Below are positions 1 through 64,000 of a DNA stretch of 64,000 bases, piece after piece. The stretch comes from Acidobacteriota bacterium (lineage in GTDB: Bacteria > Acidobacteriota > Blastocatellia > HR10). Location: contig JAUQQC010000005.1 in the NCBI GenBank assembly GCA_030550025.1, positions 62,001-126,000 on the forward strand. Direction: 5' to 3'. The notes under the pieces are model-generated. The model was not told the DNA's origin. It saw nothing but the letters and a program-made list of their open reading frames with translations, and ran no database searches. A program made the translations under genes and the position numbers. The first letter of the stretch is position 1. Each line of letters starts with the position of its first letter.

Positions 1-45
1 GAACGCGACCGTTTCCCGAACGCGTTCGTACAAGGACTTCGTCAT
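1..45 (-). CDS. N-terminus of a truncated gene (MTKSLYERVRETVAF...), possibly purine-nucleoside phosphorylase
   Basis: Reverse-strand ATG at 45..43 opens a frame running off the window edge. The N-terminus resembles PNP starts, and the neighbours are a nucleoside transporter and a pyrimidine phosphorylase. Confidence 0.35.
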   Translation of the reverse strand, partial: MTKSLYERVRETVAF

Positions 46-92
46 CTCATCCCCCTTTCGCCGCTCATGCTAGACCGAAGCCGCTTCGGCGG

Positions 93-1547
93 TCAACTGA
101 TCAGCCCAGCGATCGTCCCGGTTAAGCACGTCGTCAGGAATCCGCCGATCATCGCCCGCAACCCCAATTCCGCGAGATCGCCCCGCCGATTGGGTGCGAT
201 CCCTCCGATCCCGCCGATCTGAATGCCGATGGAGGCGAAGTTGGCGAATCCACAGAGCGCGTAGGTGGCGATCATCACCGAGCGCGGATGCAGCTCCGAC
301 TGCACGCGCGCCAGCTCCGCATAGGCGACGAATTCGTTGAGAATGAGCTTTTGCCCGAGCAGATTCCCCACCTCGGTGATGTCCGCCGTCGGCACGCCCA
401 TGAGGAAAGCCAATGGCGCGAAGAGCCGACCGAGGATCCACTGCAGGTTCGGCGGGATGAAGCTCACACGCGCGTGCAGGAAGCCGAGGATCGCATTCAC
501 CAAGGCGATCAGGGCGATGAAGGCGATGAGCATGGCCGCGACATTGATGGCCAAACGCGCCCCATCGCTCGCTCCGCGCGCGGCCGCTTCGATCACATTC
601 CGATCCTCGGTCTTCACCTCGATCCTCACCACGCCGCGCGTGAGCGGCTCCTCCTTCTCCGGGATCAAGATCTTCGCCATCATGATGGCGCCGGGCGCCG
701 CCATGACGCTCCCCGTCAACAGGTACACGGGATTGATCCCCATGCCGATGTAAGCAGCCATGACGCCCCCGGCGATCGTCGCCATGCCACCGAGCATCAG
801 ACAGAGCAATTCCGAACGCGTCATCGAGGGCACGTACGGGGCGATGATCAATGGCGCCTCCGTCTGCCCCATGAAGACATTGGCCGCCGCAGCTAAGCTC
901 TCGGCCCCGCTCACCTTCATCGTCCACGCCATGAACTTCGCCATGGCGAGCACAATCCGCTGCATGATGCCGAGATAATAGAGGATCGAGAAGAACGACG
1001 AGACGAAGATGATCGTCGGCAACACGCGAAAGGCGAAGATGACGCCCAGACGCTCTCCGGCCAGCGGTCCGAAGACGAACGCAGCGCCTTCGACGGAGAA
1101 GGCCAAGAGCCGGCGGATCAGCTCGCCGAGCTGATCGAAGAACCATCGTCCCGGGATAGTTCGCAGAATGAGCAGCGCCAGGGCGATCTGCAACCCCACA
1201 CCCCAGAAGAGGACGCGCAGGCTCACCTCGCGCGGGCTGTTCGAGAGGAGGAACGCGATCCCCAAGATGACGAGGACGCCCACAAGCCCAACCAACCGCG
1301 TCCTCCAAGGGACGGCGGCCGCGCGCGCGCGATCGCGCATGTCGAGCGATGGTCGCTCATCCCCTTGAATCGCCCCAGCGAGTGCGTGTTCATGCGCCGT
1401 CGGCGCCGAAGGGGCGGATGCCCTGGGCAAAGCTGCGAGCGCGCGCACCTTCTCCCCTTCGATGGCGAGGGAGAGGATTCCCGCTCCCGCGAGCAACGCG
1501 CCCAGGACGAGTCCAACTTTGCATCGAAAGGCTCGATCCGTCTTCAT
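93..1547 (-). CDS. Concentrative nucleoside transporter (CNT/NupC family)
   Basis: 484 aa polytopic protein with the motif block FVFGPLAGE...FRVLPTIIFVSSFFSILYYLGIMQ...GAESLAAAANVFMGQTEAPLIIAPYV typical of CNT transporters. Confidence 0.92.
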   Translation of the reverse strand: MKTDRAFRCKVGLVLGALLAGAGILSLAIEGEKVRALAALPRASAPSAPTAHEHALAGAIQGDERPSLDMRDRARAAAVPWRTRLVGLVGVLVILGIAFLLSNSPREVSLRVLFWGVGLQIALALLILRTIPGRWFFDQLGELIRRLLAFSVEGAAFVFGPLAGERLGVIFAFRVLPTIIFVSSFFSILYYLGIMQRIVLAMAKFMAWTMKVSGAESLAAAANVFMGQTEAPLIIAPYVPSMTRSELLCLMLGGMATIAGGVMAAYIGMGINPVYLLTGSVMAAPGAIMMAKILIPEKEEPLTRGVVRIEVKTEDRNVIEAAARGASDGARLAINVAAMLIAFIALIALVNAILGFLHARVSFIPPNLQWILGRLFAPLAFLMGVPTADITEVGNLLGQKLILNEFVAYAELARVQSELHPRSVMIATYALCGFANFASIGIQIGGIGGIAPNRRGDLAELGLRAMIGGFLTTCLTGTIAGLIS

Positions 1548-1602
1548 CCCCCCTCCTGAGCTCGTGAAGGTTTCGGGCGGAAGGCCCGACGCTGTCGGAC
1601 GC

Positions 1603-2904
1603 TCACACGATGGCTCTGATCAAGGGATCGGGCGGCGGCGCCGTAGCGCCGATGACGAACGCCGCACGGACTTGCTCCAAGGCGCGCGGGAGCCGTTTGT
1701 CGTCGTTGTAATAAAGCGTGCAGAGCGCTTCCCCACGCGTGACGGGCTCGCCCACCTTCTTGTGGACGATGAGGCCGACGGCATGGTCAATAGGTGCGTG
1801 AAGCTGCTCACGCCCGGCGCCGAGCAGCATGGACGCTGTGCCCAGCCGCTCAGCATGAGCTTCGACCACCACGCCTTCGGCTTCCGCGCGATAGTCGAAG
1901 CGGAATCGCGCCTGCGGCAAGCGCGCGTAATCGTCCACGACGCGCGGATCGCCGCCTTGGGCCTCGATGATCTCCCGGAACTTCTCCAGTGCAGCTCCGC
2001 TCTGCAAGATGCGCTCGGCCATATGCCGGGCTTCGGCGAGATCCGCCGCGCGATCGCCCAGAAGCAGCATGTGCGCGGCCAGCTCCAGCGACAGCGCGCG
2101 CAGATCGTCCGGGCCCCGCCCCTTCAACGTCTCCATGCTCTCGATCACCTCCAAGGCATTGCCGATGGCGCGCCCAAGCGGCTGATTCATGTCCGTCAAC
2201 AGTGCCCGCACGCGCTTGCCCATACGTCGTCCGACGTCCACCAAGCGTTCGGCCAGATCGCGCGCCTCCGCCTCGCTCTTCATGAAGGCGCCCTTTCCCA
2301 CCTTGACATCGAGCACCAGTGCGTCAATCCCCTCGGCCACCTTCTTGCTCATGATGCTCGCCACAATAAGCGGCACGCACTCCACCGTCGCCGTGACATC
2401 GCGCAAGGCATAGAGCTTGCGATCGGCCGGGACGATCTCCTCCGTCTGTCCCACGAGCGCGGCGCCGACGCGTTCGACCAATCGGCGGATCCTCTCCAAA
2501 GGAAGCTGCACGCGAAAGCCCGGGATGGATTCCAGCTTATCGAGCGTCCCCCCCGTGTGCGCCAGACCGCGACCGGAGATCATCGGCACGCGCACGCCCG
2601 CGGCCGCGGCAATCGGGGCCAAGACGAGCGACGTCTTATCGCCCACGCCCCCGGTGCTGTGTTTGTCCACCTTCGCCTCCGGCAGGTGCCCGAACTCCAA
2701 TGTGCGCCCCGATCGCACCATCTCTTCAGTTAAGACGAGCGTCTCCTCCACCGTCATCCCCCGCCACATCGTCGCCATCAAAAAGGCGGCCATCTGATAG
2801 TCGGGGATCTCCCCTCGCGTATAGCCGCGAATGAGGAAGGCAATCTCTTCAGGCGTGAGCGCCCGTCCGTCTCGCTTCTTTCGAATTAGATCGACGACGC
2901 GCAT
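1603..2904 (-). CDS. deoA: Thymidine/pyrimidine-nucleoside phosphorylase
   Basis: MRVVDLIRKKRDGRALTPEEI...KHSTGGVGDKTSL...SGRGLAHTGGTLDKLESIPGF. ATG at 2904 is preferred over the ORF-track start (2973), which overlaps ispF. Confidence 0.93.
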   Translation of the reverse strand: MRVVDLIRKKRDGRALTPEEIAFLIRGYTRGEIPDYQMAAFLMATMWRGMTVEETLVLTEEMVRSGRTLEFGHLPEAKVDKHSTGGVGDKTSLVLAPIAAAAGVRVPMISGRGLAHTGGTLDKLESIPGFRVQLPLERIRRLVERVGAALVGQTEEIVPADRKLYALRDVTATVECVPLIVASIMSKKVAEGIDALVLDVKVGKGAFMKSEAEARDLAERLVDVGRRMGKRVRALLTDMNQPLGRAIGNALEVIESMETLKGRGPDDLRALSLELAAHMLLLGDRAADLAEARHMAERILQSGAALEKFREIIEAQGGDPRVVDDYARLPQARFRFDYRAEAEGVVVEAHAERLGTASMLLGAGREQLHAPIDHAVGLIVHKKVGEPVTRGEALCTLYYNDDKRLPRALEQVRAAFVIGATAPPPDPLIRAIV

Positions 2905-2945
2905 GTCCGCTCCATCGGACCCTTCGTCCGGCCGGCGAGGCTCGC

Positions 2946-3431
2946 TCACCTTTCCGATCGCCGCAGTAGGCACACGGCATACGCCGCGATGGCCTCCCCG
3001 CGACCAATGGCCCCGACGCCTTCGTTTGTCTTCGCCTTGACGTTGACCCGATCCGGTGAGACTCGAAGTAACTCCGCCACCCGATCCCGCATGGCCTCCA
3101 GCATGGGCGACAGCCGCGGTGCTTCGGCCAAGATCGTCACATCCACGTTCTCGATCTCGAACCCGCGCCGCGTGATCTCCGCAAGCACGGCCTCCAAAAG
3201 CTGTGCGCTGGAGATGCCGGCATACCGCGGATCCGTATCCGGGAAATGCCGCCCCAAATCCCCGAGGGCTGCAGCTCCCAAAAGCGCATCGCAGATACTA
3301 TGAAGGACGACATCGGCATCCGAGTGTCCCGCCAATCCCTCGGGGAAGGGGATCTCGATCCCTCCCAGCACGAGTCGCCGTCCCTCGACCAGGCGATGGA
3401 GATCATACCCGAATCCGACCCGCCCGTTCAC
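2946..3431 (-). CDS. ispF: 2-C-methyl-D-erythritol 2,4-cyclodiphosphate synthase
   Basis: GYDLHRLVEGRRLVLGGIEIPFPEGLAGHSDADVVLHSICDALLGAAALGDLGRHFPDTD is the canonical IspF signature. Confidence 0.96.
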   Translation of the reverse strand: MNGRVGFGYDLHRLVEGRRLVLGGIEIPFPEGLAGHSDADVVLHSICDALLGAAALGDLGRHFPDTDPRYAGISSAQLLEAVLAEITRRGFEIENVDVTILAEAPRLSPMLEAMRDRVAELLRVSPDRVNVKAKTNEGVGAIGRGEAIAAYAVCLLRRSER

Positions 3432-4150
3432 TTCCCCTCCTCCACGCGCACGAGCGCTTCAGCCAGAAGCAGATCCTCGGGCCACGTGATCTTCACGTTG
3501 CGGACCGATCCCTGGACAATGACGACTGGCCATCCGCAGCGCTCGACGAGCGCCGCATCATCGGTCGCCGTGACTCCTTCGCGCAAGGCCCGCTCATATG
3601 CCTCGAAGAGGATCGCGGCCCGAAACGCCTGCGGGGTCTGCGCCAGATAGAGGCGGCGGCGCTCCAACGTACCGATGACGCGTTCATCTTCGACTTCTTT
3701 GACCGTCTCCGCGATGGGGAGAGCCAAAAGCGCAGCGCCCACTGCGCGCGCCCGCTCGATGACGCACGCGATCTGCTCGGGCGTGACGAAGGGGCGAACG
3801 CCATCGTGAACGAGGAGAATGTCCGCGGCCTCTGGCGAGATCGTCTGCAGAGCGCGCGCGACCGAATGCAAGCGTTCTGGCCCGCCCGCGATCACGGCCG
3901 CGAGCTTCGTCACCGGCACGGCCGCGAACATTGCCTCGGCGCGCGCCCGCAGGTCCTCCGGCACGACGACCACCAGGCGATGCACCTCCGAACACGCTTC
4001 AAACGGACGCAACGTGCGGAGGATGATCGGCTCTCCCGCCAGCGAGAGGAACGCCTTCGGGACATCCGCGCCGATTCTCTTCCCTCGTCCGGCCGCGACA
4101 ATAATGGCGACGTTCGTCTCGCTCACCCCTGTCCAGGCCTTCCCCGCCAA
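3428..4150 (-). CDS. ispD: 2-C-methyl-D-erythritol 4-phosphate cytidylyltransferase
   Basis: VAIIVAAGRGKRIGADVPKAFLSLAGEPIILRTL...VHDGVRPFV. Overlaps ispF by 4 bp. Confidence 0.95.
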   Translation of the reverse strand: MAGKAWTGVSETNVAIIVAAGRGKRIGADVPKAFLSLAGEPIILRTLRPFEACSEVHRLVVVVPEDLRARAEAMFAAVPVTKLAAVIAGGPERLHSVARALQTISPEAADILLVHDGVRPFVTPEQIACVIERARAVGAALLALPIAETVKEVEDERVIGTLERRRLYLAQTPQAFRAAILFEAYERALREGVTATDDAALVERCGWPVVIVQGSVRNVKITWPEDLLLAEALVRVEEGK

Positions 4151-4154
4151 GCGT

Positions 4155-5198
4155 TCATGAGTCCTCCACCGCCTGCGATGACCGCGAGCCGCGCGTCGAA
4201 CGCGTGTCCTCGATGTAGCGCCCGAAGATCATCTTCCCCGCCGTCGTCTGCAAGACGCTGGTCACCGTCGCCTCGATGGTCTTGCCGATCATCTTCCGCG
4301 CGTTGTCCACGACGACCATCGTCCCATCGTCCAGATAGGCGACCCCTTGATTGGCCTCCTTCCCTTCCTTGAGGATGAAGACGCGCATCGTCTCACCCGG
4401 CAAGACCACCGGCTTCAGCGCGTTGGCCAACTCATTGATGTTCAAGACCTCGACGCCTCGCAGCTGCGCCACTTTGTTGAGATTGAAATCGTTGGTCACG
4501 ATCTTCGCGTCCAATTGCTTGGCCAACTCGATGAGCTTTTGATCCACGTCCCGCAGCTCGGGGAAGTCAACCTCGGAGAATTGGACCGTGACGCCATGCT
4601 TAGTCTGCAGCTTCTGCAAGATGTCCAACCCGCGCCGACCGCGATTTCGCTTATGCGCATCCGGAGAATCGGCGATCTGCTGCAGCTCCCGGAGGATGAA
4701 GTTCGGGATCACGAGCACGCCTTCGAGGAATCCCGTCTCCACGATGTCCGCAATGCGCCCATCAATGATGACGCTCGTATCGAGGATCTTCACGTTCCGC
4801 TGACTGCGCTCGCGCAAGAACCCGCCGAGGGCCGACAGGTCGAGGAACTCCCCCTTCGCGGCACCAACCATCAGGCCCACATAGGCCATCAGCAAAAGCA
4901 GCGCCAGCGTCACATAAGCTCGCACGTCTGAGGGAAGTGCCCCTTGCACCGTGATGAGAAAGCCGATGAGCGTCGCGCCGATGATGCCGAGGATAGACCC
5001 CATGGCCGCCCCGATGAGCGTCTTCAGCGACGCCCGACGCACGCGCGTTTCGAAGAAGATGATCGCCAAAGCCAACGCCGTGGCCGCCATCACCGAGAGA
5101 CGCACATCATGAGCGATAGGGCGGAGAAAATACCCCGCGATGATCAAGATGCCTACGAAAACGATCCGAATGAGCAGAACATCCCAATTCACTCGCAT
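4155..5198 (-). CDS. PIN/TRAM domain integral membrane protein (YacL-like)
   Basis: N-terminal TM helices, then PIN core ILDTSVIIDGRIADI...FILRELQQIADS...KIVTNDFNLNKVAQLRGVEVLNINEL and a TRAM-like C-terminus. Confidence 0.9.
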   Translation of the reverse strand: MRVNWDVLLIRIVFVGILIIAGYFLRPIAHDVRLSVMAATALALAIIFFETRVRRASLKTLIGAAMGSILGIIGATLIGFLITVQGALPSDVRAYVTLALLLLMAYVGLMVGAAKGEFLDLSALGGFLRERSQRNVKILDTSVIIDGRIADIVETGFLEGVLVIPNFILRELQQIADSPDAHKRNRGRRGLDILQKLQTKHGVTVQFSEVDFPELRDVDQKLIELAKQLDAKIVTNDFNLNKVAQLRGVEVLNINELANALKPVVLPGETMRVFILKEGKEANQGVAYLDDGTMVVVDNARKMIGKTIEATVTSVLQTTAGKMIFGRYIEDTRSTRGSRSSQAVEDS

Positions 5199-5280
5199 GA
5201 TCGCTCCTTCCGATCGCCGCCCGTTGCGCGCGGCGATCTGGTACGAGAATTACAATAGCGAACGCTCGACGATCCCCCGT

Positions 5281-6651
5281 TCACTCCGACAGCAGGAGGT
5301 CGAGGACTTCGAAGATCGAGCGCACGCCGATGACTTCCAGCGTCTCCGACGCCTCCACGCTCCGGCGATTGTTCTCCGGCAGGACGAGGTGTCGGAAGCC
5401 CATCTGCGCGGCCTCTCTCGCGCGCGCGGCGGCCGCCGAGACGGCCCGCACCTCTCCGGCTAATCCGACCTCTCCGAAGACGACCGTCTGTGGGTCGAAC
5501 GCCACATTTCGAAAGCTGGAGGCGACGGCCGCGACAATGGCCAGATCCACGGCCGGCTCATCCACACTGATCCCCCCGGCGACGTTGACGAAGACATCGC
5601 ACCCGGCCAATTGCAATCCCGCCCGTCGCTCCAGCACGGCCAAAAGCAGGGCCACCCGATAGGGATCCACGCCGCGCGTCATCCGCCGCCCCACGCCGTA
5701 GCCGCTCGATCCGACCAGCGCCTGCAGCTCGATCAAGATCGGGCGCGTCCCTTCCAGGCACGCGGAGACGACTGATCCCGAGACGCCCAACGGACGCTCG
5801 CTCAGGAACATCGCCGAAGGATTCGGCACGGGGATCAATCCCCGCGACGTCATCTCGAAGACCCCCACTTCGTTGGTCGCCCCGTAGCGATTCTTCACGG
5901 CGCGGATCACGCGATGGTTTTGATGTCGTTCGCCTTCGAAATAGAGGACCGTGTCCACGATGTGCTCGAGCGCTTTTGGCCCGGCGATCATCCCCTCCTT
6001 GGTCACGTGCCCGATCAAGAAGATGGGGATCTCATGGCTTTTGGCGAGCATGAGGAAACGAGTCGCCGCCTCGCGCACCTGCGTGAGACTACCCGGCACC
6101 GACTCGAACGCCTCGGAGAAGATCGTTTGGATGGAGTCAATGACGACGGCCGAGGGGCGCAGCGTCTCAATGGCGTCGCACACGGACTCCAACTGCGTCT
6201 CCGTCAAGACATAGAGCGCCCGCGCCTGCAGGCCCAGACGTTCCCCCCGCATCTTGATCTGCCGCTCCGATTCTTCGCCCGAGACATAGAGCACAGCCCC
6301 ATATCGGCGGGTCAATTGATCGGCGACCTGCAGCAGTAGGGTGCTCTTGCCGATCCCCGGATCGCCGCCGACGAGCACGACACTTCCCGGAACGATCCCC
6401 CCCCCTAAGACGCGATCGAATTCGGGAAGACCGCTCGTCCAGCGAACGTCTGCGTGAGGTTCGATCTCCGCATAAGACTTCGGAGCCGCGCGACCCATGT
6501 ACCCGAGGCGGCGCCGTTCGCTCTCGGGCGAAGGCGCTCTCTCCTCAACGAGCGAATTCCACTCTCCGCAGGCTGGACACTTCCCCAACCACTTGGGCGA
6601 TTGATACCCGCATTGCTGGCAAATATAGACGGTCTTTTGGCCCCTCGCCAC
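5281..6651 (-). CDS. radA: DNA repair protein RadA
   Basis: C4 zinc finger YICQQCGYQSPKWLGKCPACGEWNSL; Walker A GGDPGIGKSTLL; KNRYGATNEVGVFEM. GTG at 6651 (VARGQKTVYIC) is the likely start; the ORF track extends to 6702. Confidence 0.95.
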   Translation of the reverse strand: MARGQKTVYICQQCGYQSPKWLGKCPACGEWNSLVEERAPSPESERRRLGYMGRAAPKSYAEIEPHADVRWTSGLPEFDRVLGGGIVPGSVVLVGGDPGIGKSTLLLQVADQLTRRYGAVLYVSGEESERQIKMRGERLGLQARALYVLTETQLESVCDAIETLRPSAVVIDSIQTIFSEAFESVPGSLTQVREAATRFLMLAKSHEIPIFLIGHVTKEGMIAGPKALEHIVDTVLYFEGERHQNHRVIRAVKNRYGATNEVGVFEMTSRGLIPVPNPSAMFLSERPLGVSGSVVSACLEGTRPILIELQALVGSSGYGVGRRMTRGVDPYRVALLLAVLERRAGLQLAGCDVFVNVAGGISVDEPAVDLAIVAAVASSFRNVAFDPQTVVFGEVGLAGEVRAVSAAAARAREAAQMGFRHLVLPENNRRSVEASETLEVIGVRSIFEVLDLLLSE

Positions 6652-6661
6652 GTTCCGTCCG

Positions 6662-6691
6662 TTGCTCCTTTCGATCTCGGATCGGTATAAT
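6662..6691 (+). promoter_or_regulatory. sigma70-like promoter upstream of ribD (TTGCTC-18-TATAAT)
   Basis: TTGCTC 6662-6667, perfect TATAAT 6686-6691. Confidence 0.45.
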
Positions 6692-6701
6692 TGTGACCGC
6701 A

Positions 6702-7874
6702 ATGCCGGTGAGTGTCAATCACATCGGTCTCTGGCGCGCCAATCTCGCTCATGGCTCCCTCTCCTTGACGGCGTCAGCGCCCACAGACGAAGACTACGTG
6801 CGCTTAGCCCTGGAACTGGCCGCCTCGGCCAAGGGGGAAGTCAGCCCAAATCCCTTGGTCGGCGCCCTCGTCGTCAAAGATGGACGCATCGTCGGTCGCG
6901 GCGTCCATCGTTACGCCGAAGTGAAGCACGCCGAAGTCCTCGCTCTGGAAGAGGCCGGAGAGCTGGCGCGCGGGGCGACGCTCTACACGAATCTGGAACC
7001 CTGCTGTCACCATGGCCGGACGCCGCCTTGCACCGACGCCATCATCCGCGCTGGCATCGCGCGCGTCGTCGCCTCCATGGTGGATCCGAACCCACAGGTG
7101 TGCGGACGCGGCTTCGAGGCGTTGCGCCGTGCAGGCATTCGCGTGGACGTCGGCATCGCCGAAGCTGAAGCGCAGCGGTTGAACGAGAAGTTCGTCCGTT
7201 ATATCACCTCGGGACGCCCCTTCGTGCATGTGAAGATCGCCATGAGCCTCGATGGTCGGATCGCGACGGCGACTGGCCATTCCCGGTGGATCACGAGCGA
7301 CATCTCGCGCCAGGCCGTTCACGCTCTGCGCCACGAGTACGATGCACTCTTGGTCGGCATCGGGACCGTGCTCGCCGATGATCCGGAGTTGACCGATCGT
7401 TCGGCTCGCCCGCGCCATCGGCCGCTCGTTCGCGTCGTGCTGGATTCGCGCCTGCGCATCCCCCTTGCGTCGAAGCTCGTGCGCACGGCGCGACAGTGGC
7501 CCCTGTGGATCTTCACGACGGAGCAGTTCAGCGAGCGCGCGTACCGCCTCATCGAGTGCGGTGCTTCGGTGATCCCCGTCCCGGCTCGTGCCGGACGTGT
7601 GGATATATCGGCCGTCCTGGAGGAACTCGGCCGACGGGAGATCACGAGCCTTCTGGTCGAAGGAGGAGCGGAAATCCACGCCGCCTTCCTGCAACAGGGA
7701 TTCGCCGATAAGCTGACGCTCTTCATCGCGCCGAAGATCATCGGCGGACGGCGCGCTATTCCGGCCGTCGGTGGCGAAGACATTCCGACGCTCGATCGCG
7801 CGCTCTCGGTCCAGATCGTCAACGTCGCGCGCTCGGGCGACGACGTGGAGATCACTGCCTATCCCACTGCCTGA
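6702..7874 (+). CDS. ribD: Bifunctional diaminohydroxyphosphoribosylaminopyrimidine deaminase / 5-amino-6-(5-phosphoribosylamino)uracil reductase
   Basis: KGEVSPNPLVGALVVKDGRIVGRGVH...HAEVLAL...LYTNLEPCCHHGRTPPC deaminase motif and a C-terminal reductase domain (SLDGRIATATGHSRWIT). Start site uncertain. Confidence 0.95.
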   Translation: MPVSVNHIGLWRANLAHGSLSLTASAPTDEDYVRLALELAASAKGEVSPNPLVGALVVKDGRIVGRGVHRYAEVKHAEVLALEEAGELARGATLYTNLEPCCHHGRTPPCTDAIIRAGIARVVASMVDPNPQVCGRGFEALRRAGIRVDVGIAEAEAQRLNEKFVRYITSGRPFVHVKIAMSLDGRIATATGHSRWITSDISRQAVHALRHEYDALLVGIGTVLADDPELTDRSARPRHRPLVRVVLDSRLRIPLASKLVRTARQWPLWIFTTEQFSERAYRLIECGASVIPVPARAGRVDISAVLEELGRREITSLLVEGGAEIHAAFLQQGFADKLTLFIAPKIIGGRRAIPAVGGEDIPTLDRALSVQIVNVARSGDDVEITAYPTA

Positions 7875-7898
7875 TCCGCGCGCAAGGACGACCACGCG

Positions 7899-8750
7899 AT
7901 GCGCACTCGCAAACGTCTCGGACAACATTTCCTGGCCGATCCTCGCATCGCTCGTCGGATCGTAGAGGCCGCCGATCTGCGCCCTGAGGACATCGTCTTA
8001 GAGATCGGACCGGGACGCGGCGCCTTGACCCGTTTTTTGAGCGAACGCGCGGCCCGAGTCCTGGCCGTTGAGATTGATGAAGCGCTCGTTCGTCAGCTCG
8101 CCGGCCGATGGCCCGAAGGGAAAGTCACCCTCATTGCTGGAGACATCCTGAAGCTGAATCTCGCCGAGCTTCTGGAACGAGAAGGGATCAGCGCGCCCAT
8201 CCGCGTCTTCGGCAATCTCCCCTATCACATCGCAACGGCCATCCTCCGGCATTTGCTCCGCTTCCGCGCGTACCTGCACGATATGACCGTCATGCTGCAG
8301 CGCGAAGTCGCCGATCGCATCTTGAGCCTTCCCGGAAGCAAGTCCTATGGCTATCTCTCCATCCTCGTCCAGTACTATTGCGAAGGCCAACGCCTCTTCA
8401 CGCTCCCGCCGAGCGCCTTCCGACCGCCGCCGAAGGTCTTCTCGACGGTCGTCCATCTGCGCATGCGCGACCGCCCGGCCGTGGACGTCCTCAACGAGGG
8501 ATTCTTCTTCGAGTTGGTCAGCGCGCTCTTCGCCGAACGGCGCAAGACAATCCTGAACAACCTCAAGCGCGCCACCGCGCGACTGCGGGTGAACGATCTC
8601 GCGTCGGTCCTTCAGCGCGCCGGTCTCGACCCCCGACGCCGAGCGGAAACGCTCGCGTTGGAAGAGCTGGCCGAACTGACGAAGGTTCTCGTTCAGGCGC
8701 GCGCCTCTACTTCGGGAGATGACGCCGAGCTCGGAGAACCCACGATTTGA
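7899..8750 (+). CDS. rsmA: 16S rRNA (adenine1518-N6/adenine1519-N6)-dimethyltransferase
   Basis: RKRLGQHFLADPRIARRIV...VLEIGPGRGALTRFL...FGNLPYHIATAIL. Confidence 0.95.
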   Translation: MRTRKRLGQHFLADPRIARRIVEAADLRPEDIVLEIGPGRGALTRFLSERAARVLAVEIDEALVRQLAGRWPEGKVTLIAGDILKLNLAELLEREGISAPIRVFGNLPYHIATAILRHLLRFRAYLHDMTVMLQREVADRILSLPGSKSYGYLSILVQYYCEGQRLFTLPPSAFRPPPKVFSTVVHLRMRDRPAVDVLNEGFFFELVSALFAERRKTILNNLKRATARLRVNDLASVLQRAGLDPRRRAETLALEELAELTKVLVQARASTSGDDAELGEPTI

Positions 8751-8775
8751 CAGCCCCGAGGTGATTCGCTAGAGT
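8747..8775 (+). promoter_or_regulatory. tRNA-Pro promoter (TTGACA-17-TAGAGT)
   Basis: Consensus TTGACA 8747-8752 overlapping the rsmA stop; TAGAGT 8770-8775; tRNA begins 8790. Confidence 0.6.
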
Positions 8776-8789
8776 AGAGGCCTGACCAT

Positions 8790-8867
8790 CGGGGCGTGGC
8801 GCAGCCTGGCGAGCGCGCCTGCCTTGGGAGCAGGAGGTCGGCGGTTCAAATCCGCCCGCCCCGACCA
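8790..8867 (+). tRNA. tRNA-Pro (anticodon TGG)
   Basis: Cloverleaf read by eye: acceptor CGGGGCG/CGCCCCG, anticodon arm CCTGC-CTTGGGA-GCAGG (TGG at 8825-8827), TTCAAAT loop, encoded CCA. Confidence 0.96.
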
Positions 8868-8882
8868 AGCCCTTCACCCCCC

Positions 8883-8912
8883 TCGACAAGAGCAAAAGTG
8901 AGATGCTATCTT
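8883..8912 (+). promoter_or_regulatory. tRNA-Arg promoter (TCGACA-18-TATCTT)
   Basis: Spacing and position fit initiation just before the tRNA at 8921. Confidence 0.45.
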
Positions 8913-8920
8913 TGTGGTGC

Positions 8921-8997
8921 GCCCCGATAGCTCAACTGGAAAGAGCAACGGCCTTCTAAGCCGTAGGTTGTGGGTTCGAGTCCCGCTCGGGGCGCCA
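8921..8997 (+). tRNA. tRNA-Arg (anticodon TCT)
   Basis: Acceptor GCCCCGA/TCGGGGC, anticodon arm ACGGC-CTTCTAA-GCCGT (TCT at 8955-8957), TTCGAGT loop, CCA encoded. Confidence 0.96.
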
Positions 8998-9065
8998 TAC
9001 GATGGAGCGCTCTCCAAGTCGGAATGGCCCCTCCGGAAGGAGAGTCACCCCCCTTTTAGGATCCC

Positions 9066-9094
9066 TTGCGAGCCCCTAAGGCCTTTGATACCAT
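9066..9094 (+). promoter_or_regulatory. Possible promoter of the 9.1-22.2 kb operon (TTGCGA-17-TACCAT)
   Basis: Reasonable -35/-10 spacing 25 nt upstream of the preferred ATG (9119), with the RBS TTAGGAGG before it. Confidence 0.35.
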
Positions 9095-9118
9095 ATGAGG
9101 ACGATTAGGAGGCACCTT

Positions 9119-11467
9119 ATGGGAGCCATCTTGATCGTGGATGATGAAGAGAGTATCCGAGAGCTCTTGAAGGAGTTACTGAAGGAATTGCTGGCGACCC
9201 CAGAGGTGAAGGGGTGGGCGGATCTAGGGATCACGCGACTGCTCACGGCTTCGGAAGGAGCGGAAGCCGTGGCCCTGATAGAGCGCGAAGAGCTCGCCCT
9301 GGCGATCGTGGACATTAACCTCCCTGGTCCTGATGGCATGCAGGTGCTGGCGCGGATCAAGGAACGCAGCCCGGAGACGGAGGTCATCATCCTCACCGGA
9401 TACGCCTCTTTGGAAACGGCCATTGAAGCCGTGCGGCGTGGGGCTTACGACTATATCACCAAGCCCTTCGATCACGCGCGGCTGCTCAAAGTGGTGGCGC
9501 GCGCACTCGATCGCTGGCGGCTTCGGAAAGAGAATCAACGACTGCTCCAGACGCTGGAGAAGCGCGTCGCGGAGCTCCACTTGCTCTATGAACTGACGAC
9601 CTCGCTCAATCGCGTGCTCGAACCGCGGCGCTTGCTGATGGTGGTCGCGGAAGGGCTGACCCAGGCGATCTCCTTTGATGTCCTGAGTCTGCTGCTTGTG
9701 GGACCACAGGCCGAGCTGGCCGTGATCCCCCGCCATGCCGTGAGCGAGGTTTTCCTGGATCACGTGAAGCAGCAGGTCCTTGAGGCGGCGCGCCGGATTT
9801 TCCCGGCGCTCTCGGAGGCCTCCGTCGCTTTTCATGTACTCGAGCCGGAGACGCTGCCCGCCCAGGTCCTCGTCGCCGAAGAGCCGCAAGCGTCTCTCGC
9901 GATCCCTCTTGAGGAAGAAGGGGCCGTCATCGGCGTATTCCATCTCAGTCGCGCTCAGGCCGAGGCGTTCACGCCGGATGAAGAAGCCTTCGTGCGCATC
10001 ATCGCCCAGCAGGTGCTGATCGCGTTGAACCGACTGCGCGAGATCGCTGCGGCCGAGCAGGACAAAATCAATGCGATGCTGGAGAGCATGAGCGAGGGCG
10101 TCGTCATGGTCGATGAGATGCGTCAGGTGCGCGTGATTAATCGCGCGGCGAAGGAGGTCCTGGGATTGGCGGGCGACGCGCCCATGGACGCGTTTCTGAA
10201 ACGCTGCGAGGAGCTGGGGCTCTGCGATTTGCTCCAAGATGGACATCAGGAACAACAGAGCCTGGAACGTCGTCTGGAAGGGCCGATCCCTCGAGTCCTG
10301 AAAATCAACGTCAATCGAGTGCGAAGCCACACGGGCGAGCCTTGGGGAACCGTCTTCACCTTTCACGACGTGACGCGGGAGAGGGAGCTGGAGCAGATGA
10401 GACAAGATTTGCTCTCGCAAATCTCTCACGATCTCCGAACGCCCTTATCGCTCATCAAGAATGCGCTCGGTATTGTGCTCGCTCAGAAGGCCGGTGCCCT
10501 GACGCCGGAGCAACTGCGCTTCCTCTCGATCGCGAACAAAAATGCCGACAAGCTGGCTCATCTCCTGGACACCATTTTGGACTTGGATCGCATTCGGAGG
10601 GGGAAGTTGGAGTTGGAGATCGAGTTGTTGGATGTGGAGGGCGCAATTGACGCGGCGCTGGCGACGTTCCAACCGATCGCCGAACAGAAACAGATCACGC
10701 TGCAGAAGCAACTGGCCGAGGAGTTGCCCAAGGTCTACGCCGATGCCGGACGCCTGGAACAAATCCTCAACAATCTCCTCCAGAATGCCATCAAGTTCAC
10801 GGCCGAAGGTGGGCACGTATGGATTCGCGCGACGCCTTACACGGATCCAGCTGATCCCGAGACGGCTTGGGTTCGCATTGACGTCCAAGACACGGGCATC
10901 GGCATCCCCGCCGATGCGCGCGAGCGCATCTTCGAGGGGTACTACCGCGGACCGGCGGCGAAAGAGCAAGGATTGGGGCTCGGACTCGCCATCACGAAGG
11001 CATTGATCGAAGCCCATAAGGGACGAATCTGGGTCGAGAGCACCGTGGGAGAGGGGAGCTGTTTCTCGTTTCTCCTGCCGGCTGAAGTCCGGCGCGTGCG
11101 AAAGCCCATGATCTTGATCGTCGAGGACGAGCCCGATATGGTCGAGACGCTGAGCTTTCACCTACAGAGCGAGGGCTTCGCGTGCGAAGCGGCCCATACG
11201 GGGATGGAGGCGCTACGCAAAGCGAACGAATTAGTTCCGGACGCTATCCTCTTGGACATCATGCTCCCGGATATCAACGGCTATCAGGTTTGCCGGCGCC
11301 TGAAGTCCGAAGAGCGGACGCGCCACATTCCGATCCTCATGCTGACGGCACGCTCGCAGGCGAGCGATCGGTTTTGGGGGATGGAAGCGGGGGCCGAAGC
11401 GTACATCGTGAAGCCGTTTGAGATCGAGGAGGTTACGACGAAGCTTCGGGAGGTGCTCAAGGTGTGA
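9119..11467 (+). CDS. Hybrid sensor histidine kinase / response regulator (REC-GAF-PAS-HisKA-HATPase-REC)
   Basis: REC1 ILIVDDEESIRELL...VDINLPGPDG; GAF; PAS (INAMLESMSEGVVMVDEMRQVRVIN); HisKA SQISHDLRTPL; N/G boxes NNLLQNAIKF, DTGIGIP, GLGLGLAI; REC2 ILIVEDEPDMVET...LLDIMLPDINGY. Confidence 0.95.
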   Translation: MGAILIVDDEESIRELLKELLKELLATPEVKGWADLGITRLLTASEGAEAVALIEREELALAIVDINLPGPDGMQVLARIKERSPETEVIILTGYASLETAIEAVRRGAYDYITKPFDHARLLKVVARALDRWRLRKENQRLLQTLEKRVAELHLLYELTTSLNRVLEPRRLLMVVAEGLTQAISFDVLSLLLVGPQAELAVIPRHAVSEVFLDHVKQQVLEAARRIFPALSEASVAFHVLEPETLPAQVLVAEEPQASLAIPLEEEGAVIGVFHLSRAQAEAFTPDEEAFVRIIAQQVLIALNRLREIAAAEQDKINAMLESMSEGVVMVDEMRQVRVINRAAKEVLGLAGDAPMDAFLKRCEELGLCDLLQDGHQEQQSLERRLEGPIPRVLKINVNRVRSHTGEPWGTVFTFHDVTRERELEQMRQDLLSQISHDLRTPLSLIKNALGIVLAQKAGALTPEQLRFLSIANKNADKLAHLLDTILDLDRIRRGKLELEIELLDVEGAIDAALATFQPIAEQKQITLQKQLAEELPKVYADAGRLEQILNNLLQNAIKFTAEGGHVWIRATPYTDPADPETAWVRIDVQDTGIGIPADARERIFEGYYRGPAAKEQGLGLGLAITKALIEAHKGRIWVESTVGEGSCFSFLLPAEVRRVRKPMILIVEDEPDMVETLSFHLQSEGFACEAAHTGMEALRKANELVPDAILLDIMLPDINGYQVCRRLKSEERTRHIPILMLTARSQASDRFWGMEAGAEAYIVKPFEIEEVTTKLREVLKV

Positions 11468-14400
11468 TCCCCAGCGAATCGCTGCGCATGTGGTTGATCT
11501 GGAGCATCCTAGTGATCGCTGGCGGGATCCTCCTGGCGATCACGACGGTTCTCATCCGGGAATCGTGGCGGCGATGGCGGCAGTGGCGCCTGGCGCGGAT
11601 TCGGCGGCGGTTCCATGCGATGCTCGAGGACATAGACCGCATGGGTGAGATCGCTCTGGCCGAGCTAGCCGAACAGCTCAAGAAGACCTTCGGCCCAAAA
11701 CACCTGGAATGGCTCTTGAACGAGAGCGTGGAGTTGGCCGACGTCTCCCTGCAGGCGAAGTTTCAAGTGCTCTACGAGCATTTGGGCCTTTTGGACCGCT
11801 ATCTTCATGACCTCCGCCATTCGCCCCGCTGGAGCGTTCGCGCGGGCGCGGCGCGACGACTTGGGGAGATCGGCAGCGCGCGAGCCGTTCCGGGACTGCT
11901 TGACGCCATGCGCGATCCCTACGAGGATGAGGACGTCAAGCTCGCGTGCGCCCGTGCCCTGGGGATGATCCGCGATCCGCAAGCGATCCCCTTTCTGATC
12001 GAGGCCTTGCGGGAGCCGGACAGATGGGTCTCGCCGCGAGTGGCCGAAGTGCTCATCCCCTTTGGGTCGCTCGCCGAAGCGCCACTGATCGAGGCGCTTC
12101 GAGACCCGAATTCGGACAATCTACGCACATGGGCCGCGAGCATCCTCGGGGAGATGCGCTCCCGCGTCGCCGTGCCGAATCTCATTCGCGCCTTGTGGGA
12201 TCGCGCGGAATCCGTTCGAGCGGCGGCGGCGCGCGCCCTGGGAGAGATCGCCGACCCTCGCGCGGTGAACGCGCTTTTGGAAGGAACGTTGCGAGACCCT
12301 TCGGCACTTGTTCGGATGGAGGCGGCTGTCGCCTTGGGGAAGATTGGGGATGAGAAGGCCGTGGAAGCCCTGCAACTGGCCCTCGCTGATCCCGACCCAA
12401 TCGTCCGCTTGCACGCCCTCGAAGCGCTGGAGATGATCGGTCCTTCGGCCGGCGAAGTGCTCGAAGGCTCGCTGACCGATGATGACCCCGAGGTGCGGCA
12501 TCGGACAGCCGCCGTGTTGGAACGGCTGGGATACGTCCAGGCGCAACTGGACCGACTCAAGAGCGAGGATGCCGTCGAACGTGCCATGGCGCGGCGGAAA
12601 CTGGCCTTGATCGGGAAAGCGGGACTTCGGGAATCGCTTTTGGCCGGTCTGCAAGATCCCGATTTTCGCGTACGCGCACAAGTCTGTCAGGTGCTCGCCG
12701 AACTGGGAGAGAAATCCCCAGGAATTCTCGAAGCCCTGCATCTGGCCACGAGCGACCGAGAATGGTCCGTCCGCGCGCAAGCGGTCACGGCATTGGGGAA
12801 GCTGCGGGCGAAAGAGGCCTTGCCGCGACTCATCGAGCGCCTGGGGGACGACGAAGCGATCGTACGCGAGGCGGCAGCCGCGGCGATCGCGGAGATGGAG
12901 GCGGCTGATCTGACGGCCTTTCTGCCCCAATTCCTGAACTTGCTTCGTGATCCGAACGCCTGGATTCGCGCGGCAGCGGCTACGATCTTGCAGCGGATTC
13001 CTGATGCTCAAGCGCGGGAGGCACTTCTTGAGGCGCTCAAGGATCCGGTCGAGGACGTGCGCGCGCAAGCCGCTCGTTCGCTTCACGCTTTTCCAGAAGC
13101 GCGCGTCGTTTCGGCTTTGCTCACCGCGTTAGACGATCCGAGTCCCTCGGTCCGCCTTGCCGCAGTATGGAGTCTCAAGACCTTGGGTGCTCAAGAGGCC
13201 ATCAAGCCTCTTATGGGGCTCCTGGACACGACGGATGAGGGCCTTCAAGATGCGGTCGCCGATGCCCTCGCCTACTTGGTTGGGGATGTGCGCGCTCTCC
13301 TCCGGGAGCTTCAAGGTCTCTCTAGCGAAGCGGGACGACGCGGAGCGGTTCGCACGCTCGCCCGACGTCGGGAGAGGGAGGCGGCGGAAGCTTTATGTGC
13401 GTTCCTGCGCGATCCCTCTGCGCGCGTGCGCGAGGCGGCGGCGCGCGCGCTTGGGCGATATCGAGAGCGACGTGTCGTCGAAGCCTTGCTGGCGGCCCTG
13501 AACGATCCTGCCGAGTCCGTCCGCATCGCTGCTCTGGATGCACTCAGCGAGATCAGGGCTACGGAAGCGCTCGATGCCGTCATGAGGGCCACGCGAGATC
13601 CGAGCGATCGCGTCAAGCAACATGCTGCCGTATGCTTGGGCAAATTGGGCGACTCGAACGCTCAAGCCCCACTCGCGGAGTTGCTCAACGCCCCACCCCC
13701 TTCGGTGCAAGCGGCGGCGGCAATCGGCCTCGCTCTCTTGCGCAATACGGCACACGTCCCGGAGATACTCGCGCGGCTCAAGGACCCACAGGTCCAAGCG
13801 GCGGCTCGCGCGTGGCTCGAACGCGAATCGAAGGAGACGATCGCGCGAGTTCGCGCATTCCTCCACATCGAGGCTTTGGATGATCTCGTGCTCCCCGACT
13901 TCGAGCGCATGATCGAACATTATATCCACATCGTCCGACATAGTCAGGACAGCGACGCTCGCTGGCACGCCGTTCAAGGACTCGGTCTGACGGGCGATGC
14001 TCGATCCCTGGAACTTCTTCAAGAGGCACTCGCCCGCGATCCCGACGCGCGCGTGCGCGCCGAAGCGCTTCGCACGCTGGCTCGGGTCGCCCCCCCCACT
14101 GATGTGAGCGCTGCGGCATTTCGGGCCTTGCGCGATCCCGACCTTCACGTCCGAATGGAAGCGGTGAGACTCCTTGGACAGCTTCGAGATCCGAAAGCGA
14201 CGGATCCGCTTCTGGAGCAGCTCGCGATTGCCGAGCCGCTTTATCGAGAGACGATCGCTCACGCGCTCGCGGCCATCTTCCAAAAAGAGCCACAGCCGCT
14301 TGTGACGCTGGCGCTCGCGACGGAGAAGACCCCCGTGCTGCTTGGCCTTCTGCGCGCGCTCGAGCTGCTCGAATCCCCCCGCGCGCTCCCCGTGTTTCGT

Positions 14401-14658
14401 TGGGCGCTGCAACATCCGGATGCCGAGGTGCGCCGCGCGGGCGTATCCGCCTTGGCGAAACTCGAAGGGGCGGAAGCGCGAGCGTTGCTCCTTGCGGCCT
14501 TGAAGGATCCGGATCCCCAGCTTCGGATTCACGCGGCACAGGTCCTCGGGAGCTTGGACGCTCACACGTACCGCAGCGTCCTTCGGACATTGGAGCAGGA
14601 TCCGGTCCCTGAGGTTCGAGAAGCCGTCCACCGTCTGTTAACCGGAAGCCCGCGATGA
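11464..14658 (+). CDS. Membrane-anchored giant HEAT-repeat protein (1064 aa)
   Basis: GTG start overlapping the kinase stop. N-terminal TM helix (LIWSILVIAGGILLAITTVLI), then tandem ~31-aa units of the form DPxxxVRxxAAxALGxIxxxxAvxxLxxAL along most of the length. Confidence 0.93.
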   Translation: MIPSESLRMWLIWSILVIAGGILLAITTVLIRESWRRWRQWRLARIRRRFHAMLEDIDRMGEIALAELAEQLKKTFGPKHLEWLLNESVELADVSLQAKFQVLYEHLGLLDRYLHDLRHSPRWSVRAGAARRLGEIGSARAVPGLLDAMRDPYEDEDVKLACARALGMIRDPQAIPFLIEALREPDRWVSPRVAEVLIPFGSLAEAPLIEALRDPNSDNLRTWAASILGEMRSRVAVPNLIRALWDRAESVRAAAARALGEIADPRAVNALLEGTLRDPSALVRMEAAVALGKIGDEKAVEALQLALADPDPIVRLHALEALEMIGPSAGEVLEGSLTDDDPEVRHRTAAVLERLGYVQAQLDRLKSEDAVERAMARRKLALIGKAGLRESLLAGLQDPDFRVRAQVCQVLAELGEKSPGILEALHLATSDREWSVRAQAVTALGKLRAKEALPRLIERLGDDEAIVREAAAAAIAEMEAADLTAFLPQFLNLLRDPNAWIRAAAATILQRIPDAQAREALLEALKDPVEDVRAQAARSLHAFPEARVVSALLTALDDPSPSVRLAAVWSLKTLGAQEAIKPLMGLLDTTDEGLQDAVADALAYLVGDVRALLRELQGLSSEAGRRGAVRTLARRREREAAEALCAFLRDPSARVREAAARALGRYRERRVVEALLAALNDPAESVRIAALDALSEIRATEALDAVMRATRDPSDRVKQHAAVCLGKLGDSNAQAPLAELLNAPPPSVQAAAAIGLALLRNTAHVPEILARLKDPQVQAAARAWLERESKETIARVRAFLHIEALDDLVLPDFERMIEHYIHIVRHSQDSDARWHAVQGLGLTGDARSLELLQEALARDPDARVRAEALRTLARVAPPTDVSAAAFRALRDPDLHVRMEAVRLLGQLRDPKATDPLLEQLAIAEPLYRETIAHALAAIFQKEPQPLVTLALATEKTPVLLGLLRALELLESPRALPVFRWALQHPDAEVRRAGVSALAKLEGAEARALLLAALKDPDPQLRIHAAQVLGSLDAHTYRSVLRTLEQDPVPEVREAVHRLLTGSPR

Positions 14659-14792
14659 GGACCACTCGTCCTTCCCGGAGCGAATGGTTCACTCTCGTAC
14701 TGCTCAGCGTGGCGCTGGCTGCGTACATCGTCGTGCATTGGCCGCTCACGAAGGCGACGGTGATCGTCGTGCGCTCTCTGCTGGGATGGTGA
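14655..14792 (+). CDS. Small single-pass membrane protein (45 aa), absent from ORF track
   Basis: ATGA overlap with the upstream stop. Translation MRTTRPSRSEWFTLVLLSVALAAYIVVHWPLTKATVIVVRSLLGW with one strong TM segment. Confidence 0.65.
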   Translation: MRTTRPSRSEWFTLVLLSVALAAYIVVHWPLTKATVIVVRSLLGW

Positions 14793-14795
14793 GCG

Positions 14796-17459
14796 ATGAC
14801 GCCGAACGCTTCGGAAACCGGAGGAGGCCATAAGGTGCGGAGAAGCATCTGGGTCGAAGGACATTCGTCGAAAGCGATGTCGGCAACGCGGGGAGCATTC
14901 CTGTGGCCGGCAGATGCGTTCTTTGGGCTCGCCGTGCTCGTCTGGATCGCGCTACTTCACTCGGCGCTCACATCCGCGAGTTGGCCGCTCGCAATGCCAT
15001 GGATCTTGATGGGATTGATCGCTCTCGCGCACGGGCTATGGATCCGCGCGCTACCTCTGGAGATCCCTTATCGAACGCTCGCGACGGCTCTGGTGACTTC
15101 CGCGCAAATGGTCGTCTCGCAGATCGCCCTGGGACTCTTCGGTCGCTTGACGGCGTCGCTGTTGCTTCTGACCAACCTCGCGATCGTGGCCGGGCTCTTG
15201 ATGAGCTATCCCCTCCTGGTGCGGAAGCGTCTGGTGCGCGCGCCCTCTTCCGTCCACGTGCGGCCCTCTCCCATCGGGTATCTCCTTGGCGGGCTCGTGG
15301 CCGTCACCTACGGCTTCATCCTCCATCTGGAGCGAATGGTGCCCCCTCACGATGTGGACTCGCTGAACTACCATCTGCTCGACGTCCTCACGTATGCGCA
15401 AAATCGAAATCTCGATCCCTTCCCCTTCGCGTGGATTCAGCCCTATTTCCCGAAGGTCGGGGAGCTGCTCACGCTCTGGATTTATCTGCTCGGGGGTGAG
15501 AACAAGGCGGCTTTCGTCCATCTGAACACCGTGCAGATCCCCTTCGCCTTCATGGGCGGATGGGCCGTGTGGAGCTTGGCTCACGCGTTCGGACTTCGGC
15601 AAGGAGCCGCGTTCGCCCTGTCGCTCTACGTGCTCACGCCTCTGGTCTTGCTCCAATCGCTGACGACGATGGTGGACGTGATCGCAGCGGCATTCTTTCT
15701 GACGGCCCTCGCCTTCCTGGTTCGACATCTCCAAAATCGGCGGTCGCTCGAGCTGCATCTGTTCGCGCTCGCCTTCGGGCTACTGCTCGGCACCAAGTTC
15801 ACGTTCCTCTATCTCTCGCTCCCCCTGATCGTCGTCTTCCTCTTCGGCGTGGATCGAGGGGAGCTCCCACTCCGGGAGCACGTGCGCCCGTTATGGCCAC
15901 GAGCCGGGACGCTGTTGGTGTGCGTGCTGCTCGGCGGGGGATTCTGGATGATCCGAAATGCGCTCGTCTTCGGGAACCCCGTCTATCCCGTGCGCGTGGC
16001 GATCGGAGCGAAGACGGTTTTCGACGGCCCCATCTCCATGACGCAGCATTCGGAGCTGCACGAGCGGCGATTCGTCCATCGGCGCTGGCAGTGGATTTTC
16101 TATCCGTTCCGCGAAGCCTATGTGGACGATCCGCGATTCCACACGGCTCCGGAGATCCCTGTGCATTACGGCTGGTCGAACGGCTTCGGCCCGCAATTCG
16201 CCATGGGGGGGATCGCTACGCTCTTGATGCTCATTCGGGCGCGACGGCGACGCGACCGATTGCTCTTCTGGACGCTCATGACGTTGCCGCTCAGCATCGT
16301 CCTCTGGTGGGTCCTGAATCCGTATCGCGAACCGCGATACATCTTGGCGATCTGTGGAGTAGCGATCCTCGCGCTCCTGACGCTGCAGAGCGAGCTGACG
16401 CGATCCGGCCGCGCGTTTCTCACCGGGGCCATGGTCGCCGCCGCGTTCTTCTCCGTCTTGGCGACTGGTGGGCATTTGATCGAGCGCGAGGGGGGGAGTT
16501 GCGGGCGCTCCCTTTTGCGCGTCCTCCAAAGCGGTCGGGTCGGTCCGGAAGCCGTCGCGAACTACCCCCTCGTCAAGGAATACGGGCCCGCGATCGAGGG
16601 ACTCATCTGGATCGCCGATCACCTCCGGCATCGCACGATCGCCTACACGGTGCCGGATTTCGCCGCGCTCTTGTACGGATGGGATCATACGAATCGGCTC
16701 GTCCACATCCCGACGTGGGAATTCGCGAAGCTCACGCATCTGCCGCGCGCGACGACGTATGCCGAATGGCGGCGGCTCCTAGCGGAACATCGCGTGGACT
16801 ACATCTTCTTCTATGATCCGCCGACCTACGATGCGCCCTATCCGGTCGCCGAATGGATCCGCGCGCATCCGGAAGACTTCGAGGTCGTACAGTCGTGGGG
16901 ACCGACGGTCACGCTCCTGCGCCCGCGATCTCTCGATTGGGCGAAAGCCTCCACCGCTCCTTCCACCTGGCCAGCCGGAACATCGGTGCGAGCGTTTCCG
17001 CAGCTGAATGATCCGTCGTCCTGGCAGGTGTACCTGGAAGTCCGCGGATGCGAGATCGCGCGCGCATCGGCTGAAGGAGGCATCCGCCTGAGCTGGCGTT
17101 TCACCACGCGCGAGAACGATTACGGTGAGATCCTGGCCGGGATCGAATTCACCGATTGGTCGGCGGCCCGCTGGCTGGACTTCCAGCTCTTCTCATCAGG
17201 GGCTCCCGATCTCCTCTTCGTGTACGTGAAGAATCTCGATCCGAAGCAGTATGCGCGATTTCGGATCTCGTTGCGTGCGCTCTCACCCGGATGGAATCGC
17301 GTGCGCATTGATCTGACTCGACCCGAGCGGAAGACCGAAAGATTCACGCTGGCGGATGTGCGAACCATCCACCTGGTCGTGGACGATGACCCGGATGAGC
17401 GCATCGGGACGGGAGAGATCATCGTGAGAGATTTTCGGCTCGTGAAGGAGGGAGGATGA
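14796..17459 (+). CDS. GT39/PMT-like polytopic glycosyltransferase with C-terminal carbohydrate-binding-like domain
   Basis: Many TM helices, catalytic-loop-like PPHDVDSLNYHL, and a C-terminal ~170-aa soluble domain (WLDFQLFSSGAPDLLFVYVKN...IIVRDFRLV). GTG at 14835 with GGAGGAGG upstream is an alternative start. Confidence 0.75.
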   Translation: MTPNASETGGGHKVRRSIWVEGHSSKAMSATRGAFLWPADAFFGLAVLVWIALLHSALTSASWPLAMPWILMGLIALAHGLWIRALPLEIPYRTLATALVTSAQMVVSQIALGLFGRLTASLLLLTNLAIVAGLLMSYPLLVRKRLVRAPSSVHVRPSPIGYLLGGLVAVTYGFILHLERMVPPHDVDSLNYHLLDVLTYAQNRNLDPFPFAWIQPYFPKVGELLTLWIYLLGGENKAAFVHLNTVQIPFAFMGGWAVWSLAHAFGLRQGAAFALSLYVLTPLVLLQSLTTMVDVIAAAFFLTALAFLVRHLQNRRSLELHLFALAFGLLLGTKFTFLYLSLPLIVVFLFGVDRGELPLREHVRPLWPRAGTLLVCVLLGGGFWMIRNALVFGNPVYPVRVAIGAKTVFDGPISMTQHSELHERRFVHRRWQWIFYPFREAYVDDPRFHTAPEIPVHYGWSNGFGPQFAMGGIATLLMLIRARRRRDRLLFWTLMTLPLSIVLWWVLNPYREPRYILAICGVAILALLTLQSELTRSGRAFLTGAMVAAAFFSVLATGGHLIEREGGSCGRSLLRVLQSGRVGPEAVANYPLVKEYGPAIEGLIWIADHLRHRTIAYTVPDFAALLYGWDHTNRLVHIPTWEFAKLTHLPRATTYAEWRRLLAEHRVDYIFFYDPPTYDAPYPVAEWIRAHPEDFEVVQSWGPTVTLLRPRSLDWAKASTAPSTWPAGTSVRAFPQLNDPSSWQVYLEVRGCEIARASAEGGIRLSWRFTTRENDYGEILAGIEFTDWSAARWLDFQLFSSGAPDLLFVYVKNLDPKQYARFRISLRALSPGWNRVRIDLTRPERKTERFTLADVRTIHLVVDDDPDERIGTGEIIVRDFRLVKEGG

Positions 17460-19732
17460 AGGCAGCGCTGCTCATCCTGGCGCTCGCGTCTCACGTTCCA
17501 GGCGGGAGCGGAAGGTCTTTCCCCCCGCCGTTGCAGGGGCCGCTGGAAGCTGTTCGCGCTCTGATCGAGCGAGGGGAATTGGAGGAGGCGGCCCGACGCC
17601 TTCAGGACCTGAGCGCGGCGCATCCGCGCGATCCAGAGGTTGCACGCTTGCTCGGTGAAGTGCGCCGCCGACAAGGACGGTGGGATGACGCGCTCGCGCA
17701 CTATCGAGCCGTGTTGGCCATCGTTCCGCAGGACATCGAGGCGATGTTTTGGATCGCGACGCTGTACCGATGGAAGGGAGCCTTGGAGGAATCGCTCGCC
17801 GCCTACGGGCGCGTTCTGGCTCAGGCACCACAGCATGTGGATGCGCTTGTTGGGCGGGCGCGCGTTTTTCTACAGATGGGACGGCTGACCGAAGCGGAAA
17901 CCGATGTGCGCGCGGCGCTCGCCGCCGCGCCGCAGAGCGAGGAAGCCATCGAACTATGGCTCCAGTTGCTCATGCGCGCCCGACGATTTCCAGAGGCCGA
18001 AGCGTGGATTGGCGCGCGCCCGGATATGCCCGGGCGAGACCGCTGGCTCGGGGATCTCTACGCCGCCCAAGGGCGAATGTCCGAAGCCATCGCCGCCTAC
18101 ACGCGCGCGCTCACGGCGACGCCTCAAGAGCCCGCCGTGCTTCGCGCTCTGGCCGACGCGTATCGCCGATCGGGAAAGCTCGAACGCGCCTTAGCTCTCT
18201 ACCGGCAACTCACGCGGCTCCAACCGCAGGAGCCGGAGAACTATTTTTGGATCGGGACGATCTCGCGATGGCGCGGAGACGTGCGCGCCGCGGAAGCGGC
18301 CTTTCGAGAAGCCCTGCGTCGAGAACCGCGACATCTGGAGGTCCTGATCGGGCTCGCACGCCTCGCCCTCGCCCAAGAGGATTTCCTGTCGGCCGCGTTG
18401 TGGTTGGAACAAGCGCGCGCGCTCGATCCGAATCACCCCGAAGTCGCTGTGCTGTGGGGCCAACTCTTAGAGCGACGCGGTCAGCGGCGAGAAGCGCTGC
18501 GGGAATATCGGCGAGCGCTCCAGCGCGATCCCCAAGATGAGGCGGCGTCGGCGGGATATTGGCGACTGTGGCCCATCGTTCGTCCAACGCTCGAATTGAC
18601 CTACGAACGGAACGAGACCGAAGTCTTGGAGGGACGCGCTGACCGCGCGTTCGACATCCCGGTGACGCGCATTCGGTATCGCCTCCAGCAGGCGACGGCG
18701 CGCACCCGCTATCCCCTCGGCGAGACCTGGGCGCTGCAGGGAATGCTTCGCGCCAGTCGGGATCAAGTCGCAAACCGTTCGGGGGGCTTCACGATCTACG
18801 ACTTCACCCTTCTCACGCCCGCTCTTGGTCTGGAAGGGACCTTCACCCCACGTTGGTCGTTCACGGGAGAGATCGGGGCCACCCTCTTTCAAAGCAATGC
18901 CGCAGATTCGGTGCCGGAGAAGACCTTCCTTCGCTCCGAAGCGAACTTTGAATATCGCGGGCCGACCGATCACCTGGCGTTCGGCTTCCGACGGAGCCCA
19001 TTCCTGGGTCGGAGCTTCGCCGCCGACGTTCGATTCGGGATCTTCCTCGAGAATCGCATTCAAGCGCTGTACGATCGGCGTCTCTCCTCCACTCTCTCGG
19101 CGCGGGCCGACTACGCCTTCGCTCACTACTCGGATGGGAATCGAACGCACGCGGTCGGAGCCTTTGTGCGCTATGCCGACGCGCGAAAGGAAGGGGTCAT
19201 CGGATACCGCCTGATGCCGCTGCAGGCGCGCTTTTTGACGCCAGAGAACACGCTCGACTTCCTTCGGATCCACGAAGCTTTCTTCGCCGGGCGGTGGGAG
19301 CCACATGCGGAGGTCGCGCTGCGCGCCGAGGCCGCGCGGGCGTGGTATCAAGATCGGAACTGGCAGTGGCGCGCCCGCGCGTTGTTGGGGTATCGGCCGC
19401 ATGCCCTGCGCGTGCTGGAGTTCGGCGCCTCGTATTTTCGAGATTGGTATGCCCGCGATGCGCTCCGGTATAACACGCTCACGATCCGAAGCGTCATGCC
19501 GTATCTAGCGCTCAGGGACGAAGCGCGCCCGCGTTGGTCCTATGAGCTTCGCTATGGGTATGCGTGGCTCTCCGATGAGGCCACGGCTCGCTATTGGGCG
19601 CACGAGGCTCTTGGCCGGTTCGCCGTGTGGATCGGCACCCGACTGCGCCTGGGGGGAGAGGGACGCTACTGGCGCGACACGCTCACACAACGGACCTGGC
19701 GCGCGCTCGTCTTCGTGCAATGGGTCTTTTGA
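17456..19732 (+). CDS. TPR-repeat protein fused to outer-membrane beta-barrel (YaiO/PgaA-type architecture)
   Basis: Signal peptide; tandem TPRs; C-terminal half rich in alternating amphipathic strands ending in ...ALVFVQWVF, an OMP-type terminal Phe. Confidence 0.8.
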   Translation: MKAALLILALASHVPGGSGRSFPPPLQGPLEAVRALIERGELEEAARRLQDLSAAHPRDPEVARLLGEVRRRQGRWDDALAHYRAVLAIVPQDIEAMFWIATLYRWKGALEESLAAYGRVLAQAPQHVDALVGRARVFLQMGRLTEAETDVRAALAAAPQSEEAIELWLQLLMRARRFPEAEAWIGARPDMPGRDRWLGDLYAAQGRMSEAIAAYTRALTATPQEPAVLRALADAYRRSGKLERALALYRQLTRLQPQEPENYFWIGTISRWRGDVRAAEAAFREALRREPRHLEVLIGLARLALAQEDFLSAALWLEQARALDPNHPEVAVLWGQLLERRGQRREALREYRRALQRDPQDEAASAGYWRLWPIVRPTLELTYERNETEVLEGRADRAFDIPVTRIRYRLQQATARTRYPLGETWALQGMLRASRDQVANRSGGFTIYDFTLLTPALGLEGTFTPRWSFTGEIGATLFQSNAADSVPEKTFLRSEANFEYRGPTDHLAFGFRRSPFLGRSFAADVRFGIFLENRIQALYDRRLSSTLSARADYAFAHYSDGNRTHAVGAFVRYADARKEGVIGYRLMPLQARFLTPENTLDFLRIHEAFFAGRWEPHAEVALRAEAARAWYQDRNWQWRARALLGYRPHALRVLEFGASYFRDWYARDALRYNTLTIRSVMPYLALRDEARPRWSYELRYGYAWLSDEATARYWAHEALGRFAVWIGTRLRLGGEGRYWRDTLTQRTWRALVFVQWVF

Positions 19733-20610
19733 TGGGAGAGACGTTGCGTTTGTTGGTGCGCTCACTTCGTCCGCGCCACTGGACGAAGAATCTGATCCTG
19801 CTGGCGCCACTGGTCTTCTCACGGCATCTGCTGGAGCCGGATCGCGCGCTTCGCGCCGCGTCGGCCTTCGGACTTTTCTGTCTCCTCTCCGGCGGCGTGT
19901 ACGTATTCAACGACCTGCGCGATATCGAACGGGATCGCCTCCATCCGGCGAAGGCGCGGCGACCGCTCGCGTCCGGAGCGCTCTCCCCGCGTCTGGCTTG
20001 GCGATTCGGCGCGCTCTTACTCCTTAGCGCGCTCGTGCTCTCATTCCGGCTCGGCACCGGCTTCGGATTCGCCGCTCTGGCCTACGTGGCGCTGCAGGTC
20101 GTCTACTCGCTCTGGATGAAGACGATCGTCATCCTCGACGTCTTCGCCATCGCCGGAGGCTTCGTCCTCCGCGCCGTCGCCGGTGGAGAAGCCATCGCCG
20201 TCCCGCTCTCCCCCTGGTTCTTCATCTGCACGCTGCTACTGGCGCTCTTCCTGGGCTTGAGCAAGCGCCGGCATGAATTGCTGCTGCTTGAGCACTCGGC
20301 CGCCGAGCACCGGATGAGCTTGGCCATGTATAACCCCCTCCTTCTGGATCAGATGATCGCGCTGGTGACAGCGGCCACGATCGTCACCTACGCCCTCTAT
20401 ACGCTCTCGGCGGAGACGATCGCACGACTCCACACTGACGCGCTGAAGTACACAGTCCCGGTGGTCCTGTACGGGATCTTCCGCTACCTTTACCTCGTGT
20501 ACCAAAAAGGGGAAGGCGGGAATCCGGAGACGCTGCTGCTCGTGGATCGTCCCTTGCTCGCGGCCGTCCTTCTGTACGGCGTGATGGTCATTTGGATTCT
20601 CTACCGATAG
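19732..20610 (+). CDS. UbiA-family prenyltransferase, decaprenyl-phosphate phosphoribosyltransferase-like
   Basis: RPRHWTKNLILLAPLVFS...GGVYVFNDLRDIERDRLHPAKARRPLASG (NDxxDxxxD...KxxRP). TGATG overlap with the preceding stop. Confidence 0.85.
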   Translation: MGETLRLLVRSLRPRHWTKNLILLAPLVFSRHLLEPDRALRAASAFGLFCLLSGGVYVFNDLRDIERDRLHPAKARRPLASGALSPRLAWRFGALLLLSALVLSFRLGTGFGFAALAYVALQVVYSLWMKTIVILDVFAIAGGFVLRAVAGGEAIAVPLSPWFFICTLLLALFLGLSKRRHELLLLEHSAAEHRMSLAMYNPLLLDQMIALVTAATIVTYALYTLSAETIARLHTDALKYTVPVVLYGIFRYLYLVYQKGEGGNPETLLLVDRPLLAAVLLYGVMVIWILYR

Positions 20611-20631
20611 GAAGATTTCGGAGAGCGGCAC

Positions 20632-22194
20632 ATGCTTGTCCGAGTCCTCATCATCGCTCAGCTTTTCATCATCGGCTACACGCTGCTCCACAACACGGTG
20701 AATCTCCTCCTCATGGTCATCGCATTCTGGCGCATTCGTTTCCTTCTCCGGGAGCGATCCGTGCTCGATCCGGAGTTCGCTCACGCCTCCCCCTATACGC
20801 CGCCGGTCTCGCTCATCGTGCCGGCGTACAATGAAGAGCAGACGATCGTCGAATCCGTGCGCGCACTGTTGCGCTTGCGGTATCCGCGCCTGGAGATCAT
20901 CATCGTCAACGATGGTTCAACCGACCGCACGCGAGAGGTGCTGCAAGAGGCTTTCGCCCTCGTGCGCCGGGATCTCCCCCATCACGCGCCGCTCAAGACG
21001 GCGCCCATTAAAGGGCTCTACGAAGCCGGCGGTGAGAAACCCGCGCACGTCCAGCGGCTCGTCCTCGTGGAGAAGGAGAAGGGTGGCAAAGCCGACGCGC
21101 TCAACGCGGGGATCAACGTAGCACTCGCCCCATATGTCTGCACGGTGGATGCGGACTCGCTCATCGATGAGAACGCCCTTATTCAGCTCGTCTCGGCGCT
21201 GCAAAAAGCTCCGGAGAAGATCCTCGCCATCGGCGGACAGGTGAGCATCGCGAACGGACGCTTAATGGGACCGGGCCGCGTGCGTTCGACCGAGTTGCCG
21301 AAACGCGCCCTTGTGCTCTTTCAATTCATCGAGTACCTTCGATCGTTCACGATGGGGCGAACGGCGCTGGCAGCGCTCCGGGCGCTCCTCATCCTCTCAG
21401 GCGTGTTCGCCCTCTACCGCAAGGATGTGCTCATTCGCGTCGGCGGCTTTCTCTCGGAGAACATGCGGACTCGACTCGGGCGCGAATACACGCGCGAAGC
21501 GCGACAGACGGTCACTGAGGACCTGGAGATCATCCTGAGACTCCTCCGCTATGTGTATGACAAAGGGCTCAAGGGGCATGTGGAATTCCTTCCCTATCCG
21601 ATCGCTTGGACCGAGGTGCCCGAGACGCTCGCCGATCTGCGGAAACAACGGAAGCGGTGGTATCGTGGGCTCGTCGAAAACCTCCTCATCTTCTACCGCG
21701 ATATGCTCTTCAATCGGCGCTACGGTCGGACGGGACTCCTGGCCATGCCACATCAGGTGCTATTTGAGATCTTCGGTCCGGTGATCGAGTTGAGCGGCTA
21801 TCTGATCCTCCTCGTTTGCCTCCCGCTGGGCCTGTTGAGCGTCGAATATGCCGTGCTCTTCTTCATCTCGGCCGTCCTTTATGGCATCTTCGTCTCCATC
21901 TCAGCGATCCTCTTTGGGATTTGGTCGGAAGCTGCTTACCGCTCCTCCGGATACCACTCGCTGTTCACCTATAGCACGAGGGAGACGTTGAAACTCCTGC
22001 TCTTCACCATCCTCTCGCACCTGGGGTATCGTCAATTGATCATCGCCTGGCAGGTAGGAACGCTCATGGATATGTTGCTCGGTCGCGCCCCCACGTGGGA
22101 GAAGATTCGCCGGCGAGGCTTCTCTCCCGCGGTGTCCGAGTGGCCCATCCGCGAGCGAGAGGCCACAACGTCCAATCCCCTCATGAAGAGCTGA
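20632..22194 (+). CDS. Processive GT2 membrane glycosyltransferase (polysaccharide synthase-like)
   Basis: VSLIVPAYNEEQTIVESV...IIVNDGSTDRT...VDADS...TEDLEI...QRKRW (Q/RxxRW processivity motif), flanking TM helices. Confidence 0.88.
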   Translation: MLVRVLIIAQLFIIGYTLLHNTVNLLLMVIAFWRIRFLLRERSVLDPEFAHASPYTPPVSLIVPAYNEEQTIVESVRALLRLRYPRLEIIIVNDGSTDRTREVLQEAFALVRRDLPHHAPLKTAPIKGLYEAGGEKPAHVQRLVLVEKEKGGKADALNAGINVALAPYVCTVDADSLIDENALIQLVSALQKAPEKILAIGGQVSIANGRLMGPGRVRSTELPKRALVLFQFIEYLRSFTMGRTALAALRALLILSGVFALYRKDVLIRVGGFLSENMRTRLGREYTREARQTVTEDLEIILRLLRYVYDKGLKGHVEFLPYPIAWTEVPETLADLRKQRKRWYRGLVENLLIFYRDMLFNRRYGRTGLLAMPHQVLFEIFGPVIELSGYLILLVCLPLGLLSVEYAVLFFISAVLYGIFVSISAILFGIWSEAAYRSSGYHSLFTYSTRETLKLLLFTILSHLGYRQLIIAWQVGTLMDMLLGRAPTWEKIRRRGFSPAVSEWPIREREATTSNPLMKS

Positions 22195-22245
22195 AAGCGC
22201 GCCGGGTGCTCGGCGCGAGGGATCAGCGGGGGCACAATCGTTACC

Positions 22246-22694
<449 letters not shown>

Positions 22695-22700
22695 GAAGAC

Positions 22701-22729
22701 ATTATATCCCTCGCTCCAGAGAAAGGGAA
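22701..22729 (-). promoter_or_regulatory. rnpB promoter (TTCCCT-17-TATAAT on minus strand)
   Basis: Perfect minus-strand TATAAT at 22706-22701, about 7 nt before the inferred RNA 5' end. Confidence 0.6.
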
Positions 22730-22837
22730 CCGACCGCACCAAAGGATGAAGAAAAATTAATCCGCCCAACCGTACCACTCGCCCTGGCAGTCGGTGTATA
22801 ATTCATCGCGGTAGGAGATGGGACAAGGAGCGCACGT

Positions 22838-23926
22838 ATGAACATCAAGCGTTGGAAGAAAGCAGCTCTCGGAGTGATCGCGCTTGGGCTCCTCGCCGGC
22901 CCTTCGGCCTGGAGCCAATCGTCCCAAAAGGCGACCAAGCCCCTCAGCCCGAACGAAGATCCACGCCTCATCGGCAAGCGCGACATCAACCGGCGGCAGT
23001 GGAATTTCTACAGCCTCGAACGCGAAGTGCAACTAGGACGGCAACTGGCGGCCGAAGTCGATCGGTACATGCAAATCCTGGATGATCCGATCATCAGCGA
23101 GTACATCAATCGCGTCGGTCAAAACCTCGTTCTCCATTCCGATGCGAAGGTCCCTTTCACGATCAAAGTCATCGTCTCGGACGAAGTGAATGCGTTCGCG
23201 CTTCCGGGAGGCTTCTTCTATGTGAACACGGGACTCATTGCTGCCGCCGATAACGAGGCGGAGTTGGCGGGCGTGATGGCCCATGAGATCGCGCACGTTG
23301 CGGCGCGGCATGCTTTGGAGAACTTCACGAAGGCGCAGCTTCTGAACTTCCTGCAAATCCCGCTCATCATCTTCACCGGAGGAGGGTATTACGGCCTCGG
23401 TCAACTCATCATGATGGGTTCGGATCTGGGCATCTACGCCGCTTTCTTCAAGTTCAGTCGGGGAGCGGAGAAGGAAGCCGATCTGCTTGGCGCTCAATAC
23501 CTCTGGGCGGCGGGATACGATCCGAACGGACTGCTCACCTTCTTCGAGAAGATCAACGCGATGCAGAAGACGCGCCCAGGCGGCATCTCCAAGCTCTTCA
23601 TGTCGCATCCGCCGACGCCCGATCGCATCGCGGTCGTGAGGGATCTGATCGCGCGTTTCCCCGAGCGAGAGGAGTACATCATCACCACGTCCGAATTCGA
23701 CAAAGTCAAAGAGCGGCTCATTCGGCTTCAGGGGCTGCATCGTCGCTTGGATGAGAAGCGAGTGCCGGGGAGCGCCCCCGAGGAGCGTGGCCGACCGACC
23801 CTGAAGCGCCGTCCGCAAGGTCAAGAGCCACCCCAGGAGCAAGGAGAGGAGAAGACGGGAGCGGAATCCACCGAGAAGTCGCCCGCCCCGCAGGAGAAGC
23901 CCACCTTGAGGCGGCGGAATCCGTGA
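22838..23926 (+). CDS. M48-family metalloprotease, periplasmic/lipid-proximal
   Basis: AAGGAG RBS; signal peptide; MAHEIAHVAARHALEN (HExxH) and EKEADLLGAQYLWAAGYDP. Confidence 0.92.
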   Translation: MNIKRWKKAALGVIALGLLAGPSAWSQSSQKATKPLSPNEDPRLIGKRDINRRQWNFYSLEREVQLGRQLAAEVDRYMQILDDPIISEYINRVGQNLVLHSDAKVPFTIKVIVSDEVNAFALPGGFFYVNTGLIAAADNEAELAGVMAHEIAHVAARHALENFTKAQLLNFLQIPLIIFTGGGYYGLGQLIMMGSDLGIYAAFFKFSRGAEKEADLLGAQYLWAAGYDPNGLLTFFEKINAMQKTRPGGISKLFMSHPPTPDRIAVVRDLIARFPEREEYIITTSEFDKVKERLIRLQGLHRRLDEKRVPGSAPEERGRPTLKRRPQGQEPPQEQGEEKTGAESTEKSPAPQEKPTLRRRNP

Positions 23927-23979
23927 TCCTCGGCCGCGGAATCCATGTCCTGCGGCACGAGCTTCGCGAACGAAGACGA

Positions 23980-25284
23980 TCACGCGCGCGCCCCATCAGA
24001 GGATTGTGCGAGGCGCCCGAGCAAGATCCACGTCGCGAGGGCGCCACACCCACTCACCAGAAGAAGAGGGATCACCATTCCTGCGCCCCGAAGCACAATG
24101 ACCGAGATCGCCCAGAGGAAGCCCGCCAAGCGGAGATCGGGTTCGACCCGAAGAGGAACCGCAGGCTCACCGCCTTCGAACCACCAGCGGCCCGGCACGC
24201 AGGCCGCGATCACTTCTCTTCCGACGAGTCCGACGGCTGCCGTCTCCCCTTGGCTCGCCCACAGAGCGAGGTGCTCAATCCCTCGAATCACGAACCCGAT
24301 TCCCATCTGAATGAGCACCCCCAGCCCTCCCCCTATCGCCAGGGCCAAAAAGAGGTATCCCACAGCGCGTTTCCCATCACGGGTAAAGAGCAAATAAAGC
24401 CGATAGAGTGTTTGCGAGAACGTCCCTCCATCGGTCATGGCCAAGGCCGGTCCGTAGACGAGAGCTGCCAGCGCCCCCAAACCCGCGAGCATGACCCCGA
24501 GCACTAACAGGAATTGCGGGATGAAAAGGAGCGCCCATAGCAAGCGCCCCCTCGCTCCAGTCCGCGCGAGTATCCCGAGGGCCAGCAGGAGCAAGACTCC
24601 GACGCCGGCGATCCCAGCAAAGAACATCGCCGGACCGACGACAGCCGGAAGCCGCCGAAGGACCCCCGAAGCTGGCCCCCATGGGAGCCGAAGACGCACC
24701 TTGACTTCGGCGATCAATGAAGCGGCGAGAACCGCCGAGGTCAGAGCGAACATCATGATGAACGCTCCCCATCCACCGATGCGCCACGCTACGGCCAATC
24801 TCGGAGATTCCGCTGTGACATACGCGAGCAGATGGAAGATGGCGAAGAGCATCCATCCGAGGATCGTCCCCATTCCGTACCACAGGATCCGCCGACGATC
24901 GAAGAGGAACCGCAACGCGGCGCTCGCGTCGGCCAGCGTCATCGGGGGAATCACCTGCGCTTCGGCGACCGAGACGACGTTCTCGGCAACTTTCCCCTCT
25001 TCGCCCGAGAGTACCCATTCGGACGGCGCCGAAGTCGCGCGCTCCCAGCCCTCGTCAGGAGGCTCAACCAACCGTTCACGAGTCCGCTTCACCGCTTCTT
25101 CCTCGCCGCGCGACGATTCCGCGACGGGGACTTCTTCCTCTGCAGGCGAGGGAGATTCGACCGACGGAATGATCGCGTGCGAGGCCAGAAGCCGATCAAG
25201 CGCGGATGCGCCGCAGCTCGGGCAGGAATGCGCGTTTTCAGGCAAGGGAATGCCGCATTCCGAGCAGCACTGCACCATACTCAC
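23980..25284 (-). CDS. Zinc-ribbon membrane protein of unknown function
   Basis: N-terminal CSECGIPLPENAHSCPSCG zinc ribbon, acidic linker, then several TM helices. Confidence 0.75.
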   Translation of the reverse strand: MSMVQCCSECGIPLPENAHSCPSCGASALDRLLASHAIIPSVESPSPAEEEVPVAESSRGEEEAVKRTRERLVEPPDEGWERATSAPSEWVLSGEEGKVAENVVSVAEAQVIPPMTLADASAALRFLFDRRRILWYGMGTILGWMLFAIFHLLAYVTAESPRLAVAWRIGGWGAFIMMFALTSAVLAASLIAEVKVRLRLPWGPASGVLRRLPAVVGPAMFFAGIAGVGVLLLLALGILARTGARGRLLWALLFIPQFLLVLGVMLAGLGALAALVYGPALAMTDGGTFSQTLYRLYLLFTRDGKRAVGYLFLALAIGGGLGVLIQMGIGFVIRGIEHLALWASQGETAAVGLVGREVIAACVPGRWWFEGGEPAVPLRVEPDLRLAGFLWAISVIVLRGAGMVIPLLLVSGCGALATWILLGRLAQSSDGARA

Positions 25285-25553
25285 GAGACGGCGGCCGCGA
25301 TGATGATCGAAATCCCAATGATGATCCCGGCGACGACGATCCCGACCGCGACGTTCTTATCCTCCACCAACTCCTTCCCCAACGAGAACGGCGTGATGAG
25401 ATCGAAGATCAAATATCCGATGACCGAGAGGGCGATCCCTAAAAGCCCGTATGTCGCTGTCGAGACCAAGTCCCAGATGTTCAGTTTCTCCGCGATCCGC
25501 GAGGCCTGAACGGCCAACCCCACGAGCACTGCATGCGTCCCTACGATGTCCAT
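25281..25553 (-). CDS. DUF350-family small membrane protein
   Basis: NIWDLVSTATYGLLGIALSVIGYLIFDLITPFSLGKELVEDKNVAVGIVVAGIIIGISIIIAAAVS resembles DUF350/YjfL. ATGA overlap with the zinc-ribbon gene. Confidence 0.8.
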   Translation of the reverse strand: MDIVGTHAVLVGLAVQASRIAEKLNIWDLVSTATYGLLGIALSVIGYLIFDLITPFSLGKELVEDKNVAVGIVVAGIIIGISIIIAAAVS

Positions 25554-25724
25554 ATCCCCGCGCTCCTTCCCCGCGTCAGCGGAACTCACGTCCGGCCCAC
25601 AGGCGACAACACCTGCCTCTCTCGCCGCGAAAACCGCCCACCGAGGACCACCACGAAACCTCCCACGCGTGCGGCGAGGATCGCCCGCGCTGTGCCGATA
25701 TCCGCGATCAGCGCGACGTTCCTC

Positions 25725-25744
25725 TTTCGAGGAGAGCCTCGAAA
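25725..25744 (-). terminator. Terminator-like hairpin TTTCGAGG-CTCT-CCTCGAAA downstream of 25753..25980
   Basis: Perfect 8-bp stem and tetraloop just after the minus-strand stop; no U-tract. Confidence 0.35.
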
Positions 25745-25752
25745 CCGGTCAC

Positions 25753-25980
25753 TTATCCTCGAGTGATGCTGATCTCTTCCTCCTTGCCGCGTGTGAAGAA
25801 CCAGATCAGAATGCACACCATGGCGATGATGACCAACGTGATCCACACCCACTGGCTCACGTGCCCTTCATCCGTCGGATTCGGCGCCGCCTTCCACTTG
25901 AAGAAGTACACCATGGAGAGGATGAGGCACACTGCAGTGACGATCCACAGGGCTGCATCTATGATCGCTTTCTTCCTCAT
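25753..25980 (-). CDS. Small two-TM membrane protein
   Basis: MRKKAIIDAALWIVTAVCLILSMVYFFKWK...WVWITLVIIAMVCILIWFFTRGKEEE. ATG at 25980 is preferred over the ORF-track start. Confidence 0.65.
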   Translation of the reverse strand: MRKKAIIDAALWIVTAVCLILSMVYFFKWKAAPNPTDEGHVSQWVWITLVIIAMVCILIWFFTRGKEEEISITRG

Positions 25981-26138
25981 AAGCCCCCCTCCTTGCGCGA
26001 CTCCTTCTTTCCCAAAGATCGGAGAGAACGGGCGCAACACTGTGCGTCGGCCTCTCACGTTCTCTCCGGCGATCGCTTTGAGCGCATCGTCACCTGCTCA
26101 TATAAATCACCCTCCGCCAAGAAGGGCAAGAGGTCGCT

Positions 26139-26996
26139 TCAGGCGTTCAAGAGGACGTTATCGCTCAGTCGCACCTTCCCGATGAAAGCCGCCACCATCA
26201 CCAGGGCCGGACGGTCTTCCAGAAGCGGAATCGGTTCCAGCGTCTCGCCGTCCACAATGGAGAGGTACTCGACGCGGATCGTCGGGTGCGCCTCGATCAT
26301 CTCGCGCATCACTTTGAGGATGTTCGCCGTATTGCGCTCTCCGGCGGCCACAAGCACCTGGGCTTTCTCTAACGCCTGCGGGAGCACACGTGCCCACTGT
26401 CGCTCGCGCTCGGTGAGCCGCTCATTCTCAGGAGCGACGGCCAGTCCATCGGCATCCCGTACGATCGGACAGGTGACGATCTCGACATCCACATGCAGGT
26501 CTCGCACCATCCGACGCACGATCGCGACCTGTTGCGCATCTTTCCATCCGAAGATGACGAAGTGCGGATGGACGATGTTGAAGAGAATCATGAGATAGGT
26601 CGTCAATCGGACGAAATGTTCCGGATGCATCGCCCCATAGAGCCGCTCGCTCAGCCCCCGAACGATGACCTCTGTGCACGCCCCCTCGGCGAAAAGCTCC
26701 TCCCGCGATGGAGCGAAGACGTAGTGGACGCCCAAAGGCGAGAGCACCTCGACGTCATCGGAGAGATACCGCGCGCGCCGCTCTCCGCGACGTTCTCCCT
26801 CCGGCTTCTCCCCCTCCAACAGCGGGGGGGCAATCGCGACGACGATGACTTCCGCCAACTCATGTGCGCGGCGGATGAGACTCAGATGCCCCTCGTGTAG
26901 ACGCCCGGCCGTTGGGATCAGACCGATGGTTCGCCCCTCGGCCCGATACTTCCGGGCGACCAGGCGCATGCGCGTGGCGCTTTTGATCACTTCCAT
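26139..26996 (-). CDS. panC: PanC-like pantoate--beta-alanine ligase (divergent)
   Basis: GLIPTAGRLHEGHLSLIRRA...GWKDAQQVAIVRRMVRDLHVDVEIVTCPIVRDADGLA. HxGH and KDAQQ are present; other canonical motifs are altered. Confidence 0.8.
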   Translation of the reverse strand: MEVIKSATRMRLVARKYRAEGRTIGLIPTAGRLHEGHLSLIRRAHELAEVIVVAIAPPLLEGEKPEGERRGERRARYLSDDVEVLSPLGVHYVFAPSREELFAEGACTEVIVRGLSERLYGAMHPEHFVRLTTYLMILFNIVHPHFVIFGWKDAQQVAIVRRMVRDLHVDVEIVTCPIVRDADGLAVAPENERLTERERQWARVLPQALEKAQVLVAAGERNTANILKVMREMIEAHPTIRVEYLSIVDGETLEPIPLLEDRPALVMVAAFIGKVRLSDNVLLNA

Positions 26997-27070
26997 CGCT
27001 CCGCCAGGCGTATTATAGGGGAAATCGCCGACGGATCAAACCCCGCGCTCGGCGAGCCGACGACGCCTCC

Positions 27071-27098
27071 TTTACTGAATGGGCGGATGTGCTATGAT
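27071..27098 (+). promoter_or_regulatory. Possible promoter (TTTACT-16-TATGAT) upstream of the FmdB-like ORF
   Basis: Motif spacing only. Confidence 0.3.
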
Positions 27099-27191
27099 GA
27101 TAATGGCCGCTTGACTTCGCTCCACATCGGAGCGGATGGGGAAGCGGCTCTGCCGGATGGGGACAGCGAATCATATGCGAGGAGGTGAGCT

Positions 27192-27356
27192 ATGCCGGTC
27201 TATGAGTACCGCTGCACTCAATGCAATCGAAAGTTCACGGTGACGATGAGCATCGCCGAATACGAGAAGAAGAAGGTGAAATGCCCGAAGTGCGGGAGCC
27301 GGAAGGTCGAGCAACAACCGGCGGCTTTCTATGCCGTGACCTCGAAGAAGAGCTGA
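27192..27356 (+). CDS. FmdB-family zinc-ribbon protein (54 aa), absent from ORF track
   Basis: GAGGAGGTGAGCT RBS. MPVYEYRCTQCNRKFTVTMSIAEYEKKKVKCPKCGSRKVEQQPAAFYAVTSKKS matches the FmdB/CxxC regulatory-domain pattern. Confidence 0.9.
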   Translation: MPVYEYRCTQCNRKFTVTMSIAEYEKKKVKCPKCGSRKVEQQPAAFYAVTSKKS

Positions 27357-27436
27357 AGCACGTGAGCGGGACGGGAAGAAATGCCCTTCTGCCGAAAGCG
27401 GGGACTATGTGCAGATGAGCCGGTGATGAGGCGCGA

Positions 27437-28264
27437 ATGATCACATGCCCGAAATGCGGAACGGAGTCGGCGGAGACGGCGCGCTTTTGTCGCCGATGCG
27501 GAACGCGGCTGGTGGAGTCCTCTTGGGAGGAAACCCCGACGCAAATCTTGGAGACTCCGCCGACGGTGTCTCTGGAGTCGCGACCGACCGGCTCGGCCTA
27601 CCTTCCCCCGGCGATCTCCCCGCGCCCGCCCGCTCCGACGGACGTTCGCGTGGACGTCGGACGGTGGCTCTCCGAAGGATGGGCGCTCTTCACCCGCCAG
27701 TGGCCGACGTTCGCGCTCGCCACGTTGGTCGCCGGTTTCCTCTCCCTGGTGACGCTCACCATCACGACCGGACCGTTGCTGCTCGGCCTCTATTTCATGG
27801 CCTTTCAGGTCATGCGCGGGGAGAAGATCCAACTGGGCGACCTCTTCAAGGGGTTCGAGCAATTCGGGCTTGCTTTCCTGGCCTGGATCATTGAAATCTT
27901 CATTCACCTCTCGCTCGGTGGGCTCACCGAACGTGCCCCGCTGATGGGATTGGTCTCGCTCGCCTTCTCCCCATTGGCATTTGCGCTGTTCGCCTTCGTC
28001 TATCCGTTGATCCTTGACCGGAAGATGGACATCGCCGCGGCGTTGAACGAAGCATGGCGCATTGTCATCTCGCGCCAATGGGTGATGTTCTGGGTTCTCG
28101 GCATCGTCTTCATGTTGATCCTGACGGCAGGCCTCCTCGGATGTGGAGTCGGGGTGTTCATCACAGCCCCTTGGATCATCTGCGCGGCGGCGGCCGCCTA
28201 CCGGGACGTCTTCGGAGTGCACTCTTGGCCGCCGGAGCCTCTCTTCCCTCCCCATGAGAGATAG
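27437..28264 (+). CDS. Zinc-ribbon membrane protein of unknown function
   Basis: MITCPKCGTESAETARFCRRCGTRL zinc ribbon, then several TM helices. Confidence 0.78.
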   Translation: MITCPKCGTESAETARFCRRCGTRLVESSWEETPTQILETPPTVSLESRPTGSAYLPPAISPRPPAPTDVRVDVGRWLSEGWALFTRQWPTFALATLVAGFLSLVTLTITTGPLLLGLYFMAFQVMRGEKIQLGDLFKGFEQFGLAFLAWIIEIFIHLSLGGLTERAPLMGLVSLAFSPLAFALFAFVYPLILDRKMDIAAALNEAWRIVISRQWVMFWVLGIVFMLILTAGLLGCGVGVFITAPWIICAAAAAYRDVFGVHSWPPEPLFPPHER

Positions 28265-28295
28265 GGTCCTCGCCGAGGCGCGAGATCGCACGCTC

Positions 28296-30158
28296 TCACG
28301 CTCCAGACAAGAGACCGAACTCCAACGTCCCTGTCTCTTCCTCCGAAGAAGGGCGAGACGCCGCGAAATGTTCGACGATCCGACGCGCGAGCTGTTCGCC
28401 GACCAGCGGTCGCAATTCCTCGATCGTCGCGCGCCGGATGCGCGCGACGCTCCTGAAGTTCCGTAACAGCAACTCCTTTCGTCTCTCCCCGATTCCGGGA
28501 ATCGCCAACAACTCCGATGCGAAGTCGCGTTGCCGCCGACGCCGCCGATGGAACATCACCGCGAAGCGATGGGCTTCGTCGCGAATCATTTGGATCAAGT
28601 GCAACGCCGGCGAATGGCGCTCGAGGAGGAGCGGCTCCGCCCGTTCCTTAATGTAGAGGAGCTCTTCCCTCTTGGCGAGAGCGGCCACCGGAAGCGTTGC
28701 GAGGTTCAGCTCTTCGAGCGCTTCCAGTGCAGCGTGGAGTTGCCCCTTTCCCCCATCAATGAGGACGAGATCCGGAAGCGAGCGCGCCTCACGGAGCACG
28801 CGGGCGTAGCGCCGATGGACGACTTCGCGAAGGGCCCCGTAGTCGTCCCCTTCGCGCGCCGTCTTCACGAGGTAGTGGCGGTACTGGTCCTTACGCATCG
28901 CTCCATTCTCGCACACGACGAGCGAGGCGACCATCTCCGTCCCCTGCAAATGCGAGACGTCGAACGCCTCGATACGCTCCGGAGGCCGCGGCAGCTGCAG
29001 CACGCGCGCCAATTCCTCCAGCACCTGAGACATCTCCGGACGCCGCACGCGAAAGCGCTCTTCGAACGCAAGCTTCGCATTCTGCGTGGCGAGCGCGACC
29101 AGTTCCCGCTTCACCCCCCGCTTCGGCTCCACGACGTGCACGCGTCGCCCCTTCTTCGCGCTCAGCCATCGCTCGATCAATTGGCGATCCTCCACCGCGC
29201 ATGGGAGGACGATCTCCGCCGGGACATAATCGCCCGCCTCGTAATACTGCACGAGCACCTGCGTGAGGAAGCGCCCGAGATCTCCCGGCGGTAGCTCCTC
29301 CCAATGGAAATCGCGCTTGCCGACGATCTTCCCCTCACGCATGGTGAAGAGGTAGAGCGTCAAACGCCGTCCATCCGTATGGAGTCCGAAGATGTCCGCA
29401 TCCACCTCGGTCGTGAGCGCCATCTTCTGCTCCTCACCGAGCCGCTCGACGACGCGAAGGAGATCGCGATATCGAGCTGCCGCCTCGAAGCGCAGCTCCT
29501 CGGCCGCCTGCTCCATGCGCTCGCGCAAGCTCCGAGCGAGATCGCGATTCTTCCCCTCCAGGAACAGGCGCACATCGCGCACCGCCTCCCAATACTGGTC
29601 GCGACCGAAAAGCCCCTCCACACACGGCCCCAGACACCGCCGAATTTGATACTGCAAGCAGGGTCGCCCCTTTCGCTGATAGGCGTAGAAGACTTCGTCC
29701 GAACAGGGGCGCAATCGGAACTCCCGTTGAATGAGATCCAACACCTGGTCCGCAAGCGACGCGGGCAGGTAGGGACCGAAATAGAGCGCACCGTCGCGCT
29801 CGATCTTTCGCACCTTCACGACGCGCGGGAACGGCTCGTTGATCGTCAGCTTCAGATGCGGATAGTGCTTATCGTCCTTGAGGAGGGCATTGAAGCGCGG
29901 TTGATACTGCTTGATGAGATGGCTCTCCAGGATGAGCGCCTCGACCTCTGTATCGGTGACGATATACTCGAGATCCGCGATATGGGCGACCAGCTCCGAC
30001 GTCTTCGCGTCTTGCCAGCGCGAGGATTGGAAATACTGGCGCACACGATGGCGCAGGTTCTTCGCCTTCCCGATGTAGATGACCTCTCCGGCGCTATCGC
30101 GGTAGAGATAGCACCCCGGAGCTTCAGGGAGCCGTCGGATCTTCTCCGCCAGCGTCAT
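28296..30158 (-). CDS. uvrC: Excinuclease ABC subunit C
   Basis: GIY-YIG: LPEAPGCYLYRDSAGEVIYIGKAKNLRHRVRQYF; C-terminal HhH. ATG at 30158 gives a 4-bp overlap with the upstream ZIP gene; the ORF-track extension to 30599 is spurious. Confidence 0.95.
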   Translation of the reverse strand: MTLAEKIRRLPEAPGCYLYRDSAGEVIYIGKAKNLRHRVRQYFQSSRWQDAKTSELVAHIADLEYIVTDTEVEALILESHLIKQYQPRFNALLKDDKHYPHLKLTINEPFPRVVKVRKIERDGALYFGPYLPASLADQVLDLIQREFRLRPCSDEVFYAYQRKGRPCLQYQIRRCLGPCVEGLFGRDQYWEAVRDVRLFLEGKNRDLARSLRERMEQAAEELRFEAAARYRDLLRVVERLGEEQKMALTTEVDADIFGLHTDGRRLTLYLFTMREGKIVGKRDFHWEELPPGDLGRFLTQVLVQYYEAGDYVPAEIVLPCAVEDRQLIERWLSAKKGRRVHVVEPKRGVKRELVALATQNAKLAFEERFRVRRPEMSQVLEELARVLQLPRPPERIEAFDVSHLQGTEMVASLVVCENGAMRKDQYRHYLVKTAREGDDYGALREVVHRRYARVLREARSLPDLVLIDGGKGQLHAALEALEELNLATLPVAALAKREELLYIKERAEPLLLERHSPALHLIQMIRDEAHRFAVMFHRRRRRQRDFASELLAIPGIGERRKELLLRNFRSVARIRRATIEELRPLVGEQLARRIVEHFAASRPSSEEETGTLEFGLLSGA

Positions 30159-30901
30159 CGCCCAACCGCCTCGAGCGCTTTCTCGGTCATATAATAGAGC
30201 GCGACGCCCAGGAAGACAACGAGCGAGGAGGCGCTGCGATTCTCCCGATTGACCTCTGGGATCAGGTCCGAAGCCGCGACATAGAGCGTCACGCCCGCTG
30301 AAAGCGGTAAAGCATAAGGGACGACTTCCCGCGCGGCGCTCATGAGCGCCAATCCGAGAAGCGTCGCTGCCGCCACTCCAACGCTGGCCCATCGCGCAGC
30401 ACGCAGCGAGCACCCCGAGGCGAGCATGATTGAAGCGACGGTGAATCCCTCCGGCAGCTTGTGCAAGAAGATCGCGATGAAGATGAGGACGCCCAGTTGA
30501 TGCCCCACATGAAACCCGGCGCCAATGGCGACGCCGTCGAAAAACGCATGCAGAGCCACGCCCCCGACTGCTGTCCAAACGACATGCCGTTCCGCACACA
30601 CCTCGGCATGTGTCTCCTCCCCGAAGTGAAAGTGCGGGGCCACCGTGTGTTCAAAGAGCTGAATGAGCAAATATCCGACGAGCACCAGGACGAGCGGCGC
30701 TACCGAACGCCCACTCCAGAGATTCAGATCGAGACTCGCCGGGATCACCTTCAGGAAGACGGCCGCTAAAAGGAATCCGGCCCCCAACGCCATGAGATGC
30801 GAGAGAAGGGACCGGCGAAGAACTGGACGCGGCCACGTCACCCAGAATCCCCCTGCGACGTTGGCCAGTGCCGCTATCCCGCCAAAGAGTATCGCCTCCA
30901 T
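30155..30901 (-). CDS. ZIP-family divalent metal transporter
   Basis: GGVALHAFFDGVAIGAGF...FLHKLPEGFTVASIM metal-binding TM motifs. Confidence 0.9.
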   Translation of the reverse strand: MEAILFGGIAALANVAGGFWVTWPRPVLRRSLLSHLMALGAGFLLAAVFLKVIPASLDLNLWSGRSVAPLVLVLVGYLLIQLFEHTVAPHFHFGEETHAEVCAERHVVWTAVGGVALHAFFDGVAIGAGFHVGHQLGVLIFIAIFLHKLPEGFTVASIMLASGCSLRAARWASVGVAAATLLGLALMSAAREVVPYALPLSAGVTLYVAASDLIPEVNRENRSASSLVVFLGVALYYMTEKALEAVGR

Positions 30902-31105
30902 CGGTTCCCTCTAACGACCGCTCATGGGCGACAAATTCAAAAGTATATCTCCCGTCCCGGCGATCTCCAACGAGCCGAGGCGCAAGTCTTCAAACTTTTT
31001 CCGCCCAAGCGCCATCATACAAAGATGGAAACGGTCGCGCCGCGAAAAGAGCGCCGACCGATCCGCCAAATGGCGGTGAGAATGCGTTGTAAGGAGGGAG
31101 AGGCG

Positions 31106-31570
31106 ATGCGAAGGAAGACGATTTCGATCCTCGGCCTTGCGCTTCTGCTGCTCATAGGAGGAAAGGGAGTAATATGGGCGCAGCGTCCGGCTGAGTTGCT
31201 CCGCTTGAGAGAACAGCTCGGGCTCACGCCGGAACAGGTCGCTCGCATTCAAGAGCGGCTCAGGGCTCACCGGAACGAGGTCTTCCCGTTGCAGCAGGAG
31301 CTACGAGCCAAGACCCACGAGCTGCGCAACGCGCTGGAAGCGCCTCAGCCCGATGCGACGACGATCGGGCAGCTCCTCCTGGAACGCCGCGCGTTGCAGA
31401 AGCAGCTTCAGGAGAAGCAGCAGAAGCTGCGCGCGGATCTCGAGGCCATACTCACACCGGAGCAGAAGCAGAAATGGACCGAGTGGCGTCAGACGCGCCC
31501 ACCGCTACGCCCGCGCCGATGGGGTCCTGCGGGCGCTCAGCTCGGAAGACCACTCGGTCCCCCCAGATAA
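31106..31570 (+). CDS. Periplasmic Spy/CpxP-like (LTxxQ-type) protein
   Basis: AAGGAGGGAG RBS, signal peptide, LGLTPEQVARIQERL... and ILTPEQKQKWTEWR. Confidence 0.7.
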   Translation: MRRKTISILGLALLLLIGGKGVIWAQRPAELLRLREQLGLTPEQVARIQERLRAHRNEVFPLQQELRAKTHELRNALEAPQPDATTIGQLLLERRALQKQLQEKQQKLRADLEAILTPEQKQKWTEWRQTRPPLRPRRWGPAGAQLGRPLGPPR

Positions 31571-31592
31571 GTCACGAAGTCGAGCCCTGCTG

Positions 31593-31629
31593 GAACACCC
31601 GGCGATGGATTGATCTCGCCGGGTGTTTC
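31593..31629 (+). terminator. Hairpin terminator GAACACCCGGCGA...TCGCCGGGTGTTTC
   Basis: Perfect 11-bp core stem (31595-31605 / 31616-31626) ending in TTT, 24 nt after the stop. Confidence 0.6.
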
Positions 31630-31729
31630 CATCTATGGGTGGCCCAATGTATCCGACTATAAGGGGGCGAATCTTCCGTTATTCGCGTTCGCCTTGCCCG
31701 CGCGTGAAAGACCGATTAAGTTTCCCGTT

Positions 31730-33775
31730 GTGTGGAGTCGAAGGACAAAATGCGCGTGGCCGCCTCGGTCCATCGGGATTCTCTTCATCTCCTTGATGAG
31801 CCTCACCGCATCTGCGGTGGGCGCAAAGCAAGGAGCCCATCATAAGGGTCTCGAAGTCCGAATTCATGCTATCCGCCCGAGCATCCTCGCTCCCGGCGAG
31901 CGCGCGATCGCATGGGTGTGGTTGGAAAACGCTCGAGATGAAGGGCTCTGGATCGAATCCATCCAGCTCTTTCTTCTGACCCCCGACGGAAGCGCGGATC
32001 TCGAATCCGCATCGCTGGAAGCAGGCGCTTCTTCAGATCTCGCTGCCGCGATCCTGGCGCCTCGTGAGCATCGCCTTCTGACGATCCCTTTTCGGGCGCC
32101 AATCCATAACGGCCGTCACCACCTCGTCGCTGTCGTCCGCGCGCATTCCGCCACCACTTCCCACACGTCCCTCTCAGCCGCACGAGCGATCACCGTCGCT
32201 CGACTTCGCGTGCACAACCTGAAGGTCTTCCCTACGGTGCTTCCCGACTGCCAGGGCGAGACTTCCGTCCGTTTCGAGCTGGAGCTTCTCAATGTGACCT
32301 TCGATCCGGTGGATGACGTGCAGCTTCTGTACGAGCTTCGGGAGCACGGGAGCGACGCGCTTTTAGCGAGCGGGCGTCTGCGGCTCGGTCGGATCGCTGC
32401 CGGGGAACGGCGGCGCGTCCGCTCCTTAGAACCGGTGGAGATTCCGACGTCGGCCCTTATCGCCGGACGACGCTTAGCCCTCGATTTTCAACTTCAGCCG
32501 GAAGCGCTCACCGAACGCCGCCTCTTGGCGATCGGCACCGGAGCAGACGTGAAGGTAGAAGACATCATCATCGTCCCACCGGATCGAGCGCCGGGCGATC
32601 CGGTCCTGCCCGGAGAGATGGCCGCGCTCGGCTTCACGCTGGTCAACCGAGGGAATCAACAGGGGACGAGCCCGGCGCTCGTGGTGCGCGTGAGCGCCGA
32701 GGCCGACGGAAAGCCGCTCCATGTGGAACCCGATACGCTCTCGCTGCCGAACGTCGTGCTGGCCCCCTGTGGGGGAAGCCTGCGCATCGGCGCCGCTCAA
32801 GGGACGGAGGGGGCGAGCGCAAATCTTTCGCTCCCTCTGCTCTTCATCCCTCAGGATGCCGAAGAAGGCGACGCTCTCGTGCGCTTGGTCGTCGGACGCG
32901 TCGCGGAAGAGACGACGACGGATACGGACGAAGAACCCACGCGCGCGAGCGTTCACATTGATCTTCCGAATCTGCGCGTGCTCGCTCTCTCCATTCCTCA
33001 AGAGGTGTTGCTCGGACAAAGCGCGAGCGTGCGCTTTCGCGTCGCGAACGTGAAGGATCATCCCCAGGATCGCGCCCCCGTCCCAGCCGGCGTGCGCGTG
33101 CGTGCCGAACTCTGGCAAAGGGGGCAACGGCTCGCGCAAGAGGAATTTCGCACGCGGCGCTCGCTCGGTGCCGGGCAATCCGAGCTCCCCCCGGTGGAGT
33201 TCGCACTCCGCGTTCCCGCTCAAGCGGAGAAAGGATTGGCGCTCGTGCGCCTGGAAGTCGACCCCTCGACCCCCGAACGCCCGCGCGGAGACGTACGGGA
33301 ATCGAACGAAGCGGACAATATCGTCGAGGTCCCAATCCGGTTGACCACGCCCCTTCCCGATCTGGTCGTTGAAAGCGCGCGCGTCCTCGCTCCAGGCACT
33401 CCCCCAACGCTGACGATCGGCGCGCCGACGGCGCTCTTCTTTTTCATCGCGAATCGCGGAGAAGGCGCGGCCGATCCGGCGACGCATGAGATCAGCCTCG
33501 CTTTCACGATCACCATCGGCCCATTCCCCATCCAATTGCGCGCCCCGCTCCGAACGGTGGAGACGCCGCGCCTGGGGCGCAATCGCTTCGCTCCCTTTTT
33601 CACGACGATTCAAATCCCCCCGGTCATTCAACTGCCTGGCCTCCTTTTCCCGATCCCAGTTCCCACCGGCCCAGCCGAAATCCTTATCGTCGCCGATTCC
33701 AAGAAAGCCATCGAAGAGACGGACGAAGATAACAATACGACGCGATTGCCGGTGATCTTGGTCTCCCCACCATAG
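31730..33775 (+). CDS. Secreted protein with tandem CARDB-like Ig domains
   Basis: Hydrophobic leader; repeated blocks such as LPNLRVLALSIPQEVLLGQSASVRFRVANV and DLVVESARVLAPG...FFIANRGEG...ETDEDNNTTRLPV. Start uncertain (GTG 31730 or ATG 31796). Confidence 0.65.
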   Translation: MWSRRTKCAWPPRSIGILFISLMSLTASAVGAKQGAHHKGLEVRIHAIRPSILAPGERAIAWVWLENARDEGLWIESIQLFLLTPDGSADLESASLEAGASSDLAAAILAPREHRLLTIPFRAPIHNGRHHLVAVVRAHSATTSHTSLSAARAITVARLRVHNLKVFPTVLPDCQGETSVRFELELLNVTFDPVDDVQLLYELREHGSDALLASGRLRLGRIAAGERRRVRSLEPVEIPTSALIAGRRLALDFQLQPEALTERRLLAIGTGADVKVEDIIIVPPDRAPGDPVLPGEMAALGFTLVNRGNQQGTSPALVVRVSAEADGKPLHVEPDTLSLPNVVLAPCGGSLRIGAAQGTEGASANLSLPLLFIPQDAEEGDALVRLVVGRVAEETTTDTDEEPTRASVHIDLPNLRVLALSIPQEVLLGQSASVRFRVANVKDHPQDRAPVPAGVRVRAELWQRGQRLAQEEFRTRRSLGAGQSELPPVEFALRVPAQAEKGLALVRLEVDPSTPERPRGDVRESNEADNIVEVPIRLTTPLPDLVVESARVLAPGTPPTLTIGAPTALFFFIANRGEGAADPATHEISLAFTITIGPFPIQLRAPLRTVETPRLGRNRFAPFFTTIQIPPVIQLPGLLFPIPVPTGPAEILIVADSKKAIEETDEDNNTTRLPVILVSPP

Positions 33776-33829
33776 ACGACAGGGTCCGATGTGAGGCCGA
33801 GAGTTCTGCACGCTTCAGGCACTCATCCC

Positions 33830-35128
33830 TCAGCGAAAGCGCTTCTCCCAGAGACGGCAGAAGAAGCCAGCCCTCAAAAAGCGGAGGAGTGAGCCTACGG
33901 CCGGAGCCGAGATCAAAAAGGCGAATGGGCGAGCGGGCAGCATATATCGGGCTTCGACATGCAGCGGGAGGAAGACGAGCGAATAGTAGAGGACGATCAC
34001 GGCGCTTCCGGCGAGAACCACGTGACTCCGAAAGCGAACGAAGAAAAATCCCATCACCAGGAGCACGAATCCGAGGCCGAAGTAAAGGCCTAGTGCCGCC
34101 TTCGCCCAACGGGGCGTGTGAACGCCCAGGTGAATCCACCGCCTGGGGATCTTCGCGAAGCTCAGGAGGAGATAACGGATCGGGTGCTGACGGATGCGCT
34201 CAAGGGCGATCTGACGCAAACGCCTATTCTCGCGCCACCAATACGCTTGCTGAATTCCGAGCGCATGAAGCTCCCGCCTCAGGTCGCGCTCCCACTCGGG
34301 AGTGGGAACCCAAGGTTCACGCGTGGCGACCCATAACCCATACCCCAATTCCATCGAGACGAACATCGGCTTCCCAAAGGCGAGATAGTTCCGGACTACC
34401 CATGCCCCCACAGGAAGACACAGGCTGAGCGTCAGTGGGAGCACATAACAGAGGCGGAAAGCTGGGAACCGAAATGCCCTCCCCGCAATCCCCAAAAGCA
34501 CCGGCAGCAAAAGCGCATAGGGGCGAACGAGCACCGCCAGCCCGAGGATGAGCCCAGCCAGAAGCGCCTTCCGAATCGTCGGCCGATCGGTGAACCAAAT
34601 CGTCGCGAAGAGCGAGAGCAAAAAGACGTGTAACATGTCCGACAACACCCGCGACGCCCAATACGCCCACATGGGATAGGTCCCTGCTAGGACGAGCACG
34701 ACTCCCAATTCTTTCCCATAACCATAAGCCCTCCGAGCCAGCAGGAAGATCAGAACGAGGGTGGCCAACATCAACGCGCCGTTGGCGAGCACAGCGGCAA
34801 GAGGCCTGCGCCCGGCAAGTCCATAAATTCCCGCGAGGAAGAAGCTGTATCCGGGAGGAAAGGTCGCCGCGGGGACAAAACGCGCGGCAGCCGTTTCCGG
34901 ATTCCTCGCTCGATAAAGGCGTGTCAGATCGGGATCCTCCCATTCGTCACGCGCATAGGAGAAGCCATGCCCACGTACAAGATTCCAAGCCGGTTGCTCA
35001 TAGAAACCCGCATCGGAATAAAGCCAGTCCCCTCGATGTACGTACACACTGATGGCGAAAACGATCCCCTGAAACGCAAGCCCGGCCCAGAGGATCCTTC
35101 TGCAAATCGACTGCTCGTCTCGGCGCAA
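33830..35128 (-). CDS. GT39/ArnT-like polytopic glycosyltransferase
   Basis: YSDAGFYEQPAWNLVRGHGFS...TFPPGYSFFLAGIYGLAGRRPLAAVLANG. TTG start inferred. Confidence 0.75.
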   Translation of the reverse strand: MRRDEQSICRRILWAGLAFQGIVFAISVYVHRGDWLYSDAGFYEQPAWNLVRGHGFSYARDEWEDPDLTRLYRARNPETAAARFVPAATFPPGYSFFLAGIYGLAGRRPLAAVLANGALMLATLVLIFLLARRAYGYGKELGVVLVLAGTYPMWAYWASRVLSDMLHVFLLSLFATIWFTDRPTIRKALLAGLILGLAVLVRPYALLLPVLLGIAGRAFRFPAFRLCYVLPLTLSLCLPVGAWVVRNYLAFGKPMFVSMELGYGLWVATREPWVPTPEWERDLRRELHALGIQQAYWWRENRRLRQIALERIRQHPIRYLLLSFAKIPRRWIHLGVHTPRWAKAALGLYFGLGFVLLVMGFFFVRFRSHVVLAGSAVIVLYYSLVFLPLHVEARYMLPARPFAFLISAPAVGSLLRFLRAGFFCRLWEKRFR

Positions 35129-35271
35129 CGCCTCATCCCTCCAGGGACTTCACTCACCCATGAGCGATCCTCCTCTCACCATCCGTAACGAAAACCCATA
35201 AGCGATCCACCGTAGAAAGAAGCGAACGGGCGCATAGGGGACACGCTTTGAAGCAAGCCGACCGAGGGGGC

Positions 35272-36414
35272 TCACGCCCAACGATCGAACTCTTTAATGG
35301 CGGCTACCACATAGGCCTGGTCCTCCTCCGTCAAGGAGTTGTAGAACGGTAGGCGAAGCAAGCGATCGCTGACCTCTTCCGTGACGGGACATTGACCGGG
35401 TCGGCCGCCAAATCGCCGACCCATGGCCGACAGATGCAGCGGGTGATAGTGAAAGACGCTCAAGATGCCACGCGCCTTCAGATGGGCGATCAACGCTTGC
35501 CGCTCCGCAAGCGAGGGCATGAGCAGGTAGAACATGTGATACGATTGCTGACAATGCGGAGGAACGTGAGGAAGACGAACGCCGTGCGCCTCGGCCCAAT
35601 CCTTCAAGTGCTCCGCATAGTATTCCCAGATGCGCTGGCGCTTTCGTTGAATCTCCTCGCGGGCTTCGAGTTGCGCGTAGAGAAAGGCGGCCAGGAGATC
35701 CGACAAAACATAACTCGATCCGATGTCAATCCACGTGTATTTGTCCACCTCGCCCCGGAAAAATCGGGTTCGGTCCGTCCCCTTCTCGCGGATGATCTCG
35801 GCCCGCTCGATATACTGCGGGTCGTTGATGATGAGAGCGCCACCTTCGCCACAGGTGATGTTCTTCGTCTCATGGAAGCTCAACGCCGCCAGAGAGCCGA
35901 ACGTGCCAAGCGGCTTCCCCTTGTATGCGCCGAACAGTCCGTGCGCGTTATCCTCGACGACGGCCACTCCATGCCGACGGGCGATCTCCAAAATAGCGTC
36001 CATCTCACAGCCCACGCCCGCGTAGTGCACGACGACGATCACCTTGGTGCGCGGCGTGATGAGACGCTCCAGGCGAGTCTCGTCGAGATTGAGCGTGTCC
36101 GGGCGAATGTCGGCGAAAACGGGCCGAGCGCCCCGCAAGACAAACGCATTGGCCGTCGAGACGAACGTGAACGAGGGAACGATCACTTCATCTCCGGGTC
36201 CGACGTCCAGCAACAACGCCATCAACTCCAAAGCATGGGTGCCCGATGGAGTCAGGAGAACCCGCCGCGCTAGAAGGAGCTGTTCGAGAAGAGCTTGACA
36301 CCTCTCGGTGAATTGTCCGTTGCCGGAGATATGATTCGATCGAACGGCCTCCGCCATATAGCTCATCTCGCTTCCGGCCAGTGAGGGTTTGTTGAAGGGA
36401 ACTCGATAAGACAT
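35272..36414 (-). CDS. wecE: dTDP-4-amino-4,6-dideoxygalactose transaminase (WecE/RffA-like)
   Basis: VPFNKPSLAGSEMSYMAEAVRSNHISGNGQFT...PSGTHALELMALLLDVGPGDEVIVPSFTFVSTANAFVLRGA...SFHETKNITCGEGGAL. Confidence 0.9.
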   Translation of the reverse strand: MSYRVPFNKPSLAGSEMSYMAEAVRSNHISGNGQFTERCQALLEQLLLARRVLLTPSGTHALELMALLLDVGPGDEVIVPSFTFVSTANAFVLRGARPVFADIRPDTLNLDETRLERLITPRTKVIVVVHYAGVGCEMDAILEIARRHGVAVVEDNAHGLFGAYKGKPLGTFGSLAALSFHETKNITCGEGGALIINDPQYIERAEIIREKGTDRTRFFRGEVDKYTWIDIGSSYVLSDLLAAFLYAQLEAREEIQRKRQRIWEYYAEHLKDWAEAHGVRLPHVPPHCQQSYHMFYLLMPSLAERQALIAHLKARGILSVFHYHPLHLSAMGRRFGGRPGQCPVTEEVSDRLLRLPFYNSLTEEDQAYVVAAIKEFDRWA

Positions 36415-36421
36415 CGCGCCG

Positions 36422-37174
36422 TCACTCCCCACGTCTCTCCTGCAAAAACCACCGATGATACCAAAGCTGCACTTTTCGGGTCAGAAAACCACATCGTTGA
36501 TATACTCTCTGAGCGGCGACATTCCGTCCCTGAGTAACGACAGTCACTCGCCATGCCCCTTCCTGGACGAACCATCTTAAGGCATGGTGGATAAGCCTCT
36601 TGCCAAGACCCTGGCCTCTCCACTCAGGATGGACGCCGAACAACCCAATCTGTCCCTCGCCGGAGCTTTGACGATGGCAGGTGATATAACCGACCGGCTG
36701 GTTCCCCATTTCCAAAACGAATACGGCATCCGCATACCCTTGGCAGCTCCGCGCGATCCACAGTTCATAGAGAGCATCGCAGCGAGACCGAAGAAAATTC
36801 GGATCGGAATAAAAGCGTGTATCCCGGTGGCTGACTCGCGCTATCTCTTGCAGCACGGGGACGTCTTCCGGGCGGCACGAGCGCAAAACTCCTGAGAATG
36901 GCTCTATCGAAGGCGCTGATGAATCGTCAAGTTGCTTCTCAAGCGTAATGCGGATATCCACCAGGCGAAAACCGTAGTCCTCTGCCAATCGGATCGTCAC
37001 CGGGTCATCCACCTCAGCGAGAAAATAGAGGCAGTCGATTGCCTGCTCGCGACACCATGACAGTATGGACAAAACCGTTTCCGGACAGAGCCGACTCACC
37101 CTGGCGCGGGCAATACGATGTCCAAAGAAGGCGGAATCCCAGTCAAGGTATTGGCAAAGAAGCTCGTGGTTCAT
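36422..37174 (-). CDS. wecD: GNAT acetyltransferase, WecD/RffC-like (dTDP-fucosamine acetyltransferase)
   Basis: YLDWDSAFFGHRIARARVSRL N-terminus plus GNAT core GLFGVHPEWRGQGLGKRLIHHAL...NVAAQRVYQRCGF, adjacent to wecE. Confidence 0.75.
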   Translation of the reverse strand: MNHELLCQYLDWDSAFFGHRIARARVSRLCPETVLSILSWCREQAIDCLYFLAEVDDPVTIRLAEDYGFRLVDIRITLEKQLDDSSAPSIEPFSGVLRSCRPEDVPVLQEIARVSHRDTRFYSDPNFLRSRCDALYELWIARSCQGYADAVFVLEMGNQPVGYITCHRQSSGEGQIGLFGVHPEWRGQGLGKRLIHHALRWFVQEGAWRVTVVTQGRNVAAQRVYQRCGFLTRKVQLWYHRWFLQERRGE

Positions 37175-37176
37175 TG

Positions 37177-38124
37177 TCAGCTCGAGAACGTCGTTGAGCG
37201 AATGGTGTACGTCGGTCGCTCCATCATGCGGAAGTACATTCGGGCGAGATATTCGCCGATGATGCCCAGCGCGAGCAATTGCGCTCCGGAGAAGATCGCG
37301 ATCGTCGAGGCCAAAAAGGGAAAGCCCGGAACGCTGCCCCCCTGGATCAAATAACGCCCGACCACGTAAACCAGCACCCCGAGGCCAAAAAGGGAAAAAG
37401 CGAAGCCAATGACGCTGGCCAGTTGCAGCGGGAGGGTGCTGAAGCCCGTCATCATGTTGAGGGCGTGAGTGACGAGCTTCCCAAAAGTGTAGTGAGAGCT
37501 ACCGATCGGGCGCGGATCATGTCGAACGGCGACGGCAGCAAATCGAGTCGTCCCCCAGGTGAGCAACACATCAATCGAGACAAATGGGCCGTGATACCCA
37601 GCAAACGCTTGTCGAACCTGAGTACGAAAAGCGCGAAAGGCACTGACGTGGCGGGCCGTCTCGGCTCCCATCGCCCCCTGCAAGGCCAATTTCGTCAGGC
37701 GCGAAGCCAGATTCCGCCAAAACCCATGGGGGGGCTTGAGGGGAGTCCCGTAGACCACGTCATACCCTTCGGCCAGCTTCGCCAGAAGCTTGGGGATCTC
37801 CTCCGGAGGATGCTGCAAGTCATCGTCCATCGTCACAATGATCTCATAGCGCGCGGCTCGGATTCCACAGAGCAGGGCGTTGTGCTGCCCATAATTTCGC
37901 ATCAAGCGAATTCCCCGAACCCCTTCACGCTGCGCGGCGAGCTCGCGAATCACTTCCCAGCTCCGGTCGCTGCTTCCGTCATCCACTAAGATCACTTCCG
38001 CCGCCGACGCACAGGCCGCCAAAACAGCCTCAAGTCGCTGCACGAGCGAAGAGAGAATCGGCTCGCTGTTGAAGACAGGTACAACGACGGAGACCGTCGG
38101 ACGAACATCTCCCATAAGGTTCAC
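37177..38124 (-). CDS. GT2 polyprenyl-phosphate glycosyltransferase (ArnC/GtrB-like)
   Basis: VSVVVPVFNSEPIL...EVILVDDGSSDRSWEVI...MRNYGQHNALLCGIRAA...TMDDDLQHPPEEIPKLL and two C-terminal TM helices. Confidence 0.9.
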   Translation of the reverse strand: MNLMGDVRPTVSVVVPVFNSEPILSSLVQRLEAVLAACASAAEVILVDDGSSDRSWEVIRELAAQREGVRGIRLMRNYGQHNALLCGIRAARYEIIVTMDDDLQHPPEEIPKLLAKLAEGYDVVYGTPLKPPHGFWRNLASRLTKLALQGAMGAETARHVSAFRAFRTQVRQAFAGYHGPFVSIDVLLTWGTTRFAAVAVRHDPRPIGSSHYTFGKLVTHALNMMTGFSTLPLQLASVIGFAFSLFGLGVLVYVVGRYLIQGGSVPGFPFLASTIAIFSGAQLLALGIIGEYLARMYFRMMERPTYTIRSTTFSS

Positions 38125-38172
38125 GCCGACATTTTAGAAACCCGCCTCTCTGCCGTCAACCATCACCTCCCT

Positions 38173-39378
38173 TTAGCCAAACCACCGCAGGAGGTGATAC
38201 GAGAAGGCGGACGCAAGACTCCAGCCGATAGCCGGAAGAAGGAGCAGAAGTTGGCCGCGCGTACTCGATGTAGCCAGCACGGCGCATCGGCTCACGAGCA
38301 AGTAGTACATCGGGAGGCTGTAGATCAAATACCGCGGGAGGAAGAGCGGGAAAAGCACGAGCGAGACAAGAGTGAGCCCTACAATCGGGACCGCGAGCGT
38401 GAATAGCAGATACCCTGAGGGCATCACAAGCAGATCGCTGATCGCCATGGTAGAGCGCCGGACACGCAAAGCGGCCGCTAGCTCTCGCCGCCATTTCCAT
38501 CCGAGAGCGAGGAACGGAAGGCTCCAGGGTAAGAATCCATAGCGCATTGTATCGGGAAAGGGGAGCATCCCGTGAAAGGCCCCGAAGAGATAGATGGCCC
38601 CGGAGAGCGACCGCGCGCCGAGATCCTGCAATGTTTCGAGGTTTTCCCACGCTTGAGGATAAAACCGATGAACGATCAAGAGGAGGACGAGCGAAAGGAT
38701 TCCAAAAGGTAAGACCCCTTTCGCCCATGTCCACCATGAAGCCGCCGCCCCCATCTTCCGCCTCGCATAGAGGAAGAAGTAGAGGCCCTGTCCGAAGATG
38801 AAGAACCACGCGAAATAATGGGTCAGGCTCAAAAGGGCCACGGCAAGGACGAAGTGCCACGTTCGCCCTCCGCTCCCGACGAAGGTGCGAAAGAAAGAGA
38901 GGGTTAAAATCAGACCTCCCGCTTCGAGCATCGAGTACATTCTCGCTTCCGTCGCATAGTAGAGATGAAAATTTGAGAGGGCGAGCAAAAGCGCCGCCCA
39001 CAATCCCTCTCGTCGCGAGAACAATTCAACACCGCAGCGGTATAAGAGATAAAGGGCCAAAAGCGCGAAGATCAAAGAATAGATGCGAAGAGAGGGCAGC
39101 GATACGCCCGTCACCCCGACCCATATTTTGAGGAGACCGAAGTAAAGAGGAGGATACAGGAGATCGGCGCGTCGGGCCATAGTCGTCAAAGGGTGACCGA
39201 CGGCTTCGAGCGTGACGCGTTCATCCGCGTCCGGCTCTCGCCCCATATAGCCGAGCGCGAAGACACCGATGGTGAACCCGATGAGCAAGAGGAAGAGGAG
39301 AAAGGCATCCCTTGAACGCTCACTCGCCCCCCTCCCCCTCGCAGGCGAAATTGTCCCCGCGAAGCACGCGCTCAGCAT
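38173..39378 (-). CDS. GT39/PMT-like polytopic glycosyltransferase
   Basis: GREPDADERVTLEAVGHPLTTMARRADLLYPPLYFGLLKIWVGVTGVSLPSLRIYSLIF; multiple TM helices. Confidence 0.75.
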   Translation of the reverse strand: MLSACFAGTISPARGRGASERSRDAFLLFLLLIGFTIGVFALGYMGREPDADERVTLEAVGHPLTTMARRADLLYPPLYFGLLKIWVGVTGVSLPSLRIYSLIFALLALYLLYRCGVELFSRREGLWAALLLALSNFHLYYATEARMYSMLEAGGLILTLSFFRTFVGSGGRTWHFVLAVALLSLTHYFAWFFIFGQGLYFFLYARRKMGAAASWWTWAKGVLPFGILSLVLLLIVHRFYPQAWENLETLQDLGARSLSGAIYLFGAFHGMLPFPDTMRYGFLPWSLPFLALGWKWRRELAAALRVRRSTMAISDLLVMPSGYLLFTLAVPIVGLTLVSLVLFPLFLPRYLIYSLPMYYLLVSRCAVLATSSTRGQLLLLLPAIGWSLASAFSYHLLRWFG

Positions 39379-39424
39379 AGATCTCCTTTAAATGGCGGCG
39401 GGATTATAGAAGCTCTTTCTCTCT

Positions 39425-39454
39425 TTGACAAGCCCCCTTTCGATGCCCTATGGT
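39425..39454 (+). promoter_or_regulatory. Promoter TTGACA-18-TATGGT upstream of S9 peptidase
   Basis: Consensus -35 at 39425-39430, -10 at 39449-39454; gene starts at 39499 with AAAGGAGGGGGGAGG RBS. Confidence 0.55.
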
Positions 39455-39498
39455 TTGGCGAAATACGAGGAGAGCTGACTCGAAAGGAGGGGGGAGGT

Positions 39499-41712
39499 AT
39501 GAGATGGCGTCTTCGGATGTTCGGTTGGATCTTCATTGGGTTGATCTGGTCGGCGGGGGTGGAGCGCTTCGCCGTGGCGCAACGTCCGCAGCGGGGGATG
39601 ACATTCATGGACGTTCTGGAGTTGCGTACGGTCGGCGATCCGGCGCTCTCTCCCAATGGGAGATGGCTGCTCTACACGGTGACGACGCTCAACTGGAAGG
39701 AGGGGAAGCGGTTTCGCGACCTCTTCCTCGTTCCGACAACCGGCGGTCCATCGCGCCAGATGACGTTCACGGCGAACAAGGAGGAGTATAGTCCGGCTTG
39801 GTCCCGCGATGGAACGTTTTTCGCCTTCCTCTCGGATCGTGAGGGGAACCCGCAGCTTTATTTTATGCGTCCGGACGGGGGCGAAGCGCGCCGCGTGACC
39901 GACCACAAAGATGGGATCGAACGCTTCGCCTTCAGCCGCGATGGGCGCTGGCTCGCTTTCACCGCCGGAAAGGAGGGAGAGCGCCAACTTTGGCTTCTGC
40001 CCGCCCGCTTCGACGCAGAAACCCCGATTCCCCTGACCAAGCACGAGACGGGCATCCTGCGGTGGGAGTGGAGTCCGGATAGCCAGCGAATCTATTTCAC
40101 GTCTCCCGATTTCGTGGACAAACTCGATCGGGAACGACGGGAGAAGAAGTTCGACGTGCGCATCGTGGACCAACCGAAGCCGCCCGTCCATCTGTGGGCC
40201 GTGGACGTGGAGACGAAGGCCGTGAAGCGATGGACGTCGGGCTCGGACTATAGCGTCGCCTCGTTCGTGATCTCCAAAGACCATCGCTTCCTCGCCTTTC
40301 GCGGGGCTTCGACCTTCCGCTACGCGACGGGCGAAGAGGCCGAGGTCTATCGGCTGGATCTCGCGACCGGCACCGTCGAGCAGCTCACGCGAAACGCGGT
40401 GAGCGAAGGGGCAATGAGTTTCTCGCCCGATGGCGCGTGGTTGGCCTTCACGGCTCCCGATGACTTCACCTATATGCGCAACCTGCGCATTTATCTTGCG
40501 CCGACGCGTGGGGGATCGGCGCGCGAGTTGGAGACGACCTTCGATGGCGATGTCTCTATCGGCTTTTGGGGCAAGGATGGGAAGACGATCTACTTCACCG
40601 AAGGCGTCGGGGTTAACACCCATCTCTTCGCCATCTCCGTGGAGACGGGTCGCGTCACACAACTCACGCAGGAGACAGGGGTCCTCTCCGCTACGTTCGA
40701 TGAAGACACGGGGTTGCTCCTTTTGACGTTCACTGATCCGAAGAACCCGCCCGATTTCTACATCACCACGTTGGACAAAGTCGGCCAACGATCGCAATGG
40801 ACGCGCTTGACGCGGGCGAATCCGCAGATCGAGGAGATCGCTCTCGGCGAATACGAGACCGTTCGGTGGAAGAGCACCGACGGACAGATGGTCGAAGGCA
40901 TCCTCGTCAAACCGGTCAACTACGAGCCGGGGAGGCGGTACCCACTGATCGTCCAGTTGCATGGCGGTCCGGCTGCGGCGTACATGAATTCCTTTTCGGG
41001 AACCTACGGCACGTATGTGCACGTCTTCGCCGCGAACGGCTATGTCGTGTTTCAGCCCAACTATCGTGGCTCATCCAATTACGGCGAACGGTTTAAGATG
41101 CAAATCGCGGGCGACTATTTCCGGCAAGGGTATGAAGATATTATGACCGGTGTGGACGAACTGATCGCGCGGGGAATTGCCGATCCGGAGAAGCTCGGCA
41201 TGATGGGATGGAGCGCCGGCGGCCACTTCTCTAACTGGACGCTCGTGCAGACCGATCGCTTCAAGGCAATCTCCACCGGCGCCGGAGCCGTGAACTGGAT
41301 CTCCATGTACGCGCAGACGGATGTGCAAGTCCCTCGCGAATTCTATTTCAAAGGGCGGCCATATGAGAATTGGGACCACTACGTCGCGGTCTCGCCCATC
41401 CGCTACATCACGCGCGCGAAGACGCCGACGCTCATTCACGTGGGGGAAGCAGATCCGCGCGTGCCACGCCCGCAGAGCGAAGAGCTGCATATGGCCTTGA
41501 AGAAGCTCGGCGTGCCGACCGAGTTCATCATCTATCCGAATATGCCGCACGGATTGACGAATCCTCGGTATCAACTCGTGAAGATGGTCGCCGAGTTCCA
41601 GTGGTTCGAGAAATGGCTCAAAGGGAAAGAACCGTGGCTCGACTGGAAGGTCTTGCTCGATACCTTGCGGGAGGAGGAAGCGAAGGAGCCCAAGCCGACG
41701 GACGAGCGATGA
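39499..41712 (+). CDS. S9 family prolyl oligopeptidase (secreted)
   Basis: Signal peptide, WD/TolB-like propeller (ALSPNGRWLLY...), catalytic GMMGWSAGGHFSNW, C-terminal His in MPHGL. Confidence 0.95.
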   Translation: MRWRLRMFGWIFIGLIWSAGVERFAVAQRPQRGMTFMDVLELRTVGDPALSPNGRWLLYTVTTLNWKEGKRFRDLFLVPTTGGPSRQMTFTANKEEYSPAWSRDGTFFAFLSDREGNPQLYFMRPDGGEARRVTDHKDGIERFAFSRDGRWLAFTAGKEGERQLWLLPARFDAETPIPLTKHETGILRWEWSPDSQRIYFTSPDFVDKLDRERREKKFDVRIVDQPKPPVHLWAVDVETKAVKRWTSGSDYSVASFVISKDHRFLAFRGASTFRYATGEEAEVYRLDLATGTVEQLTRNAVSEGAMSFSPDGAWLAFTAPDDFTYMRNLRIYLAPTRGGSARELETTFDGDVSIGFWGKDGKTIYFTEGVGVNTHLFAISVETGRVTQLTQETGVLSATFDEDTGLLLLTFTDPKNPPDFYITTLDKVGQRSQWTRLTRANPQIEEIALGEYETVRWKSTDGQMVEGILVKPVNYEPGRRYPLIVQLHGGPAAAYMNSFSGTYGTYVHVFAANGYVVFQPNYRGSSNYGERFKMQIAGDYFRQGYEDIMTGVDELIARGIADPEKLGMMGWSAGGHFSNWTLVQTDRFKAISTGAGAVNWISMYAQTDVQVPREFYFKGRPYENWDHYVAVSPIRYITRAKTPTLIHVGEADPRVPRPQSEELHMALKKLGVPTEFIIYPNMPHGLTNPRYQLVKMVAEFQWFEKWLKGKEPWLDWKVLLDTLREEEAKEPKPTDER

Positions 41713-41754
41713 TCCCCAAGTGAAAGGCGCGCGCTCAACCAGCGCCTGTCTTCG

Positions 41755-41807
41755 GGGGGCTCCCTCCGGCGCGCAGGAGTCCCCCGCGCGATCGAATCGT
41801 CGCGCGG
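41755..41807. terminator. Convergent hairpin cluster between S9 peptidase and hemerythrin genes
   Basis: Stem GGGGGCTCC/GGAGTCCCCC (41755-41785) followed by CCGCGCGA/TCGCGCGG (41784-41807). Confidence 0.4.
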
Positions 41808-41832
41808 AACGCTCTCCAGCTTCGTCCCGCTA

Positions 41833-42303
41833 TCATCGAGAGCCCGCGGCCAATCGCTCGGCGATCACCGCTCCTGCCCGCCGGGCTTCTTCCGGCGGCA
41901 TTCGCTCCTCAAAGATTGGGAACAAGATGCGCTCCTCCTTCCGAATATGATCGTGGAGGAGGGCGCCGAATGCCCGAAGCGTCTCCGCCGAAGGGAAGGC
42001 GTCCATCGAATGGCGTAACTCTTCGATCCATTCACGAAAGCGCTCATGCTCCTGCTGCAACTCCGCAAGGAGATCGAGGTGCCCGAGGGTTGCCTCCATG
42101 AGGGGAAACAATCCCTCCTCCTCGGCCGCGAAATGGGGCCGGAGATCGCTTTCGAAAAAGAAGACGACCGCGCGCGCGAGCTGTCGCAGCGTTTCTACAT
42201 CAGGTGAGGTGTGGGTCAGCGCATGTCGAATGCGAAGGCTCAGCACCAACCCGTGATGGTGCCCATGCGAAAGCGGGATCAAACTCTCATGCCGTCGCGC
42301 CAT
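41833..42303 (-). CDS. Hemerythrin HHE-domain protein
   Basis: LSHGHHHGLVLSLRI...HFAAEEEGLFP...QEHERFREWIEEL...LHDHIRKEERILFPIFEE. Confidence 0.9.
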   Translation of the reverse strand: MARRHESLIPLSHGHHHGLVLSLRIRHALTHTSPDVETLRQLARAVVFFFESDLRPHFAAEEEGLFPLMEATLGHLDLLAELQQEHERFREWIEELRHSMDAFPSAETLRAFGALLHDHIRKEERILFPIFEERMPPEEARRAGAVIAERLAAGSR

Positions 42304-42873
42304 TGTCTTTCTCCCCCGCCAATGAAGAACGCACGCGCCCCATCGCGCTGCGCACACAGCTTCCTCAATTTGAGGAGAGCATGCTGCTCGTCAAGTCCGC
42401 AGACGATGGGATGCACATGAGCGCTGCTCCCGAAGAGCCGAACGAACGGCTCGCATCGTTCGATCTCTGGGCCGAAGGAATTCGTCGCACGAATGCAATG
42501 ATGTGTGGGGCGGCGCGCCCGATCGCTCCCTCGAGCGAAATATCGCGCGCGCGAAGCATCCCGAGCAATCGGCCTTTAATACGTCCCACCACCGCTTCGA
42601 CAGGGACTCAAACGAGCGAAGGTCCATCGCCAAGCCGCCACGCGGAAGAGGAGCGTACATGCCGAGTGCTCGCACGCGGGGGTATCTCGCTTCACACAGG
42701 CGCGCGCTAAGCCCTCGCACTGCCGAGCAAGCTATGGGACTCTTCCCCAAATGCACAATTGGCGCGAGCATCTCGCCGATCTGATCTCGAAGATGACCAG
42801 GAAGGCCACGGTCGCTCCATCAAACGAGCAACGACCTATCCCCCACTCCGGCGAGCCGTGCCCGAGGAACACC

Positions 42874-43587
42874 TCACATAAAGCCGGGGAGAAACAGCTC
42901 ACGGAATCCTCGCCCAGAGTGAGCGCTTGTCGTCACTCCCAACAACTCCTTGAGGCGGGCGAGCGCGCGAGGATCCATGCGAGTCGCGGCTTCCGCTCTT
43001 TGACAGGCGAATACGAGGACATCCCCCTCCGCCAGACAATGAATAAGCCCCAAGCGCAGCGCCTCCGCTGCCGAAATCCGCTCGGCGGTGAGGAGAAGAT
43101 ACAGCGCCTCGGCTTGCCCGATCGCGCGCGGCAAGCGAGCCGTTCCTCCCCATCCCGTGATCAGACCAAGACGCGCGCCCGGATGGGCGAAGACGGATCG
43201 CGCCGTAGCGTAGCGCAGATCACATGCGAGCGCCAGATCTAATCCTCCGCCCATGCAGTATCCATCAATGGCGGCGATGAAAAGCGATCGCGCGCGCTCG
43301 ATACGGTGAAACAGCCACTGCCCGTACCGAGAGAACGCAAGCGCTTCCCGAGGCGCCAGACGATGCACTTCCCGCAGATCGGCCCCGGCGATGAACCCCT
43401 TCCCCTCCGCTCCGGCAAGGATCACGGCCGCGATGTCCTCCCGTCGCTCTACGGCCTCGACGATGGCCTGCAATTCGGCGAGCGCATCGAGACTGAGCAC
43501 GTTAGGGGCTGCGGAAGCCCCCGCGCGATCGAAAACGACGACCCAATATCCCCACCGCTCCTCTACGCGAAAATTCCTGAACCTCAT
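42874..43587 (-). CDS. Enoyl-CoA hydratase/isomerase family protein
   Basis: VILAGAEGKGFIAGADLREV...AAIDGYCMGGGLDLALACDLRYAT...ARLGLITGWGGTARLPRAIG. Confidence 0.92.
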   Translation of the reverse strand: MRFRNFRVEERWGYWVVVFDRAGASAAPNVLSLDALAELQAIVEAVERREDIAAVILAGAEGKGFIAGADLREVHRLAPREALAFSRYGQWLFHRIERARSLFIAAIDGYCMGGGLDLALACDLRYATARSVFAHPGARLGLITGWGGTARLPRAIGQAEALYLLLTAERISAAEALRLGLIHCLAEGDVLVFACQRAEAATRMDPRALARLKELLGVTTSAHSGRGFRELFLPGFM

Positions 43588-43690
43588 CGCCTATCCTGAA
43601 TCGAGTCCCCCCAAAGAAGCGATACGCGCGAGGGTCACACCGCTCGCCCGAGGGCCCGGGTTCCCGATCTGGAGCGCGCGCAGTTCGGAC

Positions 43691-45184
43691 TCACTGAAGC
43701 TTCGAGAGCGGACGACCTTCGGCGTCCAAGACCTCAACCGGCCCAAACGGAGCCAGAACCTCGCGGATTCGCGGTGCCTCTCCAACGGCAACAATCTGCA
43801 GCCGCGTGAGATCAAGATACTTCCGCGCGACCCGCTGTATATCGTGAGCTTCGATGGCGAAGATCTTCTGCGGGTAGGTGTCCCAATAATCGGCCGGCAG
43901 GTTGTAGATCTTCTGCGTGATGATATTCTGCAATAGCTCTTGCGGACGCTCGAGCGAAAGGGCGAAGCTCCCGACCAACGCGCGCTTGGCGTTCTCCAAC
44001 TCTTCAGCCGAGACCAGCTCATCGCGCAAACGCTGTAGCTCGTAGAGGAACTCTCGCATCGCGCCCTCGGTCACTTCGGTCCGAACGGCAGCGCTTGCCT
44101 CCCATACGCCGCGGAATTTCGAGCTGGTGAACGAGCTATAGGCCCCATATGTGTAGCCCTTGTCTTCACGCAGATTCAAGAAAAGACGCCCTGTCGGTCC
44201 CCCGCCGAGGATGTGATTTGCGATGAGCAAGGCGAAATACTCCGGATCCGTCCGCGTGATCCCCAACACGCCCAACTGGATGACGGTCTGCGGCGATCCC
44301 GGTCGGTGAATGAGGTGGATCTTCCGCGAGGGTTGAGGCGGAACCGGAGGGATCTCCACGCGTGGGATCTCAGCAGGCGCCCAATCCCCAAAGAATCGTT
44401 CGACCTTGGGAAGAAGCTCCTGAAGCGTTATATCGCCGACGACCGCCAAGAAGGCATTATTCGGACGATAATACGTCGCGTGGAACCGAGCGAGCGCGTC
44501 CGAGGTGAGCCGATGAACCGATTCCACAGGAGGGACCATCCATCCGGCCGGATGATCCCCGTAGAGCGCGCGATTGAACCGCTCTTGGGCAAGGAACTGT
44601 GGGAGAGAGCGCTGCAATTGAAGCTGCGCGAGCGTGCGCGTCTTATAGCGCTCAACCTCTTCGGGCGGAAAAGTGGGATGGCGAATGATGTCGGCGAAGA
44701 GATCGAGCGCATCGTCTAAGACCTCGACCAGCCCCGACATACTCACGGTACTCGTCAGCGAGGAGAGGCCACTTGTAGCGCTGAATGTGACCCCGAGCGT
44801 ATCCAAGTGCTCGGCGATCTCTCGGCTCGTGCGGCGTTTCGTCCCCTCCCGCAAAAGCGCCGCCGTGAACTGCGCCAATCCACGATGATCGGGAGGATCG
44901 GCCAGTCCCCCGCTTCGGATCACCATCTGCATCGTGAACGTCGGGATGCGATGATCCTCAAGGAGAACGACCTCGAGCCCGTTCTTCAGCCGCGCTTCGC
45001 GTGGGCGGGGAAGGCGCACGCGGAGGATCTCGCGATTGACCGGAGCCCTTCCCTTGACAATGGCTCCCTTGATGGATTGACCTGTGGGACCAGGCATCTG
45101 CGGTCCACCCGGTCCTTGTGCGCTCACCCCAGAGAGGGAGAGCGCGAGTAGTGCACAGAATGAGACGGTGATCCGGATTCTCAT
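43691..45184 (-). CDS. M16 peptidase-like subunit, HxxEH motif degenerate
   Basis: M16 fold text (LKNGLEVVLLEDHRIPTFTMQMVIRSGGLADPPDHRGLAQFTAALLREGT) with no HxxEH. Confidence 0.88.
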   Translation of the reverse strand: MRIRITVSFCALLALSLSGVSAQGPGGPQMPGPTGQSIKGAIVKGRAPVNREILRVRLPRPREARLKNGLEVVLLEDHRIPTFTMQMVIRSGGLADPPDHRGLAQFTAALLREGTKRRTSREIAEHLDTLGVTFSATSGLSSLTSTVSMSGLVEVLDDALDLFADIIRHPTFPPEEVERYKTRTLAQLQLQRSLPQFLAQERFNRALYGDHPAGWMVPPVESVHRLTSDALARFHATYYRPNNAFLAVVGDITLQELLPKVERFFGDWAPAEIPRVEIPPVPPQPSRKIHLIHRPGSPQTVIQLGVLGITRTDPEYFALLIANHILGGGPTGRLFLNLREDKGYTYGAYSSFTSSKFRGVWEASAAVRTEVTEGAMREFLYELQRLRDELVSAEELENAKRALVGSFALSLERPQELLQNIITQKIYNLPADYWDTYPQKIFAIEAHDIQRVARKYLDLTRLQIVAVGEAPRIREVLAPFGPVEVLDAEGRPLSKLQ

Positions 45185-46551
45185 CGTCCTCCCTCCTCTT
45201 GACCGGATGTCGACGACGGCGCGGCCTTCGGCACCGTGATGACGACCGTGCGGTTCGTCGGACGCAGGTACCGTTGAGCCACGCGTTGCACATCGTCCTT
45301 AGTGACGGCCATGAGTCGCTCCAACCGGGTGTTGATCACATGAGGATCGCCGTAGTAGACGGCATACTGGCCAAGCAAGATGGCGCGCGAGAGCGAGCTG
45401 GCGATCGAGCTGATGAACGCGCGGCGCGCCGTGTTCTTCGCCTTCGCTAACTCCCAATCGGCGATGGGCTCGCGCTGCAGCCGCTCGATCTCCTCGGTGA
45501 TTGCGGCTTCGACGTCCTCCACTCGTTTCCCCGGCCGAAGCGTCGCCGTGATGTAGAAGCCACCGGGAGCGCGCTTTTCATCCATGAACCCGCCGACACT
45601 CGTCACCAGCTCCTTTTCCCGCACGAGCTTCTGATAGAGTCGCGAACTCTGTCCGCCGTGGAGAACGTTCGCCAGCACCTGAAGGGCATAGAAGTCCGGC
45701 GTATTCCCCGGCACGGTTTTGAACGCGATGTCCACGCGCGGCAGTCGCGCCAACGGGTCCTCGACCGTCGCCCGTCGCTCGGCCATCTGCTCGGGCTCGG
45801 TCACATCCACCGGCGGAGGATCGGGCTGCCGCGGAATCCCCCCGAAGTATTTGCGAATTTTCGCCAACGCCTCCTCGGTTCGGAAAGCTCCGACGAGCGT
45901 CAACACGGCGTTATTCGGGGCATAGTAGATGCGGAAGAACTCGCGCACGTCTTCCAGAGTCGCGGCATTGAGGTCTTCCATCGAGCCGATGACCGAATGC
46001 TTGTACGCGAAGTTGTCGTAGAGCAACTCCTGCAGCTTCTCCCGAGCTCGCCCATAGGGCTGATTATCCAAGCCCAACCGTCGCTCCTCTTGCACGACCT
46101 GCCGCTGGTTGTCGAGATTCTGCTGGCTGACGTCAAGACTCCGCATGCGATCGGCTTCCAGAAAAAGCACGAGATCGAGCTGATTGGCTGGCACCGTCTG
46201 GAAGTAATTCGTGCGCTCCTCGTTGGTCGTCCCGTTCATCGTCCCCCCGGTGTTGAAGATGAGGAGGAAATGCTCGCCCTTGCCGACATTCTCCGAGCCT
46301 TGGAACATCATATGCTCGAAGAGATGGGCGAATCCCGTGCGCCCCGGACGCTCATTACGCGACCCCACGTTGTAGGTGACGCAGAGCGAGACGACCGGCG
46401 CGCTGTGATCCTCGACCAGGATCACGCGCAGGCCGTTCTCCAGACGCACGTCGGTGAATGCGACCTTGACCGGCTTCGGCCCCTGAGCGACGGCCGTCGC
46501 CGCGAAGACGAGGAGTCCAGCGACAATATGAAAGCTCTTTCGGACGTTCAT
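45181..46551 (-). CDS. M16 peptidase, catalytically competent
   Basis: LENGLRVILVEDHSAPVVSLCVTYNVGSRNERPGRTGFAHLFEHMMFQGS (HLFEH). Overlaps the partner gene by 4 bp. Confidence 0.94.
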   Translation of the reverse strand: MNVRKSFHIVAGLLVFAATAVAQGPKPVKVAFTDVRLENGLRVILVEDHSAPVVSLCVTYNVGSRNERPGRTGFAHLFEHMMFQGSENVGKGEHFLLIFNTGGTMNGTTNEERTNYFQTVPANQLDLVLFLEADRMRSLDVSQQNLDNQRQVVQEERRLGLDNQPYGRAREKLQELLYDNFAYKHSVIGSMEDLNAATLEDVREFFRIYYAPNNAVLTLVGAFRTEEALAKIRKYFGGIPRQPDPPPVDVTEPEQMAERRATVEDPLARLPRVDIAFKTVPGNTPDFYALQVLANVLHGGQSSRLYQKLVREKELVTSVGGFMDEKRAPGGFYITATLRPGKRVEDVEAAITEEIERLQREPIADWELAKAKNTARRAFISSIASSLSRAILLGQYAVYYGDPHVINTRLERLMAVTKDDVQRVAQRYLRPTNRTVVITVPKAAPSSTSGQEEGGR

Positions 46552-46725
46552 CGCTCTTCCTCCTAGCTGGGAGGCATCCAGAGTCGAGACCGCCCCTCAT
46601 TCACCGGAGGCGGTTGGGGCCACAAAATGCTCACTCTGCGGACTTGCTCCCCCATGGTCTGCGCACCAAGCATAGCAACGCTGGATGCGGGTCGCAAGTT
46701 CCACGAATTCGTGCCGCCGATATGG

Positions 46726-46731
46726 TATAAT
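46726..46731 (+). promoter_or_regulatory. TATAAT -10 element upstream of threonine ammonia-lyase
   Basis: Exact TATAAT; no convincing -35. Confidence 0.3.
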
Positions 46732-46752
46732 TCGCCCCCGTTGAGAGAAGCT

Positions 46753-47724
46753 ATGGCTGAGATCACGATAGCAGAGATCGAACGGGCGCGCGCGGCGTTT
46801 CCGCCGATCATCCGGCAGACGCCGCTCTTGAAGAGCGAGCAGCTCTCGGCGTCGCTCGGCTGCCCCATCTGGCTCAAATGCGAGAACCTGCAGATCACGG
46901 GCAGCTACAAGGCGCGCGCGGCTTTCACGTTGCTGCATCGCCTGGGCGAGGAGGCAAAACGGCGCGGTGTGGCCCTCACCTCTTCGGGCAACTTCGCCAT
47001 GGCCTTCGCCTATATGGGTCGCTGGCTCGGCGTCCCGACGGTCCTCGTGATGATGCGCCGGACGTCACCCTTCAAGGCCGAACAAGTGGCCCGCTTCGGC
47101 GGGGAGATCGTCTGGTGCGAAGATCGCTTCGAGGCGCGATTTGAAACGTTGCGACGACTGGAAGTCGAACGCGGACTCCTGGCGATCAACCACATGGAAG
47201 ACCCCAACGTCGTCATCGGACATGGGACGATCGGATTGGAAATCCTGGAGCAGCTTCCCGAAGCGCCGATGGTTCTGGTGCCCATCAGCACCGGGGGATT
47301 GATCGCCGGCATCGCGCTCGCCCTGAAAGAACGCGATCCACGCGCTTCGGTCGTCGGCGTTCAACCGGAAGGAGCTAATGCTACGTACCTCTCGTTCAAA
47401 GCCGGAACGATCGTCACGATCCCGGAGACGCGGACGATCTGCGACGCGTTGACGGCCACGCGCCCGGGGACGCTTATGTTCTCGCTCATCCAGCGATACG
47501 TGGACGATGTCGTTATGGTCTCTGACGAAGAGGTGGCCGAAGCCGTCGCCTGGCTCGCCCGCGAAGAGAAGCTCGTCGTCGAACCTTCAGCAGCTGTGGG
47601 CGTGGCCGCGCTGCGCTCAGGGCGCGTAATCCCGCGCGGTCTGACCATCGCACTGCTGAGTGGGGGGAACATCGCTCCCGCGCACTTCGCTCAGCTTCTC
47701 ACCACCGCAAGGGCGGAATGGTGA
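46753..47724 (+). CDS. ilvA: Threonine ammonia-lyase / serine-threonine dehydratase (PLP)
   Basis: QTPLLKSEQLSASLGCPIWLKCENLQITGSYKARAAF (PLP Lys), SSGNFAMAFAY, ISTGGLIAGIALAL, LLSGGNI. No ACT domain, so catabolic-type. Confidence 0.9.
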   Translation: MAEITIAEIERARAAFPPIIRQTPLLKSEQLSASLGCPIWLKCENLQITGSYKARAAFTLLHRLGEEAKRRGVALTSSGNFAMAFAYMGRWLGVPTVLVMMRRTSPFKAEQVARFGGEIVWCEDRFEARFETLRRLEVERGLLAINHMEDPNVVIGHGTIGLEILEQLPEAPMVLVPISTGGLIAGIALALKERDPRASVVGVQPEGANATYLSFKAGTIVTIPETRTICDALTATRPGTLMFSLIQRYVDDVVMVSDEEVAEAVAWLAREEKLVVEPSAAVGVAALRSGRVIPRGLTIALLSGGNIAPAHFAQLLTTARAEW

Positions 47725-47816
47725 AAAGGCTCGAGTGGCCTTCAGTGAGCCGTGCGCTGGGAAGGAGACTCTTGATGTAAGAAGCCATTCCGTCGCCAAA
47801 CGAAAAACCAGCAGGT

Positions 47817-49505
47817 ATGGTGGGATGGATGAGTGAGCTCGCAAGTGCAATGGGGATTCTCACACGCGTTCGTCACCTGATGAGCGAGTGTCGAAGCCAA
47901 ATGTTTTTCGATCGGGCGATCAAGGCTCTCGCGGAACTGCTCGACGTCCCTTGCGTCCTCCTTGGCCGCAGCGAACCGGGAAGCCAAATGCTTCGCATCG
48001 TGAGTCGGTACCGAAGAGGGTTCATCGAGCGCGAAGGGATGATTCGAATCTCCGGGACGCCCCTCGAACGTATCCTCGCAGACGGACGGCCTTACGCCTG
48101 CGATCGAGCCGCCTGGCAATGCTTCCCGCAAGACGAAGAGCTTCAGTCGTGCCGGGCGGAGTTTTACTGGGGCGCTCCGCTCCGAGATCGAAGCAATGGT
48201 GACATTCTCGGTGTACTCGCTCTCCATTCTGCCGAACCGCGGAAGCTCACAAACCCTGAATGCACGCTCTTGGAAATCTTTGGAGCCTGCATAGCGAAAG
48301 AACTGGAGCGCGTCCACCAAGAGGAAGCCCTTCGGGAACTTCAGCGAAAGTTCCTGCACGCGCAGCGAATGGAATCACTCGGCGCTTTGACGGCCGGCAT
48401 CGCGCACGATTTCAACAACCTCCTCACGGGCATCTTGGGCTTCACGGAGCTGGCGCTCGCGCAACTGGAGTCGGCCGATGGAGCCTCCGAAGATGTTCGG
48501 TCGCATCTGCATCAGGTCATCACCCTGAGCCGACGAGCGCGCGATCTCGTGCGACAATTGCTGCTGCTGGGCCGTCCGGAAGATGGATCCGAACGATCAT
48601 GCGCGCTGCACGCCTTCCTCAAGGACTTCACCGCCCTGCTCCGACGCACAATTCCTGAGTGCATCGAGATCGAACTGGACCTCGCTCCTCAGGAGATCAC
48701 TCTGGCCGCCAACCCGGTCCATGTGCAGCAAGTCCTGCTCAATCTCATCATCAATGCGCGCGACGCCATGCCTCAGGGTGGGCGCTTGCGCATTCAAACT
48801 GAGCGCCTTCATCCTGAAGCTCTTCATACCCATCTTTACACACGTGTTCAAAACCGCCCATACGCGCGTTTGACCGTCAGCGATACGGGCGCGGGGATCG
48901 CTCCGGACATCCTACCCCATATCTTCGAGCCCTTCTTCACGACGAAAGGGGCGGACAAAGGAACGGGCCTTGGGCTCTCCGTCGTCCGAGAGATCGTGCA
49001 TGCGCATGGGGGATGGATCGAAGTCGAAAGCGAACCGGGCCGTGGGACGAACGTTCACGTCTTCTGGCCCATCGCCAGGGAGTCCGAGGTCCATAGGTCG
49101 TCCCAACAGCCGGAGGCAGAACAGGTTCCCAGAGGAGATGGAGAGACATTACTGCTGGTCGAAGACGACCCCACGATCCTGAAGGTCGGCGAGCGCTTAC
49201 TGCAGAAGCTCGGCTACCGCGTCTTGACGGCCCACAACGGGCGAGAAGCCGTTGACCTATATGCCCGACATCGACAGGAGATTCGGTTGGTCATGCTGGA
49301 TGCCGTGATGCCGGAGATGAGTGGGGAACATACCCTTCGCGAGCTGCGCGCGCTCGATCCGCAGGTGCGGATCCTCGTCATGACGGGATACAGCTCGCGG
49401 GATCAGCTCAAAGATTTCCCTTGGGAAGCGACTAATGGGCTGCTTTTGAAGCCCTACGATCTCCACTCCTTGGCACGAGCTATCCGCCGCTGCCTGGAAC
49501 GTTGA
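47817..49505 (+). CDS. Hybrid histidine kinase (GAF-HisKA-HATPase-REC)
   Basis: LGALTAGIAHDFNNLLTGILGF H-box, LLNLIINARDAMPQGG, DTGAGIAPDILPHIFEPFFTTKG, REC LLLVEDDPTILKVGERLL. Confidence 0.93.
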   Translation: MVGWMSELASAMGILTRVRHLMSECRSQMFFDRAIKALAELLDVPCVLLGRSEPGSQMLRIVSRYRRGFIEREGMIRISGTPLERILADGRPYACDRAAWQCFPQDEELQSCRAEFYWGAPLRDRSNGDILGVLALHSAEPRKLTNPECTLLEIFGACIAKELERVHQEEALRELQRKFLHAQRMESLGALTAGIAHDFNNLLTGILGFTELALAQLESADGASEDVRSHLHQVITLSRRARDLVRQLLLLGRPEDGSERSCALHAFLKDFTALLRRTIPECIEIELDLAPQEITLAANPVHVQQVLLNLIINARDAMPQGGRLRIQTERLHPEALHTHLYTRVQNRPYARLTVSDTGAGIAPDILPHIFEPFFTTKGADKGTGLGLSVVREIVHAHGGWIEVESEPGRGTNVHVFWPIARESEVHRSSQQPEAEQVPRGDGETLLLVEDDPTILKVGERLLQKLGYRVLTAHNGREAVDLYARHRQEIRLVMLDAVMPEMSGEHTLRELRALDPQVRILVMTGYSSRDQLKDFPWEATNGLLLKPYDLHSLARAIRRCLER

Positions 49506-49531
49506 ACGAGGGAGAGGAATCGCCCGCCCCT

Positions 49532-51388
49532 TCACTCGCGATAGATCACCAGCGTCTGACCGGGTTTGAGGAGATCGGTCGAGAGACGGTTCCACTGGCG
49601 AAGCTCCGAAACGGTCACATCGTACTGATTGGCGATCTTGGTGAGCGTATCCCCAGAACGCACGCGATAGGTGAGGCGCCGGCTGCGTGGGGAAGTCGTC
49701 TCCGTCGTCCGCACGGAGGAAGTGCGCTGTTTCTTCACCCGATCCGAAGGCAGGACGAGGACAATCGTTTGCCCGGCGCGCAGTTTCGTATTCGGGCTCA
49801 AGCGGTTGAGACGAGCGACCTCTCGGGACGAAAGGCCATAGCGCGCAGCGATGCGCGTGATCGTATCGCCCGAACGCGCGCGAACCGTCACGCGCACGAC
49901 CGAGAGTCGCGTCAACTCGACGCCCACAGCGCGTAAGGGCGAGCGACGAGAAACCGACGTCGGAACGATCAAGCGCGCGCCAGCTTTCAAGCTCGCATCA
50001 GTATCCAGCGCATTCACCTGCGCGATCTCCTCAGCGCTCACGCGATGCTCCTCGGCGATGCTCTGTAGCGTCTCCCCCTCGGTGACACTATGGATGCGCC
50101 AGGAATCCCGATGCTGTGGGGGCACCCGCGCGAGCAGTTCACTCACTTGCTCGCCAGTGCCCACGGGCACCCGTACCGTGTAGGTCTCCCCAAGCGGCAC
50201 ATACCCGTACTTGAGTTCCGGATTGAGGTCCCGAATGTGCTCGGGCGAGGCACCAACGGCCTCAGCGATCAATCGGAGATCAAGCGGCCCCTCGACGGGC
50301 ACGGTCTCATACTCGAGCGTCGGCTCCGGCTCGATATCGGTGAAACCATATCGAGCTGGATTCTTCGCGATGGCGATGATGGCGAGGATGATCGGGACAT
50401 AATTGCGAGTCTCGGTTGGCAATAGGCGATTTCGATGTAGGTACCAGAAATCGGCGTACCCAGAAGCCGCGATCGCTCGATCCACGGTCGCTTCCCCACA
50501 ATTGTAGGCCGCCAAGGCTAAGGGCCAGTCCAAATAGCGCTCATAGAGGAACTTCAAGTAGCGAGCGGCTGCTCGCGTGGGTTGCTCCAATCCCGATCGT
50601 TCGTCGAGCCACCTCGTCTGGCGCAGTCCGTACTTCGCTCCTGTCCCCGGAATGAACTGCCAAATGCCCTGCGCTTGCATAGGGGAGCGCGCATGCGGAC
50701 GCCAATTGCTCTCAGCCTGAGCCAGCCACACAAGATCCAATGGGACGCCTTCCTCCTGGAAGATGCGCCGCGCCATCTCCAAATATCGCCCAGCACGTCG
50801 CAGTCCGGTCTCCATCGTCGCCCGCCCCCTGGGATTCTTCGTGAAGTAGTGGATGAACTGCCGGACTTCCGGCGTGATCGTCACGGGGAAATCGAGCGTG
50901 ATCTCCTCGGTCTCCGCTTCAGCGGCCTTGATATCCTCCTCTCGCAATTCGATCTTCGCCAACTCTTCCAGCAGCGAGGGTTCGTACTGCTGCCGAAGCT
51001 CCATGCCTTGCATAGCCGCTTCGAGCTGATACGCATGGATACGCTCGATCAGCGAACGATAATAGGCCAAAAGCTGAGGATGCGCTGGGACATTCACTCG
51101 GGCTTCGAGGATCGTATCCACTGCGCGGTCGAATTCCTCGCGTGCGCGCACGAAGTCTCCTTGACGATAGGCTGTCTCCCCTCGCTGGAAAAGGGTCTCA
51201 GCGCGCTGAATGAGCACACGAAGTGCAGTCTCAGAGGACGACGCCGTCTCCTTTTGCGCCACAACCGGCAGGGGCGTATCCTGGGTCTTCGTTCCTTCAC
51301 CGGGAGGTTGCGTCGTAGATGTCTGCGCCACGAGGACCGAAAGAAGACCAAGTTGCAGCGCGATGAGTCCGCTCACGATCCGCCGTCT
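49532..51388 (-). CDS. Lytic transglycosylase with LysM repeats (MltD-like)
   Basis: SLT domain LVWLAQAESNWRPHARSPMQAQGIWQFIPGTGAKYGL...LALAAYNCGEATVDRAI; LysM units (YRVRSGDTLTKIANQYDVTVSELRQWN). Confidence 0.94.
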   Translation of the reverse strand, partial: RRRIVSGLIALQLGLLSVLVAQTSTTQPPGEGTKTQDTPLPVVAQKETASSSETALRVLIQRAETLFQRGETAYRQGDFVRAREEFDRAVDTILEARVNVPAHPQLLAYYRSLIERIHAYQLEAAMQGMELRQQYEPSLLEELAKIELREEDIKAAEAETEEITLDFPVTITPEVRQFIHYFTKNPRGRATMETGLRRAGRYLEMARRIFQEEGVPLDLVWLAQAESNWRPHARSPMQAQGIWQFIPGTGAKYGLRQTRWLDERSGLEQPTRAAARYLKFLYERYLDWPLALAAYNCGEATVDRAIAASGYADFWYLHRNRLLPTETRNYVPIILAIIAIAKNPARYGFTDIEPEPTLEYETVPVEGPLDLRLIAEAVGASPEHIRDLNPELKYGYVPLGETYTVRVPVGTGEQVSELLARVPPQHRDSWRIHSVTEGETLQSIAEEHRVSAEEIAQVNALDTDASLKAGARLIVPTSVSRRSPLRAVGVELTRLSVVRVTVRARSGDTITRIAARYGLSSREVARLNRLSPNTKLRAGQTIVLVLPSDRVKKQRTSSVRTTETTSPRSRRLTYRVRSGDTLTKIANQYDVTVSELRQWNRLSTDLLKPGQTLVIYRE

Positions 51389-51536
51389 CATATCTCCCGC
51401 TCCCACATAAACTTCACTCCTTCCCGCAGAAAAAAAGACCACAACCGGCGCTTCGACACTTCCACAGCAGCGCCATTAGATAGCATAAAGGAGCCTTATC
51501 TGTCAACCGGGAAAATTTATGCCTTCGGGGAGGACC

Positions 51537-52289
51537 TCAGCGCCATTCTTCGAGCTCGATGCGCCCGTCGCGGATGTGGATGATGCGATGCGCATGCGCG
51601 GCGACCTCCGGCTCGTGGGTGACGATGATAATCGTATTCCCCTGGGCGTGAAGACGATCGAAGAGTGCCATGATCTCGGCCCCCGTCTTGGAGTCGAGGG
51701 CTCCGGTGGGTTCATCAGCCAGGAGAATCGAAGGCCGATTCACCAAAGCGCGAGCGATCGCGACGCGCTGCCGCTGCCCGCCCGAAAGCTCATTCGGCCG
51801 ATGGTGCATCCGATCACCGAGATCCACTATCTCTAAAGCCTGACGGGCGCGCTCCAACCGCTCCTTAGCCGGAACGCCTGCGTAGATCAGTGGCAACTCG
51901 ACGTTGTGCAACGCCGTCGCGCGCGGCAGAAGATTGAACAATTGAAAGACGAATCCGATCTCCCGATTGCGAATGTAAGCCAGTTCATCATCATCCAGTT
52001 CGCTGACGAGCCGGCCGTTGAGCCAATAGCGACCAGCCGTCGGTGTATCCAAGCAGCCGATGATATTCATCAGCGTGGATTTCCCCGAACCGGAAGGACC
52101 GATGATGGCTACGTACTCGTTGGGTTGGATGACCAAGTTGATCCCGCGTAAGGCGTGAACTTCCTCCTGGCCCATCTTGTACGTACGCCAGACGTTCTCC
52201 ATCCGGATCAACCCATCGGCGGAGGGAGAACGTTGGGTGAAGGTTGCGGTCTCCGGCTTCAGCTCGGGCATTGTGCTCGATCGGCTCAT
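51537..52289 (-). CDS. MacB/LolD-type ABC transporter ATP-binding protein
   Basis: Walker [17 protein letters not shown], signature [15 protein letters not shown], Walker [14 protein letters not shown]. Confidence 0.95.
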
Positions 52290-52314
52290 CGCGTTCCCTC
52301 AGGTGGCCAGATGC

Positions 52315-53733
52315 CTACCGGCTCTGGACGTACTCCTTCTTGACCAGAGTATTATGCTTCAACGTGCGCAATTCTCGATAAGGGCCAACGACCACCTCCA
52401 TTCCTTCCTCAAGTCCGCTCACGATCTCGATCTCCATCTCCCCGGAGATGCCCGTCTCGACCGGACGAAAGATCGCTCGATTATCCCGGACGATGAAGAC
52501 CCCCTGAAGACGCTTCCTCTGCCCATTGGCCGAAGCCGCCTGAGCGCCAACTTCCTCCGCATCGCGCTCCACAAGGGCCGCCGGAGGAACGGCGATAACG
52601 TTCTCGCGCGTGTCGGTAGTGATCGTCGCCGTCGCCGACATGCCCGGGCGCAGCCGGTCGCGGATTTCCGGCGTCAGATCAACCAGCCTGATGACCACCT
52701 TGAAATCCTTGGCCTCTTGCCCCGAAGGCGTGAGTTCAGGAAGCGCCTGCCCGCCCCGAACCAAGGCAGCGCGGCCAACCTCGGAAACCACGCCTTGCAG
52801 TTCCTGATCACCAAGCGCATCCACGCGGATGCGCGCTCTCTGCCCGACGCGCACGCGTGCGATATCGGTTTCATCCACCTGAACCTCGACGTTGATCTCC
52901 GACATATCGGCGATGGTCAGCAAGGGCGTCGTGCTGAAGCTGGCGAGCACATACTGGCCGATGCGCACGGGGAGATTGGCGATGACGCCGTCAATAGGTG
53001 CCTTCTGCACGGTCTTGGCCAGCCGATCCAGCGCGCTCTTATAATTGGCCTGAATCTGGGCGACGCGAGCGCGCGCGCTTTGCAATTGCGCCTGGGCTTG
53101 ACGGACCCGAATTTGCGCATCGCGCAGCTGCGCCTCCAGCTGTTGAACTCGTTGTTGCTGCGCTTCGACCAAGGCCTGCGCGCCGCGATAGGAGGCGCGC
53201 GCCCGATCATACTCGGCCCGAGAGATGACCCCTTGCTCCAGAAGCTGCTCCCGACGACGGAACTCCTCTTCGGCGAAGGTGAGATCGGCTCTGGCTCGCT
53301 CCAATTCGTACTTCGCGGCGGCCAGACTCGCTTGGACATTCAGGACGTTGTTTCGGGCCGCATCCACCTGCACTTGAGCATTCTGTACCTCGGCCCGCGC
53401 GGCTTGGAGATTCGCTTGGCTGCTCTCAGCTTCCGAAGAGATCTGCGTCGGATCGATCTTCAAAAGCGGCGTCCCCGCCTTCACCCAATCCCCCTCCTTC
53501 ACATAAATCTCGATGACGCGACCGGGGACCTCTGACGTCATGTTCACGAAATTTCGCGGGCGGACCTCTCCATTGGCCGTGACCTTCGACTCCAACACGG
53601 GCCGACGGGTCACTTTCTCCACCTGGACGACGGGGACATCCGTTCGGCCTCGGGTGACGCTGATACCGACGACCGCTCCTAAGGTCACGATGAGGATGAG
53701 AGCAATCAAAAGCTTCCTTTTCCTCGATGCCAT
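52315..53733 (-). CDS. MacA/HlyD-family periplasmic adaptor
   Basis: N-terminal TM anchor, PRNFVNMTSEVPGRVIEIYVKEGDWVKAGTPLLKID, long coiled-coil, IADMSEINVEVQVDETDIARVRVGQRARIRVDAL. Confidence 0.93.
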   Translation of the reverse strand: MASRKRKLLIALILIVTLGAVVGISVTRGRTDVPVVQVEKVTRRPVLESKVTANGEVRPRNFVNMTSEVPGRVIEIYVKEGDWVKAGTPLLKIDPTQISSEAESSQANLQAARAEVQNAQVQVDAARNNVLNVQASLAAAKYELERARADLTFAEEEFRRREQLLEQGVISRAEYDRARASYRGAQALVEAQQQRVQQLEAQLRDAQIRVRQAQAQLQSARARVAQIQANYKSALDRLAKTVQKAPIDGVIANLPVRIGQYVLASFSTTPLLTIADMSEINVEVQVDETDIARVRVGQRARIRVDALGDQELQGVVSEVGRAALVRGGQALPELTPSGQEAKDFKVVIRLVDLTPEIRDRLRPGMSATATITTDTRENVIAVPPAALVERDAEEVGAQAASANGQRKRLQGVFIVRDNRAIFRPVETGISGEMEIEIVSGLEEGMEVVVGPYRELRTLKHNTLVKKEYVQSR

Positions 53734-53895
53734 CTCCTCTTCTCCCGATGTGATCACCGCTTCTTACGAATGACGGCGCTTGCGAGTTCCACCGAAATCA
53801 CAATGCTACCGCTCCCCCCTGGCGATGTCAACCAACTGGTTCTCGGAAGAAACCGTTAGCGCCTTCCCTGACGGAGAAGGAAGGTGCGTTTCGCC

Positions 53896-55152
53896 TCACG
53901 GGAAGATCCCGCGCACGCGCGTCGCCTCGGCCACTCGCCCAATGGCCAGGATGTAAGCACCGCGTCGCAGATCGACGCCATAGCGCTCGGCTGTCGCGTG
54001 GACTTCGTGAAAGGCGCCCGTCATGACCCGCTCCAGATGGCGAAGGACTTCATCTTCCGGCCAGAAGAACCCGTATTGATCTTGTACCCACTCGAAGTAG
54101 GAGACCGAGACGCCGCCGGCATTGGCCAGGATGTCCGGGATGACCGTGATCCCGCGATCGAAGAGGATGTCGTCGGCCGCCGGCGTGGTCGGCCCATTGG
54201 CCGCCTCAGCGACAAGGCGCGCGCGAATGCGATCGGCGTTACGCCGGGTGATCTGGTTCTCCAATGCCGCCGGAACGAGGATGTCGCACGGGAGTTCGAG
54301 CAATTCCTCGTTGGTGATTGCCTCCGTATCGGGCAGTCCGTGCAGGGCTCCCGTTCGCGCCTTGTGCTGAAGGGCTGCTTCGGGATCAATGCCATGCGGG
54401 TTATAGATCCCCCCCTTAGAGTCGCTCACCGCAATGATGCGCGCCCCATCTTGGTGGAGGAACCGGGCGAGGTTGCTGCCCGCGTTCCCAAAGCCCTGAA
54501 CGACGACCGTCGCACCATTCAAGGCGAGGCCGAGCACGCGACAAGCCTCGCGGATGACGACCTGGCAGCCGCGTGCCGTCGCCTCTTGCCGCCCGTGCGA
54601 GCCGCCCAACTCAATCGGTTTGCCCGTGACCACGCCCAACTCCGTATGCCCCTTGAACATGCTGATCGTGTCCATGATCCAGGCCATCGTCTGCGCGTCC
54701 GTATAGACGTCCGGAGCCGGGATGTCGCGCTCCGGGCCGATAAGCGGCGCGATCTCCGTCGCATAGCGACGCGTCAGTCGCTCCAACTCTCCCTGCGACA
54801 GCTCCTTCGGATTGACCCGCACGCCACCTTTGGCCCCCCCATAAGGGAGATTCACCGTCGCACACTTCCACGTCATCCACATGGCCAGCGCTTTCACCTC
54901 ATCGAGCGTCACGTCGGGATGATACCGAATCCCCCCCTTGCCCGGCCCACGCGCCACGTTGTGCTGGACTCGATAGCCTTCGAAGACGCGTAAGCTGCCG
55001 TCGTCCATCTTGACGGGAATGGAGACGATCAACTGCCGCTTGGGCGTCTTGAGTAGCTCCCTCAATCCATCATCCAAATCGAGATACGCCGCCGCACGGT
55101 CAAATTGCGCCAGGGCGACGGCGAACGGATTCAGGTTCTCCTCCGCGATCAT
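53896..55152 (-). CDS. Glu/Leu/Phe/Val dehydrogenase (glutamate dehydrogenase)
   Basis: GKGGIRYHPDVTLDEVKALAMWMTWKCATVNLPYGGAKGGVRVNP...PAPDVYTDAQTMAWIMDTIS. ATG 55152 preferred. Confidence 0.95.
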   Translation of the reverse strand: MIAEENLNPFAVALAQFDRAAAYLDLDDGLRELLKTPKRQLIVSIPVKMDDGSLRVFEGYRVQHNVARGPGKGGIRYHPDVTLDEVKALAMWMTWKCATVNLPYGGAKGGVRVNPKELSQGELERLTRRYATEIAPLIGPERDIPAPDVYTDAQTMAWIMDTISMFKGHTELGVVTGKPIELGGSHGRQEATARGCQVVIREACRVLGLALNGATVVVQGFGNAGSNLARFLHQDGARIIAVSDSKGGIYNPHGIDPEAALQHKARTGALHGLPDTEAITNEELLELPCDILVPAALENQITRRNADRIRARLVAEAANGPTTPAADDILFDRGITVIPDILANAGGVSVSYFEWVQDQYGFFWPEDEVLRHLERVMTGAFHEVHATAERYGVDLRRGAYILAIGRVAEATRVRGIFP

Positions 55153-55204
55153 CGTACTCCCCCTCCTGAGTAAAGAATGAGCACGTATGATGGCCTTTCT
55201 CTTC

Positions 55205-55549
55205 TTACCGCTTCGAGGCCTCAGGGAAGGAGAGCACCATCTCATCCGGACGGACCATGTGCAGCTCCTCGCGTGCGATCCGCTCGATGACTTCGGGATC
55301 TGTCTTGAGCGCGCGAATCTCCTCCATGAGCCGTTCCGTCTCCAGGCGGAGCTGTCGCACCTCCGTCTCCAATTGCTGATATTCCGCTTGCGCGGCCCGA
55401 TATTCCCGATGCGCCCGCACGAGGATCATCCCACACCCCAGGCCGATCCCGGCGAGCACAAGTACCACGCCGATAATCGGTCCCACTCGCATTGGGCTCG
55501 CGCGCGCGCGCCGATCCTCACTGGAGCGCGAAGATTCGCCCTTGTTCAA
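55205..55549 (-). CDS. Septum formation initiator (FtsB/DivIC family)
   Basis: Single TM, coiled-coil, IARKE-like element (ERIAREELHMVRPDEMVLSF). Internal ATG at 55492 possible. Confidence 0.85.
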   Translation of the reverse strand: MNKGESSRSSEDRRARASPMRVGPIIGVVLVLAGIGLGCGMILVRAHREYRAAQAEYQQLETEVRQLRLETERLMEEIRALKTDPEVIERIAREELHMVRPDEMVLSFPEASKR

Positions 55550-56930
55550 GCAGCACCTCCAGATCCGCTTCCGATGTCGCTTCCGCGTAGCACCGCGCCA
55601 CAGGCTCCGTGCCCGAGAGCCGCAACAGCAACCATGAGCCGTCTTCGAACAGCAGCTTCAGCCCATCCATCCGATTCACCTCGATAGGGCGACGTCCGAA
55701 GAAATCAGCAGGTGGGCCGGCCTGAAGCTTCTCCTGCAGGCGTCGGCGCGCCGATTCGGTCAACGCGATCCCGATGCGCCCGCTCCAGAGCCGCCCATCT
55801 TGCGCGTAGAGATGCTCCAACCCCTCGCTCACGCTCGCACCCGTGCGCGCGACGCTCTCCACAACGAGGAGCGCGGCGAGAATCCCATCCTTCTCCGGAT
55901 AATGGCCGCGAATCGAGAGGCCCGCGCTCTCCTCGCCGCCCAAGATGATCTTCCCCGCCTTGAGCAATTCGCCGATGTATTTGAAGCCGACGGGCGTCTC
56001 GTACACCGGGCGTCCGCGACGCCGCGCCGCACGATCCACCTGATGCGAAGTCGCGACGCTGCGGGCCACCCCTCCCTCCCATGGGCGCGTCTCGCACAAA
56101 TAGTCGAACAAAAGCGCCAGAATCTGATTGGGCGTCACGAAGACGCCTCCCCGATCCACGATCCCGAATCGGTCGGCATCCCCATCCGTAGCCACGCCAA
56201 GATCGAAACCGCCGGACGCGACGACTTCGCAGAGCGTCTGCAAGCGCTCGGCCGAAGGCTCCGGCGCTCCCCCACCAAAGAGCACATCGCGGTAGGCATG
56301 CAAGAGATGAACGTCACACCCAGCTTCCCGCAAGGCGCGATCCAAATATCCGCGCGCCGTCCCCCACAGGGGATCCACGACCACGCGCAAGCGGGCGTGC
56401 GCGATCGCGTGGAAATCGATCTTCGTCTGGAGATCCCGCAAATATCCCTCACGCGGATCATAGGTGCGAAGGATCCCACGCTTTCCGCCATGGAGAACCT
56501 CAGGGCTCTCTCCACAACGTATCCGCTCGATCTCGTGCTCGATCTCCCGCGTGACTTCAGGGAGTGCGGGCGCTCCGTCGGCCGTCGAGAATTTGATCCC
56601 TTGATATTCGGGCGGATTATGGCTGGCCGTGATGTTCACCCCTCCTTGCGCGCGCTCGGCCACGATGGCATACGCGAGGACGGGCGTCGGCACCGGCTCC
56701 GCGCACAGCAAAACATCCACCCCCTCCTCGGCCAACACGCGCGCGCTCTCGCGCGCGAACGTCTCAGCCAAGAATCGCGTATCGTAGCCGACGATGAGCG
56801 TCGCGCCCTCCCGCTGACGCTTCACATAACGCGCGATGGCGCGCATGACCACGCGCACGTTCTCCAGCGTGAAGTCCTCGGCCACGATGGCGCGCCATCC
56901 CGATGTGCCAAATCGAATGGGACTCTTCAT
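55518..56930 (-). CDS. Phosphoglucomutase/phosphomannomutase family
   Basis: IRFGTSGWRAIVAEDFT...GGVNITASHNPPEYQGIKFS (catalytic Ser)...TDGDADRFGIVD. ATG at 56930 gives an ATGA overlap with the upstream gene. Confidence 0.94.
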   Translation of the reverse strand: MKSPIRFGTSGWRAIVAEDFTLENVRVVMRAIARYVKRQREGATLIVGYDTRFLAETFARESARVLAEEGVDVLLCAEPVPTPVLAYAIVAERAQGGVNITASHNPPEYQGIKFSTADGAPALPEVTREIEHEIERIRCGESPEVLHGGKRGILRTYDPREGYLRDLQTKIDFHAIAHARLRVVVDPLWGTARGYLDRALREAGCDVHLLHAYRDVLFGGGAPEPSAERLQTLCEVVASGGFDLGVATDGDADRFGIVDRGGVFVTPNQILALLFDYLCETRPWEGGVARSVATSHQVDRAARRRGRPVYETPVGFKYIGELLKAGKIILGGEESAGLSIRGHYPEKDGILAALLVVESVARTGASVSEGLEHLYAQDGRLWSGRIGIALTESARRRLQEKLQAGPPADFFGRRPIEVNRMDGLKLLFEDGSWLLLRLSGTEPVARCYAEATSEADLEVLLEQGRIFALQ

Positions 56931-57778
56931 CGTTTCCATAGCGGCACCGTCGTGCTCACCCCGAAGACGAGCCCGCTTCGGGGATCAACGGCATGCATGC
57001 CGCGCACGCCAGCGAGATCCCACCAAAGACGCCCCGTGCGAAGCTGCAGGCCGACGCGCACCTGCCCCCGCGATTCCGTCCCCAGAGGCGCTCGGCGGCG
57101 CGTGCTCTCCCATCCGCTCACCTCAGCGACGAGATTCGCGCGCGCGTTCAGGGCATAGACGCCGGCCACGCCATAGAGCAGAACATCGTTTTGCACAAAT
57201 GGCTCGATCGGAGCCGGCAAGATCCCCACGCCGACGTGGCCGAAGAGATCGAAGGCGCTCCACCGCTTCTCGGCCAGCACAGCAGCGAAGAAATTCGTCT
57301 GATTCATCCCGATCCCTCGCGCCTGATCGGAATTCGGCAGCTCGACACCCACGCGCACGCCGAGCGCTGGCCACCGCCCACCGGCCGCGCGCAGCCGAAT
57401 CTTCGTCCAGAGGCTGAAATCCCCCACATCGTGCGTGCTTTCGGGCGTCGGCAGCCGAAGCGGGATCGCTCCCCCTTGCCGCTCGTCAATGCTCAGATAA
57501 TGCTGAATCGCCCCGCGAAGCTGAAGCTCCACGCGCGACGCCACGCCCAACGACAGCCCCAGGACGCCCACGCGCGAGAGGTCGCCGCGCAATCCCGAAA
57601 GGGGAAAGCGTTGCGCCTGCGCGAACTCGAATCCGAGATCTATGCGCAGCTCGCCTTCGGGCATAGTGGCCACCCGCTCGGTCACAAGTGGACGCTGTTG
57701 AGCCGAGACCGGAAGAAGCACTCCGAAACATACCGCCAAGCTCACCCCCACTTGCCACCATGCCCTCTCGGCACTCAT
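56927..57778 (-). CDS. Outer-membrane beta-barrel-like hypothetical protein
   Basis: Signal peptide, alternating beta-strand pattern and Gly/aromatic composition (ELRIDLGFEFAQAQRFPLSGL...); no recognised motif. Confidence 0.6.
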   Translation of the reverse strand: MSAERAWWQVGVSLAVCFGVLLPVSAQQRPLVTERVATMPEGELRIDLGFEFAQAQRFPLSGLRGDLSRVGVLGLSLGVASRVELQLRGAIQHYLSIDERQGGAIPLRLPTPESTHDVGDFSLWTKIRLRAAGGRWPALGVRVGVELPNSDQARGIGMNQTNFFAAVLAEKRWSAFDLFGHVGVGILPAPIEPFVQNDVLLYGVAGVYALNARANLVAEVSGWESTRRRAPLGTESRGQVRVGLQLRTGRLWWDLAGVRGMHAVDPRSGLVFGVSTTVPLWKR

Positions 57779-57923
57779 GCTTCCTCGCGCGCCGCGTGCT
57801 CGCTCGATCAGACACGTGAGCCCGGCGAAAACGCGTTCAGCATTCTAGGCGAAGACGAGCTATCCGTCAACCGGAAACCTCCCCCTCGTGCCGAACGCTC
57901 TCACGCAGACCGCCACTTTCCTT

Positions 57924-58748
57924 TCAGCGGATGAGCGTCCCCACCCGTTTCCACCGGGTATACCGCAGAATCCTCAGCGGGAGGTTCCCTCCATGCGCGG
58001 CCGCCGCGCGCTCATCATAGGACCAATACACGACAAGGGCGCGCCCGACGACGTACTCCTGCGGCACCGTCCCCCAGAACCGACTGTCCTCGCTATCATC
58101 GCGATTATCTCCCATGACGAAGTACGCGCGCTCGGGGATGAGGAAGGGGTGTCCGACGGCGTACCGTCCCCCGGAGGGGAAACCCGCCTCCTCGCGCTCG
58201 GCGTGATACGACTCCCAATAGACGCGATAGCGCGCCCCCTCGGGGGGTGACTCCTCTCGAACGACTTGCAGCGCGGAATCCTCGGCGTCAAACCTCGGAT
58301 TCTGAACGTAGAGACGATGCTCCGGAAGCTCGCGCCCATTGACGAAGACGCGCGTCCCCCGAATCTCGACCGCTTCCCCGGGCAATCCGACGACCCGCTT
58401 GACGTAGTTGACCTCGGGGTTCTGCGGATACTTGAAGACGACCACATCTCCCCGACGAACCTCCCGATAGGGGAAGAGTCGCCAGAGGATCCCCCCACGT
58501 TTCTCGGCGAAGATGAACTTGTTCACCAACAGATGGTCGCCGATGAGGATATTGTTTTGCATCGAGCCAGTGGGCACCTTCACGGCTTGGACCACGAAGG
58601 TCATACCGAACAAGGCCATGATCACGGTGACGACCGCTGACTCGAAGTATTCCCGCAGGGTGGATTTCGGCATCTCCGTCACTGGCGCGCTCTCCGGTCC
58701 CACAGGGGAGAACGGCCCGGACGGGGTCACGTCCAATCGCTCCGTCAT
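57924..58748 (-). CDS. lepB: Signal peptidase I
   Basis: VPTGSMQNNILIGDHLLVNKF, RGDVVVFKYP...YVKRVVGLPGE, YFVMGDNRDDSEDSRFWG. Confidence 0.96.
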   Translation of the reverse strand: MTERLDVTPSGPFSPVGPESAPVTEMPKSTLREYFESAVVTVIMALFGMTFVVQAVKVPTGSMQNNILIGDHLLVNKFIFAEKRGGILWRLFPYREVRRGDVVVFKYPQNPEVNYVKRVVGLPGEAVEIRGTRVFVNGRELPEHRLYVQNPRFDAEDSALQVVREESPPEGARYRVYWESYHAEREEAGFPSGGRYAVGHPFLIPERAYFVMGDNRDDSEDSRFWGTVPQEYVVGRALVVYWSYDERAAAAHGGNLPLRILRYTRWKRVGTLIR

Positions 58749-59491
58749 GGGGTCACCCCGTTCTCAGGAGCCTCCAAAAGTTGATCCAACTGTGCCAGTG
58801 CCACGCGGGCCGCGTGTTGATGCGCAGCCTTGATGGTCGGCCCCTCGCCCGTCGCGACCACTCGGGCACCGATCCGAAGGCTCACGTGGAAGCGGCGGGC
58901 GTGCGCTGGGCCTTCGACTCCGGTCACTTCGTAGACCGGCGGCGGCAGACCACGCGCCTGCAACTGCTCCTGCAGCGTCGTCTTGTAATCGCTCCACTGC
59001 ACGCTCTCCGGATCCAAACCGCAGACGACGTCCTGAAACTGCCGGCGCACGAACGCCTCCGCAGCCTCGATCCCTCCATCCAAATAGAGGGCCGCGATCA
59101 ATGCCTCATAGGCATCCACAAGGAGCGTGCGTTTGGTGCGCCCGCCGGTCTTCTCCTCACCGCGATTCAACCGCAGGTACTCCCCAAGCTGCAAATTCTG
59201 TGCGTGCACTTGTAAGTTATCCGCGCTCACCAAAAACGCCTTCATCTTCGCGAGCTTCCCTTCCGGCAGCGTCGGGAATCGCTCGAAGAGCCACGCGCTC
59301 ACGATGAACCCCAAGACAGCATCGCCGAGAAACTCCAACGCCTCATTATCCGCCAACCCCATCGCCCCAATCTCATGCGCGTAGGACCGGTGCGTGAGCG
59401 CCCGATCCAGGAGTTCCCGGCGCCGAAAGGTATATCCGATCTTGCGCTCCAGTTCGCTCAGATCTCGCGCCTCGATCAGCATCCCGCTCAC
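58745..59491 (-). CDS. rnc: Ribonuclease III
   Basis: LTHRSYAHE...DNEALEFLGDAVLGFIVS...DAYEALIAALYLDGG plus a dsRBD. Confidence 0.96.
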   Translation of the reverse strand: MSGMLIEARDLSELERKIGYTFRRRELLDRALTHRSYAHEIGAMGLADNEALEFLGDAVLGFIVSAWLFERFPTLPEGKLAKMKAFLVSADNLQVHAQNLQLGEYLRLNRGEEKTGGRTKRTLLVDAYEALIAALYLDGGIEAAEAFVRRQFQDVVCGLDPESVQWSDYKTTLQEQLQARGLPPPVYEVTGVEGPAHARRFHVSLRIGARVVATGEGPTIKAAHQHAARVALAQLDQLLEAPENGVTP

Positions 59492-60429
59492 GACGACCCC
59501 GCTGAGGTCTGGGCCGATGGCTTGTATTTCTTGATCAACTCCTCCATGCCCTCGGTCGTATCGTTATGCCGATAGCGATAGAAGCTCTCCAGGATCTTGC
59601 GCGCTTCCTGATTCAGCGCTTGAAGACTCACATTGGCCTCGGAGATGGCGACCACGCGGGCATACATCTCGATCATCTGATCCACCACCTCATCCACCTG
59701 TTGCAACAACTGCTTGCCCGCTTCCGCGACCTTCTCCTCCGGCGTGAGCCTATCGTAGCTCTCCCGCAGCTTAGCGTACTTGCCGAGCTTGAGCGCTTCG
59801 CCGATGAGGTAGAAGGTCACCGGATCACTCTGATCCAACTCCGCCGACTTCTTCAGATGCTCGATCGCCAGGTCATACTCGGCCTTGTTGTAGAGGAACA
59901 AACCCGCCGCTTGATGCAGCGCGCCAAGGACCTTATTCTTCTGTTGCTCCCAAAGCTGAGGGGCGAAGCCCGGCGGGGCGTTTCCGGCAGAAGCCAGCTC
60001 CAACGCGCGCGTGGCATAGGTCAAGCCGTCCGCATCAAAACGCGTGTCGCGTCCTTTGGACGCCGTCGCCGCGGCCAGCGCGAGGACGTAGAGGATGCTG
60101 AAGTTGTTGGGGTCAGCGCTCAAGACCTCGCGCCCCATGTCGAAAGCCTTCTCAAAACGATTGGTCTGCGCGTAGGCGAGGACGAGGATGGGCTTGGCGC
60201 GCGGTGCCAAGACGCTGCTGGGGAATTTCGCCAAGAACGCTTCACCCGCTTGAACGGCTTCCTCCAGCTTCCCCGCTTCAAATGCCCGATAGAGTGCGTT
60301 GTAGGCATCCGCTTCTTCGCGCGTGTACTGTGGCTGCGCCGGTGCTTGTGTCCCACGGGCGATCCGCCCCATCCCGGCGATGAGCGCGACACAGAGGAGT
60401 GACGCCGCAAGGCTTACGACCTTTCTCAT
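59488..60429 (-). CDS. Periplasmic TPR-repeat protein
   Basis: Signal peptide MRKVVSLAASLLCVALIAG and TPR-like helices; ATG 60429. Overlaps rnc start by 4 bp. Confidence 0.72.
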   Translation of the reverse strand: MRKVVSLAASLLCVALIAGMGRIARGTQAPAQPQYTREEADAYNALYRAFEAGKLEEAVQAGEAFLAKFPSSVLAPRAKPILVLAYAQTNRFEKAFDMGREVLSADPNNFSILYVLALAAATASKGRDTRFDADGLTYATRALELASAGNAPPGFAPQLWEQQKNKVLGALHQAAGLFLYNKAEYDLAIEHLKKSAELDQSDPVTFYLIGEALKLGKYAKLRESYDRLTPEEKVAEAGKQLLQQVDEVVDQMIEMYARVVAISEANVSLQALNQEARKILESFYRYRHNDTTEGMEELIKKYKPSAQTSAGSS

Positions 60430-60596
60430 TCCCCCCTCCCGATTGTGATCTCCCCACATTCCCGACTCCGACGAGCAGGTCGGAAAAAGCACTTCCGGTG
60501 ACCGGCCCTTCCTGACCCGCTTTTCGCCTTTATTCTACGGCAAGTCGGAGACGGGAACAAGGATGCGCGATGACCCGCTTTTTGTCAAGATGCGCG

Positions 60597-60626
60597 TTGA
60601 CGCTTCTCGCTCTTCCTTGTTATGCT
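60597..60626 (+). promoter_or_regulatory. icd promoter (TTGACG-18-TATGCT)
   Basis: Near-consensus boxes upstream of icd; AGGAGG RBS at 60662-60667. Confidence 0.6.
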
Positions 60627-60627
60627 T

Positions 60628-60644
60628 ATTCGCTTTGAGCGAAT
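60628..60644. promoter_or_regulatory. Candidate operator palindrome ATTCGCT-TTG-AGCGAAT
   Basis: Perfect 7+7 inverted repeat immediately downstream of the icd -10. Confidence 0.45.
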
Positions 60645-60672
60645 GCGTGATCTTTGACATCAGGAGGATACC

Positions 60673-61917
60673 ATGCTTTCATTCAATACTATCCCCGTGC
60701 CCACCGAGGGCGAGAAGATCGAGATTCGGAATGGGCAGCTCGTCGTCCCGAACCGCCCGATCATCCCCTTCATCGAGGGAGATGGGACGGGCCGCGACAT
60801 CTGGCGAGCGGCCTCGCGCGTTTTCAATGCGGCCGTTGAGAAGGCCTATGGCGGAGAGCGACGGGTCATCTGGTACGAGATCTTCGCTGGTGAGAAAGCC
60901 TACAATAAGTTCGGCGAGTGGCTTCCCCGAGACACCGTCGAGGCGATTCGCGAGTTCACCGTCGCCATCAAGGGACCGCTGACGACGCCCGTTGGCGGCG
61001 GCATTCGTTCGCTGAACGTCACCCTCCGGCAGGTCCTCGATCTCTACGCATGCGTGCGCCCGGTCCGCTGGTACCGAGGCGTCCCCTCCCCGGTGAAGCA
61101 TCCGGAGAAGCTCAACGTCGTCATCTTCCGCGAGAACACCGAAGACGTTTACGCCGGCATCGAGTTCCAGCAGGGGACGGAGCAGGCGCAGAAGACCATC
61201 GAGTTCCTCCAGAGCCTCGGCTACTCGGTGCGCCCCGATAGTGGCATCGGCATCAAGCCGATCTCCATCTTCGCGACCAAGCGCTTGGTCCGCAAGGCCA
61301 TCCGCTACGCCCTCGAAAACGGCCGTCGGGTCGTCACGCTCGTGCACAAGGGCAACATCATGAAGTTCACCGAGGGCGCCTTCCGCGACTGGGGGTATCA
61401 ATTGGCCAAGGAAGAGTTCGGCGACGTCACCGTCACCGAGCAAGAGCTGTGGGAGAAATACGATGGGAGGCTCCCCGAAGGGAAGATCCTCATCAACGAT
61501 CGCATCGCCGACTCGATGTTCCAGCAGGTGCTCACGCGCCCCGATGAATATTCCGTCATCGTGACGCCCAACCTGAATGGCGACTACCTGAGCGATGCCT
61601 GCGCGGCGCAAGTCGGCGGATTGGGCATGGCGCCGGGCGCAAATATCGGCGACTACATCGCGCTCTTTGAGGCGACGCATGGAACCGCTCCCAAATACGC
61701 CGACAAGGACGTCATCAATCCGAGCGCCGTCATCCTGGCTGGCGTGATGATGTTCGAGTACATCGGATGGCGCGAAGCGGCCTCGCTGATCACGACGGCC
61801 ATCGAGCGGACCATCGAGCAGAAGGTCGTCACCTACGATCTGGCTCGCTTGATGGAGGGCGCCCGTCAGGTGAAAACGAGCGAGTTCGCCACGGCCATCA
61901 TTGAGAACATGGGCTAG
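60673..61917 (+). CDS. icd: NADP-dependent isocitrate dehydrogenase
   Basis: [16 protein letters not shown]...[27 protein letters not shown]...[15 protein letters not shown]...[28 protein letters not shown]. Confidence 0.96.
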
Positions 61918-61951
61918 CGGGAGACGCCGGGCGACTCGCGCGAGCTTTCGG

Positions 61952-61998
61952 GGGAAGCGCGCTTCCCATTCCGGTCGAGCGCGCCGATGAGCGCGCTC
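61952..61998. repeat. Two adjacent palindromes in the icd-mdh intergenic (GGGAAGCGCGCTTCCC; GAGCGCGC-CGATGA-GCGCGCTC)
   Basis: 16-bp perfect palindrome 61952-61967 and 8-bp stem/6-nt loop 61977-61998. Confidence 0.6.
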
Positions 61999-62015
61999 CT
62001 ACAATGGGCGTTTGA

Positions 62016-63650
<1,635 letters not shown>

Positions 63651-63708
63651 GGCTCCCCTCCTTGTGCATCCTTTAGTATACCTCAAGCGAGAGTGCGATC
63701 CCAGCGCC

Positions 63709-64000
63709 TCACATCACCTGCAAGATCACGCACTTGAGATAACGCGTCTCCGGCATCGAGAGGAGGACCGGATGATCGGGGGCTTGCGTCCGCCGTTCGA
63801 GAATCCGCACTTGGCGTCGGGCATCGGCAGCTGCCTCGCGCAACATATCGAGAAACATCTCTTCGCTCATGTGGTACGAGCAGCTACATGTCATCAGCAC
63901 GCCGTCCGACCGCAGGAGTCGAAGAGCGCGCAGGTTGATCTCCTTGTACCCGCGCAGGGCGCCGGGGACGGCCGCGCGGCTTTTAGCAAAGGCCGGCGGA
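63709..64000 (-). CDS. C-terminal part of class I SAM-dependent rRNA methyltransferase (RlmI-like), truncated at window edge
   Basis: Frame reads in from the edge: PPAFAKSRAAVPGALRGYKEINLRALRLLRSDGVLMTCSCSYHMSEEMFLDML...; PPAFAKS...GYKEIN...SCSYH are RlmI-type motifs. Confidence 0.85.
   Translation of the reverse strand, partial: PPAFAKSRAAVPGALRGYKEINLRALRLLRSDGVLMTCSCSYHMSEEMFLDMLREAAADARRQVRILERRTQAPDHPVLLSMPETRYLKCVILQVM

Follow-up and report, generated by a model that had tools for sequence, protein, structure and literature searches.

The window, a stretch of 64,000 nucleotides, belongs to a 3.17 Mb genome assembly (98.7% complete) of an HR08-type member of the Blastocatellia (Acidobacteriota), with Bacterium HR08 and an uncultured Blastocatellia bacterium as its closest named kin. 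Five minus-strand genes occupy positions 33830-39378. All five open reading frames are present in the order given by the first-pass annotation, and their families were assigned by profile searches. The features of the cassette are as follows:

38173-39378, minus strand: PMTb, a 401 aa GT-C membrane protein (PMT_2-like), putative periplasmic transferase
37177-38124, minus strand: GT2 (Glycos_transf_2), putative dTDP-sugar:undecaprenyl-phosphate transferase in a clade of its own
36422-37174, minus strand: slot gene, a WecD-like GNAT N-acyltransferase (PF00583), exchanged relative to congeners
35272-36414 from an ATG, with an open frame from a GTG at 36432, minus strand: WecE (DegT/WecE), dTDP-4-amino-4,6-dideoxygalactose transaminase
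33830-35128, minus strand: PMTa, a 432 aa GT-C membrane protein (PMT_2), putative transferase
36255-37213, no strand: region where blastn shows no DNA homology to the three congeners G002, G003 and HR08, covering the slot exchange

Following this order, the genes are separated by 48 bp (PMTb/GT2), 2 bp (GT2/GNAT) and 143 bp (WecE/PMTa), and the GNAT and WecE genes overlap by 11 bp when the GTG at 36432 is taken as the WecE start; the ATG at 36414 is the likelier start. Structured RNA was looked for in the 143-bp gap before PMTa, and none was found (z = +1.2). The cassette had been described as slightly AT-rich, and the effect is real if modest, at 57-58% GC between 35 and 39 kb versus about 61-63% around it. 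By gene, the AT-richness is centred on the GNAT (GC 54.7%, GC3 58.2%), and the GC3 of the other four genes (68-71%) is similar to that of neighbouring genes. A 721-aa protein with CARDB-like repeats recognized by eye is encoded at 31610-33775, convergent with the cassette, and is retained beside it in all four congeners.

The aminotransferase scores above both curated WecE models (TIGR02379, 524.6 bits against a cut-off of 434.85; NF008687, 573.5 bits against 375), bearing out its initial designation as WecE-like, and falls far under the cut-offs of the ArnB and PseC models. It matches the E. coli WecE structure 4piw at E=2e-131, and both proteins contain the motifs HETKN and FFRG-VDKYTW. Judged by sequence, its product is best read as dTDP-D-Fuc4N.

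The neighbouring GT2 had been called ArnC/GtrB-like. Structure matches place it in the ArnC class, yet it forms its own clade. Its nearest solved structures are ArnC (E=1e-50) and Sll0501 (E=1e-38), it also resembles dolichol-P-mannose synthase structures, and its 191.6 bits on the ArnC model NF007986 do not reach the cut-off of 529. Members of the clade are 54-88% identical, compared with ~35% for paralogous GT2s of the same order. Its similarity to ArnC and Sll0501 makes the enzyme a putative polyprenyl-phosphate sugar synthase. The PgfS/PgfM system of protein glycosylation in Streptococcus mutans pairs the same broad GT2 class with GT-C-like membrane proteins; the cassette GT2 differs in scoring only 153 bits on the PgfS model, against a cut-off of 500. 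A search for plasmid-borne copies of the GT2 at E <= 1e-60 returned none.

Both flanking membrane proteins, annotated at first as GT39-type, are predicted to take a GT-C fold in AlphaFold models built from alignments of their relatives. PMTa passes the PMT_2 cut-off (26.5 bits against 26.1), and its model (pLDDT 80) matches OST, PglB and ArnT in Foldseek. PMTb lies slightly below the same cut-off (25.7 bits), and a PDB sequence search with it gave no useful match. Its model (pLDDT 79) retrieves ArnT (5ezm/5f15) first and then Pmt4, although its similarity to ArnT is low (TM-score about 0.5, 15% identity), with Pmt4, ALG12 and PglB close behind. Eight residues of PMTb (D51, E52, D71, P75, P76, R145, M146 and Y147) are invariant in an alignment with 23 relatives. 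PMTa has no counterpart beside WecE in HR08 (L055); between WecE and the next gene there (3827-3940), only a 44-bp match to the window PMTa (33830-35128) is left, and this remnant suggests a deletion.

The slot gene product matches PF00583 at 76.6 bits, and the WecD family is its best match, so that the earlier WecD-like label holds at the level of family; the curated WecD cut-offs are missed (NF008212, 108.9 versus 219; TIGR02382, 77 versus 195.1). When aligned with E. coli WecD (2fs5), Tyr225 of the slot GNAT falls on the C-terminal Tyr of WecD, which we take to be the catalytic residue. This Tyr is kept in the window GNAT, and Trp stands at the position in the GNATs of G002 and G003.

In order to survey the distribution of the cassette core, 297 acidobacterial genomes were searched with the GT2 alone (E <= 1e-60). 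Twelve genomes matched, including the window's own, all at 1e-109 or better. WecE is encoded alongside the GT2 in 10 of these 12, and an N-modifying enzyme lies beside the GT2 or WecE in every one; the remaining two genomes, G137 and G215, carry the GT2 and a GNAT with no adjacent WecE. By comparison, none of ten paralogous ArnC-class GT2s of the same order has a WecE or an N-modifier alongside, the one exception being an adjacent, distant DegT protein (112 bits). A search starting from WecE recovered the same GT2 clade together with WecE in Planctomycetota, Verrucomicrobiota, Chloroflexota, Myxococcota and Pseudomonadota, a set biased towards having WecE because these loci outside the Acidobacteriota were found through the WecE query. 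In the WecE tree, all module WecEs except that of Roseateles fall in one 24-row clade (SH-aLRT 99). The clade also includes WecEs without the module GT2, so the GT2-WecE link is not absolute. Most modules are flanked by large proteins predicted to span the membrane with several TM helices, and the Roseateles module has a GtrA gene placed between those for the GNAT and WecE. On these results, GT2, N-modifier and WecE make up a conserved module, present in six phyla or more, rather than a chance neighbourhood. At three further loci (L138, L139 and L140, from G033, G018 and G046), a WecD-like GNAT and an adjacent WecE are present, but the ArnC-class GT2 is replaced by a pair of proteins of about 425 and 308 aa that look glycosyltransferase-like by eye. 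G001, a genome of the same genus that is 87% complete, yielded no GT2 of the module clade; the cassette may be missing from it or may not have been assembled.

The gene that usually lies between GT2 and WecE varies in family. By Pfam, slot genes belong to GNAT, Formyl_trans, WbqC and ATP-grasp families, and the GNATs themselves to several classes. A formyltransferase occupies the slot together with a methyltransferase in an Opitutaceae locus (L065), and in G016 a formyltransferase is encoded beyond WecE, on the side away from the GT2. WbqC proteins fill the slot in L063, L066 and L158, the last with an extra GNAT, while HR08 carries an ATP-grasp/HAD protein and a SAM methyltransferase. Placed on the GT2 tree, the four slot classes require at least four changes. 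Most of these enzymes are of kinds that could modify an amine, as would be expected for a 4-amino sugar with a variable cap. This exchangeable slot and the wide range of the module are new relative to the first-pass annotation. In a Myxococcales locus (L094:7162-7971), the slot frame lies on the strand opposite GT2 and WecE; it is weakly similar to a slot GNAT (33 bits) and has no Pfam match.

The annotation had further raised acquisition of the cassette, which the comparison of congeners contradicts. The cassette is found at one site in four species of the genus, within flanking DNA that is 78-88% identical, and deviant GC3 is limited to the slot GNAT; recent acquisition of the cassette as a whole is therefore rejected. 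In blastn comparisons with G002, G003 and HR08, homology ends at 36255-36333 and restarts at 37210-37213 in all three, the low-side edge being approximate owing to the rapid evolution of the WecE N-terminus. Slot-gene GC3 is also low in these congeners (57-63%). The window GNAT shares only 32-36% identity with the slot GNATs of G002 and G003 and is more similar to GNATs from other families (about 52-53% for G040, 50% for G284). From these comparisons, the slot gene looks to have been exchanged in place among members of the genus without movement of the adjoining genes, with only the GNAT looking foreign. The same differences could reflect fast divergence of one inherited GNAT, since the window, G002 and G003 slots are all GNATs and WecE N-termini evolve fast in general. 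We regard this as very improbable: at this position HR08 encodes an entirely different set of enzymes, the window GNAT resembles GNATs of other families more than those of its congeners, and nearly coincident homology breaks accompany a GC3 drop confined to the slot. A chimeric WecE with an N-terminus imported along with the slot was also considered and is unsupported, as this region is less conserved across WecEs in general and its closest matches are still those of the congeners.

Elsewhere in the host genome, RmlB (dTDP-glucose 4,6-dehydratase) is encoded next to RmlD and scores above its cut-off (472 bits), while the best RmlA candidate reaches 256 bits, below the curated cut-off of 361. 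With RmlB and an RmlA-like enzyme present, the WecE substrate can probably be made. LpxC is also encoded, and lipid A synthesis is therefore expected. The statement that no ECA genes accompany the cassette stands for WecF, the sole ECA-specific gene searched for: PF07429 has no match anywhere in the genome, and the E. coli control was positive. A GtrA flippase was likewise searched for in the genome and none was found.

On balance we favour, with some reservation, a periplasmic glycan-decoration operon whose slot gene is swapped in place. The RmlA-like and RmlB enzymes would provide dTDP-4-keto-6-deoxyglucose, which WecE would aminate to dTDP-D-Fuc4N, and the slot enzyme would cap the 4-amine, with the WecD-like GNAT of the window probably adding an N-acetyl group. 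The GT2 may then transfer the capped sugar to undecaprenyl phosphate, a flippase would turn the lipid-linked sugar over, and one or both GT-C proteins could pass it to a periplasmic acceptor such as O-antigen, lipid A/core or protein. Recombination between the conserved flanks would exchange the slot gene and thereby alter the exposed N-substituent, akin to serotype conversion. Several observations count against this reading, namely the module-clade WecEs that lack the GT2, the two genomes with GT2 and GNAT but no adjacent WecE, the missing PMTa counterpart in HR08, the sub-threshold RmlA candidate and the absence of GtrA.

The ArnC/ArnT-like handling of an Und-P-linked amino sugar, as first proposed, is partly supported, in that the ArnC-class GT2 and the GT-C flanks agree with its logic. 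In the strict sense, N-capped (or later uncapped) Fuc4N would be placed on lipid A phosphate and confer cationic peptide resistance, which would also suit the ArnT-first fold match of PMTb and the presence of LpxC. We consider this quite unlikely, given how weak that match is and how closely other GT-C enzymes follow it, and given that the genes around the cassette include none recognized as an ArnD-like deformylase. Arn-type resistance relies on positive charge, which a retained acyl cap would remove, a mild argument against an Arn-like charge role. Alternatively, the genes could provide dTDP-Fuc4NAc for a standard O-antigen or exopolysaccharide whose synthesis is encoded elsewhere in the genome, the GT2 and GT-C proteins being unrelated neighbours; same-clade WecEs without the GT2 and the location of dTDP-sugar genes elsewhere in the genome speak for such a supply role. 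The tight GT2-slot-WecE linkage in several phyla, set against 0/10 for the paralogous GT2s, and the absence of WecF from the genome make it unlikely as well, and a dedicated decoration operon remains our preferred reading.

Among known systems, the Arn (Pmr) pathway for L-Ara4N (ArnB aminotransferase, ArnA formyltransferase, ArnC GT2, ArnT GT-C) shares with the cassette a DegT aminotransferase that yields a 4-amino sugar and an enzyme for its N-cap (both activities predicted for the cassette), an ArnC-class GT2 and a GT-C protein encoded alongside. In the cassette, WecE (dTDP-Fuc4N) replaces ArnB (UDP-Ara4N), an interchangeable cap enzyme replaces ArnA, and ArnD, ArnE and ArnF are missing; the proteins also fall far under the ArnB and ArnC cut-offs. 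The enterobacterial common antigen locus likewise combines WecE with a WecD-like acyltransferase for dTDP-Fuc4N(Ac); in the window, an Und-P-type GT2 and GT-C proteins adjoin these genes instead, in a genome without WecF. Three-component systems are marked by a GT-C-fold enzyme and a lipid-linked donor, with a flippase as the third part, and their modifications can alter serotype (PMC11127046). Systems of this Gtr type share with the cassette a polyprenyl-phosphate sugar synthase (putative in the cassette), a GT-C protein and modification genes that differ between close relatives (PMC11127046). The cassette, unlike these, encodes its own predicted aminosugar synthesis, the part seen to vary is the cap enzyme, and its genome lacks GtrA, though the Roseateles module has one.

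No description of the GT2/N-modifier/WecE module, or of an Arn-type or three-component pathway for its predicted sugar, was found in the open-access literature. We tentatively propose, as a possibility somewhat short of even, that the cassette represents a class of Und-P-aminosugar decoration system not described before. Two conserved genes would bracket an interchangeable enzyme that determines the N-substituent, a one-gene swap would re-cap the surface sugar, and WbqC (PF08889) would be one such 4-amino-sugar N-modifier. If so, a capped 4-amino-4,6-dideoxyhexose would join the Und-P-linked donors of periplasmic glycosylation, and surface glycans would diversify through a swap of N-modifying enzyme, not of glycosyltransferase.

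As a by-product, WbqC would gain a testable function. WbqC is found near 14 of 53 WecE-type loci versus none of 25 other DegT loci (Fisher p = 0.003; p = 0.007 after removing two loci used to build the profile), and its role as an N-modifier is our guess from gene position. A PDB sequence search with WbqC gave no useful match. WbqC-family proteins lie near WecE-type aminotransferases in L059, L071, L078, L079, L086, L087, L089, L091, L093 and L097. In two Burkholderia loci (L090 and L100), WbqC near a WecE-type aminotransferase is contained within open frames of 681-735 aa, whose length suggests a fusion.
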